NCBI RefSeq assembly: GCF_002968295.1
Contig: NZ_CP134399.1
Coordinates: 4,340,001-4,404,000, forward strand
DNA from: Mycobacterium sp. ITM-2016-00317
GTDB lineage: Bacteria > Actinomycetota > Actinomycetes > Mycobacteriales > Mycobacteriaceae
Direction: 5' to 3'
Length of the DNA: 64,000 bases
The position numbers and the translations under genes are program-made. Positions within the stretch are counted from its first letter, which is position 1. Each line of letters starts with the position of its first letter. Of this stretch, positions 1 through 64,000 are shown one piece after another. Below the pieces are notes generated by a model, which did not search any database, had not been told where the DNA came from, and worked only from the letters and a program-made list of their open reading frames with translations.

Positions 1-646
1 CAGTGTTTACAAGGTCTTTTACCTGGCGCAACAAACTAAGGCCGTGGTAAGTGTTCTTGCCGAAATCATGGGTCGGGTCGATGACGATGCCGTCCCGGCG
101 CACCCCGAGCGACAGGGCTCGCTCCGCCGCGGAGGTCAGCTCGGCGACCACGTCGTCGACCACACCGCGCTCGGTCAGCCCGTAGTTGACCCGGAACGGC
201 CGGGTCCGCGGCACCGCGCCGCCGGTGTGCGAACACACCAGCCCGGCGTTGAACTCGGCGGCCACCGCGGGCAGCTCGGGATCGACCCCGCCCCACGTGT
301 CGTTGATCAGGTCCGCGCCGGCCGCGCAGGCCTGCTTGGCCACTTCCGCGCGCCAGGTGTCGACGCTGATCACCCGGTCCGGGAAGGTGCCGCGCAGCCA
401 CTCGATGAACGGCACGACCCGGGCGATCTCCTCGTCGACGTCGACCGTCTCACCGGGGCCCGCCTTGACCCCGCCGACGTCGATGATGTCGGCGCCCTCG
501 GCGACCACCCGGTGGGCCGCCTCCATGGCCGCCTCGTCGGTGAACGTGGCGCCGCGGTCGTAGAACGAGTCCGGCGTGCGGTTCACGATCGCCATGATCA
601 GCGCCCGATCCCCGGCCACCGGGCGTCCCAGAAACGTCGACTGCAC
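1..646 (-). CDS. folP2: Dihydropteroate synthase-like protein FolP2 (3' end missing)
   Basis: Reading leftward from GTG at 646, the protein has the pterin-binding family order: IMAIVNRTPDSF near the N-terminus, DVGG, an ISVDTW strand, and DPTHDFGK near the window edge. It runs off base 1, so the C-terminus is not seen. In M. tuberculosis folP2 (Rv1207) follows fadD6, as here. The family makes 7,8-dihydropteroate, but FolP2 in mycobacteria is the second paralogue and is reported not to replace FolP1, so its reaction is uncertain. GTG is chosen because MQSTFLGRPV gives the family's usual N-terminus. The first 60 bases of the window are only about 47% GC with codons rare in the rest of the gene. 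Confidence 0.88.
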   Translation of the reverse strand, partial: MQSTFLGRPVAGDRALIMAIVNRTPDSFYDRGATFTDEAAMEAAHRVVAEGADIIDVGGVKAGPGETVDVDEEIARVVPFIEWLRGTFPDRVISVDTWRAEVAKQACAAGADLINDTWGGVDPELPAVAAEFNAGLVCSHTGGAVPRTRPFRVNYGLTERGVVDDVVAELTSAAERALSLGVRRDGIVIDPTHDFGKNTYHGLSLLRQVKDLVNT

Positions 647-724
647 ACCACCCAGGCTACGTTCAGGCGTGAATCGGGCGCGTTCGGCGACAGTCAGGGT
701 GCCTGAGCGCGCCCGATCCGCGGG

Positions 725-2533
725 TTACTTGGGCTTCTTGCCCTCCGCGACCTCGCCGGGGTACTCGTCGTAGTACGGCACGTATCCCTCGTCGCGGCCG
801 GACAGCACGTACAGCGGATCCTCGATCTTGACGTCGTCCTCGTCGCCCTCGCCGCTGCTGCCGCCGTAGCCCTCCTTGCGCAGGTCGCCCTTCTGACTCT
901 TGAACGTCGACGTGTGCGCGAGCTCCTGCACCACGCGGACGAACAACGGCACCGCATACCCGGGCAGCTTGTCGAACACCGCCTTGGCCAGGCCCTTGCC
1001 GTCGAGCTCGTGGCCCTCTTTGAGCTGAATGGCCACCATGCCGGCCCGGCCGCCGGTGTCGGGCACCTCGACGCCGAACGCCGTGACCTGCTCGATCTGA
1101 TCGTGGGTGGACACCGCGGCCTCCACCTCGGTGGTGGCGACGTTCTCGCCCTTCCACCGGAACGTGTCGCCGAGCCGGTCGGTGAACGCGGCGTGGTTGA
1201 AGCCCTGTGCGCGCATCAGGTCGCCGGTGTTGAACCACACGTCGCCCTCCTTGAAGGCGTCGCGCACGAGCTTCTTCTCCGACTCCTTCTTGTCGGTGTA
1301 GCCGTCGAACGGCTGGAAGTTGCTGACCTTGGACAGCAGCAACCCGGGCTCACCCTTCTTGACCTTGCGGACCCGGCCGTTGTCGTCGCGCACCGGCTCG
1401 CCGGTGTGCTCGTCGTACGCGACGAACGCGATCGGGGTGGGCGGGGCGATCCCGGTGGTCTTGTCGATGTTGAAGACGTTGACGAACGCGGTGTTGCCCT
1501 CGCTGGCGGCGTAGAACTCGCAGACCCGCTTGATGCCGAACCGCTCGGTGAAGTCGTCCCAGATGGCCGGGCGCAGTCCGTTTCCGCAGATGACCCGCAC
1601 CTTGTGCTGCCGGTCGGTCGGCTTCTCCGGCTGCTTGAGCAGGTAGGTGCAGATCTCGCCGATGTAGACGAACGCGGTGGCGTCGTAACGGATCACGTCG
1701 TCCCAGAACTTCGACGCCGAGAACGACTTGCCCAGCGCCAGCGCCGCGCCTGCGTTGATCACCGACGACAGCGCGACCGTCAGTGCGTTGTTGTGGTAGA
1801 GCGGCAGGCAGCAGTACAGGGTGTCCCTGTTGTTCAGCCGCAGACCGAGCCCGCCGAATCCGGCCAGTGCGCGCAGCCAGCGGTAGTGCGTCATCACGCT
1901 GGCCTTCGGCATGCCGGTGGTGCCGGAGGTGAAGATGTAGAACGCCTTGTCCTTGGCCAGCACCGCCGAGGTGGTCACAGGGTTGGTGGTCGGCGCGGTC
2001 TCGGCGAGCTGCCGGAGCTCGTCGAGGGTCATCAGGCCTTTGGTGTCGGCGCCGGACTCGGTGATCGGCTCGACGAACTCGGTCTCGGCGACCACGACCG
2101 AGGCCGACAGCAGCCCGAGGCTGTGCTTGAGCACCTCGTCGCGCTGGTGGTAGTTCAGCATCCCGGAGATCGCGCCGCATTTGACGATGGCGAGCATGAG
2201 CAGCACCGGTTCGGGCGAGTTGCGCATCATGATGCCGACGACGTCTCCGTGGCCCACTCCGCGCGCGGCGAGCACGGCCGCGTAGCGGTTGACGATCTCG
2301 TTGGCCTCGCCGTAGGTGATCTCGCGGTCCTCGAACTTCAGGAACACGTTGTTGGCGTACTGCGCGGCACGGTCCTGGAACACCTTGCCGATCGACGTCT
2401 TCGCGGTCGGCCGGGCCCCGAACCCCGTCACCACACCGCGGACGATGGTCGGCGCGTCCTTGAGCAGACCTGGCACCTGCTTGGCGATGTCGAACAGCCC
2501 CACGCTGTCCCGGGTCCCCGACCTCTTCGTCAT
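725..2533 (-). CDS. fadD6: Long-chain fatty-acid-CoA ligase FadD6
   Basis: A 602-residue adenylate-forming enzyme that activates long or very long fatty acids to acyl-CoA through acyl-AMP. The P-loop-like AMP-binding motif YIFTSGTTGMPKA lies near residue 200, the ASEGN motif of the FATP/very-long-chain branch near residue 340, and WFNTGDL with the hinge DRLGDTFRWKGENV near residues 440-465. Length matches FadD6 of M. tuberculosis (Rv1206, 597 aa). It lies 39 bases after the LOG-family gene and 78 bases before folP2 on the same strand, as in Rv1205-Rv1206-Rv1207. ATG at 2533. Confidence 0.93.
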   Translation of the reverse strand: MTKRSGTRDSVGLFDIAKQVPGLLKDAPTIVRGVVTGFGARPTAKTSIGKVFQDRAAQYANNVFLKFEDREITYGEANEIVNRYAAVLAARGVGHGDVVGIMMRNSPEPVLLMLAIVKCGAISGMLNYHQRDEVLKHSLGLLSASVVVAETEFVEPITESGADTKGLMTLDELRQLAETAPTTNPVTTSAVLAKDKAFYIFTSGTTGMPKASVMTHYRWLRALAGFGGLGLRLNNRDTLYCCLPLYHNNALTVALSSVINAGAALALGKSFSASKFWDDVIRYDATAFVYIGEICTYLLKQPEKPTDRQHKVRVICGNGLRPAIWDDFTERFGIKRVCEFYAASEGNTAFVNVFNIDKTTGIAPPTPIAFVAYDEHTGEPVRDDNGRVRKVKKGEPGLLLSKVSNFQPFDGYTDKKESEKKLVRDAFKEGDVWFNTGDLMRAQGFNHAAFTDRLGDTFRWKGENVATTEVEAAVSTHDQIEQVTAFGVEVPDTGGRAGMVAIQLKEGHELDGKGLAKAVFDKLPGYAVPLFVRVVQELAHTSTFKSQKGDLRKEGYGGSSGEGDEDDVKIEDPLYVLSGRDEGYVPYYDEYPGEVAEGKKPK

Positions 2534-2572
2534 AGTTGCCGCTCTTCCTCCGCTGTCGATTTGTGGGTCACC

Positions 2573-3130
2573 CTAGCCCGGGGCACACGCGGCCAGAGCG
2601 GCATCGACGTCATCGACGACGGTCAGGCACCGCATCGCGTCCTCGGCGACGTAGCCCGTTCCGACCAGCCCGTGCAACCAGGCCAGAAGACCGTCGTAGT
2701 GCCCGAGAGTGTTGAGCATCACGATCGGTTTCGTGTGCATACCCAAATAGGCCGCGGTCCAGGCTTCGAAGAATTCCTCGAGGGTACCGATGCCGCCGGG
2801 CAGCGCCAGGAACGCGTCGGCGCGGTCCTCCATCACCTGCTTACGCTCCCGCATGGTGTCGGTGACGACGAGTTCGTCGGCCTCGGTGTCGGCGACCTCC
2901 CGGTGCACCAGGCGCTTCGGGATGACGCCGACGGTGTAGCCGCCGCGCGCCCGGGCCGCGGTCGCCACCGCGCCCATCGCCGACACATTGCCCCCACCGG
3001 ACACCAGCGTCCACCCCCGGGCGGCGATGCCGTCCCCGACGCTGCGGGCCAGTTCCAGCAGATCGGGATGCACCGGGCCCGAGGCGCAGTAGACGCAGAC
3101 AGCCCACTCATGATCTTGATCTGGGGACAT
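2573..3130 (-). CDS. LOG-family protein (Rv1205-like; putative cytokinin riboside phosphoribohydrolase)
   Basis: A 185-residue Rossmann-like protein. It carries the LOG signature PGGIGTLEEFFE near residues 110-121 and a SGGGNVSAMG loop in place of the usual SGGGxxGLMG. LOG enzymes split the phosphoribose from cytokinin riboside monophosphates; Rv1205 of M. tuberculosis does this and is linked to proteasome biology. The gene is divergent from the ATPase gene at 3162 with only 31 bases between starts, so both promoters overlap or one transcript is leaderless. The changed SGGG loop (NVSA for xxGL) should be compared with other mycobacterial copies before activity is assumed. Confidence 0.85.
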   Translation of the reverse strand: MSPDQDHEWAVCVYCASGPVHPDLLELARSVGDGIAARGWTLVSGGGNVSAMGAVATAARARGGYTVGVIPKRLVHREVADTEADELVVTDTMRERKQVMEDRADAFLALPGGIGTLEEFFEAWTAAYLGMHTKPIVMLNTLGHYDGLLAWLHGLVGTGYVAEDAMRCLTVVDDVDAALAACAPG

Positions 3131-3161
3131 ATCACCAACCTAGCCACATAGACTCCGCCGT

Positions 3162-5162
3162 GTGCCCCCGCCTCAGCCTCTCGGATGGGTGACCGCGCCG
3201 GCCGAACCCGCCCTGGAGATGCTCGAGGCCGGTGTGCGGGGACGGGCGGGCGCGGTGCTGATCGGGCCCGAGGGAGTCGGCAAGACCACGGTGGTGCGCG
3301 CGGCCGCGGACCGGCTGGCCGCCGAGTTTCCGCGCGTGGACGTGGTGCGGGCGACCGTGTCGCGCCAGGCGATCCCGCTGGCCGCATTCGAGCGGCTGTT
3401 CGACGTGCCGGAGACCGGTACCACCACCTCCGTGCTGCGCGCGGCCGCCGAGGCCCTCGGAGACGGCAGGCTGCTCGTCGTCGACGACGCGCATCTGCTG
3501 GATCCGCTGTCGGCGGCCCTGCTGCACCAGCTGGCGGTGAACCGGTCGGTGCGGCTGCTGCTGACCGCCACTGTCGGAGCCGCCGCGGTACCTGTCGAGA
3601 TCGCGGCCCTGTGGCGCGACGGTCTGCTCAGCCGGGTGGAGCTGGAACCCCCCGGCCACGACGACGGCCGGCTGATGACGCGCATCGAGGAGTTCGTCGA
3701 CGCACAACCGGCAGGCGCACGCCGCATCCTGCAGTTCCTGGCCGTATCGGATCCGTTGAGCCGCGCCGACGCCGAGGCGCTGACCGACTTCGACACCGTT
3801 GACGAGGCGGTGCGCTGCGGGGCAGTGGTGGCCGAGGACGACGAACTGCGCCCGGCCCACCCGATGTTGCTGGACGCGGTCCGCGACGCGCTCGGCGGCC
3901 CCGAACTGCGCCGGCTGCGCACCGCGATGGTCGCGCAGGTCTCCACGGGCTGCGTCGGGGTGGTCGGCCGGCTGCGGCTGGCGGCGCTGGCGCTGGGCAG
4001 CGACCGCCCGCTCCCGCACCCGGACATGTGTGCCGCCGCGCGCGATGCGTTGCGGCTGGGCGACCTGGAGCTCAGCGAACGGCTGGGCCGCGCGGCGCTG
4101 GGCAAGGCGCCGGACCTCGGCGCCCGCCTGACCGTCGGGTATGCGCTGGCCTGGCAGGGCCGCGGCCGGGAGGCCGACGCGGTGCTCGCCGAGATCGACC
4201 CGGCCGGGCTCAGCGAGGACGAGCTGATGGCGTGGGCACTGCCGACCGCGGCCAACCAGTTCTGGATGCTGTCCGAGCCGGAGCGCGCCACCGCGTTCCT
4301 GCGGACCACCCGCGGCAGGGTGACATCCCCTGCCGCCCGTGTCACCCTCGACGCATTGTCGGCCACGTTCACCATGAACGCCGGAAATCTGCGCCTGGCA
4401 AGCGAACTCACCGAGGAAGTGCTCTCCTCGCCGGCAGCCGACGAGACGGCGGTCGGCTGGGCGGCCTCGGCGGCGGCCCTGAGCAAGGCGCGGATGGGCC
4501 GGTTCGCCGACGTCGACGCCCTCGCCGAGCGGGCGCTGGCCGCCGGGCAGCCGGGTCTGCTGCGGTTCACCAGCGGGCTGGGCCAGACGACCGCGCTGCT
4601 GATGACCGGCCGGCCCGACCGCGCTCTCGAACTGGCCGAGCGGATCACCGATCTGGCGCGGCGAAGGCAGCCGGCCCGCGCGATCGGTGAGGTGGTGATC
4701 GCCGACGTGCTGATCGCCCGCGGCGAGCTGACCCGTGCGGTGTCGGTGCTTCGCGAAGCCGCCGCGACGCTGGCGCCCACCGGGTATTCGTGGGGTCCAC
4801 TGGCGTGGATGCTGTTGGCGCAGGCGCTCGGCCGGTCGGGGCAGCCGACAGAGGCCGCGAAAGCGTTGGCCCGCGCCGAATCCCGGCACGGCCTGAAGTC
4901 GATGCTGTTCGCCCCGGAGCTCGCCCTGGCGCGGGCGTGGACCGCGGCGGCCCGGCGGGACACGCACGGCGCCGTCGCCGCTGCCCGGGATGCCGTCAGG
5001 GCAGCCGAACGCGGCGGGCAGGGGGCGGTCGCGCTGCGCGCCGCGGTGGACGCGCTGCGGTTGGGCGACCCGCGTGCCGCGGCGACGTTGTCGCGCCTGT
5101 GCGGTGACGTCGACTGCGCGTTCGGCCGCGCCGCGCTGGCCGAGGCCACCGGCCCGGCCTGA
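3162..5162 (+). CDS. STAND/AAA-type ATPase, Rv1204c-like
   Basis: A 666-residue protein with an N-terminal nucleotide-binding domain: Walker A GPEGVGKT at residues 35-42 and Walker B LLVVDDAHLL near 104-112. A long alpha-helical Ala/Leu-rich region follows, resembling the TPR-like arm of LuxR-family LAL regulators. The C-terminal LuxR DNA-binding domain is absent, because the protein ends soon after the helical repeats. Position opposite the LOG gene matches Rv1204c. It could be a signalling ATPase that acts on protein partners; no substrate can be read from the sequence. Start is GTG at 3162. Confidence 0.75.
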   Translation: MPPPQPLGWVTAPAEPALEMLEAGVRGRAGAVLIGPEGVGKTTVVRAAADRLAAEFPRVDVVRATVSRQAIPLAAFERLFDVPETGTTTSVLRAAAEALGDGRLLVVDDAHLLDPLSAALLHQLAVNRSVRLLLTATVGAAAVPVEIAALWRDGLLSRVELEPPGHDDGRLMTRIEEFVDAQPAGARRILQFLAVSDPLSRADAEALTDFDTVDEAVRCGAVVAEDDELRPAHPMLLDAVRDALGGPELRRLRTAMVAQVSTGCVGVVGRLRLAALALGSDRPLPHPDMCAAARDALRLGDLELSERLGRAALGKAPDLGARLTVGYALAWQGRGREADAVLAEIDPAGLSEDELMAWALPTAANQFWMLSEPERATAFLRTTRGRVTSPAARVTLDALSATFTMNAGNLRLASELTEEVLSSPAADETAVGWAASAAALSKARMGRFADVDALAERALAAGQPGLLRFTSGLGQTTALLMTGRPDRALELAERITDLARRRQPARAIGEVVIADVLIARGELTRAVSVLREAAATLAPTGYSWGPLAWMLLAQALGRSGQPTEAAKALARAESRHGLKSMLFAPELALARAWTAAARRDTHGAVAAARDAVRAAERGGQGAVALRAAVDALRLGDPRAAATLSRLCGDVDCAFGRAALAEATGPA

Positions 5163-5236
5163 CCGCAACGATTTTGCCGTCGAGGCACCCCGGCGCACGG
5201 CCCTAAACTCAGATCCGAGTGATCGGGAGGTGCGCG

Positions 5237-6004
5237 ATGACCCAACCGCTGTCGGTGGACCCCGGCGCCGTGCGGTCCCTCGGCGAAGTTCATCAACGGG
5301 TCGCCGGCGAGCTGGGTGCCCTGGCGGCCGCCGCACCGGGTGCGGGCGCGGTCGCACAGTCGCACGGCACCATCGCCGCGGCCGTCGACGCGGCGCTGAC
5401 CGGTGCGCTGGGCGCAAGGTCGGACACCATGGCCACCACACGCGGTGCCGGGGACACGATCTCCGAGCTGCTGCGGCAGGCGGCGCTGGCCTACGAGCGC
5501 GGCGACGACCGCGGCGCGGAGGCTATCCGGATCGCCGCCGACCACCTGGCGCGGTCCGAATCCGATGGCGTGGCAGGCACTTCGGCGACCGCGACGCCGC
5601 CCGTCGCGGCCGACGCGCTCGGTCAGCTGAGCCAGCTCGGCCAGCTGGGTCAGCAGCTGGTGACGCCGTTCGCCGCGCTGGCCCAGCCGCTCGCCCAACT
5701 GCCGCAGCTACTCGCCCAGGGCCTGGCGCAGGCGGGTCAGGGCGCCGATCGCTCCGAAGACCCCGAAATCCCCGATGTTTCCGAGGTTTCCGAGATCCCC
5801 AACGACGCCGATCCCGACGCCGAACTCGACGCCGCCCATCCCGACGCCGCCCATCCCGACCGCGACGAGGAGCGGGATCCGGACGACGAGTCACCCACAG
5901 ACGGTGCCGGGCCACACACCGGGGACGGCGGACCGCCGGGTACTGATCCGACGCCACCGCCGACAGCCCCGCGCCCGGCGCCCACCCGGCCGGCCGTCGG
6001 TTAG
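5237..6004 (+). CDS. EspC-like putative type VII secretion substrate with acidic tail (Rv1203c position)
   Basis: A 255-residue protein. Residues 1-105 look like the EspC/DUF2580 helical hairpin: LSVDPGAVRSL at the start, SHGTIAAAVDAAL in the middle, and a YxxxD secretion-type motif YERGD at 86-90 after the second helix. No Sec signal is seen. Residues 180 onward are an acidic, Pro-rich low-complexity tail with DAAHP repeats. ATG at 5237 is chosen over GTG 5219 because GGGAGG lies 7 bases upstream. It ends tail-to-tail with the ABC-F gene, the two stop codons overlapping. Export by an ESX system is inferred, and no ESX genes are in the window. Confidence 0.6.
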   Translation: MTQPLSVDPGAVRSLGEVHQRVAGELGALAAAAPGAGAVAQSHGTIAAAVDAALTGALGARSDTMATTRGAGDTISELLRQAALAYERGDDRGAEAIRIAADHLARSESDGVAGTSATATPPVAADALGQLSQLGQLGQQLVTPFAALAQPLAQLPQLLAQGLAQAGQGADRSEDPEIPDVSEVSEIPNDADPDAELDAAHPDAAHPDRDEERDPDDESPTDGAGPHTGDGGPPGTDPTPPPTAPRPAPTRPAVG

Positions 6005-7608
6005 GCCCGCGAGAGCCTGCCGTCCGCGAGGCGCAGAACGCGATCCACGCCGATCGCGTCGAGGAACGGCTCGTCGTGGCTGACGACGACGAACGCGCCC
6101 CGGTAAGCCGTCAACGCGCTCTCCAGCTGTCCGACGCTGACCAGGTCGAGGTTGTTGGTCGGCTCGTCGAGCAGCAACAACTCCGGTGCGGGCTCGCCGA
6201 ACAGCACGCACGCCAGCGTGGCCCGCAGCCGTTCCCCGCCGGAGAGCACTCGCACCGGCAGGTCGACGTCGTCTCCGCGAAACAGGAACTGCGCCAACAG
6301 ATGACGCCGCCGGGTGACCGTGAGGCTGGGCGCGGACGCGGCGAGGTTCTCGGCGACCGAACGGTCCTGGTCCAGCAGATCCAGTCGCTGGGACAGGTAC
6401 GCGACGCGTCCGGCGGCGACCCCGACCGTGCCCGCATCCGGTTCGATCTCGCCGAGCAGGATCCTGAGCAGGGTCGTCTTACCGGCGCCGTTGGGACCGG
6501 TCAGCGCGATGCGTTCCGGACCGCGCACCGTCAGATCCACCCCGGCCAGCACGTCCCGGCCGTTTCGGGTGAACCGTATTCCTGCGCACTGCAGAACCAT
6601 TCGACCGGTAGGCAGCTGGGTCTCGGGCAGTTCAAGGGTCAGCGCGTCGTCGTCGCGCAGCGCGCTCTCGGCATCGTCGAGCCGGTTCCTGGCGTCGTCG
6701 ATCCTTCTCGCGTGCACGTCGTCGGAGCGGCCTGCGGTCTCCTGCGCGCGCCGCTTGCGCGCCCCGGCGACGATCTTCGGCAGGCCCGCGTCCTTGAGGG
6801 TGCGCGCGGCGGCGCCGGCCCGCCGGTCGGCCCGTTCCCGGGCCTGCTGGCGTTGGCGCTTCTCGCGTTTGACGGCTTGCTCGGCGCTGCGGACCGCGTC
6901 CTGCGCCGCCTGTTGGGCGTCCGTGACCGCCTGTGAGTAGGCGGTGAAGTTGTCGCCGAACCACTTCGCCTCGCCGCGGTACAGCTCGGCGATGCGGTCC
7001 ATCCGGTCCAGCAGCACCCGGTCGTGGCTGACCACCAGCAGGCATCCGGTGAAGTCGTCGAGCGCGTCGTAGAGCCGGTGGCGGGCATCGCCGTCGAGGT
7101 TGTTGGTGGGTTCGTCCAGCAGCAGCACGTCGGGACGGCGCAACAACTCCCGGGCCAGGCCGAGACTGACGACCTCGCCGCCGGACAGCGAGCGCAGCGA
7201 CCGGTGCAGGTCGAGGTGCCCGAGGCCGAGGCGGTCCAGCTGCGCGCGGGTGCGTTCCTCGACGTCCCAGTCGTCGCCGATCGCGGCGAACACCACGTCC
7301 CCTGCGTCGCCGGCCGCGAGCGCGTCGAGCGCGTCGATCGTCGCGGCGACACCCAGCAGCTCGGCGACACTGCGGTCGTCGAGAAGCGGCAGCGTCTGCG
7401 GCAGATAGCCGACGACGCCGTCCACGGTCACCGCGCCTGCGGTGGGACGGAGTTCACCGGCGATCAGCCGCAACAGCGTGCTCTTGCCCGCGCCGTTGGC
7501 GGCGACCAGGCCGGCGCGGCCCGCGTCGGCGGTGAACGACAGGTCGGTGAACACCGCGGTGTCGTCGGGCCAGGAGAAGGACAGATGGGTACACACGACA
7601 GAAGACAT
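6001..7608 (-). CDS. ABC-F family ATPase
   Basis: A 535-residue protein with two ABC ATPase domains and no membrane segments. Domain 1 has Walker A NGAGKST near residues 39-45, signature LSGGE near 141-145 and LLLDEP. Domain 2 has LTGPNGAGKTT, LSGGERLR and LLLDEPTNNLD. Between them is a long Arg/Lys/Gln-rich coiled-coil linker (about residues 225-310). ABC-F proteins act on the ribosome in translation rescue or antibiotic protection, not in transport. The first Walker A carries Ala-Ala-Asn where Gly-x-Asn is usual. It lies 109 bases after dapE on the same strand, and that gap holds a structured leader. Which antibiotic, if any, is protected against cannot be told. Confidence 0.85.
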   Translation of the reverse strand: MSSVVCTHLSFSWPDDTAVFTDLSFTADAGRAGLVAANGAGKSTLLRLIAGELRPTAGAVTVDGVVGYLPQTLPLLDDRSVAELLGVAATIDALDALAAGDAGDVVFAAIGDDWDVEERTRAQLDRLGLGHLDLHRSLRSLSGGEVVSLGLARELLRRPDVLLLDEPTNNLDGDARHRLYDALDDFTGCLLVVSHDRVLLDRMDRIAELYRGEAKWFGDNFTAYSQAVTDAQQAAQDAVRSAEQAVKREKRQRQQARERADRRAGAAARTLKDAGLPKIVAGARKRRAQETAGRSDDVHARRIDDARNRLDDAESALRDDDALTLELPETQLPTGRMVLQCAGIRFTRNGRDVLAGVDLTVRGPERIALTGPNGAGKTTLLRILLGEIEPDAGTVGVAAGRVAYLSQRLDLLDQDRSVAENLAASAPSLTVTRRRHLLAQFLFRGDDVDLPVRVLSGGERLRATLACVLFGEPAPELLLLDEPTNNLDLVSVGQLESALTAYRGAFVVVSHDEPFLDAIGVDRVLRLADGRLSRA

Positions 7609-7640
7609 GTCGGGAGAGCTTTCGTCGAGGCGTGACGCCG

Positions 7641-7717
7641 TCAGGAAAAATCGGGACCCGTCCGGGTACTACCCGGTGATGTCTTCTCCCAGCACGTGTT
7701 CGACGCTACCGGTGCCG
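7641..7717 (-). promoter_or_regulatory. Possible attenuator leader with short uORF before the ABC-F gene
   Basis: On the minus strand a possible 8-codon reading frame starts at GTG 7695 and stops with TAG at 7671-7669. The TAG sits in the left arm and loop of a hairpin, CCGGGT-AGT-ACCCGG (7676-7662). The right arm can instead pair as ACCC-GGAC-GGGT, which is followed by CCCGATTTTT (to 7646), a weak terminator-like run of T. Such mutually exclusive folds controlled by a stalled uORF ribosome are known before several ABC-F resistance genes. Here it is only inferred from sequence. Confidence 0.35.
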
Positions 7718-8782
7718 TCAACCGGTTAAATAGCGCCGCAGCGTCTCGGTCACCGCGGTGATCTGCGCGACCTCGACGTGTTCGTCGACGCGGTGGGCCA
7801 GGTTCGGGTCGCCCGGGCCGTAGTTGACGGCGGGGATGCCCAGCGCGGCGAACCGGGACACGTCGGTCCAGCCGTATTTGGCCCGTACCTGACCGCCCGC
7901 AGCCTCGACCAGCGCGGCAGCGGCCGGTCGGGTCAACCCGGGCAATGCCCCCGCGGCGGCGTCGGTGAGTTCGATCGCCACGTCGAGCCCGTCGAACACC
8001 TCCTGCACATGGGCGTAGGCCTGTTCGACGCTGCGGTCGGGGGCGAACCGGAAGTTGACCGTGACGGTCGCCGCGTCCGGGATGACGTTGCCGGCGACGC
8101 CGCCGTCGATGCGCACCGCCGACAGCCCCTCCCGGTAGCCGCAGCCGTCGATGTCGACACTGCGCGCCCGGTAGCCGTTCAGCCGGGCCAGCACATCACC
8201 GAGTTTGTGAATCGCGTTGTCGCCCAGCCACGATCGGGCCGAATGCGCGCGGGTGCCGGTCGCGCTGACGGTCACCCGGAGGGTGCCCTGGCACCCGGCC
8301 TCGATGAAGCCGCCCGACGGTTCGCCGAGGATCGCGACGTCGGCGGCGAGCCATTCGGGAAGTTCCCGTTCGATGCGGCCGAGCCCGTTGGCCGACGCCT
8401 CGATCTCCTCGCAGTCGTACATCACCAGCGTGATGTCGTGGGCGGGGGCGGTCAGGGTGGCTGCCAGGTGCAGGAACACCGCGTCGCCGGCCTTCATGTC
8501 CGAGGTGCCACAGCCGTGCAGGATGCCGTCGGCCAGCCGGCTCGGCAGATTGTCCGCAGCGGGCACGGTGTCGATGTGCCCGGCCAGCAGCACCCGCGAC
8601 GGCCTGCCGAAGTCGGTGCGGGCCAGCACCGCGTCGCCGTTGCGGACGACCTCGAAGCCGGTGGTCTGTTCGCGCAGCGCGGCCTCGACCTCGTCGGCGA
8701 TGCGGGTCTCGTGACGCGACTCGCTGGGGATGTCCACCAGGGCGGCGGTCAACGCGATCGGATCACCGTGAAGGTCCAGCAC
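7718..8782 (-). CDS. dapE: Succinyl-diaminopimelate desuccinylase
   Basis: A 354-residue M20 metallopeptidase that hydrolyses N-succinyl-LL-2,6-diaminopimelate to LL-DAP and succinate in lysine and peptidoglycan-precursor synthesis. Metal-site motifs are GHIDTVPA (near residue 70), [10 protein letters not shown] (near 95-105) and the catalytic YDCEEIEA (near 130). The reading frame runs open to 9085, but GTG 8782 (MLDLHGDPI) gives the same N-terminus and length as Rv1202; GTG 8791 (MTVVLDLHG) is the alternative. It diverges from dapD, an earlier step of the same pathway, with about 80 bases between. Confidence 0.93.
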
Positions 8783-8847
8783 AACTGTCACGTTAGCCGC
8801 TCGGGCGGCCTGGTCGGGACCCCGTCGGGCGGGGCCGGGCACACCGG

Positions 8848-8861
8848 TAACCTGATGCACC
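8848..8861 (+). promoter_or_regulatory. Probable -10 element of dapD, leaderless transcript likely
   Basis: TAACCT (8848-8853) ends 8 bases before the GTG start of dapD. That is the spacing expected if transcription starts at the G of the start codon, a common arrangement in mycobacteria. No convincing -35 is seen and there is no Shine-Dalgarno sequence before the GTG. Confidence 0.4.
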
Positions 8862-9818
8862 GTGACAGGAGCATCAGGCATCGGCGTGGCGACGATCGCG
8901 GCGGACGGATCGATTCTCGACACGTGGTTCCCCGCCCCCGAGCTGACCGAGGCGGGCGCTTCGGGCACCGAGCGGCTCTCGGTGGCCCAGGTGCCCGAGG
9001 AGCTGGCCGCGCTGGCGGGCCGCGACGAGGACCGCGACGTCGACGTGGTGGTGGTGCGCACGGTCATCGCGTCGCTGGACGACAAGCCCGCCGACGCCTA
9101 TGACGCCTACCTGCGGCTGCACCTGCTGTCGCACCGCCTCGTCGCCCCGCACGGCCTCAGCCTCGACGGGCTGTTCGGGGTGCTCACCAACGTCGTGTGG
9201 ACCAACTACGGCCCGTGCTCGGTCGACGGCTTCGAGACCGTGCGGGCCCGGCTGCGCCGGCGCGGGCAGGTCGCGGTGTACGGGGTGGACAAGTTCCCGC
9301 GGATGGTGGATTACGTGCTGCCGTCCGGCGTCCGGATCGCCGACGCCGACCGGGTGCGCCTCGGTGCGCACCTGGCCCCGGGCACCACCGTGATGCACGA
9401 GGGATTCGTCAACTTCAACGCGGGCACGCTGGGCAGTTCGATGGTCGAGGGCAGGATCTCGGCGGGCGTGGTGGTCGACGACGGCTCCGACATCGGCGGC
9501 GGCGCATCGATCATGGGCACTCTGTCCGGCGGCGGCACACAGGTGATCTCGGTCGGCAAGCGCTGCCTGCTGGGCGCCAACGCCGGTCTGGGCATCTCGC
9601 TGGGCGACGACTGCGTGGTCGAGGCCGGCCTGTACGTCACCGCGGGCACCAAGGTCACCCTCCTCGACAAGGGCGAGACGACCACGACCGTCAAGGCGCG
9701 CGAACTCTCGGGCGCCGACAACCTGCTGTTCCGCCGCAACTCGGTGACCGGGGCGGTCGAGGTGGTCAGGCGCGACGGCACCGGCATCACGCTCAACGAG
9801 GCCCTGCACGCCAACTGA
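8862..9818 (+). CDS. dapD: 2,3,4,5-tetrahydropyridine-2,6-dicarboxylate N-succinyltransferase
   Basis: A 318-residue acyltransferase that transfers succinyl from succinyl-CoA to tetrahydrodipicolinate. The N-terminal part is alpha/beta. From about residue 155 there are hexapeptide-type repeats of a left-handed beta helix ([26 protein letters not shown] and onward; [14 protein letters not shown]). Length and context match Rv1201c (317 aa). It is divergent from dapE and convergent with the ROK gene, 11 bases away. Confidence 0.95.
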
Positions 9819-9829
9819 CCCGGCGGCGC

Positions 9830-11020
9830 TCACACCCGCAGGCGCTCAGCCCAATCCGCCAGACCCGCCGGGCTGGTCACGTGGTTCATGGCCATGATCA
9901 CCGCGCCGTGCAGGGTGGCGTGTTCCCCGTGCTCGGCGTCCCGCACCGGCGGCGGGGAGTCGCGGCGATAGGTCATCAGCGCGTCGCGGTAGGCGGCCTC
10001 GAACGCCTCGGGCGCGGCCGCGCGTAATCCCGCGCCGACCCCGCCCAGCGTGACCACCTCTGGATCGTGGAGGTTCACCAGCGCGCCGATGCCTCGGCCC
10101 AGCGACGCCGCCACGGTGGCCAGCGCCTGTCGCGTCGCAGCGTCGCGGGGCCCGTCGAGCACCCGGTGCGCGTACCCGACCGGATCCTCGGGCGGCGCGT
10201 CTCCGCGCAGGCGGGCCAGCGCCCGGCCGTCGACGGTCAGGTCCCAGCATCCGCGCGCGCCGCACGGGCACGACAGCGCCGGGTCGCCGAACGGGATGTG
10301 GCCGTACTCGCCCGCCGCCCCGTGGGTGCCGCACAGCGGTTCGCCGTTGACGACCAGGGTGCCGCCGACGCCCTGCGCGACGATCAGGTGCAGCGACGTG
10401 TCCGCGTCACGCGCGGCACCGGTGCGGGCCTCGGCCAGCCCCGCCCAGGTGGCGTCGTTGCCGATGAGCACGCTGACGTCCGCGTCCGGCGGGAGCCGGG
10501 CGGTCAGTATCGACAGGTCGACGTCGCGCCGCCGCCGCGACGTGAACTGCACCAGTTTGGCGTCGCTGACCGTGCCCGCGAACGAGACCGCCAGTGCCCG
10601 CACCCGGGCGGGGTCGCGGCGGTAGGCGGCGCCGATGGCCTCGGCCAGCCGGTGAAGGGCCTCGTCGAGTTCGGTGTCGGCATAGGCGCCGCCGGCCACG
10701 ACGTGCGGCTGACCGTCGACGGCGGCCACTGCGAGCCGCCAGTCGGCCACGCGCACCTCACCCGCCAGCACCAGCGGCCCGTCCGGGTGGGGGCCCAGCA
10801 CCGTGGTCGGCCGTCCCCGCCCCTGCGCGGGCGCAGGCGTCTCGTCGAGCAGCCGCATCTGCTTGAGCCGTGCGACCATGTCCGCTGCCTGACCGGTGCC
10901 GATGCCCAGGCGCTGGGCGGCGGCGGCGCGGGTGATGCCAGGTTCTGCGCGCACCACACTGAGCAGTTCGGCGGCCCCGAGCCACCGCGGGTGCACGGCA
11001 CGTCGCTGGTCGTCAGACAT
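9830..11020 (-). CDS. ROK-family transcriptional repressor/sugar-kinase-like protein
   Basis: A 396-residue protein. Residues 1-75 form a MarR-like winged helix (AELLSVVRAEPGITRAAAAQRLG, then DMVARLKQMRLLDE). The rest is a ROK sugar-kinase-like fold with a GNDATWAGLAEA segment, the zinc/ROK signature CPCGARGCWDL near residue 260, and VTLGGVGAGL. NagC/XylR-type members repress sugar uptake or efflux genes and respond to a sugar ligand. ATG 11020 starts MSDDQRRAVHP; the open frame beyond it (to 11332) has no such similarity. It is divergent from the MFS gene, with an inverted repeat between the two, so it probably controls that transporter and itself. Confidence 0.82.
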   Translation of the reverse strand: MSDDQRRAVHPRWLGAAELLSVVRAEPGITRAAAAQRLGIGTGQAADMVARLKQMRLLDETPAPAQGRGRPTTVLGPHPDGPLVLAGEVRVADWRLAVAAVDGQPHVVAGGAYADTELDEALHRLAEAIGAAYRRDPARVRALAVSFAGTVSDAKLVQFTSRRRRDVDLSILTARLPPDADVSVLIGNDATWAGLAEARTGAARDADTSLHLIVAQGVGGTLVVNGEPLCGTHGAAGEYGHIPFGDPALSCPCGARGCWDLTVDGRALARLRGDAPPEDPVGYAHRVLDGPRDAATRQALATVAASLGRGIGALVNLHDPEVVTLGGVGAGLRAAAPEAFEAAYRDALMTYRRDSPPPVRDAEHGEHATLHGAVIMAMNHVTSPAGLADWAERLRV

Positions 11021-11038
11021 CGCCGAGCAGTATGTCAC

Positions 11039-11066
11039 TTGATTAAACTCGTTGACCGAGTATATT
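11039..11066 (+). promoter_or_regulatory. Promoter of the MFS gene with inverted repeat in the spacer
   Basis: TTGATT (11039-11044) and TATATT (11061-11066) are separated by 16 bases and form a good -35/-10 pair, with -10 ending 8 bases before the ATG. The spacer holds ACTCG-TTGAC-CGAGT (11047-11061), an inverted repeat in the position where a repressor would block RNA polymerase. The neighbouring ROK protein is the obvious candidate ligand. Confidence 0.5.
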
Positions 11067-11074
11067 CGCGAGCT

Positions 11075-12251
11075 ATGACCGTCACCTCGCCGCCGGACCG
11101 AGGCCTGCGCGCGAATCTGCCCGCGCTGCTCTGCCTCGCGGCGGCGTCGTGCCTGGCGGTGTCCACCGAGATGCTGCCGGTCGGCCTGCTGCCCCAGATC
11201 GGCGCTGCCTTCCGGATCTCCGACGCCGCGCGGCCTGCTGGTCGGCCTGTACGCGGTGATGGTGGCCGCGCTGGCCGTGCCACTGACCGTGCTCACCACC
11301 AGGTTCGCCCGCAAGCCGCTGCTGATGGCCACGGTCGCCGGTTATGCGGTGAGCAACGCGGTGGTCGCGGTGGCGCCGGTGTTCGCGCTGGTCGCGGCGG
11401 GACGCACGCTTGGCGGGATCACCCACGCGCTGTTCTTCTCGCTGGTGATCGGTTATGCCCCGCGGTTGGTGCCGCAGGCGCTGGTCGGTCGCGCGCTCGC
11501 ACTGGCGGGAAGCGGCGCCTCAGTGGGTCTGGTGCTCGGGGTGCCGTTGCTGACCTCGCTCGGGACCGCTGCCGGCTGGCGGATGTCGTTCGTCGCATTG
11601 ACGGTGCTCTCGGTGGCGACGCTGGCATTGCTGGCCAAGGTGCTGCCGCCGGTCGGCCACGACCGGACCGCCCAGCGGGACCGCACGGCGGACGACGGCC
11701 GGGAACGTCTTGCCGCGGTGGCGGTGTCGAACATGCTGGTGTTCCTCGGCCAGTTCACCGTGTACACGTTCGTCAGCGTCATGCTGCTCACCCACGGCGC
11801 CCGGCCGGCGCTGATCGGCCCGATCCTGCTGGTCTGCGGGGCCTGCGGCCTCCTCGGCCTGTGGTACGCCGGCCGCGGTCTGGACCGCAATCCGCGGCGG
11901 ACGACCGCGGTGCTGCTCGGGACGACCATGCTCGCCGTGGCCGGCCTCTCCCTGCCGTCGGCCGGGCTGTGGGCGGTGCTGGCGGTGGTCGCGGTGTGGT
12001 GCACCGCGTTCGGTGGTGTGCCGTCGATCTACCAGTCCTGCGCGGTGCGCGCGGGCGCGATGTCGCCCGAACGCGCGGGCGCCTGGATCAACGCGACGGC
12101 CAACACCGGCATCGCGGGCGGCTCGGCAATCGGGGCGGGCCTGCTGGGAACCGCGGGACTTACCGCGCTGCCGTGGGCGGGCGCCGTGCTCGTCGGCGCC
12201 GGGCTGGCGGTCGCGCTGCTGACCCGCAGAGCTTTCCCGTCTGAGCCCTGA
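11075..12251 (+). pseudogene. MFS efflux transporter with single-base frameshift
   Basis: A major-facilitator permease of the arabinose/drug-efflux (DHA) type, about 391 residues if read through. The start ATG 11075 gives MTVTSPPDRG and the first membrane helix up to FRISDAA, then the frame is lost. The remainder (GLLVGLYAVMVAALAVPLTVL, MFS loop TTRFARKPLL) continues in another frame to 12251. Removing one C in GCGCGG at about 11229-11233 restores ISDAAGLLVGLYA, the usual MFS junction. The tail alone could start at GTG 11256 (331 aa) but would lack helix 1. It may be a true null allele or a sequencing error. Convergent with the next gene, 3 bases away. Confidence 0.8.
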
Positions 12252-12254
12252 TGC

Positions 12255-12878
12255 TCAGCCGGCCGCGTTGGGCTTGAGCGGCGGACACCTGCCCTGCGGG
12301 TCGGCCGCGAGCTCGAAATGCCAGATCTCGTTGGCGTAGATCTGGCACAGGCCGAACCTCGCGCCGTTGGCGATCAGCCAGTGATCGGCCTCGGGCGGCC
12401 CGATGTCGACCGCGCGGCCCCGGACGTGCTCGGACACATCCGGTGTGGCCACGAACTCGGCGGCCTGCGGCACGCTGCCGTAGTTGCGCACCGCTTCGTC
12501 GAACAACCGCTGCTGGAAGCCCCGCGACCGCCAGCCCGAGTTCACCCTCAGTGGCACCCCGTCCGCCTCGGCGGCCCGGGCGGCGTTCTGCACCGCGGCG
12601 AGTAACACCGGATCCAGTTGCGACAGAATGGGGTTGGCGGTGTCGAACGGCGACAGCATGGTGCCGTCGGGAAGCCAACCACCCGTGGTGTCGACGGCTG
12701 CCGGGCCGATCGACAGCGGGTCGGCGGGCGGTGGCAGCTGTGGCGGTACAGGAGGGGGCGCCACGATGCTGGTCTGCACCAGCATCACCTCCGGCGGGTG
12801 GCCGCAGGCGGGCAGCAACGCGGCGGCGAGCACGCCGGCGATCCCGGCGAGCGCACACCGTGCCGCGGGCCGGTTCAC
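12255..12878 (-). CDS. Lipoprotein D,D-carboxypeptidase, VanY/M15B family
   Basis: A 207-residue exported lipoprotein. The N-terminal signal ends in a lipobox (LLPACG, Cys near residue 23). A Pro-rich linker follows, then a VanY-type peptidase domain: SGWRSRGFQQRLFDEA, SEHVRGRAVDIG (zinc His and Asp) and WHFE at the end. These enzymes trim D-Ala-D-Ala peptide stems outside the membrane. The start is GTG 12878, whose GTGA overlaps the stop of the VOC gene, so translation is likely coupled. The frame is open further upstream but lies inside that gene. Confidence 0.82.
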   Translation of the reverse strand: MNRPAARCALAGIAGVLAAALLPACGHPPEVMLVQTSIVAPPPVPPQLPPPADPLSIGPAAVDTTGGWLPDGTMLSPFDTANPILSQLDPVLLAAVQNAARAAEADGVPLRVNSGWRSRGFQQRLFDEAVRNYGSVPQAAEFVATPDVSEHVRGRAVDIGPPEADHWLIANGARFGLCQIYANEIWHFELAADPQGRCPPLKPNAAG

Positions 12879-13225
12879 CCCTCGGCCGCCAGGACGCAGA
12901 ACTCGTTGCCCTCCGGGTCGGCCAGCACCACCCAACTCTGCTCGCCCTGACCGATGTCGATTCGGCGGGCGCCCAACCCGATCAGCCGCTCGACCTCGGC
13001 GTCCTGATCGTCGGGGGTGAAGTCGAAATGGATGCGGTTCTTCACGGCCTTGCCCTCGGGCACCGCCAGGAACAGCCAGTCCGGTCCGACGCCGCCGGGA
13101 GCGCGCAGTGCGACGTCGCCATCGCTCGCGTCCTCGGCCGCCCAGCCCAGCGCCTGCGACCACCAGTGCGCCAGGGCCCGGACGTCGTTGGCGTCGATGC
13201 AGATGTCGCTGAATCTCAGACCCAT
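12875..13225 (-). CDS. VOC-family (glyoxalase-like) protein
   Basis: A 116-residue protein with one glyoxalase/bleomycin-resistance fold module pair: MGLRFSDICIDANDVRALAHWWSQ at the start, HFDFTPDD in the centre and VLADPEGNEFCVL at the end. Members bind a metal and act as lyases, dioxygenases or resistance proteins; no substrate can be assigned. Its ATG at 13225 overlaps the stop of fadD36 by 10 bases, and its own stop overlaps the next start, so fadD36, this gene and the lipoprotein gene form one operon. Confidence 0.8.
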   Translation of the reverse strand: MGLRFSDICIDANDVRALAHWWSQALGWAAEDASDGDVALRAPGGVGPDWLFLAVPEGKAVKNRIHFDFTPDDQDAEVERLIGLGARRIDIGQGEQSWVVLADPEGNEFCVLAAEG

Positions 13226-14634
13226 TGCGCCAGTTCCTTCTTCAACACCTTGCCCATCGCGTTGCGCGGCAGGCTGTCCACCACCCGAACCTCGCGTGGC
13301 CGCTTGTGCACGGAAAGCTGCTGTGCCACATACTCGATCAACTCGTCGGGCTGGGCGTCGCCGACGACGAACGCCACGATGCGCTGGCCGAGATCGGGGT
13401 CGGGCGCACCGATCACCGCTGCCTCCCGCACGCCGGGATGCTCCAGCAGCACCGTCTCGATCTCCCCGGCGCCGATCCGGAAGCCGCCGCTCTTGATCAG
13501 GTCGACCGACTCGCGGCCGACGATGCGGTGCATGCCGCCTGCGTCGATCACCGCCACGTCACCGGTGCGGTACCAGCCGTCGTCGCCGAGCACCTCGGCG
13601 GTGGCGTCGGCGCGGTTGAGGTAACCGTCGAACAGCGTCGGACTCTGCACGTGCAGTTGCCCGATCGCCTCGCCGTCGTGGGGCAGCTCCGCGCCGTCGT
13701 CGGCGACCAGCCGGGTCGACACCCCCTGCAGCGGCAGGCCGACCCAGCCGGGCCTGCGTTCCCCGCCGACCAGTGTGCTGAGCGTGATCAGGGTCTCGGT
13801 GCTGCCGTAGCGCTCGATGGCCCGGTGCCCGCTGAGCTCCTCGAGCCCGTCGAACACCGGAACCGGCAGCGCCGCACTGCCGGAGACCAGCAGCCGCGCC
13901 GGTGCGAGCGCGCGGGCGGCCGCGCCGTCCTCCACGATCCGGGACCACACCGTCGGAACCCCGAACAGCAGGGTGCCGCCGAGTTCGGCCACCGCGTGCG
14001 CGTAGGCCTGCGGCGTGGGTTTCCCGGTGTGCACGAACCGGTTTCCGATCCGCAGTGAACCCAGCAGGCCCAGCACGAGACCGTGCACGTGATACAGCGG
14101 GAGTCCGTGCACCAGGGTGTCGTGCGGGGTCCACTCCCAGGCCTTCGCGAGCATGTCGATGTCGGCGGCGACGGCCCGTCGGCTCACCACCACGCCCTTG
14201 GGCAGCCCGGTGGTCCCCGAGGTGTAGATGATCAGCGCGGGGGCCTCCGGCGGCGGCTCGGCGTAGCGGTGCCAGGACCTGGCGTGCATGCGCACCGGGA
14301 TGTGCGGCAGCCCTTCGGTCTCCTCCGGCAGATCGCCGAGCCAGGCCTGCGCGCCCGAGTCGGAAAGGATGTGCCGCCGCTCGGCGGCGCCGACGTCGGC
14401 GGGCACCGGGACGACGGGGACCCCGGCGATCAGGCAGCCGGTGACCGCGAGCACGGTCGCCGCGCTCGGCGTGGCCAGCACGGCGACGCGGGATGCGCCG
14501 GCCACGCGTTCGGCCACCGACGTCGCCGCCCCGACGAGATCACTCCGGCTCAACGACACCCCGTCGATGCGCACCGCATCGCCGAGATCTGCGCCCGCGG
14601 CCACGGCGGCGGGGTTCAAGGACGCCAGCAACAC
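13216..14634 (-). CDS. fadD36: Acyl-CoA synthetase FadD36
   Basis: A 472-residue adenylate-forming acyl-CoA ligase. Motifs: IIYTSGTTGLPKGVVVS near residues 130-147, ERYGSTET near 265-272, YRTGDVA near 345 and the C-terminal lysine region NAMGKVLKKEL. Length and sequence match FadD36 of M. tuberculosis (Rv1193, 473 aa). GTG 14634 (MLLASLNPAAVA) is preferred; ATG 14667 is possible but would leave only 9 bases to the divergent Nudix start and lacks a ribosome site. Fatty-acid chain preference cannot be read from the sequence. Confidence 0.88.
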   Translation of the reverse strand: MLLASLNPAAVAAGADLGDAVRIDGVSLSRSDLVGAATSVAERVAGASRVAVLATPSAATVLAVTGCLIAGVPVVPVPADVGAAERRHILSDSGAQAWLGDLPEETEGLPHIPVRMHARSWHRYAEPPPEAPALIIYTSGTTGLPKGVVVSRRAVAADIDMLAKAWEWTPHDTLVHGLPLYHVHGLVLGLLGSLRIGNRFVHTGKPTPQAYAHAVAELGGTLLFGVPTVWSRIVEDGAAARALAPARLLVSGSAALPVPVFDGLEELSGHRAIERYGSTETLITLSTLVGGERRPGWVGLPLQGVSTRLVADDGAELPHDGEAIGQLHVQSPTLFDGYLNRADATAEVLGDDGWYRTGDVAVIDAGGMHRIVGRESVDLIKSGGFRIGAGEIETVLLEHPGVREAAVIGAPDPDLGQRIVAFVVGDAQPDELIEYVAQQLSVHKRPREVRVVDSLPRNAMGKVLKKELAQWV

Positions 14635-14676
14635 AGGAACTGAGGCTACTCCCCGACCCCTGGTCATACTGGTGCG

Positions 14677-15213
14677 GTGGATTCCATCCGGTGCGTGGGG
14701 ACGCGCGAGGTGTACCGCAACAACTGGCTGACGATCCGCGAGGACCGCATCCGCAGGGACGACGGCAGCGCGGGCGTGTATGCGGTGGTGGACAAGCCGA
14801 CCTACGCGCTGGTGATCCCGCGCGACGGGGACCGTTTCCACCTCGTCGAGCAGTTCCGGTATCCGATCGGGTTGCGCCGGTGGGAGTTCCCGCAGGGCAC
14901 CGCGCCCGGCCTGGCCGAACTCGACGGCGCCGAACTCGCCGCGCGGGAGTTGCGCGAGGAGACGGGCCTGATCGCGGCGACGATGACCGAGATCGGGCTG
15001 CTCGACGTCGCGCCCGGGATGAGCAGTCAGCGCGGCCGGGTGTACCTGGCCACCGGCATCACCGAGGGTCCGCACGAGCGCGAGCCCGAGGAGCAGGACA
15101 TGCGCAGTAGCTGGTTCGGCCGCGACGAACTCGAGCAGATGATGCGCGACGGCACCATCACCGACGCGCAGACCTTGGCCGCGTGGACCCTGATGTTGCT
15201 CAGTGGACGGTGA
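14677..15213 (+). CDS. Nudix hydrolase, ADP-ribose pyrophosphatase-like
   Basis: A 178-residue protein with WEFPQGTAPGL and ARELREETGL, a slightly spread Nudix box (the Glu upstream of REL is one position off the strict GX5EX7REUXEEXGU spacing). An ADP-ribose pyrophosphatase-like N-terminal strand (REVYRNNWLTIREDRI) precedes it. It probably hydrolyses a nucleoside diphosphate linked to another group; the substrate is unknown. Start GTG 14677, divergent from fadD36. Confidence 0.8.
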   Translation: MDSIRCVGTREVYRNNWLTIREDRIRRDDGSAGVYAVVDKPTYALVIPRDGDRFHLVEQFRYPIGLRRWEFPQGTAPGLAELDGAELAARELREETGLIAATMTEIGLLDVAPGMSSQRGRVYLATGITEGPHEREPEEQDMRSSWFGRDELEQMMRDGTITDAQTLAAWTLMLLSGR

Positions 15214-15360
15214 GCTGCGTTCGCCACGAACGTCATTCGCCGGTCCAGGCCGATATCAACCCGTGACGCAACCGTGCCCGAACCGACCGTGTCGGTCCGG
15301 CACCTTGACGGATGGGGCAATTAAGTTTGCTGTGCCAGACCGAGGAACTGCGAGGAAACC

Positions 15361-15861
15361 ATGCCGGTGCGACGTGTGCGCAGTGCGCTTGCGTCCGCGA
15401 CCTTGGTCGCGGCCGCGTGCGTGGGCGCCGAGGGCACCGCGCTGGCGGCGACGCCCGACTGGAGCGGCCGCTACACCGTGGTGACCTTCGCGTCGGACAA
15501 ACTCGGCACGAGTGTCGCCGCCCGCCAGCCCGAACCCGACTTCAGCGGCCAGTACACCTTCAGCACGTCCTGCGTGGGCACCTGCGTGGCCACCGCGTCC
15601 GACGGCCCGGCGCCGTCGAACCCGACGATTCCGCAGCCTGCGCGCTACACCTGGGACGGCAGGCAGTGGGTGTTCAACTACAACTGGCAGTGGGAGTGCT
15701 TCCGCGGCGCCGACGTCCCGCGCGAGTACGCCGCGGCCCGTTCGCTGGTGTTCTACGCCCCGACCGCCGACGGGTCGATGTTCGGCACCTGGCGCACCGA
15801 GATCCTCGAAGGCCTCTGCAAGGGCACCGTGATCATGCCGGTAGCCGCGTACCCGGCGTAG
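15361..15861 (+). CDS. Secreted protein of unknown function with disulfide-type cysteines
   Basis: A 166-residue protein. Residues 1-29 form a Sec signal peptide (Arg-rich start, hydrophobic core, AxA-type end before ATPDWSG). The mature part has aromatic-rich strands (WSGRYTVVTF, DFSGQYTFSTSC, WVFNYNWQWECF) and four cysteines that could form two disulfides. I do not recognise a named family; similar small secreted proteins are common in mycobacteria. It ends 11 bases from the convergent glycosyltransferase gene. The 147 bases upstream hold no gene. Confidence 0.65.
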   Translation: MPVRRVRSALASATLVAAACVGAEGTALAATPDWSGRYTVVTFASDKLGTSVAARQPEPDFSGQYTFSTSCVGTCVATASDGPAPSNPTIPQPARYTWDGRQWVFNYNWQWECFRGADVPREYAAARSLVFYAPTADGSMFGTWRTEILEGLCKGTVIMPVAAYPA

Positions 15862-15872
15862 CCGCCGCCGGT

Positions 15873-17492
15873 TCACGCCGTGCGGTCCTGCCCGACCTGC
15901 TCCTCTGCGGAGATCGGCACGGCGACGACGTCCGGGTGCTCCGCGGCGCGGGCGGCCGGTTCGCCGACGCCCGGGGAGACGCTGCGCAGACTGCCGACCG
16001 CCTGATCCAGCGTGTGCAGGTCGTGGCCGTGTTCGGTCTTGTCCCAGAAATGCCGCATCCGTGGGTTGGCCAACTCGTAGCACGCCTTGACCAGGGACAG
16101 CACGGCCAGCATCGGCCAGATCCCGGCGAGCACCACCACCATGTACTTCACCGTGGAATAGCCCTCGTGCTTGGTGGCGATCGCGACGTGCTGCAGGAAG
16201 AGCACGAGGTTGCCGAACACCAGCAGCAGCACGCCGAGGTAGAGCAGCAGACTGGGAAACAGGGCCTCGATCACGGGCGACCGCGTCGCGAAGTACAGGT
16301 AGGTCAACGCCCACGAGAACGCGGCCAGTCCGATCGACAGCGGCGTACCGATCAGGAACAGCACGTACACCATCCAGCGCACGAAGCCCATGTGCTGCAT
16401 CGTGCGAATGGGATTGCGGGTGAAGATCAGTCCGGTCTGGATGTATCCCTTGAGCCACCGCGACTTCTGCCCGATCAGAGTCGAGACCTTGGTGGTGGCG
16501 ATCTCCTGGGTGACGCTGTCGAGCATCGCGATCTTGAATCCGTGCAGTGCCAGCGCGCCGGCCAGATCGGCATCCTCGGTGACGTTGAACATGTCCCAGA
16601 TGCCGACCCATTCGACACCGGGCGGCAGATCGGCCTCTTCGATGCTGACCCGGGTGAGCATCTCGAGGCGGAAGTGGTTCGACGTCCCGCCCAGCGGCGG
16701 GATGAGGCCCAGCTTCGCCATCCCGGGCAACACCCAGGTGAAGTGAATCAGGTACTCCGCCCACATGAGTCGCGACACCCAGGTGCTGGTCTGGTTGGAG
16801 AACGCCAGCTGCGCCTGCAGACACACCACCGTCGAGTCGACGCGGTCGTAGCCGCGGAACATCCCGACCGCCTTGCGCAGCTGATCGGGTTCAGGCCGGT
16901 CCTCGGCGTCGTAGACGACGCACAGCCGTGCCGCCCGGTCCCGCCTGGACATCGCGCGCGACTCCTCCAGTGCAACGTGCGCACCGTAATTGAGCGCCCG
17001 CTGCTTGCCGTAGGGCTTGACGTCGGGCACCTCGACGATGTCCACGAACGACGGAACGTCGACCGCGTCGATGGCGGCCCGCGTGCTCGGGTCGCGATCG
17101 CGCGACTCGACCAGCAGCTTCACCCGCAGCCGGTCCTTCGGGTATTCCAGGCCGGCCATGCCGCTCATCATCGGAGCGATCATGTCGGGTTCGCGGAACA
17201 TCGGCACCAGCACCAGGTAGTGGGGCAGCGTGGGGTCGTCGACGGACGGAATGTCGTAGTCCAGATACGTGTGCCGGGTGGACGCATGCCACAGGCCCAT
17301 CTTCATCAACCCGACGAACACTGCGAAGAACGACAGCACCACGGCGACCGTCACCTGGGCGACGATCAGCGGAACAGTCACCAGCCCCACGATCAGCAGC
17401 ACGGCCGACAGGGCGAACAGCGTGACCTGCCCGGTGTTGACGACGGTTGCCGCGGTATGCCGAACAGGCTCGCGCCGAGAGGTTTTCGCCAT
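15873..17492 (-). CDS. Processive-type family 2 glycosyltransferase (membrane polysaccharide synthase)
   Basis: A 539-residue membrane enzyme. Two hydrophobic segments lie at residues 20-70. The catalytic domain follows with LVLVPMFREP, VYDAEDRPEPDQL (near 195-207), TEDADLA (near 305) and QKSRWLKGY (near 345), the Q-x-x-RW motif of processive synthases such as cellulose and hyaluronan synthases. Four or more membrane helices cover 365-480. This layout suggests that it polymerises a sugar nucleotide and extrudes the chain. It is the last gene of a four-gene operon, starting 3 bases after the GT-C gene stops. Sugar and linkage are unknown. Confidence 0.82.
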   Translation of the reverse strand: MAKTSRREPVRHTAATVVNTGQVTLFALSAVLLIVGLVTVPLIVAQVTVAVVLSFFAVFVGLMKMGLWHASTRHTYLDYDIPSVDDPTLPHYLVLVPMFREPDMIAPMMSGMAGLEYPKDRLRVKLLVESRDRDPSTRAAIDAVDVPSFVDIVEVPDVKPYGKQRALNYGAHVALEESRAMSRRDRAARLCVVYDAEDRPEPDQLRKAVGMFRGYDRVDSTVVCLQAQLAFSNQTSTWVSRLMWAEYLIHFTWVLPGMAKLGLIPPLGGTSNHFRLEMLTRVSIEEADLPPGVEWVGIWDMFNVTEDADLAGALALHGFKIAMLDSVTQEIATTKVSTLIGQKSRWLKGYIQTGLIFTRNPIRTMQHMGFVRWMVYVLFLIGTPLSIGLAAFSWALTYLYFATRSPVIEALFPSLLLYLGVLLLVFGNLVLFLQHVAIATKHEGYSTVKYMVVVLAGIWPMLAVLSLVKACYELANPRMRHFWDKTEHGHDLHTLDQAVGSLRSVSPGVGEPAARAAEHPDVVAVPISAEEQVGQDRTA

Positions 17493-17495
17493 GTC

Positions 17496-19070
17496 TCAAT
17501 CCTTGAACTGGTAGACGATGTAGAGGTCGTTGCGGAACACCTCGCGGTAGGCGGTCAGCTTGTGAGACGCCTGCAGCTCGGTGAACGTCTGGTCGGCGCC
17601 GTTGCCCGATCGGGTGACGATCCACCGGATCTGCTGGCCCGGCGGATTGCTCAGCGCCGGGTCCCACTTCTGATAGCTGCCTTCGTAGACGTTGTTGTTC
17701 AACGGGATCCGCGCCTTGAACAGGATCGACTCGTTGCCGAACGACTCGATCAGGATCACGCCGCCGTCGTAGTGCTCGGCCAGGAAAGCGCTCGTGGTGT
17801 CTGCTGTCTCGGGGAAGCCGACGCTGCCCTCGGTCGCGGTGACCACGCCTGCCGGACCGTGCGACTCGGCCGGGATCAACGTCCACGCCGCGGCGACCAT
17901 CGCGCCCGCGACCCAGCACCGCGCCGGCAGCACGCTGACGAGATAACCGACCAGGATCGCCGCGGGAACCACCAGCATCAATCCGAACCGCACGTTGTAG
18001 AGGTCGTGGTTGATCTGCATCACGTGCAGCGGACGCTGCCCCACGGTCAGCGCGAACACGAAGAACGGCGCGATCACCAACAATCCGAGCACCGGCAGTG
18101 AGTCCAGTTGGCGGCGTGCGAGGAGACAGCCCGCCCCGACGATCATCGCGAGCGTCACCGCGATCCCGAGATTCTCGACCACGGCGTACCAGTACGTCTG
18201 CGCGGCGACCCAGGGGTGGCCCACCGAGGGCTCCCCCTCCCCCACCCATAGCGAGGGTTTGGCGTACTGCCCGTTCTGAAAGTTCAGCGCGTTCCCGAAG
18301 ATGAGCTGGTTCCAGCCCATCCACAGCACGATGGCCGCCCCCGCGACGAAGCCGAAGGCCAGGGACATGCCCGCGACGGCGTGCCTGCCGTACTGCCGCC
18401 ACGTGACCACCGCCACCACCGCGCCCATCGTCAGCGTCAGCGGCCACGCCTCATAGCGGGTCAGACACGCGATGAACGCGGCCACGGCCGCGGCGAACAG
18501 GTACCGGTACTTGCGTTCATGGTCGGTGACCTGGATCCAGCGCTGGATGTAGTAGGCCATCGCGACGATCGCGGCGAACAACAGCAGCTCGGTCATCGGC
18601 GTGGACTGCATGTAGAGCACGTTGGGGTTCAGAGCGAACACCGCGGTCGCGGCCAGCGCCGCCGGCCTGGAGCGGGTGAGGTCGAGCGCCATCTTGTAGA
18701 CGTAGACGCACGCGACGACATAGGCGATCATGCTCACCGCGCTGCCGGCGAACCCGCTGTAGTAGAACGGGGTGAACCACACCAGCGGCAGCATCAGGAC
18801 GTGCGGCAACGGAAGCCACACACCGCCGAGCTGCGCGAAGCCGGCCGTCGGGCTGTTCAGCGTCCTGGCCGCTATCTGGAGGTGGGAGATGGAGTCCTTG
18901 TACCCGAGCGCCATGCCTTTGCTGACGAAGTAGGCGTACGCGGTGATCGACAGCACCGTCGCGGCCGCCGCCACCCACCGCACCGTACGGTCGCTACGCT
19001 CGACCGGCGCGCGGTGTTGCGGCTCAACGCTTTTCGGTGCCGGGGTGGACGTCCCCGCCAGGGTGGTCAC
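17496..19070 (-). CDS. GT-C fold membrane glycosyltransferase (ArnT/GT39-like)
   Basis: A 524-residue protein with ten or more hydrophobic segments. The first extracytoplasmic loop has YKDSISHLQIAARTL, with Asp placed like the catalytic acidic residue of GT-C enzymes that use polyprenyl-phosphate sugars. SRPAALAATAVFALNPNVLYMQSTPMTE follows, typical of ArnT/dolichyl-phosphate mannose transferases. The C-terminal 100 residues are soluble and probably outside. GTG 19070 overlaps the stop of the GtrA-GT2 gene (GTGA), which indicates translational coupling. It probably transfers the sugar that the GtrA-GT2 protein loads onto polyprenyl phosphate. Confidence 0.75.
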   Translation of the reverse strand: MTTLAGTSTPAPKSVEPQHRAPVERSDRTVRWVAAAATVLSITAYAYFVSKGMALGYKDSISHLQIAARTLNSPTAGFAQLGGVWLPLPHVLMLPLVWFTPFYYSGFAGSAVSMIAYVVACVYVYKMALDLTRSRPAALAATAVFALNPNVLYMQSTPMTELLLFAAIVAMAYYIQRWIQVTDHERKYRYLFAAAVAAFIACLTRYEAWPLTLTMGAVVAVVTWRQYGRHAVAGMSLAFGFVAGAAIVLWMGWNQLIFGNALNFQNGQYAKPSLWVGEGEPSVGHPWVAAQTYWYAVVENLGIAVTLAMIVGAGCLLARRQLDSLPVLGLLVIAPFFVFALTVGQRPLHVMQINHDLYNVRFGLMLVVPAAILVGYLVSVLPARCWVAGAMVAAAWTLIPAESHGPAGVVTATEGSVGFPETADTTSAFLAEHYDGGVILIESFGNESILFKARIPLNNNVYEGSYQKWDPALSNPPGQQIRWIVTRSGNGADQTFTELQASHKLTAYREVFRNDLYIVYQFKD

Positions 19071-20317
19071 ACCGCCTCCTGACCGGCGACGGGCAGGTAG
19101 GCCTGCAGCGCGCTGGGCACCGGTGCGACCGCGCGCACGGCGAGTTCGCGACGCACGAGATAGAGATCGCGGAACGACCGCAGCACGACCTTGGGCTGCA
19201 GGCCCGACTGGGTTCCGTGGGCACGGGGGTAGTGCGGGACGGGCACTTCGACACACCGGGTGCCTGCGCGGTGCAGCCGGGCCAGCAGTTCCGGTGAGAT
19301 CGCCGCGTAGTCGCTGCGCAGTTCGGGCACGACCGCCTCGATGGCGCTCCGGTGCAGCAGTTTGAAGCCGCAGTCGACGTCGGTGGCGTCGTATTTGAGC
19401 ACCATCCTGCTGATCAGGTGCCAGCCGCGCCCGGCGATGCGCCGTACCACGTTGTCGGCGCGCTTGAGCCGCACCCCGAGCACCACATCGACGTGGTGGG
19501 TGTACGCGGTCACCATCAGCAGCGCCATGTCACCGGGGTTGAACTGGCCGTCGGAGTCACAGAACGCCACCCACTCGCAGCCCGTCGCGAGCGCGGCCGC
19601 GAAGCCCGACCGCAGGGCCCGGCCGTAGCCCTGGTTGCCGTCGTGCGTGACGACCGAAACCGCCTGGCTGGCGGCGAACTCGGCCAGCACGGCAGCGGTG
19701 CCGTCGGACGAACCGTCGTCGACCACGATGACGGCCCGCTCGGAGATGCCGGCCTCGTCGAAGAACCGGTGCGCCCGAGCGATGACGTCTCCGAGGTTGG
19801 CGGCCTCGTTGTAGGCGGGCATGAACAGCGCCACACTCGGCGAGTGCGACGTATCGACGGGCAGCGTTCTCATGATGGCCTTCTCCGGTGTGGTGAGTGA
19901 CTTCGGTTGGGTGGGCTGGGCTTTGAACACGATCAGGTGGTTGACGAGGAAGGTCCACACTGAGCTGGCGACGTTGGCCGCGAGCATGGCCGCCCAGTAC
20001 GGCAGACCGAGGTGGACCAACAGGTAGAACACGCTGGCGTTGACCAGGAACACCGACACGAGCGCGTTGGCGTTGAACTTCAGCCACCGCAGCCGCACCA
20101 ACTCCTCGTGACGGCGGTCGCCCCAGGTGAACAGCAGGCTCAGCACGAAGTTCACCTGAGCCGAAGCAAGGAACGCGACCACGTCGGCGTAGTACAGGTG
20201 CATGAACCCGTCGAGCAGGTGCAGCAGTCCTAGCTGCACCACGAAGCACCCGCCACCGACGATGCCGAAGCGGCAGATGCGGGTGATGGGGCGTAGAGAC
20301 ACGGCGTCACCGGTCAT
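19067..20317 (-). CDS. GtrA-GT2 fusion: polyprenyl-phosphate sugar synthase and flippase-like protein
   Basis: A 416-residue two-domain protein. Residues 8-135 are a GtrA-like domain with four membrane helices (FGIVGGGCFVVQLGLLHLL ... VWTFLVNHLIVF). Residues 155-390 are a DPM1/GtrB-like family 2 glycosyltransferase: FMPAYNEAANL, IVVDDGSSDGT, GYGRALRSGF, CDSDGQF. The usual order in GtrB-type proteins is catalytic domain first, so GtrA at the N-terminus is notable. The likely job is to make a polyprenyl-phosphate sugar and help move it across the membrane for the GT-C enzyme. ATG 20317, 38 bases after the giant secreted protein stops. Confidence 0.78.
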   Translation of the reverse strand: MTGDAVSLRPITRICRFGIVGGGCFVVQLGLLHLLDGFMHLYYADVVAFLASAQVNFVLSLLFTWGDRRHEELVRLRWLKFNANALVSVFLVNASVFYLLVHLGLPYWAAMLAANVASSVWTFLVNHLIVFKAQPTQPKSLTTPEKAIMRTLPVDTSHSPSVALFMPAYNEAANLGDVIARAHRFFDEAGISERAVIVVDDGSSDGTAAVLAEFAASQAVSVVTHDGNQGYGRALRSGFAAALATGCEWVAFCDSDGQFNPGDMALLMVTAYTHHVDVVLGVRLKRADNVVRRIAGRGWHLISRMVLKYDATDVDCGFKLLHRSAIEAVVPELRSDYAAISPELLARLHRAGTRCVEVPVPHYPRAHGTQSGLQPKVVLRSFRDLYLVRRELAVRAVAPVPSALQAYLPVAGQEAV

Positions 20318-20355
20318 CGTGGGCAACCTTGCGTCGGGGCTGTGGGGGCCGTGGG

Positions 20356-23300
20356 CTATACCGCGACGGCGGCGGGAGCGGTGACGTCGGCGCCGGTGAC
20401 GACGACGTGGTCGAACACCGAGGTGTTCACCTGGGATCCGTTGTGTGACGTGACGAACAGCCCTATCTCGACGTCGGCGCCGAGATCCAGGGTGACCGTG
20501 CCCAGCCGGGTCCACGTGACGCCGTCGGCCGAGGTGTAGCCGGTGAGCTGAGTTCCGCTGCGGCTCAGACGGACCCATCCTTCACCCGGGGTGTGCGGCG
20601 CCGATCCGACGTCGACGGCGAATCCGTGTTGCATCGTCACACCGTTGGCCGGGGTGACTGCGACCAGCACGTAGGGCGCTCCGGCGGCCGCCGACTGCTT
20701 GATCATCACGCCGCTCTTGGCCCAATCGTCGGTCCCGGATTCCTGGGCTGCGACCCGAGCGACGATGTCGCCGTCGCCGGTCAGGCTCTGGTGCACGAAG
20801 TGGAACTGGTCCGCTTCACCCCAGATGTCGTCGCCGGCACCGTTGACGGTGAACGTGCCACCGGCGTAGGTCGCCGATCCGGCCAGCCGTGGCGCCCCGA
20901 CGTCCTCGGTCACCCAGGGTGCGGGCGGCACCGACGACGTCGCGCTCTTGTCCACCGAGACCTGGTCGAATGTCGCAGTCGCGAGCGCGGAGCCGTCGTG
21001 GGCGCTCACGAACATCCCGATGATCGCATCATCGCCGAGTGGCACTGTGGCCGAACCGACCTCGGTCCACAGCAGGCCGTCGACGGACACCAGCCCGGTG
21101 ACCGTGTTGCCGGCACGGACCAGCTTGAGCCAGTCGCCCGTCGTGGCCGCCGCGGAGTTCGCATTGAACCCGTGCTGGAAGTTGACACCGTTGGCCGGTG
21201 TCACGGCGAGCAGCGCGTACGGGGCACCGGCCGCGGCCGATTGTTTGACGATCACGCCCGCCTTGGCCCACCCGTCGGTGACACCGGTGAACGACGCGAC
21301 GTGGGCCACGATCACGCCGTCCCCCGGCAGGCTCTGGTACGCCAGGTGCATCTGGTCCGCGCCGCCCCAGATGTCGTCACCGCTGCCGGTCAAGGTGTAC
21401 GTGCCGCCGGAGTGGGTGGTACTGCCGGTCAGGCGGGTCCCGCCGACGTCGGTGCTCCTCCACTGCTTGCCGGACACGATGCTGACGTTGTCGAACCGCG
21501 TCGTGTTGAGCGTGTCGTACTTGTGTGAGGTCACCGCCAGACCGCCGGTCACCCCGCCCGCCATGGCCAGCGTGGTCTCCCCCACCAACGTCCAGGCCAG
21601 GCCGTCCGAGGAGGTGTAGCCGCGGAACACATCGCCTTGGCGCTCGAGTTTCAACCACGCGTTCGGGAGCGTGTACGCCGCCGAGCCGCCGTCACCGTCG
21701 AAGTCGTACTGGAAGGTCACCCCGTTCTCCGGGGTGACGGCGAGCAGGACGTACTTGCTGCCCGCGGTCGCCGACTCCTTGATGATGATCCCGGACTTCG
21801 CCCAGTCGTCGGTGTCGGTCTGCGACGTCACCCGCGCGATGATGGTCCCGTCGCCGTCGAACGGCTGGTACACGTAGTGCATTTCGTCGGTCGGACCCCA
21901 GATGTCGCCTCCCGCACCGCGGATGGTGAACACGCCGCCGCCGTAGGACGAGTAACCGGTCAGCGTCGGGTGCCCGATGTCGGTCTCACGCCACGGCGTC
22001 GGCGGGGTGCTGAACTTGTCGTAGTTGACGGTGTAGGTACCGCCGGTCAGCGGTGTGACGATGATGTGGGTGGCCGCTTCGCCGTTCGACCAGCTGTTGA
22101 ACACCAGCTGACCGTCGGGCAGGTATTGGGGCGACACCGCACCCACCACGCGTTCGACGCCCACGACACCCATTTCGGTGAACGTGCCCCGGTGCGGTAT
22201 GCCGTCGATCGTGTACACCGCGTTCGGATCGCTGGCGGTGAACGTCATCGGCGCCAGGCGGGGTTTGATCTCCACGGTTTCGGTGGTGGAGAGTCCGCTG
22301 CTGTCGGTGACCGTGAGGGTGATGCGGTAGAAGGTGGTGTCGACGTTGTCGGAGCTTCGCGGCAGCACCACCATCCCGCTGGGTCCGATGATGTTGTCCC
22401 GGAAGGGATGCACGTGGTCCGCGTGACCGAACTGGATCGTCCACTTGTAGGCGGCGTCGGGAAGCACGCCGTCCTCGGCATCGGCGCCGACACCGGTGAA
22501 CGAGAGGACGTCGCCGGCGCTGTACTGCGAGTTCTGCACGGGGCTGGTGATCGTCGCGGTCGGCGCGGTGCTGCCCACCACGATGCGTTGGGTCGCCCTG
22601 CCGGTTTTCTCACCGTCGCTGACGGTCAACGTGACGAGGTAGGAGCCGTTGGTGCTGAACACCCTCGTCGGATTGGCCTCGGCAGAGGTGGTTCCGTCAC
22701 CGAAGTCCCACGCGTAGGTCAGCGTGGTGCCCGGATCCGGATCGGTCGATCCGGCCGACGAGAAATCGATGGCCAGCGGCGGCAACCCGTTGTCCCTGCC
22801 GGCGGTGATGACCGCCGACGGTGCCCGGTTGCCGCCGGACGGCACGATCCGGGACAGCGTGCCGGGGAAGATGTTCAGCTGGTAGATGTTCCCGTCGGGG
22901 CCCTGCGCGAGCTTGACCGCGGTGCCGGCGTCGTCGTCGAAGATCTCCTCGGAGATGAAGCTGGTGAACTGGGAGTCGAACGTCAGGGTCTTGATCCATC
23001 CGAGCGTGTAGTCGGCGATGAAGACCTTGTTGAGGTACTCGTCGCCGAGTTTGTCGCCGGTGTAGACCATCACCGAGGTGATCGAGCCTGCCTTCGCCGG
23101 CGCAGGGGTGTGCGCGTAGGTGTAGATCGGATTGACGTATCCGCAGTTGGTGCAGACGCCTTCGGCAGACGGCCAGCCGTAGTTGGCGCCCCCGGTGACG
23201 ATGTTGAGTTCCTCCCAGGCGTCGCCGCCGACGTCGCCGGAGAGCAGCTGTCCGTCGGGGGTGAACGTGAACCGGAACGGGTTTCGCAGTCCGTACGCCC

Positions 23301-24861
23301 AGATCTGCGGGATCGCTCCGGGAGTGTCGAGGAACGGGTTGTCGGCGGACGCGGTGCCGTCCGGATTGAGTCGCAGGATCTTGCCGTGGACGTTGGACAG
23401 GTTCTGCGAGTTGGGGTTGTAGGTGTTCATCCCCATGGCCCAGTACAACTTGCCGTCCGGACCGAAATGCACCTCGCCGCCGTGGTGATAGATGTTTCCG
23501 GGTTGGTCGGATTCCATCAGCACGACTTCGGACGCCGGGTCGGCGGTGTGTCCGGTGACGGTGAGCCGGGAGAGCCGGTCGAAGTTCTGGGCGGTGGTGT
23601 ACGAGACGTAGAGGTAGCCGTTGTCGTCGAAATCGGGATCGAGTTCGATGCCGAGCAGACCCCGCTCCTCGTCGGTGTCCGTGGGCAGCGTGACGAGCGT
23701 GATCACCGGTTCGGCGTGCACGTGTCCGTCGTGAAACAGCTTGATGGCGCCGCCCTTCTCGGCGACCAGGATGTCCCCGTTGGGCAGGAAGCGGAAGTCC
23801 GTGGGTTGCACCAGACCGTCGATGAGCACCTGGCGCTCGAGGTGCTCGGGCAGCCCGTGCCGTACGGCGTCCGGATCGTCGATCGGGTCGTGAACCCCGG
23901 GGATGTCCGCGCGCCCCGCCACGGGCGGGCCGGCTACCACCTCTGCGACGGGAGGCCGCGGACGTTGGGCGACATAGGGTTCGAGTTGCCTTCTGACCCA
24001 GGCCAAGACGGTCCACAGCAACGGCGTGTTCGTCTGCGTGATGGGCCCGTTGTCATCGAGCAGCGGCGCCAGCACGGAGTCGAGCACGGTCGCGACCATC
24101 GTGATCAACGGGTGCACTCGGGCGGCTTTCGGCGGCTGAGGCGGCACAGCGGACGAGCCGGCGATCGCACTCGTTCCTGTCGCCGACGTCGCGGGCCGGG
24201 CCGTGAACGCGGCAGGCAATGAGGCTGCGGCGCTCGCTTCGTCATCGATAACCGTTGCCGTGCTGAGCATTTCGTCACGCCCACCGGCTACCTGCCCGCT
24301 CCCGTCGCCGCGGCCGAGCTGGAGACCGGCGCCGGCCGATCGAGGATCCGGCTGCGCATCCTGATGGCCCGAGCCCGAAGGTACCGGCGGTGTGGCGGAT
24401 TCGGGGATGACGACGTCTCCCACCGGCGCGGGCCCTTCGGTCTCCACCCCCGCTGGGCCGGGTTCTTCCGGAGTGTCGAGTGGATCCCCCTCTGCCTCAA
24501 CGGCATCGGGCGGACTCTCCGCCACCGGGGGTTCCTCGTCGGCTGGATCTCCCGAGCCGTCCGGATTACCCGAGCCGTCCGGCACATCCGCTGCCGACCC
24601 GTCGTCGTCCGTCTCGGTCGCATCGTTGCCACCCGATGGCGTCGCCCCCGGATCTGTCCCGGTACCCCCGCCTGCAGTAGCCGCCGAACCCGACACAGAG
24701 CCGGATTCCGCACTCGCAGAGGATGTTTCGGTCTCGTCGGCCCACGCAAGGCCGGACCCGAACATTCCACCGACGCCGAGCGCCACGGCCAGTGCCCCGA
24801 TGTGTCCCACGTGCTGCGCGGTCCCGCGACGGACGCGGTTTCGCGAGTGGCATGGACTCAT
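20356..24861 (-). CDS. Giant secreted protein: sugar-dehydrogenase beta-propeller, PKD domain and three carbohydrate-binding-like repeats
   Basis: A 1501-residue exported protein. A signal peptide spans about residues 1-40 (ALAVALGVGGMFGSGLAWA). Residues 40-190 are a Ser/Asp/Glu/Pro-rich linker. Residues 345-670 form a PQQ-type glucose/sorbosone-dehydrogenase-like propeller (GDILVAEKGG, ERGLLGIELDPDF, HHGGEVHFGPDGKLYW, WAYGLRNPFRFTF). Residues 680-765 are a PKD domain (YAWDFGDGTTS). Three modules of about 177 residues follow at 957-1133, 1134-1311 and 1312-1495, each with DDIWG/GDIWG, GDG-I-A-V, WAK-G-I-K-S and LLAVTP-NGV, like DUF1349/concanavalin-type domains. ATG 24861 is chosen because AGGGGG lies 5 bases upstream; ATG 24879 lacks this. 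First gene of the glycan operon. Confidence 0.8.
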   Translation of the reverse strand: MSPCHSRNRVRRGTAQHVGHIGALAVALGVGGMFGSGLAWADETETSSASAESGSVSGSAATAGGGTGTDPGATPSGGNDATETDDDGSAADVPDGSGNPDGSGDPADEEPPVAESPPDAVEAEGDPLDTPEEPGPAGVETEGPAPVGDVVIPESATPPVPSGSGHQDAQPDPRSAGAGLQLGRGDGSGQVAGGRDEMLSTATVIDDEASAAASLPAAFTARPATSATGTSAIAGSSAVPPQPPKAARVHPLITMVATVLDSVLAPLLDDNGPITQTNTPLLWTVLAWVRRQLEPYVAQRPRPPVAEVVAGPPVAGRADIPGVHDPIDDPDAVRHGLPEHLERQVLIDGLVQPTDFRFLPNGDILVAEKGGAIKLFHDGHVHAEPVITLVTLPTDTDEERGLLGIELDPDFDDNGYLYVSYTTAQNFDRLSRLTVTGHTADPASEVVLMESDQPGNIYHHGGEVHFGPDGKLYWAMGMNTYNPNSQNLSNVHGKILRLNPDGTASADNPFLDTPGAIPQIWAYGLRNPFRFTFTPDGQLLSGDVGGDAWEELNIVTGGANYGWPSAEGVCTNCGYVNPIYTYAHTPAPAKAGSITSVMVYTGDKLGDEYLNKVFIADYTLGWIKTLTFDSQFTSFISEEIFDDDAGTAVKLAQGPDGNIYQLNIFPGTLSRIVPSGGNRAPSAVITAGRDNGLPPLAIDFSSAGSTDPDPGTTLTYAWDFGDGTTSAEANPTRVFSTNGSYLVTLTVSDGEKTGRATQRIVVGSTAPTATITSPVQNSQYSAGDVLSFTGVGADAEDGVLPDAAYKWTIQFGHADHVHPFRDNIIGPSGMVVLPRSSDNVDTTFYRITLTVTDSSGLSTTETVEIKPRLAPMTFTASDPNAVYTIDGIPHRGTFTEMGVVGVERVVGAVSPQYLPDGQLVFNSWSNGEAATHIIVTPLTGGTYTVNYDKFSTPPTPWRETDIGHPTLTGYSSYGGGVFTIRGAGGDIWGPTDEMHYVYQPFDGDGTIIARVTSQTDTDDWAKSGIIIKESATAGSKYVLLAVTPENGVTFQYDFDGDGGSAAYTLPNAWLKLERQGDVFRGYTSSDGLAWTLVGETTLAMAGGVTGGLAVTSHKYDTLNTTRFDNVSIVSGKQWRSTDVGGTRLTGSTTHSGGTYTLTGSGDDIWGGADQMHLAYQSLPGDGVIVAHVASFTGVTDGWAKAGVIVKQSAAAGAPYALLAVTPANGVNFQHGFNANSAAATTGDWLKLVRAGNTVTGLVSVDGLLWTEVGSATVPLGDDAIIGMFVSAHDGSALATATFDQVSVDKSATSSVPPAPWVTEDVGAPRLAGSATYAGGTFTVNGAGDDIWGEADQFHFVHQSLTGDGDIVARVAAQESGTDDWAKSGVMIKQSAAAGAPYVLVAVTPANGVTMQHGFAVDVGSAPHTPGEGWVRLSRSGTQLTGYTSADGVTWTRLGTVTLDLGADVEIGLFVTSHNGSQVNTSVFDHVVVTGADVTAPAAVAV

Positions 24862-25279
24862 GAATCCCCCTGGAGCCAACAGCGACCCCCGTCGGCTGCG
24901 CTCTGCAGGAACTATGGCATGGAAGTTATAGCAAATCTATCGCCTGCGACAGTTCCAAACATGCACCGTTGCGTGCGCATGTATATCGCGGGGATCAGCG
25001 AACTCAGACGTCCGACGGTGCCATAGGTGACATTCAGAGATACAACCAAGTCAACGGGCTGACATTCAAGTGCCACTGTGACATTCGGCTATGGCGCGTT
25101 TACCAGCCGCTAACACAATCCCGAGATCAGCCGGAGCGTCGGTCACGCAATCATGAGACCTAGGATGCGGCTCCAGCAACGCCGAGTTGTTTCGGTGCTG
25201 TTACCGGTGCCTCGACATCGGCTCTGTACCAGGGATTGTAAGGGCCCCGTCGACGAAGTCGGCGGCAGCTCAACGCTCC
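24862..25279 (-). promoter_or_regulatory. Promoter region of the glycan operon with three TGACATTC repeats
   Basis: This 418-base gap has no credible gene and is clearly AT-richer than its flanks around 24900-25130. TGACATTC occurs three times in the same orientation: 25028-25035, 25060-25067 and 25079-25086, the first two extended to TGACATTCA. Spacings are 32 and 19 bases. They lie 167-225 bases before the start of the giant secreted protein. Repeats of this kind often bind a regulator, but no candidate protein is evident nearby. Confidence 0.4.
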
Positions 25280-26236
25280 TCAGTCCACCAGTGCGCGCAG
25301 GAAGAACCCGAGATTCGCGGGACGCTCGGCCAACCTGCGCACCAGGTAGCCGTACCACTGGGTGCCGAACGGCACGTAGACGCGGACGTGGCTGCCCTGC
25401 CCGGCCAGCCGCCGCTGCTCGGCGTCGCGGATGCCGTAGAGCATCTGGTATTCGAAAGCATCGGCCCCACGGCGGTATTCGCGTGCCAACGCGGGCACAG
25501 CGTCGACGATCTCGGGGTCGTGTGAGGCCACCATCGGGTAGCCGTTGCCCGCCATCAGGATCCGCAGACACTGCAGGTACGAGTCGGTGACCTCGTCACG
25601 GTCCCGGAAGGCGACCGAGGCCGGCTCGTCATAGGCGCCCTTGCACAAGCGGATTCGCGCACCGCCGGCCGCTGCGAACTCCGCGCAGTCCGCCCGCGAG
25701 CGTCTCAGGTAGGCCTGCAGCACGGTGCCCACCCAGTCGTAGTCCACCCGCAGGTCACGCACGATGGACAACGTCGAATCGGTGGTGGTGTGGTCCTCGG
25801 CGTCGACGGTCACCCACACGCCGGCGGCCAGCGCCCGTTCGCAGATCGCGCGTGCGTTCTCCAGCGCGATCTTCTCGCCGTCCCGGGGCAAGGCCTGCCC
25901 CAGCGCCGAAAGCTTCAGCGACACCTCGGTCGGCGCCACGTCCGCAGCGGTCTCACCGCGGACCGCGAGTGCGTCGATCAGCGCGTGGTACGCGGTGACG
26001 GTCGCCGCGGCCGCGTCGGCGTCGGTGACGTCTTCACCGAGGTGGTCGATGGACACCATGCGGTGTGAATCGCGCAGCTGGGTGACCGACGTCATCGCGT
26101 CGTCGATGGTCTCCCCCGGCACGAAGCGACGAACCACCTCCCGCGTCACCGGGATCCGCTCGGCGGCGCGGCGCAGTCCGTCACGTCGGGCCGCCGCCAG
26201 GATCACCGGACGCGCGACCGTGCCGAAGACGCCCAC
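25280..26236 (-). CDS. pruB: Proline dehydrogenase
   Basis: A 318-residue FAD enzyme that oxidises L-proline to 1-pyrroline-5-carboxylate and passes electrons to the respiratory chain. Family motifs: VSLKLSALGQALPRD (near 110), VTVDAEDHTTTD (near 150), VGTVLQAYLRRSRAD (near 180), RLCKGAYDEP (near 210), EYQMLYGIRDAEQRRL (near 270) and YVPFGTQWYGYLVRRLAERP near the end. Start GTG 26236 lies 2 bases after the pruA stop, so both are one transcript. Homologue of Rv1188. Confidence 0.93.
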   Translation of the reverse strand: MGVFGTVARPVILAAARRDGLRRAAERIPVTREVVRRFVPGETIDDAMTSVTQLRDSHRMVSIDHLGEDVTDADAAAATVTAYHALIDALAVRGETAADVAPTEVSLKLSALGQALPRDGEKIALENARAICERALAAGVWVTVDAEDHTTTDSTLSIVRDLRVDYDWVGTVLQAYLRRSRADCAEFAAAGGARIRLCKGAYDEPASVAFRDRDEVTDSYLQCLRILMAGNGYPMVASHDPEIVDAVPALAREYRRGADAFEYQMLYGIRDAEQRRLAGQGSHVRVYVPFGTQWYGYLVRRLAERPANLGFFLRALVD

Positions 26237-26238
26237 GG

Positions 26239-27876
26239 CTACACCTCCATGTGGGGATAGGCGTGCCGGGTCGACGGCACGAACGTCTCCTTGATCGAGC
26301 GCGCCGAGGTCCACCGCAGCAGGTTCATCGGCGAACCGGCCTTATCGTTGGTGCCGGAGGCCCGCGAGCCGCCGAACGGTTGTTGCCCGACCACCGCACC
26401 GGTCGGTTTGTCGTTGACATAGAAGTTGCCCGCCGCGTGCCGCAACCGCTGTTGGGCGGTCAGCACCGCGGAGCGGTCGTCGGCGATCACCGCGCCCGTC
26501 AGCGCGTAGCGGGCGGTGCGATCCACGACGTCGAGGATGCGCTCGTAGTCGCCGTCGGGGTAGACGTGCACGGCCAGCAGCGGGCCGAAGTACTCGGTGC
26601 TGAACGCCTCGTCTGTGGGGTCGTCGGACAGCATGACCGTGGGCTGCACGAAATAGCCTTCGCTGTCGTCGTATTCACCGCCGACCGCGATGGTCACCCC
26701 GGCGGCACCCTTGGCCCGTTCGATCGCGGTGACGTTCTTGGCGAACGCGCGCTCGTCGATCAGCGCGCCGCCGAAGTTGGCCAGGTCGGTGACGTCGCCG
26801 TAGCGCAGGGCCTCGGTGGCGTCGAGGAAGTCCTCGCCCATCTTCTGCCACACCGACCGCGGGACGTAGGCGCGCGAGGCGGCCGAACACTTCTGCCCCT
26901 GGTAGTCGAACGCACCCCGGATCAGCGCCGTGCGCAGCACATCCGGCTGCGCGGAGGGATGCGCGACGACGAAGTCCTTGCCGCCGGTCTCGCCGACCAG
27001 CCGGGGATAGGTGTCGTAGCGGTCGATGTGGGTGCCCACCTCCCGCCACAGGTGCTGGAACGTCGCGGTCGACCCGGTGAAGTGGATGCCGGCCAGTCTG
27101 CGGTCGGCCAGCAGCACCTCCGAGACGGCCTTCCCATCACCGCCCAGCAGATTGATCACCCCCGGCGGCAGGCCCGCCGCCTCCAGCAGCTGCATGGTCA
27201 GGTAGGCCGCGAACATCTGCGTGGGCGAGGGCTTCCACACCACCGTGTTGCCCATCAGCGCTGGCGCCGTGGGCAGATTCCCGGCGATCGCGGTGAAGTT
27301 GAACGGGGTGATGGCGTAGACGAAACCCTCCAGCGGCCGGTAGTCGGTGCGGTTCCACACCCCTTTCGAGCTGGTCGGCTGCTGGGCCAGCAGCTGGCGG
27401 GCGAACGCCACGTTGAACCGCCAGAAGTCCACCAGTTCGCACGGCGCGTCGATCTCGGCCTGGTAGGCGGTCTTGGACTGCCCCAGCATCGTGGCGGCTG
27501 CCATGCGTTCCCGCCACGGACCCGACAGCAGGTCGGCCGCGCGCAGGAACACCGCGGCGCGTTCGTCGAACGGGGTGGCCTCCCAGCCCGGCTTGGCGGT
27601 GACCGCGGCGTCCACCGCGGCGGCGGCGTCCGCATGCCCGGCGTTGGTCAGGACACCCAGGCGCGCCGAATGCCGGTGCGGCTGGACCACTTCCATGGTG
27701 TCGCCGGCACCCATCCGGTGGGTCCCGCCGATGACATGCGGCAGGTCGATCGGGTCGGCGGCCAGCGCGGCCAGTGCATCCTCCAGCCGGTGGCGTTCCG
27801 GGGAGCCGGGGGCGTAGTCGTGCACCGGCTCGTTGGCCGGCAGCGGCACGTCGGTTATCGCGGTGATCGCGGTCAT
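26239..27876 (-). CDS. pruA: 1-pyrroline-5-carboxylate dehydrogenase
   Basis: A 545-residue NAD-dependent aldehyde dehydrogenase that turns glutamate semialdehyde into glutamate, the second step of proline use. Motifs: ITPFNFTAI (near 180), GGKDFVVAHPSA (near 300), FDYQGQKCSAASRAYVP with the catalytic Cys (near 325) and FGGSRASGTNDKAG near the C-terminus. Length matches Rv1187 (rocA/pruA, 543 aa). ATG 27876 is the start; the frame stays open much further upstream but that DNA belongs to the regulator gene. Divergent from pruC. Confidence 0.95.
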   Translation of the reverse strand: MTAITAITDVPLPANEPVHDYAPGSPERHRLEDALAALAADPIDLPHVIGGTHRMGAGDTMEVVQPHRHSARLGVLTNAGHADAAAAVDAAVTAKPGWEATPFDERAAVFLRAADLLSGPWRERMAAATMLGQSKTAYQAEIDAPCELVDFWRFNVAFARQLLAQQPTSSKGVWNRTDYRPLEGFVYAITPFNFTAIAGNLPTAPALMGNTVVWKPSPTQMFAAYLTMQLLEAAGLPPGVINLLGGDGKAVSEVLLADRRLAGIHFTGSTATFQHLWREVGTHIDRYDTYPRLVGETGGKDFVVAHPSAQPDVLRTALIRGAFDYQGQKCSAASRAYVPRSVWQKMGEDFLDATEALRYGDVTDLANFGGALIDERAFAKNVTAIERAKGAAGVTIAVGGEYDDSEGYFVQPTVMLSDDPTDEAFSTEYFGPLLAVHVYPDGDYERILDVVDRTARYALTGAVIADDRSAVLTAQQRLRHAAGNFYVNDKPTGAVVGQQPFGGSRASGTNDKAGSPMNLLRWTSARSIKETFVPSTRHAYPHMEV

Positions 27877-27913
27877 GCACCGAGGATCGTCGCGTCGGAC
27901 CTCCGTTGGCGAT

Positions 27914-27959
27914 GTCTGATCGGACAACCGATGGCAGACTTGTTGAGGCAATCGGACAA
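27914..27959 (+). promoter_or_regulatory. Candidate PruC operator between pruA and pruC
   Basis: TGTCTGATCGGACA (27914-27927) is a 14-base palindrome with one mismatched pair. Its right part, ATCGGACAA (27919-27927), is repeated exactly at 27951-27959, 32 bases or about three helical turns away. The repeats lie between divergent pruA and pruC, where the proline-responsive activator is expected to bind. Confidence 0.45.
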
Positions 27960-27969
27960 AGGACCCACG

Positions 27970-29543
27970 ATGGCCTCCACTCCCGGTCTCGGCCTCGGCC
28001 TCGGCCAACTGCTCCTCGCGCTGGACCGGACCATGGTCACGCTCGTCGAGGCACCCCGCGGGCTGGATTTGCCGGTGACCTCGGTCGCCCTCGTCGACGC
28101 CGACGACGTGCGGCTCGGCCTGTCTCTCGGGCCCGGTTCGGCCGATCTGCTCTTCCTGCTGGGCGGATCCGACGCCGCGGCGCTGGGGTGGGTGGAACAC
28201 CACGCCGACCGGCCCGTCGCGGTCTTCGTCAAGGAACCGACCCCGCAGGCCGTCGCCCGCGCGGTGGCACTCGGCACCGCGGTCGTCACCGTCGACCCGC
28301 GCGCCCGCTGGGAACACCTGTACCGCCTGGTCAACCACGCCATCGAGCACCACGGGGACCGCAGCGACCCGCAACGGCGCTCGGGCACCGACCTGTTCGG
28401 TCTTGCCCAGTCCATCGCCGACCGCACCCGCGGCATGATCTGCATCGAGGACGCCGACAGCCGCATGCTGGCCTACTCCGCCAGCGACGAGGCCGACGAA
28501 CTGCGCCGGCTGACGATCCTGGGCCGGCAGGCCCGCCCGAGCATCTCCAATGGATCGGGCAGTGGGGCATCTTCGACGCCCTGCGTGCCGGTCCGGACGT
28601 GGTCCGGGTCGCCGAGCGGCCGGAGCTGGGGCTGAGGCCGCGGCTGGCGGTCGGCATTCATCTGCCCGCCGACGCGCGGCACTCGGCACGGTTCGCCGGC
28701 ACCATCTGGCTGCAGCAGGGGTCGGCGCCGCCCGCCGACGATGCCGAGGACATCCTGCGGGGCGGGGCGGTGCTGGCGGCCCGGATCCTGTCCCGGCTGG
28801 CGGCGGCGCCGTCCCAGCATGCCGCCCGCATCCAGCAGCTGCTCGGGCTGGCGGGGACAGAGGTCGGGGACGTCGCGGCGCTGGCCGACGAACTCGGCAT
28901 CCCGGTGCACGGGCGCGCCGCACTGGTGGGGTTCCACCGCCACGGGGCCGCCGTACCGGCCGACGTCCTGGCGTTGAGCGCGGGCGCTTTTCGTGCTGAC
29001 GCGCAGGTGGCCGCCGCGGGCGACCGGGTGTACGTGCTGTTCCCCGAGCTCAGAGCCGCCGCTGCGGTGGGTTCGTGGGCGCGCGGGATGGTGTCGTCGT
29101 TGCGGCGCGAACTCGGGCTGCAGGTGCGCGCGGTCACCGCGCCGCTGGCGGGTTTGGCCGATGCGGCGGACGCGCGCGCCGAGGTGGACAAGGTGTTCGA
29201 CAGCGCCGAACGGCACCCGGGCGCAATCGACGCGGTGACCTCGCTGGACGACGCGCGCACCACGGTGCTGCTCGACGAGATCGTCTCGCACGTCGCGTCG
29301 CAGCGGCATCTGGTCGACCCGCGGGTACGCAGGCTGCGGGCCGGCGATCCGTTGATGGCCGCGACACTGCAGGCCTATCTGAACGGTTTCGGCGACATCG
29401 CCGCGGTCGCCGCGCGGCTGCACGTGCACCCGAACACGGTGCGCTACCGGATCAGACGGGTCGAGAAGCTGCTGTCGACCTCACTGGAGAACCCCGACGA
29501 CCGGCTGGTGCTGGAGCTGGGACTGCGCGCGACGGAAACCTGA
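27970..29543 (+). pseudogene. pruC: PucR-family proline-utilisation regulator PruC, single-base frameshift
   Basis: Read through, this is a regulator of about 524 residues. The N-terminal sensory part (MASTPGLGLGLGQLLLALDR to ELRRLTILGRQA) is in one frame, and the remainder (PPEHLQWIGQWGIFDALRAGP to the end) is in another. Adding one C to GGCCCGCCCG at about 28531-28538 restores LGRQAPPEHLQWIG. The C-terminus holds the PucR helix-turn-helix (LHVHPNTVRYRIRRVEKLL). The homologue Rv1186c activates pruAB on proline. ATG 27970 has AAAGGA 7 bases upstream. Either the locus has lost its activator or the base is missing from the assembly. Confidence 0.82.
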
Positions 29544-29557
29544 GCCGGTACCCGCGG

Positions 29558-30733
29558 TCAGGACCGATCGCCGAGACGCTCGACGGCGGCGGCGATGCGT
29601 TCGTCGGTCGCGGTCAGCGCCACCCGGACGTGCCGGGCACCGCGCGGGCCGTAGAACTCCCCCGGCGCGACGAGAATGCCCCGCTGCGCCAACCATGCGA
29701 CGGTGTCGCGGCACGGCTCGTCGCGGGTGGCCCACAGGTAGAGGCCGCCCTCGGAGTGGTCGACGGTGAACCCGGCCGCCAGCAGCGCGGGCAGCAGCGC
29801 GTCGCGGCGCCGCCGGTAGCGCTCGCGCTGCTCCTGCTCGTGGAGATCGTCGTCGAGCGCGGCCACCATCGCGGCCTGGATCGGCGTCGGCACCATCAGG
29901 CCGGCGTGCTTGCGCACCGCGAGCAGTTCGGCCACCACCGCCGGATCGCCTGCGACGAATCCGGCCCGGTAGCCGGCCAGCGAGGACGTCTTCGACAGCG
30001 AGTGGATGGCCAGCAACCCGGTGTGGTCGCCGTCGCAGACCTGCGGGTGCAGCACCGAGACCGGCGTGTCGTCCCAACCCAAGCCGAGATAGCACTCGTC
30101 GGAGGCGACCAGCACGCCGCGCTCGCGCGCCCACTCGACGACCTTGCGCAGGTGTTCGACGCCGAGGATCCGGCCGGTCGGATTACTCGGCGAGTTGAGG
30201 TAGACCAGCGCCGGGGCGGATGAGCCGCTTGCGCGAAGACCAGCCAGCACCGAGGGCCCCAGTTGGGTCAGCGAATCGGCGCGGACCACCGCGGCGCCGG
30301 CCAGCAGCGCACCCACCTCGTAGGTCGGGTAGGCCAGTTCGGGCACGACCACGACGTCGCCTGCCGCGAGCCCCAGCGTGGTGGGCAACCACGCGATGAG
30401 CTCCTTGGTGCCGATCGCCGGGAGGACCGCCTCGGGCGGCACCCCGGTGATCCCGTACCGGCGCGCCAGCGCCGACACGGCGGCCTCGCGCAGCGCGGGA
30501 GTGCCGTGCGTCGTCGGATATCCCGGCGCCGAACTGGCGGCGGCCAGGGCGTCCCGGATGACCGGAGCCACCGGATCGACCGGGGTTCCGACGGACAGGT
30601 CGACGATCCCGCCGGCATGCGCGCGGGCAGCCGCGGTCGCCTCGGCGAGCGTGTCCCACGGGAAGACCGGCAGGGACGCCGACTTGCGCGGCCGGGTGAA
30701 CTCAGAGGGTGCGCGCTGAGCCGTGGTACTCAG
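29558..30733 (-). CDS. dapC: N-succinyldiaminopimelate aminotransferase DapC, probable CTG start
   Basis: A PLP-dependent class I/II aminotransferase in lysine/DAP synthesis, about 391 residues. It has [48 protein letters not shown] (PLP Asp) and [17 protein letters not shown] (PLP Lys). The conserved N-terminus [13 protein letters not shown] lies upstream of the first ATG/GTG/TTG in frame (GTG 30571), so the start must be non-standard. CTG 30733 overlaps the fdxC stop as CTGA and gives a full-length protein. Homologue of Rv1178 after Rv1177. Confidence 0.88.
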
Positions 30734-31053
30734 TCCTCACCCTGCGGCGGGAGATCCTTGACCGCCTGCGGGTCGTTGTCGGTCTGGCCGACCTTCGAGG
30801 CGCCGCCCGGCGAACCCAGCTCGGCGAAGAAGTCTGCGTTGCTCTGGGTGTAGCTGCTCCACTGATCGGGGACGTCGTCCTCGTAGTAGATGGCCTCCAC
30901 GGGGCACACCGGCTCGCAGGCGCCGCAGTCGACGCACTCATCCGGATGGATGTACAGCATGCGTGCGCCCTCATAGATGCAGTCGACAGGGCACTCTTCG
31001 ATGCACGCCTTGTCTTTGACGTCGACGCAGGGCTCGGCAATGACGTACGTCAC
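30730..31053 (-). CDS. fdxC: Seven-iron ferredoxin FdxC
   Basis: A 107-residue ferredoxin with [29 protein letters not shown] and [20 protein letters not shown], the cysteine pattern of a [3Fe-4S][4Fe-4S] protein. It carries electrons to partners not visible here. Length matches FdxC (Rv1177). Its stop overlaps the presumed CTG start of dapC. ATG 31053 is clear. Confidence 0.95.
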
Positions 31054-31389
31054 GAACTACTCCTCAAGTCCTCTCGAACTACCTGTCCGGTGGGCTGCTA
31101 GCAGGCAGGGCTCAGCCGATGCCGTGACCAACTCAGCAAGTATCCATGCCGTGTGTCGGACGCGCAGGTCAGTGTGCCCTAACTTCGGGTGGCCTAACTT
31201 CACGCGCAACACCAGGTAGGGGTTGCGCGTGGTTACTGATACTAAACGTTGCAGATACCGCGCGCCTAGTGACACACGCCGCGGCACGGTCTCGAAAGTG
31301 TCGGATGTCGGGAATAAATTCGGACTGCGGTCCGCTTGATCCCGAGGTAACCGTCGGTCCGCCGACCCACCTCGAACGCAAGGGACACC
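31054..31389. promoter_or_regulatory. Divergent fdxC/yceI-like control region
   Basis: A 336-base gap between divergent genes with no credible coding sequence (a 76-codon minus-strand frame at 31057-31287 looks random). It holds a direct repeat CCTAACTTC at 31178-31186 and 31193-31201, followed by a strong inverted repeat at 31201-31231. AT content rises around 31230-31330, where the promoter of the YceI gene probably lies. Confidence 0.4.
31201..31231. repeat. Perfect 10-bp inverted repeat
   Basis: CACGCGCAAC (31201-31210) and GTTGCGCGTG (31222-31231) are exact reverse complements separated by 11 bases. There is no T-run on either side, so it is more likely an operator or a leader hairpin of fdxC (about 150 bases before its start) than a terminator. 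Confidence 0.6.
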
Positions 31390-31947
31390 ATGACCACGAC
31401 CACCACGGCACTACCCACCGGAACCTGGGCCATCGACCCGGCCCACTCGTCGATCGCCTTCTCCGTCCGCCACCTGATGGTGAGCCGGGTCCGGGGCGTC
31501 TTCGGCACCTTCGACGGCGCGATCACCGTCGACGAGAACGGCGTACCGGCGGTAAGCGCCGAGATCGCTGTCGACTCCGTCGACTCCCGCAACGAACAGC
31601 GCGACGCGCACCTGCGCTCGGCGGACTTCTTCGACACCGAGAAGTTCCCGGCCGCGACCTTCACCTCGACCGCCGTCCAGGCCGCCGTCCAGGCCGCCGG
31701 TGACGACTACGTCCTCGACGGCGACTTCACCCTCAAGGGCGTGACCCGCCCGGTCTCGCTGACCCTGGAGTTCAACGGCACCAACCCCGGCATGGGCAAC
31801 GGCGAGGTCGCCGGTTTCACGGCCTCGGTGACGTTGAACCGCAAGGAGTTCGGCATCGACATCGACATGCCGCTGGAGACCGGCGGAGCAGTGATCGGCG
31901 ACAAGGTGACGATCACCCTCGAGATCGAGGCCGTCCGGAAACCCTGA
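31390..31947 (+). CDS. YceI-family lipocalin-like protein
   Basis: A 185-residue YceI-domain protein: TGTWAIDPAHSSIAFSVRHLMVSRVRG at the start, SVDSRNEQRDAHLRSADFFDTEKFP in the middle, and FTLKGVTRPVSLTLEF near the C-terminus. YceI proteins are beta-barrels that bind long isoprenoid or amide lipids. No signal peptide is seen, so this copy should be cytoplasmic. ATG 31390. It ends just before a strong hairpin shared with the convergent FAH gene. Confidence 0.88.
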   Translation: MTTTTTALPTGTWAIDPAHSSIAFSVRHLMVSRVRGVFGTFDGAITVDENGVPAVSAEIAVDSVDSRNEQRDAHLRSADFFDTEKFPAATFTSTAVQAAVQAAGDDYVLDGDFTLKGVTRPVSLTLEFNGTNPGMGNGEVAGFTASVTLNRKEFGIDIDMPLETGGAVIGDKVTITLEIEAVRKP

Positions 31948-31955
31948 CTGTGGGC

Positions 31956-31988
31956 CGTGAAACCCGCTGTTTCACAGCGGGTTTCACG
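31956..31988. terminator. Perfect 14-bp hairpin between convergent genes
   Basis: CGTGAAACCCGCTG (31956-31969) pairs exactly with CAGCGGGTTTCACG (31975-31988) around a 5-base loop. It lies between the YceI stop (31947) and the FAH stop (31984) and covers the latter. It lacks a long T-run, as is common in mycobacterial intrinsic terminators, and could serve both strands. Confidence 0.7.
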
Positions 31989-32892
31989 CCAGTATCCGAT
32001 GGCTGACGTCACCGATCTGGTCGATGGTCAGTCTCAGTTCGTCACCCGGCCGTAGCCAGCGTCCGATTTCCATGCCACTGCCGCCCGGCAGCGTGCCGGT
32101 GGCGAACAACTCACCGGGATACAGCCTTTCGTCCCGGGACGCGTGTGCGAGCACGTCGCCGACCGACCACTGCAGGCCGCTGCTGGAGACCTCGCCGACC
32201 TGAGCTCCGTTGATGGTGACCGTCCCGGTGAGAGCCTCCAGTCGCGGCAGGATCTCGTCGGCGGTGACCGCCACCGCGGACATCGACGAGGCGAAGTGCT
32301 TGGCCTTCTGCGGGCCCAGCCCGGTGGCCATCTCGGCGCGTTGTACATCGCGGGCGCTGAAGTCGTTGACGACGACGAACGCGCCGATCGCCGCGAGCGC
32401 CTCGTCGGGCGTGGCGTTGAACAGCGGCGCCTTGAGGACGAAGCCGACCTCCAGTTCGAAGTCCAGCGCCGTGGAGTACGACGGGAACGCCACCGGTGTG
32501 CCGCTGGGCACGAAGCTCAGGTGGTTCGACATGTAGTAGATCGGCTGGCGGTAGAACAGGGGCTTGGGCCGGAACAGCGGGAACGGCCTGCCGGTCACCT
32601 TCTCGATCGCCGCGGCGGCCCGCGACTGGCGGGGATGGAAGCGCCGCACCAGTCCGCGCGCCGCGTCGGTGGCGTGTGCCTCGGAGAGCATGAAGTCGCG
32701 AAACGACGCCGGCTGGAACGGCAGCACCTGGCCGGCGAGGTCGTGATGGCGCTGCGCAGCGGCCAGCTCCCACCCGGCGTCGAACACCACACCGCCCAGC
32801 GGCGAGGTGTCCTCGGTGCGCACCCATGCGCCGTCGGCTCCCAGAGACTGCACTTCCAACCCGCCGTCGGTGAGCACCCGTCGCAGCTTCAT
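31984..32892 (-). CDS. Fumarylacetoacetate hydrolase family protein
   Basis: A 302-residue FAH-fold protein. Metal-ligand motifs are DFELEVGFVL (near residues 145-154) and VVNDFSARDVQ (near 180-190); GLGPQKAKHFASSM and LFATGTLPGGSGMEIGRWLRPGDELRLTID follow. The family includes fumarylacetoacetases, acylpyruvases and oxaloacetate decarboxylases acting on C-C bonds of dioxo acids. The true substrate cannot be told, and there are no pathway genes nearby. ATG 32892. Confidence 0.82.
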   Translation of the reverse strand: MKLRRVLTDGGLEVQSLGADGAWVRTEDTSPLGGVVFDAGWELAAAQRHHDLAGQVLPFQPASFRDFMLSEAHATDAARGLVRRFHPRQSRAAAAIEKVTGRPFPLFRPKPLFYRQPIYYMSNHLSFVPSGTPVAFPSYSTALDFELEVGFVLKAPLFNATPDEALAAIGAFVVVNDFSARDVQRAEMATGLGPQKAKHFASSMSAVAVTADEILPRLEALTGTVTINGAQVGEVSSSGLQWSVGDVLAHASRDERLYPGELFATGTLPGGSGMEIGRWLRPGDELRLTIDQIGDVSHRILA

Positions 32893-33011
32893 GGTTCCGT
32901 CCTACCAGGAGCCTGCTTTGGCACGCAGGTCCGCGAGCGTGCGCGTTGTCGGACTTTTGCGCGGCGTGTCGGCCGCAGACACGCACGCTCGCCCCAACTC
33001 GGGGGTGGAGG

Positions 33012-35591
33012 TCAGGCCGCGAGCGGGGTGTAGTCCGTGGTCCGCTGGCGTGCCGGGCGGCCGATCCCCTCGGCGATCGCGACGAGCTCGGCCACGGTCT
33101 TGGCCGAGCCGTTCTCCGAGCCGGCCATCCGGGAGATGGTCTCCTCCATCAGCGTGCCGCCGAGATCGTTGGCGCCGCCGCGCAGCATCACCTGGGTGCG
33201 CTCGACGCCGAGCTTGACCCAGCTGGTCTGAATGCTGGGGATCCTGCCGTGCAACATGATTCGCGCCAGCGCGTGCACCGCCCGGTTGTCCCGGTGGGTG
33301 GGCCCCGGCCGCGCCCCACCGGCCAGGTACAGCGGCGAGGACTGGTGCACGAACGGCAGCGGCACGAACTCGGTGAACCCGCCGGTGCGGTCCTGGATGC
33401 CGCGCAGCACGTTGAGATGCCCGACCCAGTGCCGCGGGGTGTCGACGTGGCCGTACATCATCGTCGAGCTCGACCGCAGCCCGACCTCGTGCGCGGTGGT
33501 CACGACGTCGATCCACATCGACGTCGGCAGCTTGCCCTTGGTCAGCACCCAGCGCACCTCGTCGTCGAGGATCTCGGCAGCGGTGCCGGGGATGGTGTCC
33601 AGGCCCGCCTCACGCAGCGACGTCAGCCACTCCCGGATCGAGAGTCCGCTCTTGGTGACGCCGTTGGCGATCTCCATCGGCGAGAACGCGTGCACGTGCA
33701 TCGACGGCACCCGCGCCTTGACCGCCCGCACCAGATCGGCATAACCGGTCACGGGCAGTTCCGGGTCGATGCCGCCTTGCATGCACACCTCGGTGGCGCC
33801 GGCCACGTGCGCCTCCCAGGCGCGTTCGGCCACCTCGTCGGTGGACAGCGAGTACGCGTCGGCGTCGCCCTTGCGTTGCGCGAACGCGCAGAATCGGCAG
33901 CCGGTGTAGCAGATGTTGGTGAAGTTGATGTTGCGGTTCACCACGAATGTGACGTCATCGCCGACGACGTCACGGCGCAGCGAATCGGCAAGTGCGGTCA
34001 CGGCTTCCAGCGCGGGTCCGTCGGCGGTGGCCAGCGCGAGGTACTCGTCGTCGGAGCAGCCCGCCGGATCCCGTTCGGCCGAGCGCAATGCGGCGAGCAC
34101 ATCGGTGTCGACACGTTCGGGCGCGCGGGCGGCCAGCTCGTTCACCTTGGCCCGGATGGACTCCCAGTCACCGAACGCGCTGCCGAGGTCGCTGCGGGTC
34201 TCGGTCAGCCGGCCCTCGGTGTCGATCGCGGTGTGCAGATCGGTGCGACCCAGCGATTCGGTGGCCTCGTCGGGCTCCTGCCACGGGTGGCCCACCGGGT
34301 TGACGTCCAGCGCGTAACCGGTGTCCGGGTCGGCCAGCGCGGCGACGTGCCCGTACACCCGCGGATCGATCCACGCCGCACCGGCCTGCACGTACTGCGG
34401 CTGGGCGGTCAGCCGTTGGACCAGGTCGTAGCCGGCTTCGGCGGTGACCGCGGCCAATTCGTCCAGCGCGGGCCAGGGCCGCTCCGGGTTGACGTGGTCG
34501 GGCGTCAGCGGCGAGACCCCACCCCAGTCGTCGACGCCTGCGGCGATCAGCGCGAGGCATTCCCGGCGCGACACCAGATTCGGCGGCGCCTGGATACGCA
34601 CTTTGGGGCCCATCACCAGTCGGGTCACCGCGATGGTCGCCAGGAAATCGTCCAGCCCGGCATCGGGCACGTCGGCCATGGCGGTGTGGTCCTTGGCACG
34701 GAAGTTCTGCACGATCACTTCCTGGACGTGGCCGAACTCCTTGTGCGAGCGGCGGATCGCGTGCACGGTCTCGGCCCGCTCGGTCAGCGTCTCGCCGATG
34801 CCCACCAGCAGACCGGTGGTGAACGGGATCGACAGCCGGCCCGCGTCGTCGAGCGCACGCAACCGCACCACGGGATCCTTGTCGGGGCTGCCGTAGTGAG
34901 CCAGCCCCTTGGTCTCGAACAGCCGCCGCGACGTGGTCTCCAGCATCATGCCCATCGACGGCGCCACCGGCTTGAGCCGCGACAACTCCGACCAGGACAT
35001 CACGCCCGGGTTCAGGTGCGGCAGCAGCCCGGTCTCTTCGAGCACCCGGATCGCCATCGCCCGCACGTAGTCCAGGGTCGAGTCGTAGCCACGCTCGTCG
35101 AGCCACTGCCGCGCCTCGTCCCAGCGATCCTCGGGCCGGTCGCCCAGGGTGAAAAGCGCTTCCTTGCAACCCAATTCGGCACCCCGGCGGGCGACGTCGA
35201 GGATCTCGTCAGCCTCCATGAACATGCCCCGGCCCTCGGCGCGCAGCTTGCCGGGCACAGTGACGAACGTGCAGTAGTGGCACTTGTCGCGGCACAGGTG
35301 GGTGACGGGGATGAAGACCTTGCGCGAGTAACTGACGGGCAGCCGTCCCGTGGCACCGCGCCGACCGGCGGCATCGAGACCGGCGTCGCGCACCCGGGCC
35401 GCCGACGCGCACAGGTCCACGAGATCGTCGCCGCGCGCGGTCATCGCGATCGCGGCCTCGTCGACGTTGAGTGCCACGCCGTCGCGGGCGCGCCGGAGCA
35501 CCCGCCGCAGTGCGGCCGGGCTCGGCGCACCGGGCCTGGGAGGAACTACCGGGTTGGGCAGATCGGCACCGTGCTGGGGGTTCAGAGCCAC
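33012..35591 (-). CDS. fbiC: F420 chromophore (FO) synthase FbiC
   Basis: An 859-residue fusion of CofG- and CofH-type radical SAM enzymes that makes 7,8-didemethyl-8-hydroxy-5-deazariboflavin from tyrosine and the flavin precursor. The first cluster motif is CRDKCHYC (near residue 90), the second CYTGCRFC (near 555). Each precedes an 8-strand barrel region ([15 protein letters not shown] in the second half). M. tuberculosis FbiC (Rv1173) is 856 aa. GTG 35591 ([14 protein letters not shown]) fits that length; the frame is open to 35636. F420 is used by PPOX-type enzymes and others. Confidence 0.95.
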
Positions 35592-35687
35592 TTCCCTATA
35601 ACCCCGGCGTCCTCGCGGATCATCCACGCGTCTCACTCTCTGAAACAGAATGCGTCTGCCATCCGCCTGACATAGGGATCACAGTAG

Positions 35688-36101
35688 TCACCTGATCCGG
35701 CTCGCGGTGCCTGCCCCCGCCGTCGGGTTCCGCGTCAACAACCACGCGGCGGGCCCGGCCCCGAGGGCCACCAGCAGCACCGGGCCGAACTCCATGATCC
35801 CGACTCCGCCGAAGACGGCGTCGTCACCGGGACCCACCACGGTGAACAGCACAACCGTGGCCAGCCAGGTCCACAGCGGCAATGCCGCCAGCCGCGGCGC
35901 CGACGTCCACTGCAGGGCCGCCCACACCAGCGCCACGTTCAGCAGACCGCTGAGCAGCGCGCTGAAGGGTGCCGGCACCGTGCCGATGCGCCACGGCAGG
36001 AAGAAGATGGCCAGCACGGCCGAGAGCACGCCGTCGAGGGCGAGCAGGGACAGCACGAGAACACGTAGCCGGGACGATGCCGGCCGGGCCGGGGCTGTCA
36101 G
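35688..36101 (-). CDS. Small membrane protein, Rv1171-like, possible CTG start
   Basis: A 137-residue protein with four hydrophobic helices (VLVLSLLALDGVLSAVLAI, LLSGLLNVALVWAALQW, LWTWLATVVLFTVVG, FGPVLLVALGAGPAAWLLT). Its place after mshB matches Rv1171. The frame stays open to 36320, but upstream residues look non-coding. CTG 36101 overlaps the stop of a 35-codon gene as CTGA; otherwise GTG 36056 inside the first helix would be the start. Function unknown. Confidence 0.6.
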   Translation of the reverse strand: MTAPARPASSRLRVLVLSLLALDGVLSAVLAIFFLPWRIGTVPAPFSALLSGLLNVALVWAALQWTSAPRLAALPLWTWLATVVLFTVVGPGDDAVFGGVGIMEFGPVLLVALGAGPAAWLLTRNPTAGAGTASRIR

Positions 36102-36205
36102 GTCGGGATGCTGTCGAGCACCGAGACGAGCGAGCCGACCACCCATTGGAAGCTGTCGAGGCGGTCCTGCCAATGCTGCAGGTTGGGATCCAGGTCCTGG
36201 TCCAT
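36098..36205 (-). CDS. Small acidic 35-residue protein in the mshB operon
   Basis: ATG 36205 opens MDQDLDPNLQHWQDRLDSF and the frame ends at TGA 36098 after 35 codons. GGAAGGGAAG stands 4-13 bases upstream, one of the better ribosome sites in the window. The predicted peptide is an amphipathic acidic helix followed by a hydrophobic stretch (WVVGSLVSVL). It lies 57 bases after mshB and overlaps the next gene. It may be a real microprotein or a leader whose translation drives the downstream membrane protein. Confidence 0.5.
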   Translation of the reverse strand: MDQDLDPNLQHWQDRLDSFQWVVGSLVSVLDSIPT

Positions 36206-36261
36206 GTGCTTCCCTTCCGTCCGCGCTCGGTTGCGGGCAGCTTACCCTCCGCAACGCCGTG

Positions 36262-37116
36262 TCAACCGACGGACAGCCCGGACAGCAGATCCGTTTCCCA
36301 GCCGCGCTCGTCGCGGTCACCGGCCTCCCCTGCGGCCAGCTTGTAGTACTCCGTCGAGTCGACCGGCAAGGCGATGTTGTTCGACAGCGCGAATGCGCGC
36401 CCGTCCGGCGCGACGCTGACCTGGGTCTCGTGGGCGCGCAGCGCGGCGACCCGGGCCGCGGAGTGCGCCTTGAGGTCGAGTGCCGCGTCGATCGCGTCGT
36501 CGGGATAGCCGACCAGTGGCAGGTCGTCGGCCGGGATGCGGATCCACCCCTCGGGCACGTCGCCGAGTTCGGCCAGCCCGGCGACCAGTGCCGAAGCTGA
36601 CGTCACCGTCCAGTAGAACTTCGGCACCGACCATGCCGCGGCTTTCACGGCGGCCGTCGTGACCCGGTGGGTGTGGATGTGGTCGGGGTGGCCGTACCCG
36701 CCGTTCGGGTCGTAGGTGACCACGACGTGCGGCCGCAGGTCGTCGACCACCGCGGCCAGCACGGCGGTCTGCTCGGCGAAGTCTCCGTCGACGAAACGCT
36801 CCTGCCGCCGGGGCGGGGTGCCTTCCATACCGGAGTCGCGCCAGCGGCCCGCGCCACCCAGATAGCGCGGCCGGTCGACACCGAGCTGCGCCAGTGCGGC
36901 GGTGAGTTCGCCGATGCGGTAGCCGCCGAGCTGGTCGGCGTGGTCGACCGCGAGCTGCGCCCAGCGGTCACCGATCACCTCGCCCTCCTCCCCCAGCGTG
37001 CAGGTCAGGACCTGCACCTGCGCACCGCGCTCGGCGTAGTGCGCGATGGTCGCGCCGGTGGTCAGGGTTTCGTCGTCGGGGTGTGCGTGCACGAACAGCA
37101 GCCGCGGGGTCTCCAT
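36262..37116 (-). CDS. mshB: Mycothiol deacetylase MshB
   Basis: A 284-residue zinc deacetylase that removes acetate from GlcNAc-inositol in mycothiol synthesis. The AHPDDE zinc motif lies at residues 11-16, with HPDHIHTHR near 143-151 giving the third ligand. [18 protein letters not shown] and GGYRIGEL are typical of the MshB branch rather than Mca. Rv1170 is 303 aa, so this copy is slightly short at the ends. ATG 37116. Confidence 0.93.
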
Positions 37117-37320
37117 TCCGTTCAGCTTGCCCGGTCACCCCACGCGAGCAAAAGCGCAGCCACCGAATACGAAGGTGACTTATCCGGTGAGGATTTGGAC
37201 CCTGCGGCCGAGCAAATTTGAGCATGCCACTGCCGAATGGCGGTAAATGCCACTAATTTAATTAACGCGCATGTAAGGTCCGCTGTGTCCAACATCACAG
37301 TTCTGTCTTGAAGGGATCTC

Positions 37321-38661
37321 ATGGACATCACGGTTCGCTCATACCTCACCGCGGGAGTCGCACTGGCCGGCGCAAGCGCCATCGCCATCGCACCGACGAT
37401 CGCGCCGCCACCGGGCACCCTGACAGCGACCGCCCCACCGATCTCGTCGGTCCAGGTAGACCTGTCCGCCGCGGTCAATCCCATTGCCGCATGGGTCAAC
37501 GTCTTCACGGGCGCGGCCGAGAACCTGGGCGGGCTGGGCAACGCATGGCTGCAGGATCCGTTCCCGCTGCTGCGCCAGGCACTCATCAATGGTCTCGGCT
37601 ACGGCGGAACTCTGGTCTCCGCGGTCGGCGGCGCCGTCGACGGCGCACTGCAATACCTGGATTTCAGCAGCGAATTCAGCCTGTGGTCCCAACTGGGTGA
37701 CGCGGTCGAGCAACTGTTCCAGGGCGAGATCGCCGCCGCGTTCAACTCGCTGACCGACGCGCTGGTGACCGGACCGATCTTCAACATCGGTTTTCCGATC
37801 TTCACATCGGGGCTGCTGGATGTTCCCGTGAAGATCACGCAGAACGCCGCCAACCTCGTGAAGACGCTGTTGAACCTGGAGACCATGCTGCCGCTCGTGC
37901 TGGGCGCGGTGGCTCCGGTGATGGGATCGCTGGCGGCGACCGGCGAGACGCTGCAAGCCGCGTTCGACTCCCTCATGGAAGGGAAGCTCATCGACTCGGT
38001 GATCAATCTGATCAACCTTCCCGCAGTCGTGATCGGTGCGGCCCTCAACGGCTTCACCAAGTTCGACGGGACCTGGATGCCGGGCATCTTTTCGTTCAGT
38101 GAGGATCCCCTCCAGGGTGGCCTGCTGCAGGCGTTGTTCGTGACCCTGCCCAAGGCCCTCGCCGCGGCCATCACCCCGGAAGTCGTGCCGGCAGCCGCCC
38201 GCGTCGCCGCCGACGAAGTCTCCGATCCCGAGGTCGGTGGAGGCACGATGTTCGCGCTGACCGCCGTGCAGACCGAGGACGCCGCCGCCGGGACAGAGAC
38301 GGTTGCCGAGTCCGAAACCGCTGCCCCGGTCCCGACCGCACCGGAGGAACCGGCCGCCGCGGTCGTCGACACCCCAGAGGAGGACACGGCCGAGGAAACG
38401 GATCCGACGACCGACGACGGCACGGGGGCCGAGGACACCACGGTGCCCGAGGACACCACGGTGCCCGACCCGGAGGAGACCGACGAGGACACCGGTGCCG
38501 AGGATGAGCTGACCGACGAGACCGAAACCGACACGGACGACACCGACACCGACGCTGACGCTGACGCTGACGACAACGATGACGACGACGCGCCCTCGGG
38601 TGCGGCGGGCGACGGCGCCGACTCCGGCGGATCCGACGGAGGTGACTCGGGCGACGAGTAG
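37321..38661 (+). CDS. Exported GjpA-like protein with acidic C-terminal tail
   Basis: A 446-residue protein. Residues 1-30 resemble the signal segment of mycobacterial GjpA/PE-PPE-associated exported proteins (SYLTAGVALAGASAIAIAP). The middle (40-290) is helical and Gly/Leu/Asn-rich: VNVFTGAAENLGGLGNAWL, PIFTSGLLDVPVKITQNAANLV. Residues 320-446 are almost entirely Asp, Glu, Thr and Ala, with a doubled EDTTVP unit and DADADAD runs. Porin function is only inferred from distant likeness. ATG 37321 with GAAGGGATC upstream; the 204-base gap before it is AT-rich and probably holds its promoter. Confidence 0.6.
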   Translation: MDITVRSYLTAGVALAGASAIAIAPTIAPPPGTLTATAPPISSVQVDLSAAVNPIAAWVNVFTGAAENLGGLGNAWLQDPFPLLRQALINGLGYGGTLVSAVGGAVDGALQYLDFSSEFSLWSQLGDAVEQLFQGEIAAAFNSLTDALVTGPIFNIGFPIFTSGLLDVPVKITQNAANLVKTLLNLETMLPLVLGAVAPVMGSLAATGETLQAAFDSLMEGKLIDSVINLINLPAVVIGAALNGFTKFDGTWMPGIFSFSEDPLQGGLLQALFVTLPKALAAAITPEVVPAAARVAADEVSDPEVGGGTMFALTAVQTEDAAAGTETVAESETAAPVPTAPEEPAAAVVDTPEEDTAEETDPTTDDGTGAEDTTVPEDTTVPDPEETDEDTGAEDELTDETETDTDDTDTDADADADDNDDDDAPSGAAGDGADSGGSDGGDSGDE

Positions 38662-38679
38662 CCCGGCGCATCGCAGGCA

Positions 38680-38710
38680 GGCCCCCGCATCGCCCCCCGG
38701 TGCGGGGGCC
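38680..38710. terminator. Hairpin terminator between convergent genes
   Basis: GGCCCCCGCA (38680-38689) and TGCGGGGGCC (38701-38710) pair perfectly around an 11-base loop. It lies between the GjpA-like stop (38661) and the lpqW stop (38728) and can act for both. No T-run follows. Confidence 0.65.
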
Positions 38711-38727
38711 CGCGCTGTGCCGCAGGT

Positions 38728-40611
38728 CTACTGCGGCAGTTTGACCCAGGTGCCTGCGTCGCCGACGATGCCGACCGGCACGGCGCCGGTCAGGCTGACG
38801 TCCTGCACGCTCGGGCCGGCCGCGACGATCGTGGTGTCCTGCAGGATCGGCAGCACCGTGGCCATGTCCCACAGCTTTGGCTCGACCTCGGAGATCACCT
38901 CGGCGATGTCGGCGGTGCCGTGCAGCGCGGCGTCGATGCGGGGCTGGATACCGGGGTCGCAGATACCGGTGATGTTGCTGGGCGCCTGCACCAGCCGGTC
39001 CGATCCCGGCGTCTCGGTGGGCGGGGTCTGGGTGGCCGGCGTCTGGGACGGGGTCTGCCCGGACGGCGTGCCCTCCGGGGCCGGCTCGGTGGTGTCCGGT
39101 GTGTCCGGGGCCGGGGCACCGGGCGCGGTCGCCACCGCGGTGGCCTCCAGAGCCGGACATCCGTAGCGCGAGGCCAGTGACGTGGCCAGGTCGCCTCCGG
39201 CGGGGTGCCAGCCGACCACCGCGTCGACCTGGTTGTTGACCAGCGCGTCCCCGTACAGGGTCACCGGGTCCAGCGCCGCCACCGACGCGGCGATCCCGAC
39301 GTTGCGCAGCTGGTCGGCGGCGGTGTTGGCGACCGCGACCGAGGTCGGGTCGTTCGCGGCGACGCCCAGCACCATGGTCAGCGGTTGCCCGTCCTTGGTG
39401 AGGCTGCCGCGGTTGTTCTCCGGCGGAACCGGCGCGGGCGGGTCGGTCTCCGGCGCGGATTCGATCTCATAGCCGGCCTCGGCCAGCAGCGACATCGCCT
39501 CGTCCCGGGTCATCGCCGGCGGTGCCGTCGGCACGTAGCCGGGATCCGAGGGCGAGCGCACCTGCGCCTGAGCCAGGGTCACGGTGTTGTCGTCGCCGGC
39601 CCCGACCGCGGCGAGCAGGTCGACGTCCAACAGACCCAACACCGCCTTGCGCACCAGCGGGTCGGTCAGCGAAGGCTGCTGGGCGCGCAACGTCAGGTGC
39701 ATCACGCGCGGGGTGACGATCCGCGCGGTGCGCACGTCGGGGATCGCGGAGAGCTGGGCGAACACCGCCGACCCGCCGTGCACCTGGGCGACCTGGGTGT
39801 CGCCGTTGCGGATGGAATCGGCCAGCGCGGCAGGCGCGCCGGCGCGGCGGAACAGGATGAGATCCGGAACGGCGGGTGTGCCCCAGTAGCGGTCGTTGCG
39901 GGCCAGCAGGATCTCGTCGCGCTGCGGGTCGATGTTGTCGACCCGGAACTGCCCGCCGGTCACCGGCAGGGTCTGGGCCAGCCCCGCGGCGAACCCGCCC
40001 GGGACGTCCTTGACGATGTGGGCGGGCAGGATGTCGTTGAACAACTCCCGCCACGCCGGATACGGCTGCGCGAAGGTGACGACGGCGGTCTTGCCGCCCT
40101 CCACGGACTGCACCCCGGTGATGAGGTCGTAGCCTGCCGGGTCCGCGGCGCCGGGTTGGCTGACCATCTGCCGCCACAGGTACCAGTAGTCGTCGGCGCC
40201 GATCGGCGCGTTGTCGGTCCACTGCGCCTCGGGCCGGATCTTGTAGGTGACCGTGAACGGCGCCTCGTCGGTGACCTCCGCCGACACCAGCAGGGAGGTG
40301 TCCAGTTCCCAGCGGGATCCCGTCGGGGTGCTGGAATCCGCGATCGGCCGGAACGAACTGGGCAGCACCAGTGAGCTGATCGCCGCATTGACCGGGGACT
40401 GGTCGGACAGCAGGTGCGAGTTGAACCCGGGCCCGATCGAGTCGATCGCCATGATGATCTGGGTCGCCTTCATCGGCGGCGGCGGGGTCATCTCGGTGGT
40501 GTCGGTGCTCTGAGGCGCCGGCGGGGGACTCGCCGTACACCCCGTGACCAGGGCTAACGTCATCCCGATCGCGGTGAGGCCGACGCTGACAGAGCGCAGG
40601 GTCGTCGGCAT
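38728..40611 (-). CDS. lpqW: Lipoprotein LpqW
   Basis: A 627-residue lipoprotein with the fold of family 5 peptide-binding proteins. The signal ends in LVTGC (Cys near residue 25). Domain landmarks: [46 protein letters not shown] and [18 protein letters not shown] Pro/Thr-rich insertion precedes the end. LpqW (Rv1166) steers intermediates between polar PIMs and lipomannan, and in M. smegmatis acts together with PimE; pimE lies 10 kb away in this window. ATG 40611, 38 bases after typA. Confidence 0.92.
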
Positions 40612-40649
40612 GCTCTACAGATTAACCACGGCGGCGGTCCCCGCCGGGA

Positions 40650-42557
40650 TCAGCTGTTGGCCTGCTGCTTGGCCCGCGACTTGGCCCGGGCCCGCAGCGA
40701 CGCCGTCAACTCCACCTTGCGCACCCGCACGATCTCGGGGGTGACCTCGACGCACTCGTCGGCCGCGCAGAACTCCATCGCCTTCTCCAGGTCGAGCTCG
40801 AGCGGACGGGCCAGCGTCTCCATCACGTCGGCGGTCGAGGACCGCATGTTCGTCAGCTTCTTCTCGCGGGTCACGTTCACGTCGAGATCCTCGGCGCGGG
40901 GGTTGATCCCGACGACCTGGCCCTCGTAGGTGTCGTCGCCGGGGGCGACGAAGAACTGGCCGCGGTCGGCGAGCTGGATCATCGCGAACGGCGTCACCGT
41001 GCCGCTGCGGTCGGACACCAGCGAGCCGGTGTGGCGGGCGCGGATCTCCCCTGCCCACGGCCGGTAACCGTCGAACACCGCGTTGGCGATGCCGGTACCC
41101 CGGGTCAGCGTCAGGAAGTCCGTCCGGAACCCGATCAGGCCACGGCTGGGCACGATGAAGTCCATCCGGACCCAGCCGGCGGCATGGTTGGCCATGTCTT
41201 CCATCCGGCCCTTGCGGCCCGCCATCAACTGCGTGACGGCACCGACGAACTCCTCGGGGCAGTCGATCGTCATCGCCTCGTAGGGCTCGTGCAGCTTGCC
41301 GTCGATCGTCTGGGTGACCACCTGCGGCTTGCCCACGGTGAGCTCGAAGCCCTCGCGGCGCATCTGCTCGACGAGGATCGCCAGCGCCAGCTCACCGCGG
41401 CCCTGCACCTCCCACGCGTCGGGTCGGCCGATGTCGACGACCTTGATGGACACGTTGCCCACCAGCTCGGAATCCAGCCGCGACTTGACCATTCGCGCGG
41501 TCAGCTTGTGACCCGACACCTTGCCGGCCAGCGGCGAGCTGTTGGTGCCGATCGTCACCGAGATCGCGGGCTCGTCGACGGTGATGCGGGGCAGCGCGTG
41601 CGCGTGTTCCGGGTCGGCGAGCGTGTCGCCGATCATGATCTCCGGCATGCCCGCGACCGCGACGATGTCGCCTGCGACGGCTTCGTCGGTGGCGGTGCGT
41701 TCCACGCCTTCGGTCACCAGCAGTTCGGTGATCTTGGCGTTCGTGATGACCGGGTGCCCGTCGACCTCACGCATCCAGGCCACCTGCTGGCCCTTGCGGA
41801 TGCGGCCCTTGTAGATGCGGATCAGCGCGAGGCGGCCGAGGAAGGCCGATGCGTCGAGGTTGGTGACCAGCGCCTGCAGCGGGGCCTCCGGATCGCCCTG
41901 CGGCGGCGGGATGTGCTCGAGCAGCACGTCGAAGAGCGGGTCGAGGTTCTCCCCGTCGGGGTTCTCCCCGTTGGGGGGTTCGGTGGTGCTGGCGATACCG
42001 GCGCGGCCCGACGCGTAGAGCACCGGCAGACCGAGGGCCGCCTCGGCGGCCTTCTGCGCGTCGTCGTCGAGGTCGGATGCCACGTCGAGCAGCAGGTCGT
42101 GGCTTTCCGAGACGACCTCGGCGATGCGCGCGTCCGGCCGGTCGGTCTTGTTCACGACCAGGATCACCGGCAGGTGCGCCTGGAGCGCCTTACGCAGCAC
42201 GAAGCGGGTCTGCGGCAGCGGGCCCTCGGAGGCGTCGACCAGCAGCACCACGCCGTCGACCATGGACAGGCCGCGCTCGACCTCACCGCCGAAATCCGCG
42301 TGCCCCGGGGTGTCGATGACGTTGATGATCGTCATGCTGCCGTCGGGGTGTTTGCGGTGCACGGCGGTGTTCTTCGCCAGGATCGTGATGCCCTTTTCCT
42401 TTTCCAGGTCACCAGAGTCCATCAGGCGCTCGACGGCGTCGTCACCGCGGTGCGTCAGCGCACCGGACTGTCGCAGCATGGCGTCGACCAGGGTGGTCTT
42501 GCCGTGGTCGACGTGGGCCACAATGGCGACGTTGCGAAAGTCCGGACGAGAAGTCAC
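40650..42557 (-). CDS. typA: Ribosome-associated GTPase TypA/BipA
   Basis: A 635-residue translational GTPase. G-motifs: AHVDHGKTT (G1), DTPGHADFGGEVER (G3) and NKTDRPDAR (G4), followed by the EF-G-like domains and the C-terminal TypA-specific part (GLIGFRTDFLTLTRGTGI; AADECVEVTPEIVRVRKVEL). It acts on the ribosome in subunit assembly and stress adaptation. GTG 42557 (MTSRPDFRNVAIVAHVDHGKTT) is used; the frame opens at 42584. Homologue of Rv1165. Confidence 0.95.
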   Translation of the reverse strand: MTSRPDFRNVAIVAHVDHGKTTLVDAMLRQSGALTHRGDDAVERLMDSGDLEKEKGITILAKNTAVHRKHPDGSMTIINVIDTPGHADFGGEVERGLSMVDGVVLLVDASEGPLPQTRFVLRKALQAHLPVILVVNKTDRPDARIAEVVSESHDLLLDVASDLDDDAQKAAEAALGLPVLYASGRAGIASTTEPPNGENPDGENLDPLFDVLLEHIPPPQGDPEAPLQALVTNLDASAFLGRLALIRIYKGRIRKGQQVAWMREVDGHPVITNAKITELLVTEGVERTATDEAVAGDIVAVAGMPEIMIGDTLADPEHAHALPRITVDEPAISVTIGTNSSPLAGKVSGHKLTARMVKSRLDSELVGNVSIKVVDIGRPDAWEVQGRGELALAILVEQMRREGFELTVGKPQVVTQTIDGKLHEPYEAMTIDCPEEFVGAVTQLMAGRKGRMEDMANHAAGWVRMDFIVPSRGLIGFRTDFLTLTRGTGIANAVFDGYRPWAGEIRARHTGSLVSDRSGTVTPFAMIQLADRGQFFVAPGDDTYEGQVVGINPRAEDLDVNVTREKKLTNMRSSTADVMETLARPLELDLEKAMEFCAADECVEVTPEIVRVRKVELTASLRARAKSRAKQQANS

Positions 42558-42570
42558 GTCGGTGATTGTC

Positions 42571-42582
42571 GCAGTGCACTGC
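42571..42582. promoter_or_regulatory. 12-bp perfect palindrome between divergent genes
   Basis: GCAGTGCACTGC reads the same on both strands and lies 14 bases before typA and 32 bases before the small Cys-rich gene. It is a candidate operator for both. Confidence 0.4.
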
Positions 42583-42613
42583 ACCGATCGCGAAAACGAG
42601 AGATTCCCGTCAC

Positions 42614-42781
42614 GTGAAAGCCACCAAGCTCAGCGGCGTCAAGCCGAAGAAAAAGTGCTGCCGCAGCAAGCCTCGGTGCAAGCGCTGCCCCCTGGTCCTG
42701 CACAAGGTCCACAAGGCCGAACTCAACGGATTGCGGGGCAAGGAACTGGAGAAGGTCTACAAGCGCGCCAGAAAGGCCTGA
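42614..42781 (+). CDS. Small basic Cys-rich protein
   Basis: A 55-residue protein starting at GTG 42614 (MKATKLSGVKPKKK). It has a Cys cluster KKKCCRSKPRCKRCP that could bind zinc, and about one third of residues are Lys or Arg. The C-terminus is a charged helix (LRGKELEKVYKRARKA). The size and charge suggest RNA or ribosome binding, which fits its place opposite typA, but I do not recognise a named family. A 6-bp hairpin (42783-42799) follows the stop. Confidence 0.7.
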   Translation: MKATKLSGVKPKKKCCRSKPRCKRCPLVLHKVHKAELNGLRGKELEKVYKRARKA

Positions 42782-42782
42782 C

Positions 42783-42799
42783 CGGCGGATTCACCGCCG
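42783..42799 (+). terminator. Short hairpin after the Cys-rich gene
   Basis: CGGCGG (42783-42788) pairs with CCGCCG (42794-42799) around ATTCA, starting 2 bases after the stop codon. It could be a weak terminator. Confidence 0.4.
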
Positions 42800-42871
42800 A
42801 ATCCCGGGTATTTCGACCGTCCGCGGGCGTACCGTTGAGGGCACCCGTCAGACGTCTTCTGGAGGTGGGTC

Positions 42872-43144
42872 ATGACGGTTTACTCGGTGCTCACCATCGT
42901 CCTGATCACGGTGCTCGCCACCCTGACGACCCTGGCGATCTTCCTCGGGCTGGCCAACTGGATCGGCGCCTTCTACATCGTGCGATGTAGCGAGTGCCGT
43001 CACCTGACGTTCAGTTCGGCCAATCGCAGTCAGGCGTCGTGCCCGCACTGCCGCCACCCGGTGTTGACCCATCCGATCCACGCGATGCACCACCGCGGCG
43101 CCCGTTCCGACGTCCGGGTCGCGCGGGACCGGCTGCGCTACTGA
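42872..43144 (+). CDS. Membrane-anchored zinc-ribbon protein
   Basis: A 90-residue protein. Residues 3-33 form one membrane helix (VLTIVLITVLATLTTLAIFLG). A zinc ribbon follows: CSECRHL and CPHCRHP, two CxxC pairs 18 residues apart. The C-terminus is His/Arg-rich. TGGAGG lies 7-12 bases before ATG 42872. It overlaps the DUF488 gene by CTGA and probably shares its transcript. Function unknown. Confidence 0.72.
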   Translation: MTVYSVLTIVLITVLATLTTLAIFLGLANWIGAFYIVRCSECRHLTFSSANRSQASCPHCRHPVLTHPIHAMHHRGARSDVRVARDRLRY

Positions 43145-43681
43145 CACCGCCACAGCGGATCCTGCTCTCGGTGGGGCACGGCACCCTCGACCCTGCCGGG
43201 CTCGCCGGGCTGCTCACCGCGGCCGGGGTGGCCGACATCGTGGACATCCGCCGGTTCCCGGGGAGCCGGCGCAATCCCGACATGGATCGCGACGCGCTGC
43301 AGGCCTGGGCGCCGGCAGCCGGGCTGGACTACCGCTGGGAGCCGGATCTGGGCGGCCGCCGCCGGCTGCCCGCGGACGCCCCCGTGGTCGACACGTGGTG
43401 GCGGGTCGCGCAGTTTGCCGCCTACGCCGCCCACACACGCACCGAATCCTTCGGCCGGGCGCTCGACGAGCTGCTCGAGCAGGCAGCGGGCCAGGCGCAC
43501 CGCGATGATGTGCAGCGAGTCGGTGTGGTGGCGTTGTCACCGCCGGCTCGTCGCCGACGTCGCCGAACTCCGCTGCGGCACCGAGGTTCTGCATCTGATG
43601 CACGACGGGAGGCTGATACCCCACCCCCTGTCCCCCGCGGCCAGGGTGGCCGCCGACGGCCAGGTCTACTGGACCGAGTGA
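43141..43681 (+). pseudogene. DUF488 protein with single-base frameshift
   Basis: Read through, this is about 179 residues of a DUF488 protein. The first frame gives RILLSVGHGTL and VDIRRFPGSRRNPDM up to LDELLEQAAGQ. The family core RTAMMCSESVWWRCHRRLVADVAE (Cys and Arg/His motif) is in the next frame to 43681. Removing one G in CCAGGCGCACC at about 43489-43496 restores AAGQRTAMMCSES. No ATG, GTG or TTG precedes the conserved start, and CTG 43141 overlaps the previous stop as CTGA; GTG 43171 is inside the SVGHG motif. Real decay or an assembly error are both possible. Confidence 0.72.
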
Positions 43682-43694
43682 ACGCGGGCCTGCG

Positions 43695-44426
43695 TCACCA
43701 GCCGCGCCGGTGCGGCGCCGAACCGAGCAGTTCACCTCTTCCGGCCTCGTCACGGCTGCGGTAGACGATGTAGGGGCGGAACAGATAACCGACCGGGGCG
43801 CTGAACGCGTGCACCAGCCGGGTGAACGGCCACAGGCAGAACAGGATCAGGCCGAGCGTCGCGTGGATCTGGAACCACAGCGGAGCCGCCACCATCAGGT
43901 CCCCGCGCGGCTGGAGCACCCAGATCGACCGGAACCACGGTGAGACGGTCTGGCGGTAGTCGTGCTCGGCGCCGACGGGTGTGGCGCCGATCAGCGTGCA
44001 GGCCAGGCCCGCGACGATGGCCAGCACCAGCACCACGTACATGAGCTTGTCGTTGCGGGTGGTCGCCATGAACACCGGACCGCTGGTGCGCCGCCGGTAG
44101 ATCAGCAGCATGACACCCACCAGCGTGCACAGCCCCGCGATGGCGCCCAGCACCAACGCCTGGATGTGATAGGCGTCGTTGCTCAAACCGACAGCGTCCG
44201 TCCAGGATTCGGGGATGACGAGGCCGATGATGTGCCCGACGATGACCACCAGGATGCCGAAGTGGAACATCGGGCTGGCGATGCGCAGCAGCCGGCTCTC
44301 GTAGAGCTGCGACGACCGGGTGGTCCAGCCGAACTTGTCGTAGCGGTAGCGCCACCACGTGCCGAGGACGACGACGGCCAGGGTCACGTACGGCACGACG
44401 TCCCAGAAGATCTCCCCACCGGTCAT
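43695..44426 (-). CDS. narI: Respiratory nitrate reductase gamma subunit NarI
   Basis: A 243-residue cytochrome b with five membrane helices (DVVPYVTLAVVVLGTWWRYRYDKFGW first) and the haem-ligand His-rich helices FHFGILVVIVGHIIG and HATLGLILFCLWPFTRLVHAFSAP. In an intact enzyme it takes electrons from quinol and passes them to NarH. ATG 44426, directly after narJ. Because narG is mostly missing, this subunit has no catalytic partner encoded here. Confidence 0.93.
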   Translation of the reverse strand: MTGGEIFWDVVPYVTLAVVVLGTWWRYRYDKFGWTTRSSQLYESRLLRIASPMFHFGILVVIVGHIIGLVIPESWTDAVGLSNDAYHIQALVLGAIAGLCTLVGVMLLIYRRRTSGPVFMATTRNDKLMYVVLVLAIVAGLACTLIGATPVGAEHDYRQTVSPWFRSIWVLQPRGDLMVAAPLWFQIHATLGLILFCLWPFTRLVHAFSAPVGYLFRPYIVYRSRDEAGRGELLGSAPHRRGW

Positions 44427-44427
44427 G

Positions 44428-45078
44428 TCAGCGGACCCCTTCCGGATCGCCGTCCGAACGCCGCGGCGGGACGGTCAGCGTGAAAGGCTGCAGCCCGACG
44501 GCTTCGGCGGGGGGCCCCTCGGCGGCCAGCCGACGGGCCCGGCGCAGATCACCGTCGGTGGCCGCGCGCAGCGTCGACAGCACCGCCCGCACCGCGGGCG
44601 CGTACGGGGACTCGGCCTCGGAGAGCGCCTGCAGCAGCACCTCCAGGGCGACCCGGTGCTCCCCGAGCAACCGCCGTCCGGCATCGGGGTCGACGGTCGC
44701 GGCGAACTCGAGGACCACGGGCAGGTGGTCGGGCGCTTCACCCTCGGGCATCAGCACCCCGGCCCGCCGGTAGGCATCGGCGAACTCCAGCATCGCCCGG
44801 CCGCGGTTGCGGGTGTCCCCCGCCGTCCAGTACGTCAGGTACATGGTGGCCCGGCGCCGCATGTCGAAGGTCGCGACGTACTGCTGGGCGGAAGCCATCG
44901 GGTCGATGCCGCGCAACGCCTGCAGCGCGACCGAGAGTTCCTCGGCTGCAGCGCCTTCGGCGTGCCGCAGCAGCTCCGCGGCGGTGTCGAGCTGCCCCGG
45001 GCGCGGATAGCTCAGCAGCAGGGACGCACACTGCCATGCCAGCCGGTCCGCCAGTGGGGAACGCTTGCGCAGCCTCAT
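44428..45078 (-). CDS. narJ: Nitrate reductase assembly chaperone NarJ
   Basis: A 216-residue TorD/NarJ-type chaperone that assists cofactor loading of NarG. Helical throughout, with LLLSYPRPGQLDTAAELL and the family motif YVATFDMRRRATMYLTYWTAGDTRNRG (near 70-95), then YRRAGVLMPEGEAPDHLPVVLEFAA. ATG 45078 overlaps the narH stop by ATGA. Its client is truncated in this genome. Confidence 0.92.
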   Translation of the reverse strand: MRLRKRSPLADRLAWQCASLLLSYPRPGQLDTAAELLRHAEGAAAEELSVALQALRGIDPMASAQQYVATFDMRRRATMYLTYWTAGDTRNRGRAMLEFADAYRRAGVLMPEGEAPDHLPVVLEFAATVDPDAGRRLLGEHRVALEVLLQALSEAESPYAPAVRAVLSTLRAATDGDLRRARRLAAEGPPAEAVGLQPFTLTVPPRRSDGDPEGVR

Positions 45079-46730
45079 CCCCGGTCTCCGTTCTGCGGGA
45101 ACATCCCCGGCGGCGCGCCGCGGCCGTCCCAGTTGAGCAGGTTCACCCGCGAGGGGCGGGTGTCGTTGGCGCCCATGTGCTCACCGGTCTGGCGGTGCTG
45201 CAGCGCGTGGAACGTCTCCACCGCCACGGGCACCGGCACCCCGCTGGCCTCGCCGAACGGCCCGGACTCGAACATGCCGGGCCCACCCTCGAACGACAGT
45301 GAGCAGCCCGGTTCCTCCACCCCGGGCAGCCCGTCGGTGGCGTACGCGGTCGGAATGACGTAGCGCTCTTCATATTTGGCCAGGGCCAGCAGCCGGTACA
45401 TGTCGTACATCTGTTCCTCGCTCATGCCCACCGACTCCGGGATCTCCGGTTGCGTCACCCGGCCCAGGTTGATGTCACGCATGTAGGACCTCATCGCGGC
45501 CAGCCTGCGCAGCACACCCTCGACCACCGCGGTGTCGCCGGCGGTGAACAGGCCCGCCAGGTACTCGATCGGGATGCGCAGCGCCTCCAGCGCGCCGAAC
45601 AGGTTGCCCAGTTCCTCGCCGTCGTGACCGCTGCGGCTGACCGCGTCCACGACCGGTGACAGCGGCGGGATGTACCAGACCATCGGCACGGTGCGGTATT
45701 CCGGATGCAGCGGCAGCGCCACCTGATAGCGCTGGATCAGCGCGTAGATGGGCGAACGCTGGGCGGCCTCGATCCATTCGTCGGAGATCCCCTCGGCACG
45801 GGCGGCGGCGATCACCTCGGGGTCCTCGGGGTCGAGCAGGATCGACCGGTGCGCAGCGTACAGATCGGTGTCCTCGGGCACCGAGGCCGCCTCCAGCACC
45901 CGGTCCACGTCGTAGAGCACCAGACCCAGGTAGCGCAATCTGCCGACGCAGGTCTCCGAGCACACCGTCGGCAGGCCCACCTCGATGCGCGGATAGCACA
46001 GCGTGCACTTCTCGGCCTTGCCGGTCTTGTGGTTGAAATACACCTTCTTGTAAGGACATCCGGACACGCACATCCGCCATCCGCGGCAGCGGTCCTGGTC
46101 GACGAGCACGATGCCGTCCTCGCTGCGTTTGTACATCGCGCCCGACGGGCAGGACGCGACGCACGATGGGTTCAGGCAGTGCTCACAGATCCGCGGCAGG
46201 TAGAACATGAACGTCTGCTCGAGTTCCAGCCGGACCTGTTCGCTGACCTGCCGCAGCACCGGATCGCCGGGCACGATCTCCGGCGACCCACCGAGGTCGT
46301 CGTCCCAGTTCGCCGACCACTCGACCTTCATCGACTCGCCGGTGATCAGGCTGCGCGGCGGCGCCACCGGCATGTGTTCGCCCAGCGGAGCATTCGTGAG
46401 GTTCTCGTAGTCGTAGGTCCACGGCTCGTAGTAGTCGTCGATCGACGGCAACTTCGGATTCGAGAAGATGTGCAGCAGTTTGTCGAAGCGTCCGCCGCCG
46501 CGCAGCCGCAGCCGGCCCCGCCGGTCCCGGACCCAGCCGCCGCGCCAGCGGTCCTGATCCTCGTAGGTGCGCGGGTACCCCTGGCCCGGCCGGGTCTCGA
46601 CGTTGTTGAACCACACGTACTCAGTGCCGGGCCGGTTGGTCCACGCCTGTTTGCACGTCACCGAACAGGTGTGGCACCCGATGCACTTGTCCAGGTTCAT
46701 CACCATCGCCATCTGCGCCATCGGTTTCAC
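45075..46730 (-). CDS. narH: Respiratory nitrate reductase beta subunit NarH
   Basis: A 551-residue iron-sulfur protein. Cluster motifs: CIGCHTCSVTC (near residue 16), CEHCLNPSCVASCP (near 185), CRGWRMCVSGCP (near 216) and CTLCYPRIEVGLPTVCSETC (near 245). CRGW has Trp where a fourth ligand would be, as in NarH, giving one [3Fe-4S]. GTG 46730 (MKPMAQMAMVMNLDK) overlaps the end of the narG remnant as GTGA. The protein looks intact. Confidence 0.94.
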   Translation of the reverse strand: MKPMAQMAMVMNLDKCIGCHTCSVTCKQAWTNRPGTEYVWFNNVETRPGQGYPRTYEDQDRWRGGWVRDRRGRLRLRGGGRFDKLLHIFSNPKLPSIDDYYEPWTYDYENLTNAPLGEHMPVAPPRSLITGESMKVEWSANWDDDLGGSPEIVPGDPVLRQVSEQVRLELEQTFMFYLPRICEHCLNPSCVASCPSGAMYKRSEDGIVLVDQDRCRGWRMCVSGCPYKKVYFNHKTGKAEKCTLCYPRIEVGLPTVCSETCVGRLRYLGLVLYDVDRVLEAASVPEDTDLYAAHRSILLDPEDPEVIAAARAEGISDEWIEAAQRSPIYALIQRYQVALPLHPEYRTVPMVWYIPPLSPVVDAVSRSGHDGEELGNLFGALEALRIPIEYLAGLFTAGDTAVVEGVLRRLAAMRSYMRDINLGRVTQPEIPESVGMSEEQMYDMYRLLALAKYEERYVIPTAYATDGLPGVEEPGCSLSFEGGPGMFESGPFGEASGVPVPVAVETFHALQHRQTGEHMGANDTRPSRVNLLNWDGRGAPPGMFPQNGDRG

Positions 46731-47005
46731 TGGTAGACCACCTCCTGCGAGCGGCGACGCACGACGGTGACCTCGTCGCGCTGATTTCCTGTGGGCCCCA
46801 GGTAGTTGAACGCGAACGCGGTCTGGGCGTAACCGCCTGCGAGGTGGCTCGGCTTGACCAGCAGCCGGGTCAACGAGTTGTGGATGCCGCCGCGGCGTCC
46901 CGTGGTCTCGGTCAGCGGCACGTCGATCACCCGCTCCTGCGCGTGGTAGACGAACACCACCCCTTCGGGCATCCGGTGGCTGACGATCGCCCGGCACACT
47001 ACGCC
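46727..47005 (-). pseudogene. narG: narG remnant: last ~92 codons of the nitrate reductase alpha subunit
   Basis: From GVVCRAIVSHRMPEG to the stop, the frame matches the C-terminus of NarG, including VYHAQERVIDVP, RGGIHNSLTRLLVKPSHLAGGYAQ and FNYLGPTGNQRDEVTVVRR. Full NarG is about 1,230 residues, so over 90% including the whole molybdopterin-binding region is gone. The frame upstream of about 47005 continues without any NarG likeness. The gene order narG-H-J-I is otherwise standard, and the GTGA overlap with narH is kept. Confidence 0.85.
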
Positions 47006-47410
47006 GGCGACATGTCCCTGAGCAGCAGTGCACCCGTCTCCGGCAGTGTCGCCGTGCTCACCGCCTGAGCAAATCAAACTCGCCGGGTCCGCGCGGCGTT
47101 TCCCGTTGATCGAAACAATCGGCGGCACAGGACTTTCGGTACGCAAAGACCAGGTCACGTCACCGGGTGAGCTGCACCGCCACCCAAGCGCCGAAACCGC
47201 AGTTACATGGCCGGATCCTGGTATGTCGCGGGGTTGCGCGCCGACACGGCGGACGCCACTGTCCGGTGCCGGGCTCGTTACGCAGCCACGCCCGGCGCCG
47301 CGCAGCCAGCGCAGCGCGCGGCGTCGCGCGCTTGAGGCACCGAGTACTGGAGTCCTGTGCGAACATGCCAAGTAGCGCGGCGGTGTCGTCGGCGGATTGG
47401 AGTGTGCTCA
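47006..47410. other. Non-coding stretch between the narG remnant and the hydrolase gene
   Basis: About 400 bases with no supportable gene. This is the deletion scar region: no other NarG segment is recognisable in any frame. The right part presumably carries the promoter of the hydrolase at 47411, and GC-repeat-rich DNA (GCGC runs) fills 47280-47330. Confidence 0.5.
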
Positions 47411-48997
47411 GTGCGTGTGTTCATCCGGTCACTGCTCGTCACCGTCGTTGCCGTGCTCGGCGCGACGGTGCTGGCCATTGGTTCGTCTCTGACCGCCGCG
47501 GTGGCGGCGCTGGCCGACCCCGTTGCTCTGATCATGGGCAACAGCGGCCGCCCCTGGCCCGAGGAGTCCTACGTCGCCAATGCCATGCGGCGCTACATCG
47601 AGCCCAATTCGACCTGCGGAACCGAGACCTGCGAAGCCCGCAACGTCTACGGCCCGGAGGAGTTCTGGCCGGTCTACGGCGGGCTGACCGCGATGAGTTT
47701 CAACCGGTCGACCGCCGTGGGGCTGGATTACCTCGACGCCGCGTTGCAGCAGCAGCTGCACGCAGAGCCCGGGGAGAAGGTGGTCATCTTCGGGTACTCG
47801 CAGAGCGGCCGGATCACCAACCTCCAACTACGTGACCTCGCAGATCCGGACTACGCAGTGGGCAACGACAAGATCGTGCCGGATGCGGACCAGCTTGAGA
47901 TCGTCCTGGTCGGCAACTGGAGCCGCCCCAACGGTGGGATCGGGTCCCGGTTCAACGGCATCACCGTCCCGATCCTCGACATCACCTTCGACGGGCCCAC
48001 CCCGACCGACACCGGTTACCGGATGACCGACATCTCCTACGAATACGACATCATCTCCGACGCGCCGCTGTACCCGATCAATCTGTTGGCGACGGCCAAC
48101 GCGGCGCTGGGCTTCTTCTACGCCCACCTGACCTATGCCGACCCCTCCGCCACCGGCGCGGCCTTCCCCTGGGGTTCGCACAGTGAAGCGTCGTTCGAAG
48201 AGCTGCTGGCCTCGTCGACGGTGCAGAAGTACCCGGGCAAGGGTCAGGATCCGAACGGCAACCCCGAGGACTGGGACAACACCTACGTCCTGATCCCGTC
48301 GAAGCACCTTCCGCTGCTGCAGCCGATCCGCGATCTCGCAGCCGCCACCCGCACGTCCGCGATCATCGAGCCGCTGATGTTGTTGATCGAGCCGACGCTG
48401 AAGGTGCTGATCGACACCGGGTATGACCGGACCATCCCGATGGGCAAGGACACCCCCGCCCGCTTGATCCCGCTGATCAACCCGTTCAAGCTGACCGCCG
48501 ACCTGGCCAAGGCGGTCGGTCAGGGTATCCACGACGCGCTCGGAATCAAATCGGCGGTCCCCGCCGCGCCGACGGTCACCCCCTCCACCGAGAGCGCTTC
48601 GCCGCTGAGCGACTCCCAGACGGTTGCCGGCAAACGCCTCGACAAGCCGGCGAAGGTGCCCGCCAAAGACGAGACACCCACGGCGGCCGAGGAATCCAGC
48701 GACAGCTCAAGACATCAGGACGAGGACGGGGACGCGGCAACGGACGCGACTGCGGACGCGGACGAACTGTCGGGCGGCAGCGAGCAAGACGCCGTCGAAC
48801 AAGACGCTGTGGAGCAGGACGCCGTCGAACAGGACGCCGACGATCCGGCGGACAGCACGGACAGCACGGACAGCACGGACAGCACGGACACCACGGACGA
48901 GAAGGACACCGAAGACACGGTGCGGCAACCCGGCACCTCGGACTCCACCGATGCAGCCGACTCCGACGACGCCACTTCCGACCGCGCCGCCGCGTAG
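47411..48997 (+). CDS. Exported PE-PPE-domain serine hydrolase with acidic repeat tail
   Basis: A 528-residue protein. Residues 1-38 are a signal peptide ([27 protein letters not shown] is the core). An alpha/beta hydrolase of the PE-PPE family follows: [16 protein letters not shown], the nucleophile elbow FGYSQSGRI near residues 126-134, and [16 protein letters not shown]. Residues 390-528 are Asp/Glu/Ser/Thr-rich, with four EQDAV-type units and DST repeats. Family members are esterases acting on cell-envelope lipids. GTG 47411 is chosen because GGAG lies 9 bases upstream. Confidence 0.78.
48782..48892 (+). repeat. Tandem repeats inside the hydrolase tail
   Basis: Four copies of a 15-base unit (GAACAAGACGCCGTC and variants, 48782-48841) encode EQDAV. 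They are followed by four full copies plus a partial copy of the 9-base unit GACAGCACG (48851-48892). In-frame units of this kind can change copy number by slippage without breaking the frame. Confidence 0.7.
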
Positions 48998-49110
48998 CGA
49001 CCAAGCCCCACCCTGCACCACGGCCGCCGGGCCTCGAAAAGCGTTGCCGGCTACCAATTGACGCAAGGGAAGCCGTACACGGCGTGAGCCGCCCGGCTGC
49101 CCCTGGCGCT

Positions 49111-49521
49111 TCAGTCAGATCCTGCGAAGTCCGCTGCGTCGAGCAGGCGGGCCAGGTCCGGCAGCCACGCCCGGTCGGCGGGCACCCACGGCAGGTCGTC
49201 GATCTCGGCACCGTGCACCCAGCGCAGCGCGCGGTGGTCGTGCGGCGCCACCACTCCGCCGGTGCGGGTGACCACGTAGGCGCGCAGACTCGCGGTGGGA
49301 CTCAACGCGACCTCGGCGCCGAGTCGGGCCCCGACCGTCACGTCCACGCCGAGCTCCTCGTTCAACTCCCGGGCCAACGCGCTCTCGTCGCTCTCCCCCG
49401 GGGCCACCTTGCCGCCGGGCAGTTCCCAGAGACCGGCCAGTTCCGGCGGGCGGGCGCGCTGGGCCACCAGCAGCGCCCCGCGCTCGACGAGCGCACCGGC
49501 CACCACGATCAAGTTCGACAC
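49111..49521 (-). CDS. mutT2: Nudix hydrolase MutT2 (8-oxo-dGTP / CTP pyrophosphatase)
   Basis: A 136-residue enzyme with an exact Nudix box [24 protein letters not shown] (GX5EX7REUXEEXGU, residues 37-59). The N-terminus [34 protein letters not shown] is typical of MutT. It cleans oxidised or non-standard nucleotides from the pool. Homologue of Rv1160. ATG 49521, divergent from phhB with only 27 bases between starts. Confidence 0.9.
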
Positions 49522-49548
49522 TGCGCCAGACGGTATACCGTCGAGACC

Positions 49549-49830
49549 ATGGCTGTGTTATCGGATGACCAGGTCGACGCCGCACTGTCCGACCTCGACG
49601 GCTGGGAACGTGCCGACGGGGCCCTGCGCCGGTCGGTGAAGTTCCCTGCGTTCCTCGACGGCATCGACGCCGTCCGTCGTGTCGCCGAGCACGCGGAGGC
49701 CAAGGACCACCACCCGGACATCGACATCCGCTGGCGGACTGTGACTTTCGCGTTGGTCACGCACTCCGAAGGCGGCATCACCGACAAGGACGTGCAGATG
49801 GCTCGCGATATCGACGGGATCCTCGGCTAG
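49549..49830 (+). CDS. phhB: Pterin-4a-carbinolamine dehydratase
   Basis: A 93-residue protein with the PCD active-site motif [25 protein letters not shown], whose first His pair is catalytic in the family. It dehydrates 4a-hydroxytetrahydropterin. Position matches Rv1159A. Its last 53 bases overlap the 3' end of pimE on the other strand. Confidence 0.92.
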
Positions 49831-51043
49831 CGATCCAGGCCAGCGTCGCCAACGTCGCCGCGATGTAGATCAGACCGGCCCACGCCAGGTACCACGGTCG
49901 CGGGATCACCCAGATGCTCGGCTGGGCGAAGCTGAGCAGCCACGGCACGCCGACCAGCGTCAGCGCCAGCCAGCCCCAGCCGAGCACCCTCGCCCCGAGT
50001 TCCCGGCGCAGCGGGCCGTGCAGCAGCCAGATCATCAGCGGGATCAACCACACCCAGTGGTGGGTCCACGAGATCGGCGACAGCAGCAGCCCGAACAGTT
50101 CAACGATGACGATGGCGCCCAGCCGGTCGTCGGCGCCGCCGATGGCCCGCCAGGCCAGCACCGCGAGCACGGCCGTCACCGCGATGCCGGCCAGCACCAC
50201 GGGCCCGTAGCCGGCGTCGTGTCCGAGGATCCGGGAGATGCCGCCCCGCCAGGACTGGTTGAACGACGTCCCGATCGGCCCCACCCGGTCGGCGTCGCCG
50301 AGCAGGTCGGTGAAGTAGAACCGGGTCTGCTCGCCGACCAGCAACGCCGACACGCCGACCGTCAGGAAGAACACGACGGCGGAGAACCCGACCGCCGCCC
50401 AGCGGCGCGCACCGACGAAGTAGAGCCCCGCCACCGCGGGTGTGAGCTTGACCCCGGCGGCCAACCCGACGAGCAGGCCGGACAGCCACCACTTCGAGGT
50501 GTAGACCGCGTAGAGCACCATCAGCACGAGCAGCACGTTGACCTGCCCGTAGTCGAAGGTGCTGCGCAGCGGCTCGGTCCAGATGCCGACCGCGGTCCAC
50601 AGCATCGCGACACGCCGGCCGCCCGGCGCCGACGACGAGGTCAGCAGCCGCTGGCTGAGGCGCACCACGCCGTAGAGCGCGGCGATGATGCCGAGCTGCC
50701 ACACGAACGCCACCAGGCCGAACGGCAGTAGCTGCATCGGGTAGAACACCACCGCGGCGAACGGCGGATAGGTGAACGGCAGCGGGAAGTCCGGCGTCTG
50801 CTCGCCGTAGACGTAGCTGTACAGCGTGCCGGGCCCGTCGAGTTCGGCGGCGCCGCCCACGTAGACGTGCAGGTCGACGAAGTTCGCGCCGTTGGGCACG
50901 AGGTAGGTCCAGGCCAGCCGCAGCGCGACGCTCAGCATCAGCAGGGCGGGCGCCGCCGCGCGCAGCCGGGCGGTCATCCCGGTGGGGTGTTCGGTGGTGT
51001 CGATGCGCCCGACTCTAGCGAGTGGGTCACCGTCCGCCTTCAC
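49778..51043 (-). CDS. pimE: Polyprenol-phosphate-mannose-dependent alpha-1,2-mannosyltransferase PimE
   Basis: A 421-residue GT-C enzyme with ten or more membrane helices. The loop [14 protein letters not shown] carries the catalytic-type Asp of the first extracytoplasmic loop, and the conserved [13 protein letters not shown] follows. It adds mannose to Ac1PIM4 to make polar PIM5/PIM6. Homologue of Rv1159. GTG 51043 is the longest start; ATG 50977 ([10 protein letters not shown]) is also plausible because the first 22 residues look non-essential. Tail-to-tail overlap of 53 bases with phhB. Confidence 0.9.
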
Positions 51044-51175
51044 CTCCGTAACGGTTCCATAAATGCCACTCTTGTCACTTGAGTAACTCTAGTAACAGGC
51101 TAGCTTCGGGTGAAGGCGTGCCGTCTGTGTCATTCACGGCCCAACAGCGCCACCGACGGAAATGGGAGAACTTTC

Positions 51176-51775
51176 ATGCACCGCACCCGGAAATTGTTCG
51201 CCACATCGATGATCGCCGCGGCGGGGGCGGTGTCCGCTGCCGTCGCGTTGAGCGCCGGCGCTGCCGCTCAGCCGGCGCCCCTGCCCGCTCCCGCGCCCGC
51301 GCCGGCGCCTGAGGTCCCCGGCATGCAGTTCCTGCAGCAGCTCGCCGCCAACCCCGCCGCAGCCACCCAGCTGATGCAGGGCTTCGCGAACCTGATGGGC
51401 ACCACGCCGGCCGCGACGGCCACCACGACGCCCGCCACGCCGGTCACCGGACCGGGCGCAACCGCGTCGATCAACCTGCCGCAGCCGGCCAACGTGCTGC
51501 CCGGGGCGACCGCGCTGCCCGGCGGCAACGTGACCACGGTGCCGGTCGGCAACACCACCACGGTGCCGGCGACCGCCCCCGCGGCCCCCGCGTCCCCGCT
51601 GACGGGGCTGACCGACTCGCTGGGCGTTCCTGGCGGACTGGCTTCGCTGCTGCCCGCGGGCGCTCCGCTGGCCGGCCTACTGCCGACCGGCGCAGCCGCT
51701 CCTGCCGCTCCTGCCGCGGCCCCGGTGGCCGCTCCGATGCCGATCACGGCGCCGCTGCTGTCGGCCCTGCCCTGA
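51176..51775 (+). CDS. Secreted Ala/Pro-rich protein, Rv1158c-like
   Basis: A 199-residue protein with a clear signal peptide (MHRTRKLFATSMIAAAGAVSA, cleavage after about residue 32 at AAAQPAP). The mature chain is Ala/Pro/Thr-rich with only one ordered-looking segment, MQFLQQLAANPAAATQLMQGFANLMG. Its place beside pimE matches Rv1158c. ATG 51176 has GGGAGAA 6 bases upstream. The preceding 130 bases contain a doubled AGTAAC near 51081-51093 in an AT-rich promoter-like stretch. Function unknown. Confidence 0.75.
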   Translation: MHRTRKLFATSMIAAAGAVSAAVALSAGAAAQPAPLPAPAPAPAPEVPGMQFLQQLAANPAAATQLMQGFANLMGTTPAATATTTPATPVTGPGATASINLPQPANVLPGATALPGGNVTTVPVGNTTTVPATAPAAPASPLTGLTDSLGVPGGLASLLPAGAPLAGLLPTGAAAPAAPAAAPVAAPMPITAPLLSALP

Positions 51776-51837
51776 CGTTCGGCGCACGCCGAAGCCACCT
51801 GAAAACCATCTGTAAACGACCCATGTATTGGGGGATC

Positions 51838-52830
51838 ATGCCTACGACCCGGCTCATCTCAGCGAAGGCGACCGCGCTCACCACCCGGCTGGCGGTGTGC
51901 ACCTCTGCTCTGCTGCTGACGGCCGGCGTCACCGGAGTGGCGCACGCCGAACCGGCGCCTCCGTTGCCGATCGACGGGTTGCAGGCCCCCGGCCTGCCTG
52001 CCGTGCAGAGCATCGGACCGGTGATCCAGCAGGCGGCCTCTGATCCCACCAATGCGGCGTCGATGCTGATGGCGGCCGCCGCCGTGTTCGCCGGGGACAT
52101 GGCGGCGCCGCAGCCGTCACGCGATGTCGCGTCGGCGGTCAACTCCTTCGTCGCCCAGCCGGTCGCGCACGTCCCGGCGACCGGCGCGGTGCCCGGCACC
52201 GAGGCGCACCTGCCCGCCGGGGTGAACCCCGCCCATGTCGTCGGCCCCGTGCCCGAGGCCGTGCCGCACGCACTGCCCGAGGCACACGCACCCGCGGCGG
52301 TTCCGGCGCCGCCCGGCCCGGCGCCCGACCCGGCGGCCGCCGGTCCCGCACCCGCGCCCGCCCCGGAGGTCGCCACGCCGGTGGCAGCCACACCCGGCGC
52401 AGCGCCCGGACTCGGCCCGGACGCACCGGTGACCCAGGACTTCCTGTATCCGTCGATCAGCAACGGGTGCCTCGCCGACGGCGGCAACGTGCTCGCCACC
52501 GCGATCTCGGTGGCCGGCCCGGCGACCATCCCGCTGCCCGGTCCCGGCCCCGGTCAGACCGCGTACGTGTTCACCGCGATCGGCACCCCCGGCCCGGCCG
52601 CCGAGCAGAAGTTGCCGCTGAACGCCACGTGGGTGAACCTGACCACCGGCAAGTCCGGCAGCGTCACCCTCAAGCCGCGCCCGGACATGAACGCGAACGG
52701 GCCGACCACGCTGACCGCGATCGCCGACACCGGGTCCGGCAGCATCATGTCGACGATCTTCGGGCAGGTCACCACCACCGAGAAGCAGTGCCAGTTCATG
52801 CCGACGATCGGCTCGACCGTCGTCCCGTAA
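51838..52830 (+). CDS. Secreted Ala/Pro-rich protein, Rv1157c-like
   Basis: A 330-residue exported protein. The signal peptide ends near residue 38 (TAGVTGVAHAEPAP). A helical part is followed by an Ala/Pro/Val-rich linker (about 110-210) and a C-terminal beta-rich domain from QDFLYPSISNGCLADGG onward, with two Cys (NGC and KQC) that could pair. ATG 51838 is used because GGGGGATC precedes it; ATG 51823 lacks a site. It ends 14 bases before the IS30 element. Matches Rv1157c in position. Confidence 0.75.
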   Translation: MPTTRLISAKATALTTRLAVCTSALLLTAGVTGVAHAEPAPPLPIDGLQAPGLPAVQSIGPVIQQAASDPTNAASMLMAAAAVFAGDMAAPQPSRDVASAVNSFVAQPVAHVPATGAVPGTEAHLPAGVNPAHVVGPVPEAVPHALPEAHAPAAVPAPPGPAPDPAAAGPAPAPAPEVATPVAATPGAAPGLGPDAPVTQDFLYPSISNGCLADGGNVLATAISVAGPATIPLPGPGPGQTAYVFTAIGTPGPAAEQKLPLNATWVNLTTGKSGSVTLKPRPDMNANGPTTLTAIADTGSGSIMSTIFGQVTTTEKQCQFMPTIGSTVVP

Positions 52831-52844
52831 TCCCCCCACTGCGC

Positions 52845-54179
52845 CGGAATAGCATTCCTGGTCGTGATTCGCCCGGCGGATTCATACGGTCATTGCAACA
52901 TCGGGCGGTTTGAGGAGTTGCTGAGTGACCAGTGGTCGGCGGTTCGGGTGTGAGGTTCGGCGCGAGTTTTACGACCGGGTGTGTGCTGGTGCGCCGGTCA
53001 AGCACGCGGCTGTGGAGTTGGGCGTGTCTTTCCAGGCCGGCTACCTGTGGTGGCGCAAGGCTGGCGCGATGCGACTGCTCAATGGCAACGGTGGATCAGG
53101 TTTGGCTGAACCGGGTGATCTGACCCGGGTCGGTGGACCGGGGCGGCGGCTCAGTTTCGACGAACGTGTGGTGATCATGCGGGGTCTCGACGCGGGGTTG
53201 GGCTACGCCGCGATCGGGGCGAAGCTGGGCCGAGATCGCTCGGTCATCTGGCGCGAAGTGTCTCGCAACCGCACCGACGACGGGGACTACCACGCCCACG
53301 TGGCCCACGCCCGGGCCGCGCGGGCTGCGCGCCGGCCCAAGTCGTTCAAGCTGTCTGACCCGAACCTGTGCGCGGCGGTCGAAGCGTGGATGGACGACGG
53401 GTGGAGCCCCAAGCTGATCGCTGAGGTGTTGGCCCGTGATCACCCCGATGACAAGCTGGCACGGGTGAGCCACGAGACGATTTACCGCAGCCTGTATGTA
53501 CAAGCTCGTGGCCAGTTGCGCGCTGATCTGCATCGATGCTTGTCCACTCGACGAGCGGCGCGTAAGCCGCGCGGGCATGCCCAACGGCGCGGCACCTTCG
53601 ATGACGTGCTGCGTATCAGTCAGCGACCCGCCGAAGCCGCCGATCGCGCCGTACCCGGGCACTGGGAGGGCGACCTGATCGTCGGCGCCCGCGGCACCAG
53701 CGCGATCGGCACCCTGGTCGAACGCAGCACTCGATTCACCATCTTGTTGCACCTACCCATCGACCACACCTCCGAAGCGGTCGCCACGGCGATGCTCGAG
53801 GCAATGGCCGAACTCCCCGATCACCTGCGCCGCTCGATCACCTGGGACCGCGGCAGCGAAATGGCCCGCTGGCAGGACATCTCGCTGCAGCTCCAAGCCC
53901 CGGTGTACTTCTGCGATCCCCACTCGCCCTGGCAGCGCGGCAGCAACGAGAACACCAACCGGCTGCTACGCCACTGGTTTGAAAAGGGCAGCAATCTGAA
54001 CGGCTACACCAAAGCCGACCTGCAAGCCGTCGCCGACAAACTCAATACCCGACCACGCCCCACCCTTGACCTCGACACCCCCGCCCAGCGCATGGCCGCC
54101 CTGATTAACCAAGCGGCCTAAGCGTTGCCATAACCACTTGACTTTGAGCCCCGCGATCACGACCAGGAATGCTATTCCG
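52845..54179 (+). mobile_element. Complete IS30-family insertion sequence
   Basis: A 1,335-base element. Its ends are 24-bp perfect inverted repeats (52845-52868 and 54156-54179) starting CGGAATAGCATTCC, and the outer part is itself palindromic (GGAAT-AGC-ATTCC). One full transposase gene fills the interior. I could not find a convincing target-site duplication: flanks read GCGC on the left and CGGT on the right. It sits in the gap between the Rv1157c-like and DUF1059 genes and breaks neither. Confidence 0.85.
52925..54121 (+). CDS. IS30-family transposase
   Basis: A 398-residue DDE transposase. The N-terminal helix-turn-helix (LSFDERVVIMRGLDAGLGYAAIGAKLGRDRSVIWREV, near 75-112) binds the ends. 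The catalytic core has GHWEGDLIVG (first Asp), TWDRGSEM (second Asp) and FCDPHSPWQRGSNENTNRLLRHW (Glu). No stop or frameshift is seen, so the element may still move. Confidence 0.93.
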   Translation: MTSGRRFGCEVRREFYDRVCAGAPVKHAAVELGVSFQAGYLWWRKAGAMRLLNGNGGSGLAEPGDLTRVGGPGRRLSFDERVVIMRGLDAGLGYAAIGAKLGRDRSVIWREVSRNRTDDGDYHAHVAHARAARAARRPKSFKLSDPNLCAAVEAWMDDGWSPKLIAEVLARDHPDDKLARVSHETIYRSLYVQARGQLRADLHRCLSTRRAARKPRGHAQRRGTFDDVLRISQRPAEAADRAVPGHWEGDLIVGARGTSAIGTLVERSTRFTILLHLPIDHTSEAVATAMLEAMAELPDHLRRSITWDRGSEMARWQDISLQLQAPVYFCDPHSPWQRGSNENTNRLLRHWFEKGSNLNGYTKADLQAVADKLNTRPRPTLDLDTPAQRMAALINQAA

Positions 54180-54185
54180 CGGTGA

Positions 54186-54332
54186 TCAGTAGGCCATGAA
54201 CAGGATCGCGTCGCGGTCGTAGTCGCGGCCGGGGTGCACCTCGGACAGGTGCTTCTGGGCCTTCTCCACGAGGTCGTCCTCGTCCTTACCGGTGATCGCT
54301 TCGCCGCAGGGGCAGTTGAGGTGAGTCTTCAT
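54186..54332 (-). CDS. Small DUF1059-type protein
   Basis: A 48-residue protein starting at ATG 54332 (MKTHLNCPCGEAITG) and ending at TGA 54186. It has a CPCGE Cys pair, a helix (DEDDLVEKAQKHLSEVHPG) and a DYDRDAILFMAY end, matching DUF1059 small proteins that carry CxC and HxxxxHP motifs. Function unknown. Its 3' end lies only 6 bases from the IS30 right repeat. Confidence 0.8.
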   Translation of the reverse strand: MKTHLNCPCGEAITGKDEDDLVEKAQKHLSEVHPGRDYDRDAILFMAY

Positions 54333-54382
54333 GCGTTCACAATGACACAGCCTCCGGCGCGCGATGAGACAAGATCGACAAC

Positions 54383-55048
54383 ATGGAGTTGTACGACGTC
54401 ATGCGCACCACCGGCGCGGTCCGGCGGTTCACCGACGACCCGCTTCCCGACGACGTGCTGGCGCGGATCCTGGACAACGCAAGGTTCGCCCCGAGTGGCG
54501 GCAACCGTCAGGGCCTGCACGTCATCGCGCTACGCGAACGGGACACGCGCATGGCGCTGGCGGCGCTGTCCGAGACCGGCGCCCGCCGCTACACCGCGCA
54601 GAAACGCAACGGCGAGGGACCGTGGAACCCCTTGCGGTCCATGCAGGTGAGCCCGGACCAGCTGGCCGCGACCGAGGTGCCCGCCGAGATGACGGCGCCA
54701 CTGCTCACCTCCGCGGTGGTGCTCGTGGTGTGTGTCGACCTGAACGTGGTCGCGGCGATGGACCAGGATCTCGACCGGATCGGGCTGATCTCCGGTGCGT
54801 CGGTGTACCCGTTCGTGTGGAACGTCCTGCTCGCCGCGCGCAACGAGGGCTTCGGCGGCGTCCTGACGACCATGGCCGTGGCCGAGGAGCCGCGCGTCAA
54901 GGAGCTGTTGGGCATTCCCGACGACCACGCGGTCGCCGCGGTGGTGCCGCTCGGCAGGCCGCAGCGCCAGGTCACCAGGCTCACCCGCAAGCCGGTCGCG
55001 GAGTTCACCACCTGGGAGCGGTTTGACGGCGAGTCTCTGGTGACGTGA
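54383..55048 (+). CDS. Nitroreductase-family flavoprotein
   Basis: A 221-residue FMN-dependent nitroreductase fold protein: MELYDVMRTTGAVRRFTDDPLPDDVLARILDNARFAPSGGNRQ at the start (FMN-phosphate site), PAEMTAPLLTSAVVLVVCVDL in the middle and GFGGVLTTMAVAEEPRVKELLGIPDDHAVAAVVPLG near the end. It probably reduces quinones, nitro groups or related substrates with NAD(P)H or F420H2. ATG 54383. It is followed 25 bases later by the resolvase-like gene. Confidence 0.85.
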   Translation: MELYDVMRTTGAVRRFTDDPLPDDVLARILDNARFAPSGGNRQGLHVIALRERDTRMALAALSETGARRYTAQKRNGEGPWNPLRSMQVSPDQLAATEVPAEMTAPLLTSAVVLVVCVDLNVVAAMDQDLDRIGLISGASVYPFVWNVLLAARNEGFGGVLTTMAVAEEPRVKELLGIPDDHAVAAVVPLGRPQRQVTRLTRKPVAEFTTWERFDGESLVT

Positions 55049-55073
55049 GCGCGGACCGTGAGACCTTGGAACG

Positions 55074-55457
55074 GTGACGGTCACGCTGGGGTACGCCACC
55101 GCCGCGGACGGGGACCTCGACGAGCAGCTCGCCGAGCTCGCCGCCGCGGGCGTGGACCCGCGCCGGATCTTCACCGACCGGACGGCGGGACCGGTGGACA
55201 AGATGCGGGCGGGCCTGGTGGCACTGCTCAGCTATGCCCGATCCGGCGACGTCGTCGTGGTGGTGGCGATCGACCGGCTGGGCCGCTCGGCGGCGGAGGT
55301 GGCGCAGACGGTCGCCGATCTCAGCGGCCGCGGGATCACGCTGCAGTGCCTGCGCGACGGACTGGACACCGCGAACGCGACCGGGCGCGTCGTCGCCAGG
55401 GTGCTGACCGACCTGGCCGCCCTCGACGTACGAGGCCCGGCCGCCTCTAGGCCTTGA
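55074..55457 (+). CDS. Resolvase-like protein lacking the catalytic serine
   Basis: A 127-residue protein resembling the N-terminal domain of serine recombinases: LTLGY-type strand MTVTLGYATAADGDLDEQLAELAAAGVDPRRIFTD, then GLVALLSYARSGDVVVVVAIDRLGRSAAEVA and GITLQCLRDGLDTANATGRVV. In active enzymes the first strand is followed by a serine (YARVS); here it reads YATAAD, so DNA cleavage is unlikely. There is no DNA-binding C-terminus. It may be a domesticated regulator. Tail overlaps the HhH-GPD gene by 11 bases. Confidence 0.7.
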   Translation: MTVTLGYATAADGDLDEQLAELAAAGVDPRRIFTDRTAGPVDKMRAGLVALLSYARSGDVVVVVAIDRLGRSAAEVAQTVADLSGRGITLQCLRDGLDTANATGRVVARVLTDLAALDVRGPAASRP

Positions 55458-56043
55458 CGGACTTGGCCGCCTTGGCTTCCTTGTTTTTGGCCTTGGCTTC
55501 CTTCTTGTAGGCGCGCACCTGCTGCAGCGACACGGCATCGGTCACGTCGGCCACCGACATGTGGGTGCCGGTCTTGCCGTAGTCGCCGGCTGCGGCCTGC
55601 CAGCCCTGCGGGGTGACGCCGTACTGCTTGCCCAGCAGCGCGAGGAAGATCTTGGCCTTCTGCTCGCCGAATCCCGGGAGCGCCTTGAGCCTGCGCAGCA
55701 CCTCGGCGCCGTCAGCGCCGTCGGACCACAGCGCGGTCACGTCGCCGCCGTACTCGTCGACGATCACCTGCGCCAGCGCCTGCACGCGCTTGGCCATCGA
55801 CCCCGGGAACCGGTGCACCGCAGGCGTTTGCGCGCACAGCTCGGCGAAGTTGTCGGGGTCATGGTCGGCGATCAGCTGCGCGTCGAACCCGCCCATCCGG
55901 TCGGCGATCTTCTTCGGCCCGCCGAACGCCACTTCCATCGGGATCTGCTGATCGAGCAGCATCCCGACCAGAAGTGCGAACGGGTTGTCCTCCAGCAGCG
56001 CGTCGGCCGCCGGCTCCTGAACCAGGCACAGCTTCGCAGTCAT
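55447..56043 (-). CDS. HhH-GPD family base-excision-type protein (Rv1156-like)
   Basis: A 198-residue helical protein with DNA-glycosylase-like fold: NPFALLVGMLLDQQIPMEVAFGGP at the start and the helix-hairpin-helix LKALPGFGEQKAKIFLALLGKQYG (near 115-138). The C-terminus is Lys/Ala-rich (KKEAKAKNKEAKAAK). Members are called uncharacterised HhH-GPD proteins. The GPD Asp is replaced by a TPQGW segment, so glycosylase activity is uncertain. ATG 56043; the 289 bases upstream hold no gene, only a weak imperfect hairpin near 56201-56221. Confidence 0.8.
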   Translation of the reverse strand: MTAKLCLVQEPAADALLEDNPFALLVGMLLDQQIPMEVAFGGPKKIADRMGGFDAQLIADHDPDNFAELCAQTPAVHRFPGSMAKRVQALAQVIVDEYGGDVTALWSDGADGAEVLRRLKALPGFGEQKAKIFLALLGKQYGVTPQGWQAAAGDYGKTGTHMSVADVTDAVSLQQVRAYKKEAKAKNKEAKAAKSVKA

Positions 56044-56332
56044 GCCAGCAGCCTACGGCGGCCATCGCGATGGACGGTACGCCCGTCTGGCGGCAAGGCG
56101 ACGATCACCACCGAACGGTGAGCGAGGTCGACCTGCCCGGGACTTCTCTCGTGGGGGCGTCGCGAGAGGAACGGTCAGCTGTTCTCATCTCACCGAGGGG
56201 GCCCTTCCTTCGGCCGTCGCGCGGTTTCCAACCGCTCCTCGATGCCGTCGACCACCAGCACTCGCGGACATGCACTGCCCCAAACCCTTTCGTGCCCGGC
56301 GCTGGCGTCGGCGGCCTTGAGGTCCCGGGCGG

Positions 56333-58114
56333 TCAACGCGGCGCGTCTTGGGCCTGTAAGTGGCGGTCTATGCGCGCGCGCACTGCAGCGCCGTCGGGTT
56401 CCTGGTCGACGGCATCGAAGACTTTCTTCCTCTTCTCGTCGGGCATGTTCGGTGGCAGCAGCGGGACGTCGGCATCGACTATGGCCTCTATCAGGGTGGG
56501 CCGGTCGGCGCTGAAAGCCGATCGCCACGCCTCGGACGCCTGGTCCGACTTCTCCACCCGGATGCCCTGAAGGCCGAGCATCTCGGCGTAGCGGGCGTAT
56601 GGGAAGTCGGGTACGTGCTGTGAGGCCGGGTATCGCGGGTCGCCTTCCATTTCTCGCTGTTCCCAGCTGACCTCGCTGAGGTCGCGGTTGTGCAGAACGA
56701 GCACGACGAACCGTGGGTCTTGCCACTCACGCCAGCGTTGCCCGACGGTGATGAGCTCGAGCAGGCCGTTCATCTGCATTGCCCCGTCGCCGGCCAGCGC
56801 CACGACGGGGCGGTCCGGCGCGTCGAGCTTGGCCGCGATGCCGTACGGCATCGCACAGCCCATCGAGGCGAGATACCCGGAGACGTGGGCGGGCACGCCC
56901 TCGGGCAGGTGCACGTGTTTGGCGTACCAGTAGGTGGACGAGCCGACGTCGACGGCGATCCGCGCGTTGCCGGGAAGATGATCGTTGAGGGCGTGCACGA
57001 CGAATTCAGGGTTGGCGTCGGTGGTCTCGGCCGCAATGTTCTTCTCTGCGCAGGCTTTCCAGCGACCGATGTACTGGCCGACGGTGTCGGTCCACTCTTG
57101 GTCGGGGCTGCGTTCCAGCAGGGGTAGAAGTTCGCGGAGGGTGGTGGCGGCGTCGCCGACGATGCCGACCTCGACAGGGAACTTGGCGCCGAGGACGCGG
57201 GGGTCGACGTCGATCTGGACGGCGCGCGCCTGACCGGGCGCGGGATAGAACTCCGTCCAGGGGTCGTTGCACCCGACGATCAGCAAGGTGTCGCAGTTTT
57301 CCATCAGGTCGGCGCTGGCGGTGGTACCCAGGTGACCCATGACGCCGGTGTGCCAGGGCGCGCTCTCGTCGAGGACGGGCTTACCCAGCAGCGACGCGGT
57401 GACACCAGCACCCAGGGCCTGGACGGTCTGGGCGATTTCGCCGGCGGCTCCCGCGGCGCCGCGGCCGATCAGCAGGGCGACTTTGCGACCCGCATTGAGG
57501 ACGTCGGCAGCCTCGTGGAGGCGCTGCGGTGGGGGGACGATGTGGCGGTGGTCGGCAATGGGTGACGACGGGACGATGCCATGGCTGTGCGGGAGTTCAT
57601 CTGGAAGAGAAGCCTTCTGAACGTCATGGGGGACGATGAGGCAGGTGGGCGTGGAGGTCGCGATGGCGGTGCGCATGGCGTTGTCGAGTGCCATCGGAAG
57701 TTGTTCGGGGCTGAAGACGGTCTGCACGAACTGGCCGCAGACATCTTTGAAAAGGGGGTGTAGGTCGACTTCTTGAAGGTAGCCACTGCCGAGGGCGGTG
57801 GAGACTATTTGGCCGACCATGGCGACCACGGGGCGGCGGTCGAGTTTGGCATCGTAAAGTCCGGCGAGCAGGTGAATGGCTCCGGGACCCTGGGTGGCAA
57901 GGCACACGCCGACCTCGCCGGTGTACTTCGCGTGCCCGCACGCCATGAACGCGGCCATCTCTTCATGGCGGACAGAGACGTATTCGGGTGTGCCGCCGGC
58001 GCGGTGAAGGGCGGCGAGAACCGGGTCGATCCCATCGCCGGCATAGCCGAAGATGCGCTTGACGCCCCATTCGCGGAGTCGGTCGATGATGCCGTCAGCA
58101 ACGAGTGAGCTCAT
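56333..58114 (-). CDS. Pyruvate oxidase-like thiamine-diphosphate enzyme
   Basis: A 593-residue ThDP enzyme of the pyruvate oxidase/acetolactate synthase family. The catalytic Glu lies in SVRHEEMAAFMACGHAKYTG (near residue 50). The central FAD-type domain has GRGAAGAAGEI and LGTTASADLMENCDTLLIVG. The ThDP site GDGAMQMNGLLEL with NRDLSEVSWEQREMEG lies near 440-480. The ending lacks a clear membrane-binding amphipathic helix as in PoxB. It likely decarboxylates pyruvate or a related 2-oxo acid. ATG 58114. Confidence 0.85.
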   Translation of the reverse strand: MSSLVADGIIDRLREWGVKRIFGYAGDGIDPVLAALHRAGGTPEYVSVRHEEMAAFMACGHAKYTGEVGVCLATQGPGAIHLLAGLYDAKLDRRPVVAMVGQIVSTALGSGYLQEVDLHPLFKDVCGQFVQTVFSPEQLPMALDNAMRTAIATSTPTCLIVPHDVQKASLPDELPHSHGIVPSSPIADHRHIVPPPQRLHEAADVLNAGRKVALLIGRGAAGAAGEIAQTVQALGAGVTASLLGKPVLDESAPWHTGVMGHLGTTASADLMENCDTLLIVGCNDPWTEFYPAPGQARAVQIDVDPRVLGAKFPVEVGIVGDAATTLRELLPLLERSPDQEWTDTVGQYIGRWKACAEKNIAAETTDANPEFVVHALNDHLPGNARIAVDVGSSTYWYAKHVHLPEGVPAHVSGYLASMGCAMPYGIAAKLDAPDRPVVALAGDGAMQMNGLLELITVGQRWREWQDPRFVVLVLHNRDLSEVSWEQREMEGDPRYPASQHVPDFPYARYAEMLGLQGIRVEKSDQASEAWRSAFSADRPTLIEAIVDADVPLLPPNMPDEKRKKVFDAVDQEPDGAAVRARIDRHLQAQDAPR

Positions 58115-58275
58115 CGTGCGGGGCTACCCGGCGTAGGCCGTCCCAACCGTCGGACCGACGTTTGGCGCCGGGTTTCGGCTGACACCGGCGGTGCGGACAG
58201 CCGGCCGTTCCGCGGTCAGGGCCACCGGGAGTATGCGAACGTGTAGGCGATAACCGGTGGAAATGCCCGTAGGAG

Positions 58276-58578
58276 ATGACGTTGAGACGTGTGATCGCAC
58301 CTCTTGTTGCGGCGGTGGTCGTCGCAATCGGTACGGCAGGTACTGCCTACGCAATTCCCGAACAGGGCACCCCGGAGTTCGACGGCTACATGGAGGGTCT
58401 ACAGCGCAACGGCTACGTCCTGAATCCGGACACGGCATGGCGCGTTTCCCACCAGGCTTGCGTGGGCGGCATACCGGGATACATCGGTCTGGAGCTGGCC
58501 GCTCAAGGGGTTATCGGCCCCGGCGCCCAACAGCGGGTGATGGACGTCGCCCGCAAGTACGCCTGTCCCGTGCAATAG
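58276..58578 (+). CDS. DUF732 secreted protein
   Basis: A 100-residue protein with a signal peptide (VIAPLVAAVVVAIGTAGTAYA) and a DUF732 domain: GTPEFDGYMEGLQRNGY, a Cys in SHQACVGG and a C-terminal Cys in YACPVQ that probably pair. Small mycobacterial DUF732 proteins are exported and of unknown role. AGGAG (58271-58275) abuts ATG 58276, too close for normal use; TTG at 58282 (MRRVIAPLV) lies 6 bases further and may be the true start. Confidence 0.8.
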   Translation: MTLRRVIAPLVAAVVVAIGTAGTAYAIPEQGTPEFDGYMEGLQRNGYVLNPDTAWRVSHQACVGGIPGYIGLELAAQGVIGPGAQQRVMDVARKYACPVQ

Positions 58579-58614
58579 CGAATCATCGCGCTTCGTCTGA
58601 ACCGAATCCGGCCG

Positions 58615-59895
58615 TCAGTTGCGGCTGTGTGGTGGGGGTTCGTACGGGTGGTACCACTTCCATTGGATGCGTTCGCCCGACGGTCCGCGATAGGGCGGCA
58701 CTTCGGGTGGGGGTTGAGTCGGGGGCCGGGCCAGCGATCCCGGTTCGAGTCTTCGGCCGACCCGATCGGTGACGACCAGCTGATCAGCGGGGCCGGTGAG
58801 GGTGATTCCGCCGCGGTGGTGCAGGCGGTGGTGGAACGGGCAGATCAGCACCAGGTTGTCCAACTCGGTCGCGCCGCCGTCCTCCCAATGCCGCAGGTGA
58901 TGGGCATGCAAGGCTTTGGTGGCCCCGCAGCCGGGCACCACACACGAGCGGTCGCGGTACTCCAGCGCTCGGCGTAGCCGGCGACTGATCGTGCGAGTCG
59001 TGCGCCCCACGCCCAGGGGTTGGCCGTCGCGTTCGAACCACACCTCACAGGTGGCATCACAGGTCAGGAACCGGCGCTGCTGCGATGTGAGTGCCGGCCC
59101 CAGATGCAGGGCGGCGACCTTGTCCTTGACATCGACATGCACCACCACCGTGGTGTGCTGCCCGTGCGGGCGCCGCGCGGCCTCGGCATCCCAGCCCGCT
59201 TCCACCAACGCCATGAACGCATTCCCGCCCGTCGGCAGCGGCGCGCGCCCCGCACCTGACTCCTCGGAGTGGTCGGGGTGGTCGCGTTTCCACTGGGCGA
59301 TCAGCCCATCCTGATGGGACTGCAGCGCCGCATCGAAGATCGCCGCTTCCGGGGCCGGCAGCCGGATCTGCCAGCAGGTGAACTCCCCCTCCACCCGCTT
59401 GGAAATCGACGGCTGCGGCACCACCACCGGCTCAGGTTCGGGCTCGGGGTCGGGGTCACGTTCGGGTTTGGGTTCCTGTTTGATCGCGGTGCGCAACTGG
59501 GCGACCGTGGAATGCGACGCCAACTCCGCGTAATGGGCATCCGACCCCGCACCAGCACCCTCGGCGATCGCCCCGACCTGATCCAACGACAACCGACCCG
59601 CACGCAGATCCCGCACACACCGTGGGAACTCTTCCAACCGACGCGCGACCGCCACGATCGTCTCGGCATTGCGCATCGAGGTGCCCAACCTCCAGGCGAT
59701 CAACCCCTCCATCGACTTCACCCCGGTAAATCCCCACAACCGAGCCTCATCGATCTCCGCAGCGATCTCCGCGACCCGCCCGTCAATGGCATTGCGCTGC
59801 CCCGCCAACTCCGCCAACTCGGCGAAAAACCCGTCCAGGCGCTCGGACTGACCCATCGCCACATCGGCGGTGTCAGCGGCAACCCGGGAGGACAT
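58615..59895 (-). CDS. 13E12-repeat family protein with C-terminal HNH nuclease domain
   Basis: A 426-residue DUF222/13E12 protein. The N-terminal helical DUF222 part (LDGFFAELAELAGQRNAIDGRVAEIAAEIDEARLWGFTG) is followed by LRAGRLSLDQV and a Pro/Glu-rich linker (near 155-175). The C-terminus holds an HNH domain: CVVPGCGATKALHAHHLRHWEDGGATELDNLVLICPFHHRLHH (near 335-378). These genes occur in many copies per mycobacterial genome and are linked with mobile or selfish DNA, though their role is unproven. ATG 59895 (MSSRVAADTADVAM) is used; the frame opens at 59958. Confidence 0.82.
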   Translation of the reverse strand: MSSRVAADTADVAMGQSERLDGFFAELAELAGQRNAIDGRVAEIAAEIDEARLWGFTGVKSMEGLIAWRLGTSMRNAETIVAVARRLEEFPRCVRDLRAGRLSLDQVGAIAEGAGAGSDAHYAELASHSTVAQLRTAIKQEPKPERDPDPEPEPEPVVVPQPSISKRVEGEFTCWQIRLPAPEAAIFDAALQSHQDGLIAQWKRDHPDHSEESGAGRAPLPTGGNAFMALVEAGWDAEAARRPHGQHTTVVVHVDVKDKVAALHLGPALTSQQRRFLTCDATCEVWFERDGQPLGVGRTTRTISRRLRRALEYRDRSCVVPGCGATKALHAHHLRHWEDGGATELDNLVLICPFHHRLHHRGGITLTGPADQLVVTDRVGRRLEPGSLARPPTQPPPEVPPYRGPSGERIQWKWYHPYEPPPHSRN

Positions 59896-60028
59896 GACCC
59901 CATTCAAGCACCACCCACCGACAAAAACCGGCACCCGAAAACGGCTCGCGCACAGCATGATTTCACGAGATCCACACCAAGGTCGTCACTTGCCCCGCCG
60001 AGCCGCAGACGCGACGTAAGCTCACGCT

Positions 60029-60535
60029 GTGACGTCGCCCGCCGTCGAGATCATCGACAACTACTTCACCTGCGAGTTCACCACGATCTCGCGCGACGGG
60101 ACGCCGCAGACCTGGCCGGTGAGTCCGCGGTTGCTCGCCGACGGCAGGCTGCTGGTGACCACGAGTATCGGGCTGCCGCAGAAGGCCTTCAACATCCGGC
60201 GCAACCCGAAGGTCGGCATGCTGTTCTCCGAGCCGACCGGCAGCGGGGTGTCGCCGCCGGGCGCCGTGCTGATCCAGGGCGATGCGATTGCCGAGGACCG
60301 CATCGTCACCGACATCGCGTCGGAGCCGGAACTGGCGGAGCTGGCACGGACGGTGTCGGCGCGCCAGCCGGCCAGCGCGATGTGGAGCACCCGGCTCGGA
60401 CGCCGGCTGTGGTGGTCCTACCACCTGCGCCTGCTGATCTACGTGACGCCGCGCCGCGTCCTGTACTGGCCCACCCGCGACTTCGCCAGCGCGCCTGAGG
60501 AACTCGACCTCAGCGAGGTGCGCCGTGTGGGCTGA
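60029..60535 (+). CDS. Pyridoxamine-5'-phosphate-oxidase-fold protein
   Basis: A 168-residue split-barrel protein: EFTTISRDGTPQTWPVSPRLLADGRLLVTTSIGLPQKAFNIRRNPKVGMLFSEPTG at the start, a typical flavin/F420-binding half, and PPGAVLIQGDAIAEDR following. It could be an F420- or FMN-dependent reductase or a haem/flavin binder. GTG 60029. The stop overlaps the next gene by 11 bases, so both are cotranscribed. Confidence 0.78.
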   Translation: MTSPAVEIIDNYFTCEFTTISRDGTPQTWPVSPRLLADGRLLVTTSIGLPQKAFNIRRNPKVGMLFSEPTGSGVSPPGAVLIQGDAIAEDRIVTDIASEPELAELARTVSARQPASAMWSTRLGRRLWWSYHLRLLIYVTPRRVLYWPTRDFASAPEELDLSEVRRVG

Positions 60536-60947
60536 TGCGGCCAAGCGGCTCAACAGATTCGGCGAGGCGGTGCTGACCGCGTTCGACGCGCACGGCTACC
60601 CGATCAGCGTGCGCGTGCCCACCGGCGCCTACGACCCCGCGACCGGCGAGCTGCCCGCGGTGCTGCCCGCCGAGCTCGGCGCCGTCGAGGGACCGGCCAA
60701 CCTGCTGTGCCACTTCCACGACGAGAAGCTGTGGCGCCTCGACAGCGCACAGGTCATCGGCCGGCTGGAACGCCGCGGCTCGGGCTGGGCCTTCGTCAGC
60801 CAGACCTACAGGCCGCGCTCGCGCTGGTACGTCCTGACCTTCCTGCGGAACAACAACCGCGCGGCCCTGCGCTATCTCGACAGACGGGGGCTCGACCGCC
60901 CCACTGTGAATTGGGCTGCCGTGCAGGACATCCGGCAGGGCAAGTGA
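60525..60947 (+). CDS. Hypothetical protein, companion of the PPOX gene
   Basis: A 140-residue protein that I do not recognise. It is beta-rich with VLTAFDAHGYPISVRVPTGAYD, LCHFHDEKLWRLDSAQVIGRLE and FVSQTYRPRSRWYVLTFLRNNNRAALRYLDRRGL, which reads like a second split-barrel domain. It overlaps the PPOX gene upstream and shares one base (TGATG) with the kinase gene downstream, so it lies in the operon. It may form a heterodimer with the PPOX protein. Confidence 0.65.
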   Translation: MWADAAKRLNRFGEAVLTAFDAHGYPISVRVPTGAYDPATGELPAVLPAELGAVEGPANLLCHFHDEKLWRLDSAQVIGRLERRGSGWAFVSQTYRPRSRWYVLTFLRNNNRAALRYLDRRGLDRPTVNWAAVQDIRQGK

Positions 60948-62176
60948 TGTCCGGCGAGCTCGCGATCGCACTGACCGCAGCGCTGATCCTGCTCGCGGTC
61001 GCCGCGGTGGTGCTCGCCGTCCGGACCCGGCGGGTGGTCGCGACGCCCACCGAACGGGCGGTGCACACCGCGCTGCACACGGCCTCGCTGGCGGCCAGGG
61101 CGCTGCGCCGCGGCCTCGACACCGACTCCGCCGAGACCGCGGCGCCGTTCCTGCGCGGCCTCACCGGCACCGACGGTCTGGCCCTGTTCGACGGTGACGG
61201 CGGCCTGCTCGCCGAGGACGCCTGGGCCGACGGGTTGTGGGAGCCCGACGTGCGGGAGGCGTGCGTCGGCGCGGCGCGTCAGTCCGTGGCGGGCGGGCGG
61301 CGGGTGATGACGCACGCACGGACCGCCGCGGTGGTGGCCCAGCCGCTGCTGGCCGAGTCCGGCGACACTCTCGGCGTGCTCGTGGTCGTCACCACCCGCT
61401 CCCCCGCCCCCGGCATGCTCGGCGCCGTGGGTGAGGTGGCCCGCTACGCCGCCAGTCAGGTCGAGCTCGCCGAACTCGACGCGTCCCGGGCCCGACTCGA
61501 CCGCGCCGAGGTGCTGGCGTTGCGCGCCCAGATCAGCCCGCACTTCATCTACAACGCGCTGAACACGATCGCGTCGTTCGTGCGCACCGACCCGGACCGG
61601 GCCCGCGAGCTGATTCTGGAGTTCGCCGACTTCACCCGCTACTCGTTCCGCGCGGCGGGCCAGTTCACCACGCTGGCCGAGGAACTCCGCAACATCGACC
61701 GCTACCTGACGTTGGAGCGGGCCCGGTTCGGGACGGCGCTGAAGGTCACCCTGCAGGTCGCACCGGAGGTCCTCAACGTCGTGGTGCCGTTCCTGGCGCT
61801 GCAGCCACTGGTGGAGAACGCGGTGCGGCACGGCTTCGCCGGCCGGGGCAGCGGGTCCATCGAACTCGTCGCCCGCGACGAGGGCTCCGATTGCGTCATC
61901 ACCGTCGAGGACGACGGGGTCGGCATGGATCCCGACGCGTTGCGTGCCGGACCGGGCGACGCCCTGGCCGACGGTGCCCGGGCCTCCGAGGGGGCGGGCG
62001 CCCACGTCGGGCTGACCAATGTCGACCATCGTCTGCGGGCCGCGTTCGGCAACGATTACGGTCTGGTGGTCGAGACGGCGATCGGCGCCGGCACGAAGGT
62101 GCTCATGCGGGTGCCCAAGTTCCGGTCGGGCGTGCGGGCCAGCGGAGGTGGGTTCGGAGTGGGTCGAAATGAGTAG
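60947..62176 (+). CDS. LytS/YehU-type sensor histidine kinase
   Basis: A 409-residue kinase. One membrane helix (residues 6-26: IALTAALILLAVAAVVLAV) is followed by a GAF-like sensor (about 50-165), the His-kinase motif LRAQISPHFIYNALNTIASFVRTDPDRARELI (near 195-225) and an HATPase_c domain (LVENAVRHGF, VEDDGVGMDP, GLTNVDHRLRAAFG). ATG 60947 overlaps the previous stop by one base. It pairs with the LytTR regulator 3 bases downstream. Confidence 0.88.
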   Translation: MSGELAIALTAALILLAVAAVVLAVRTRRVVATPTERAVHTALHTASLAARALRRGLDTDSAETAAPFLRGLTGTDGLALFDGDGGLLAEDAWADGLWEPDVREACVGAARQSVAGGRRVMTHARTAAVVAQPLLAESGDTLGVLVVVTTRSPAPGMLGAVGEVARYAASQVELAELDASRARLDRAEVLALRAQISPHFIYNALNTIASFVRTDPDRARELILEFADFTRYSFRAAGQFTTLAEELRNIDRYLTLERARFGTALKVTLQVAPEVLNVVVPFLALQPLVENAVRHGFAGRGSGSIELVARDEGSDCVITVEDDGVGMDPDALRAGPGDALADGARASEGAGAHVGLTNVDHRLRAAFGNDYGLVVETAIGAGTKVLMRVPKFRSGVRASGGGFGVGRNE

Positions 62177-62179
62177 CGC

Positions 62180-62977
62180 GTGACCAGGTCGCTCACCGTG
62201 CTCGCCGTCGACGACGAAGCTCCCGCCCTCGACGAACTCGCCTATCTCCTCGGCAGACATCCCTGCGTCGCGGAGGTCCACCGCGCCGGCGATGCCACGT
62301 CGGCGCTGCGGGAGCTGAACCTGCGCACCATCGACGCGGTGTTCCTCGACATCAACATGCCCGGCCTGTCAGGCATCGAACTGGCCGGTGTGCTGGCCAA
62401 TTACGCGCAGCCGCCGGCGATCGTGTTCGTCACCGCGCACGACGACAAGGCCGTCGCCGCCTTCGACGTCGGCGCTGTGGACTATCTGCTCAAGCCCATC
62501 CGGGAGGGCCGCCTCGACGACGCGGTCCGCCGCGCGGCCGCGGCCCGGTCCGCAGCCCCGGCGGCCGAAACCGTCGACGAGGAGCCGGATTCCGGCGTCG
62601 TCCCGGCCGAGCTCGGCGGCGTCACCCATCTGGTCCCCCGGGACAGCATCGGCTGGATCGAAGCCGAGGGCGACTACGCCCGGCTGCACTCGGCGTCGGG
62701 TTCGCATCTGGTGCGGATCCCGCTCAGCACGCTCGAAACCCGCTGGCGCGACCACGGGTTCCAGCGGGTGCACCGGTCCTACCTGGTGGCACTGCGCCTG
62801 GTCACCGGGCTGCGCACCGCCGACGGCGCGGTGCTGGTGCGGTTGCGCGCCAACGGCGCCTCCCCCGCGGTCGAACTCCCGGTGAGCAGGCGCCAGGCCC
62901 GCGAGCTGCGCGACCGTCTGGTGCGCACCCCGATGCGCAGCCTGCGACCGGCCGGAGGCGTCGATGACCAGCAGTGA
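62180..62977 (+). CDS. LytTR-family response regulator
   Basis: A 265-residue regulator. The receiver domain (residues 5-120) has LAVDDEAPALDEL and the phosphoacceptor in AVFLDINMPGLSG, with VTAHDDKAVAAFDVGAVDYLLKPI. The C-terminal LytTR DNA-binding domain (140-255) has WIEAEGDYARLHSASG and FQRVHRSYLVAL. It starts at GTG 62180, 3 bases after the kinase. The BtsS/BtsR-type pairs regulate transporters for pyruvate or acetate; here a sodium/solute symporter lies immediately downstream. Confidence 0.9.
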   Translation: MTRSLTVLAVDDEAPALDELAYLLGRHPCVAEVHRAGDATSALRELNLRTIDAVFLDINMPGLSGIELAGVLANYAQPPAIVFVTAHDDKAVAAFDVGAVDYLLKPIREGRLDDAVRRAAAARSAAPAAETVDEEPDSGVVPAELGGVTHLVPRDSIGWIEAEGDYARLHSASGSHLVRIPLSTLETRWRDHGFQRVHRSYLVALRLVTGLRTADGAVLVRLRANGASPAVELPVSRRQARELRDRLVRTPMRSLRPAGGVDDQQ

Positions 62978-63338
62978 GCGGCCGCAACGCCGGCGGGTGG
63001 TGCTGGCGCACCGGCGCGGCGCCCGCATGGTGCGGACCCGGGTGGAGGTGCAGGAGCAGACGCAAGTCGGCGACGCGCTCGTGCGCGGCCTGATGCGCGC
63101 CCAGCTGGGTCTGGCACTGCGGCTGGCCGCTGTCGTGGTCGGCCTGATCGGCGCCATCCCGTTGCTCAATGCGCTGTTCCCCGAACTCGGCAGCATCACG
63201 GTGTTCGGGGTCCGGTTGAACTGGCTGGTGCTGGCCGCACTGGTGTACCCGCTGTTGTACGGGATCGGCTGGTTCTACGTGCGCCTGGCCGAACAGGCCG
63301 AGCGGGATTTCGTCGGCGTCGTCGACTCCGAGCCGTGA
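62964..63338 (+). CDS. DUF485-like small membrane protein
   Basis: A 124-residue protein with an Arg-rich cytoplasmic N-terminus (RRRVVLAHRRGARMVRTRVEV) and two membrane helices (GLALRLAAVVVGLIGAIPLLNALF and LVLAALVYPLLYGIGWFYVRLAEQAE). It ends in an acidic tail. Small proteins of this kind precede acetate/cation symporters. It overlaps the response regulator by 14 bases and the symporter by GTGA. Confidence 0.75.
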   Translation: MTSSERPQRRRVVLAHRRGARMVRTRVEVQEQTQVGDALVRGLMRAQLGLALRLAAVVVGLIGAIPLLNALFPELGSITVFGVRLNWLVLAALVYPLLYGIGWFYVRLAEQAERDFVGVVDSEP

Positions 63339-64000
63339 CCGGTTCCGCACTGACGGCAGCCGCGCTGCTGAGCGCGGCGGTGGCCACCGTCGCGATCGGC
63401 GCCTACGGCGTCCGCTTCTCGCGCACCACCTCCGACTTCCTGGTCGCGTCCCGCACCGTCGGGTCGAGATGGAACGCCGCCGCGATCTCCGGCGAATACC
63501 TCTCGGCTGCCTCGTTTCTCGGGGTGGCCGGGCTGATCGCCAAGTACGGCGCCGACGCACTGTGGTATCCGGTCGGGTTCACCGCCGGCTACCTCGGCCT
63601 GTTGCTGTTCGTCGCCGCGCCGCTGCGCCGATCGGGCGCCTACACGGTGCCCGACTTCGCCGAGTTCCGGCTCGGCTCGGCACGGCTGCGCAAGATGGCG
63701 ATGCTGGTGGTCGTCGTGATCTGCGTGTTCTACCTGGTCCCGCAGTACCAGGGCGCCGGCCTGGCCCTGAAAACGCTTCTCGGCATTCCGGTCTGGCTCG
63801 GCCCGCTGGCGGTCGGCACGATCGTCATCACCAACGTCGTCGCCGGCGGGATGCGCTCGATCACGTTCGTGCAGGCGTTCCAGTACTGGCTCAAGCTGAC
63901 CGCGGTCGCGATTCCCGCGCTCGCCCTGGCCGGGCTGTTCCTGACCGACCGGGGCGGCGAACTGGGCGGCCCGCTGCCGCCGACCGTGCAGCAGGACACC
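63335..64000 (+). CDS. Sodium/solute symporter, ActP-like (3' end missing)
   Basis: Starts at GTG 63335 and runs off the window, 222 residues seen. Motifs of the SSS family: FLVASRTVGSRWNAAAISGEYLSAASFLGVAGLIAKYGADALWYPVGFTAGYLGLLL at residues 35-95, then YTVPDFAEFRLGSARLRKMA and YLVPQYQGAGLALKTLLGIP (ActP signature region). It probably takes up acetate, pyruvate or another monocarboxylate with sodium. GTGA overlap with the DUF485-like gene. Confidence 0.85.
   Translation, partial: MTGSALTAAALLSAAVATVAIGAYGVRFSRTTSDFLVASRTVGSRWNAAAISGEYLSAASFLGVAGLIAKYGADALWYPVGFTAGYLGLLLFVAAPLRRSGAYTVPDFAEFRLGSARLRKMAMLVVVVICVFYLVPQYQGAGLALKTLLGIPVWLGPLAVGTIVITNVVAGGMRSITFVQAFQYWLKLTAVAIPALALAGLFLTDRGGELGGPLPPTVQQDT

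Follow-up and report, generated by a model that had tools for sequence, protein, structure and literature searches.

The window analysed here, a stretch of 64,000 nucleotides, holds a cassette of four minus-strand genes separated by 38, -4 and 3 bases in the ORF calls. Gene 1 (P0001, 20356..24861) has an ATG start and encodes an exported multidomain protein of 1501 aa, a call backed by Pfam and by relatives at seven other loci (L014, L035, L037, L052, L053, L055 and L079). It is followed by gene 2 (P0002, 19067..20317), whose 416-aa product by ORF call and Pfam fuses a GtrA-type membrane domain in front of a GT2 domain like that of polyprenyl-phosphate-sugar synthases. Next come gene 3 (P0003, 17496..19070), for a 524-aa GT-C-like multi-spanning glycosyltransferase recognised by its open frame, its hydropathy and a sub-threshold PMT_2 match, and gene 4 (P0004, 15873..17492), for a 539-aa processive-type GT2 synthase called from its ORF and Pfam. 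The GTG start of gene 3 overlaps the stop of gene 2 as GTGA. These four genes, their positions and their gaps agree with the first-pass annotation in every case. Gene 1 also has an in-frame TTG, 18 bases ahead of its ATG.

The 418 bases upstream of gene 1 (24862..25279, no strand assigned) are low in GC (0.577), belong to an extra segment described below and presumably carry the promoter of this gene. A consensus scan found no promoter-like site against 0.7 expected, and three terminator-like sites against 3.7 expected, one within gene 3 and none between cassette genes. The sequence GAATGTCA, present in three copies upstream of gene 1, was examined and dropped, since it is absent from L014, L035 and L037 and since some 8-mer occurs three times in 34 of 3000 first-order Markov control sequences.

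By sequence, gene 4 is a cellulose-synthase-like, processive-type GT2 enzyme. It matches Glyco_tranf_2_3 (PF13641, E 1.5e-15) in Pfam, and the motifs DAED, TED and QKSRW (the last at about 16455-16469) can be read in it, which we take to be the DxD, TED and QxxRW motifs of processive GT2 synthases. DAED, TED and QxSRW are found in P0004 and in both orthologues of alignment A1. Against named synthase models the protein scores below the cut-offs (CelA, 36.1 of 699.1; PgaC, 28 of 422.3).

The second and third genes might form a decoration module. In gene 2, Pfam recognises GtrA_DPMS_TM (PF04138) at residues 16-131 (73.2 bits, cut-off 26.1) and Glycos_transf_2 (PF00535) at residues 165-328 (88.9 bits), and the GT2 part resembles the dolichol-phosphate mannose synthase 5mlz (E 8e-15). 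Gene 3 reaches only 22.5 bits with PMT_2, below the cut-off of 26.1, and has no other Pfam match; a structure predicted from a 4-row alignment has a mean pLDDT of only 40.2, too low to back the GT-C assignment by fold. Among eight members of its subfamily, PMT_2 exceeds the cut-off in four (L053, 32.4; L078, 30.4; L076, 28.8; L077, 28.7 bits), which helps the GT-C assignment, and falls short in the window protein and three others (L055, 25.9; L054, 23.6; L079, 20.1 bits). For the window's own protein, GT-C is a weak, putative label.

Gene 1 encodes a giant protein whose leader (residues 1-41, 24739..24861, minus strand) has its hydropathy peak at residues 21-39 and, judged by eye, a likely cleavage site AWA-DE. 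Other large open frames of this genome share the leader: it matches 9 further sites in the genome at E<=0.001 and 11 when E<=0.01 is allowed. A long Ser/Thr/Pro-rich stretch, also judged by eye, separates it from a GSDH propeller (residues 352-662, 22876..23808, minus strand; PF07995, E 5.7e-54, 184.1 bits), the PDB relatives of which include 2ism, 3das, 3a9g, 2g8s and 1c9u. A PKD domain follows at residues 678-760 (22582..22830, minus strand; PF18911, E 7e-20), and the C-terminal part consists of three DUF1349-like repeats at about residues 957-1130, 1134-1313 and 1315-1490 (20392..21993, minus strand; PF07081, 50 bits, cut-off 32.4), also visible as DNA repeats D1 and D2 and sharing 49, 51 and 56% pairwise identity. 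The structure predicted for residues 339-1490 from a 3-row alignment has a mean pLDDT of only 38.9, too low to back a carbohydrate-binding role of the repeats by fold.

Like PQQ-dependent soluble aldose dehydrogenases, gene 1 combines a GSDH propeller with the catalytic His and the Arg-Asn pair. All eight giants aligned (those of the window and of the seven loci listed above) keep an identical residue where soluble glucose dehydrogenase has His144, and the same Arg-Asn pair after it; in that enzyme His144 is the catalytic residue and the Arg-Asn pair contacts PQQ. The giant-bearing genomes differ from this class in PQQ supply, judged here from PqqE (TIGR02109) alone: none of the eight searched has a match over the cut-off, and the only one among 11 genomes is in G463, which lacks the giant. 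PQQ uptake from outside is possible. Oxidation of the glycan is a candidate activity of the propeller. Alternatively, it might be catalytically dead and structural, as in the hedgehog-interacting protein, which is also among the matches to the gene 1 GSDH domain, and guide the synthase from the extracytoplasmic side in the manner of BcsB. The scarcity of PqqE is consistent with such a role, as is the sister synthase cassette, in which an exported partner of 521-651 aa occupies the place of the giant and matches Pfam BcsB weakly in 5 of 18 members (best E 0.0012). The invariant His144 position and Arg-Asn pair and the external route to PQQ speak against it, and we regard a dead propeller as possible but doubtful. 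The sister-cassette partner itself was not upheld as BcsB: no PDB match was better than E 0.19 and the Pfam matches are weak, so that 'weakly BcsB-like' is the most it can be termed.

The cassette is rare and accessory, as the first-pass annotation had proposed. Among 198 genomes of the genus, 3 have close relatives of the synthase and 2 have the C-terminal module of the giant, which served as the query for gene 1; both of the latter also have close GT-C and synthase relatives. The genes that flank the cassette abut in the near relatives L096 and L097, and the window holds about 9.4 kb between them. A search for mobile-element ends found no repeats of at least 16 bases inside either edge (15800-15960 and 24862-25330). 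A gain of the cassette at this position is probable.

Within the genus and beyond it, 13 loci read in six families carry the same GT-C subfamily at 42% identity or more: the window, L014 (G168), L035 (M. rhodesiae JS60), L036 (MAG RYN_129, sharing its contig with G112/L015), L037 (Mycobacterium sp. OAS707), L052, L053, L054, L055, L076, L077, L078 and L079. More distant gene 3 relatives (29-33% identity; in G280, G540, G625, G726 and G794, with a second copy in G168) were left out of this set, and no gene 1 match was found at their loci (L050, L080-L084). Every one of the 13 loci has a synthase and a GT2 partner, the latter only 28% identical in L054, and 12 have GtrA, which was not found at L078. 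Their synthases form a single branch (SH-aLRT 97) separate from the sister cassette, in a quick tree with long branches flagged.

The giant adjoins other cassette genes in 8 of 12 judgeable loci and lies one large ORF away in L052, which brings the count to 9 of 12, in five families. It comes first in all four giant-bearing mycobacterial loci and last in L052, L053, L055, L076 and L079, outside the mycobacteria. In L076 only its start precedes the contig end, and in L077, where the contig also ends, a 65% match to the GSDH-PKD part lies near the start of another contig. Gene 1 matches at E<=1e-3 were found neither at the 18 sister-cassette loci nor at 16 more that carry other relatives of the synthase (L050, L051, L056-L069), and against these counts we reject a chance juxtaposition of the giant and the glycosyltransferases. 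It might still be argued that the giant handles environmental sugars, as a secreted enzyme or as an adhesin, and clusters with these genes only through a common surface-adaptation island. GSDH/PKD matches are common in some genomes (29 in G720, for example), the leader is shared with other large exported frames and the site is variable in relatives; such an explanation nevertheless has to accommodate a giant that stays beside, or one ORF from, one GT-C subfamily across five families and in reversed gene order, and never at the sister cassette. We consider it improbable.

That the four families make one conserved unit had been suggested from the window, with the proviso that they should not rarely occur together elsewhere; the search found them together in several actinobacterial families. 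Restriction to mycobacteria did not hold: other families, both in the order and in the class, have the cassette with its genes reordered. The window has a true GtrA-GT2 fusion, but this arrangement is not constant: L014 and L037 encode the two in separate frames, and at other loci GT2 is fused to GT-C. Seven loci (L052, L053, L055, L076, L077, L078 and L079) carry GT2 and GT-C in a single open frame, to which L052 adds GtrA, a triple fusion of 992 codons. Pfam gives both domains in L053, L055, L076, L077, L078 and L079, with PMT_2 under the cut-off in L079 and, just, in L055. In L078 the frame is seemingly lost within GT2, the first part lying in another frame; L054 has no GT2-GT-C fusion. As far as sequence comparison can tell, the coupling of the four families is old.

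Three of the 12 loci (L036, L054 and L078) have the glycosyltransferases without an adjacent giant, and a search of their genomes found no GSDH match that exceeds 40% identity over most of the domain; the giant is thus not indispensable. These loci also bear on the idea that GtrA, GT2 and GT-C act in the manner of PMT-type enzymes and glycosylate exported proteins, the giant itself or others, the giant then being a substrate and not a polymer-handling partner. PMT_2 is the sole curated family passing its cut-off for gene 3 relatives, the window giant offers its Ser/Thr/Pro-rich stretch, and in L036 a mannose-1-phosphate guanylyltransferase (621 bits, cut-off 440) follows the synthase, although this may be a housekeeping gene. 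However, the giants of L053, L055 and L079 have the propeller almost at their (approximate) starts and lack that stretch while the cluster is kept, transferases persist in the three loci without a giant, and the synthase is left without a role. We find this account unlikely.

We slightly favour the view that the four genes work as a single unit that would make and decorate a surface polysaccharide, with the giant binding or oxidising the chain. Gene 4 would polymerise and extrude a glycan from nucleotide sugar, gene 2 would load a second sugar onto polyprenyl-phosphate and then flip it, and gene 3 would move the flipped sugar onto the chain outside the cell. The C-terminal repeats of gene 1 might hold the emerging chain, and its propeller might aid synthesis and deposition or oxidise chain ends or side sugars. 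If so, an undescribed surface polysaccharide is predicted in environmental mycobacteria and other actinobacteria, and the secreted GSDH/PKD/DUF1349 class, sugar dehydrogenases by domain name, would be tied to glycan synthesis. The unit would also be genetically small, its polymerisation, decoration and chain handling separable by single deletions.

In the literature we found no paper on such a gene composition, subscription journals being thinly covered. As in BcsA-BcsB, a processive GT2 is paired with an extracytoplasmic partner, but BcsB and PilZ are absent from the Pfam matches of the window's four proteins and the CelA score is far below its cut-off. The gsf cluster of Actinoplanes missouriensis, an eleven-gene EPS cluster required for normal sporangia, is likewise actinobacterial and contains GtrA and several GT2 proteins; its description does not contain 'sorbosone' or 'PKD', and the gsf membrane transferase is said there to be non-GT-C (PMC13390465). 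In multi-component transmembrane glycosylation, as outlined in PMC8035078, a GT-A type lipid-sugar synthase, a GtrA-type flippase and a GT-C transferase act in turn to decorate teichoic acids and cell-wall polysaccharides. The window has the GT2 lipid-sugar synthase, GtrA and a sub-threshold GT-C candidate; it differs from that outline in that these components go with a processive-type synthase of their own and a secreted propeller protein, and occur in several kinds of domain fusion (PMC8035078).

The closest parallel in design might be Streptomyces CslA-GlxA, where a cellulose-synthase-like GT2 and a secreted propeller-shaped oxidoreductase, the membrane-anchored copper radical oxidase GlxA, work together from one operon (PMC11022532). 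The cassette of the window also pairs a cellulose-synthase-like GT2 with a secreted propeller protein. In contrast to that system as described there, the partner is of GSDH type with PKD and DUF1349-like repeats, no GlxA-type copper radical oxidase domain is among the Pfam matches of P0001, and GtrA, GT2 and GT-C belong to the unit (PMC11022532). It is a tentative possibility, and a bold one, that the cassette is a second, independently evolved design of the CslA-GlxA kind, in which a cellulose-synthase-like enzyme and a secreted propeller of quinoprotein type, binding and oxidising the glycan as it is made, would be joined, in one operon, by a three-component system adding a second sugar outside the cell, to give an undescribed polysaccharide.

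The four minus-strand genes of the cassette (window positions 15873 to 24861) lie at the coordinates, with the spacing and in the order described by the first-pass annotation, as confirmed by open reading frame (ORF) reading. Gene 1, which encodes the 1501-aa "giant", has a single hydrophobic stretch (residues 21-39, hydropathy); C-terminal to it lie the GSDH propeller, one PKD domain and, last, three DUF1349-like repeats (Pfam and repeat comparison). Gene 2 carries a GtrA/DPMS membrane domain N-terminal to a GT2 domain (Pfam); this is the reverse of fused dolichol-phosphate mannose synthases, whose catalytic domain is N-terminal. The product of gene 3 shows several hydrophobic stretches in a simple hydropathy scan and scores under the Pfam cut-off for PMT_2, and gene 4 encodes a processive-type GT2 with weak similarity to CelA and PgaC (Pfam, curated models). 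Upstream of gene 1 (24862-25279), GAATGTCA occurs three times with spacings of 19 and 32 bases; this triplet was not conserved in three other cassettes.

The cassette genes are one unit. The order giant, GtrA, GT2, GT-C, synthase is identical in the window, G168 (L014), M. rhodesiae JS60 (L035) and Mycobacterium sp. OAS707 (L037), and the neighbours of these four cassettes differ as far as gene calls show. GtrA and GT2 share one frame in the window, JS60 and the MAG RYN_129 (L036) and occupy separate frames in L014 and L037; the MAG contig is without the giant and carries a mannose-1-phosphate guanylyltransferase downstream of the synthase. Beyond the genus, and leaving the window itself aside, the order-level survey (298 genomes) gave gene-3 relatives of at least 42% identity in G215, G295, G463 and G464, and the class-level survey (394 genomes) in G652, G659, G691 and G720; a gene-4 relative was present in all eight loci. 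The giant adjoins the synthase in L053, L055 and L079 and is one large ORF away from it in L052 (G215); in L076 its start adjoins the synthase and then the contig ends. No giant was seen at L054 or L078, and L077 could not be judged and is left out of the count for the giant. The expectation that the four families recur together was borne out: synthase and GT-C occur in 13 loci, and the giant lies beside the other cassette genes or one ORF off in 9 of the 12 judgeable loci, five mycobacterial loci included. When the whole genomes of G463, G659 and G112 were searched, none had a GSDH match that covered most of the domain at more than 40% identity; G463 has shorter GSDH matches, of up to 49% identity.

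Domain fusions shift between loci. A single open frame encodes both GT2 and GT-C in seven of them (L052, L053, L055, L076, L077, L078, L079), and at L052:10374-13349 relatives of GtrA, GT2 and GT-C lie within a single 992-codon frame, an apparent triple fusion. GtrA has its own frame in L053, L055, L076, L077 and L079, and L054 has the three in separate frames; at L078 GtrA was not found, and the GT2 start is in a different frame from the rest. These changing fusions support a joint action of the putative GtrA, GT2 and GT-C partners.

As the first-pass annotation proposed, the cassette is accessory. Among 198 genus genomes, an even sampling of a larger group, close relatives of gene 4 (at least 66% identity) and gene 3 (at least 62%) were found in the same three, the window's own (G000), G168 and G112, and the C-terminal module of the giant in two (G000, G168). 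Four loci came out of a pattern scan across named genomes: JS60, OAS707, RYN_129, whose contig is the one also sampled as G112, and Albibacillus kandeliae, with a distant synthase (34%) and without the other cassette genes. The adjacent proline dehydrogenase matched in 64 of 78 genus genomes, the window's included; in 20 of the other 63, the roughly 12 kb next to it on the cassette's side were read, and none carried any of the four genes (E<=1e-10). In the two genomes with the closest match (L096, L097), no more than about 20 bases lie between the flanking genes, which are about 9.4 kb apart in the window. Several others have a longer interval or lack a match to at least one of the further flanking genes, so the site is variable among relatives. 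The GC content of the cassette is 0.670 versus 0.714 and 0.694 in its flanks; at third positions it is 0.86 for gene 1 and 0.892, 0.92 and 0.90 for the remaining three (median of 35 other genes, 0.904). No mobile-element ends were found at the cassette edges.

Elsewhere in the window, genes were identified by eye as NarI, NarJ and NarH (43695-47033); upstream of them, where a full NarG would be expected, there is a short open frame only. The start of an open frame at 53168-54121 resembles, by eye, an IS30-type transposase.

The GSDH part of the giant aligns with solved GSDH proteins, soluble quinoprotein glucose dehydrogenase among them. The position counted as the catalytic His144 of the latter enzyme and its PQQ-contacting Arg-Asn pair are identical in all eight giants aligned. 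PqqE exceeded the curated cut-off in one of 11 genomes searched, G463, which has no giant, and this counts against the activity of the giant; none of 14 control genomes passed. The large ORF that separates synthase and giant in G215 combines DUF1349 with another type of propeller (PQQ_2/BamB-like); from this, the repeats might be an anchoring or binding module common to several heads. In L052 and L091 of this genome, the glycosyltransferases adjoin several long open frames rich in DUF1349-like repeats, one of them carrying a PQQ_2/BamB-like propeller. The leader of the giant (window 24739-24861) recurs in the same genome (G000) at 9 other places with E<=0.001, where the open frames are 642 to 3051 codons long, or at 11 with E<=0.01; the large exported frames at these 9-11 places (607-3051 codons) include a second GSDH protein near G000:C1:850000.

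Gene-4 relatives of any kind occur in 76 of the 198 genus genomes and gene-3 relatives in 42. We read 18 loci of a sister cassette, 17 from the upper part of the relatives list (L016-L032) plus the own-genome copy (L013:4710-11319). All 18 have relatives of both gene 4 and gene 3, together with a protein of 521-651 aa that is weakly similar to BcsB in five; a membrane protein of about 500 aa is present in 17, and none has a gene-1 or gene-2 match (E<=1e-3). In a tree of 52 synthases, built by a quick method and with long branches flagged, the 13 cassette synthases form one branch (SH-aLRT 97) separate from those of the sister cassette. The latter, widespread in mycobacteria and with its exported, weakly BcsB-like protein, may constitute a separate synthase-dependent system for a polysaccharide. 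A ribosomal L16 gene is near 14 of the 18 sister loci (Pfam on L016), and in L053 and L055 (G295, G464) the cassette itself lies beside secY, adk, map and ribosomal protein genes, identified by eye; this common neighbourhood is either coincidence or a shared insertion hotspot. G168 has a second cassette (L050:6729-11867) with relatives of GtrA-GT2 (61%), the synthase (35%) and the GT-C-like protein (30%); no giant is nearby, and a 63% GSDH-PKD match is about 60 kb off.

Among known systems are Streptomyces CslA-GlxA, in which a synthase and a secreted propeller-shaped oxidase share one operon and the complex made cellulose in vitro (PMC11022532), Gram-positive three-component systems of a GT-A synthase, a GtrA flippase and a GT-C transferase (PMC8035078), and an Actinoplanes cluster with GtrA that affects sporangia (PMC13390465). 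None of the three, as described there, has the gene composition of the cassette. We file the cassette as a putative synthase-dependent glycan machinery with three-component decoration.
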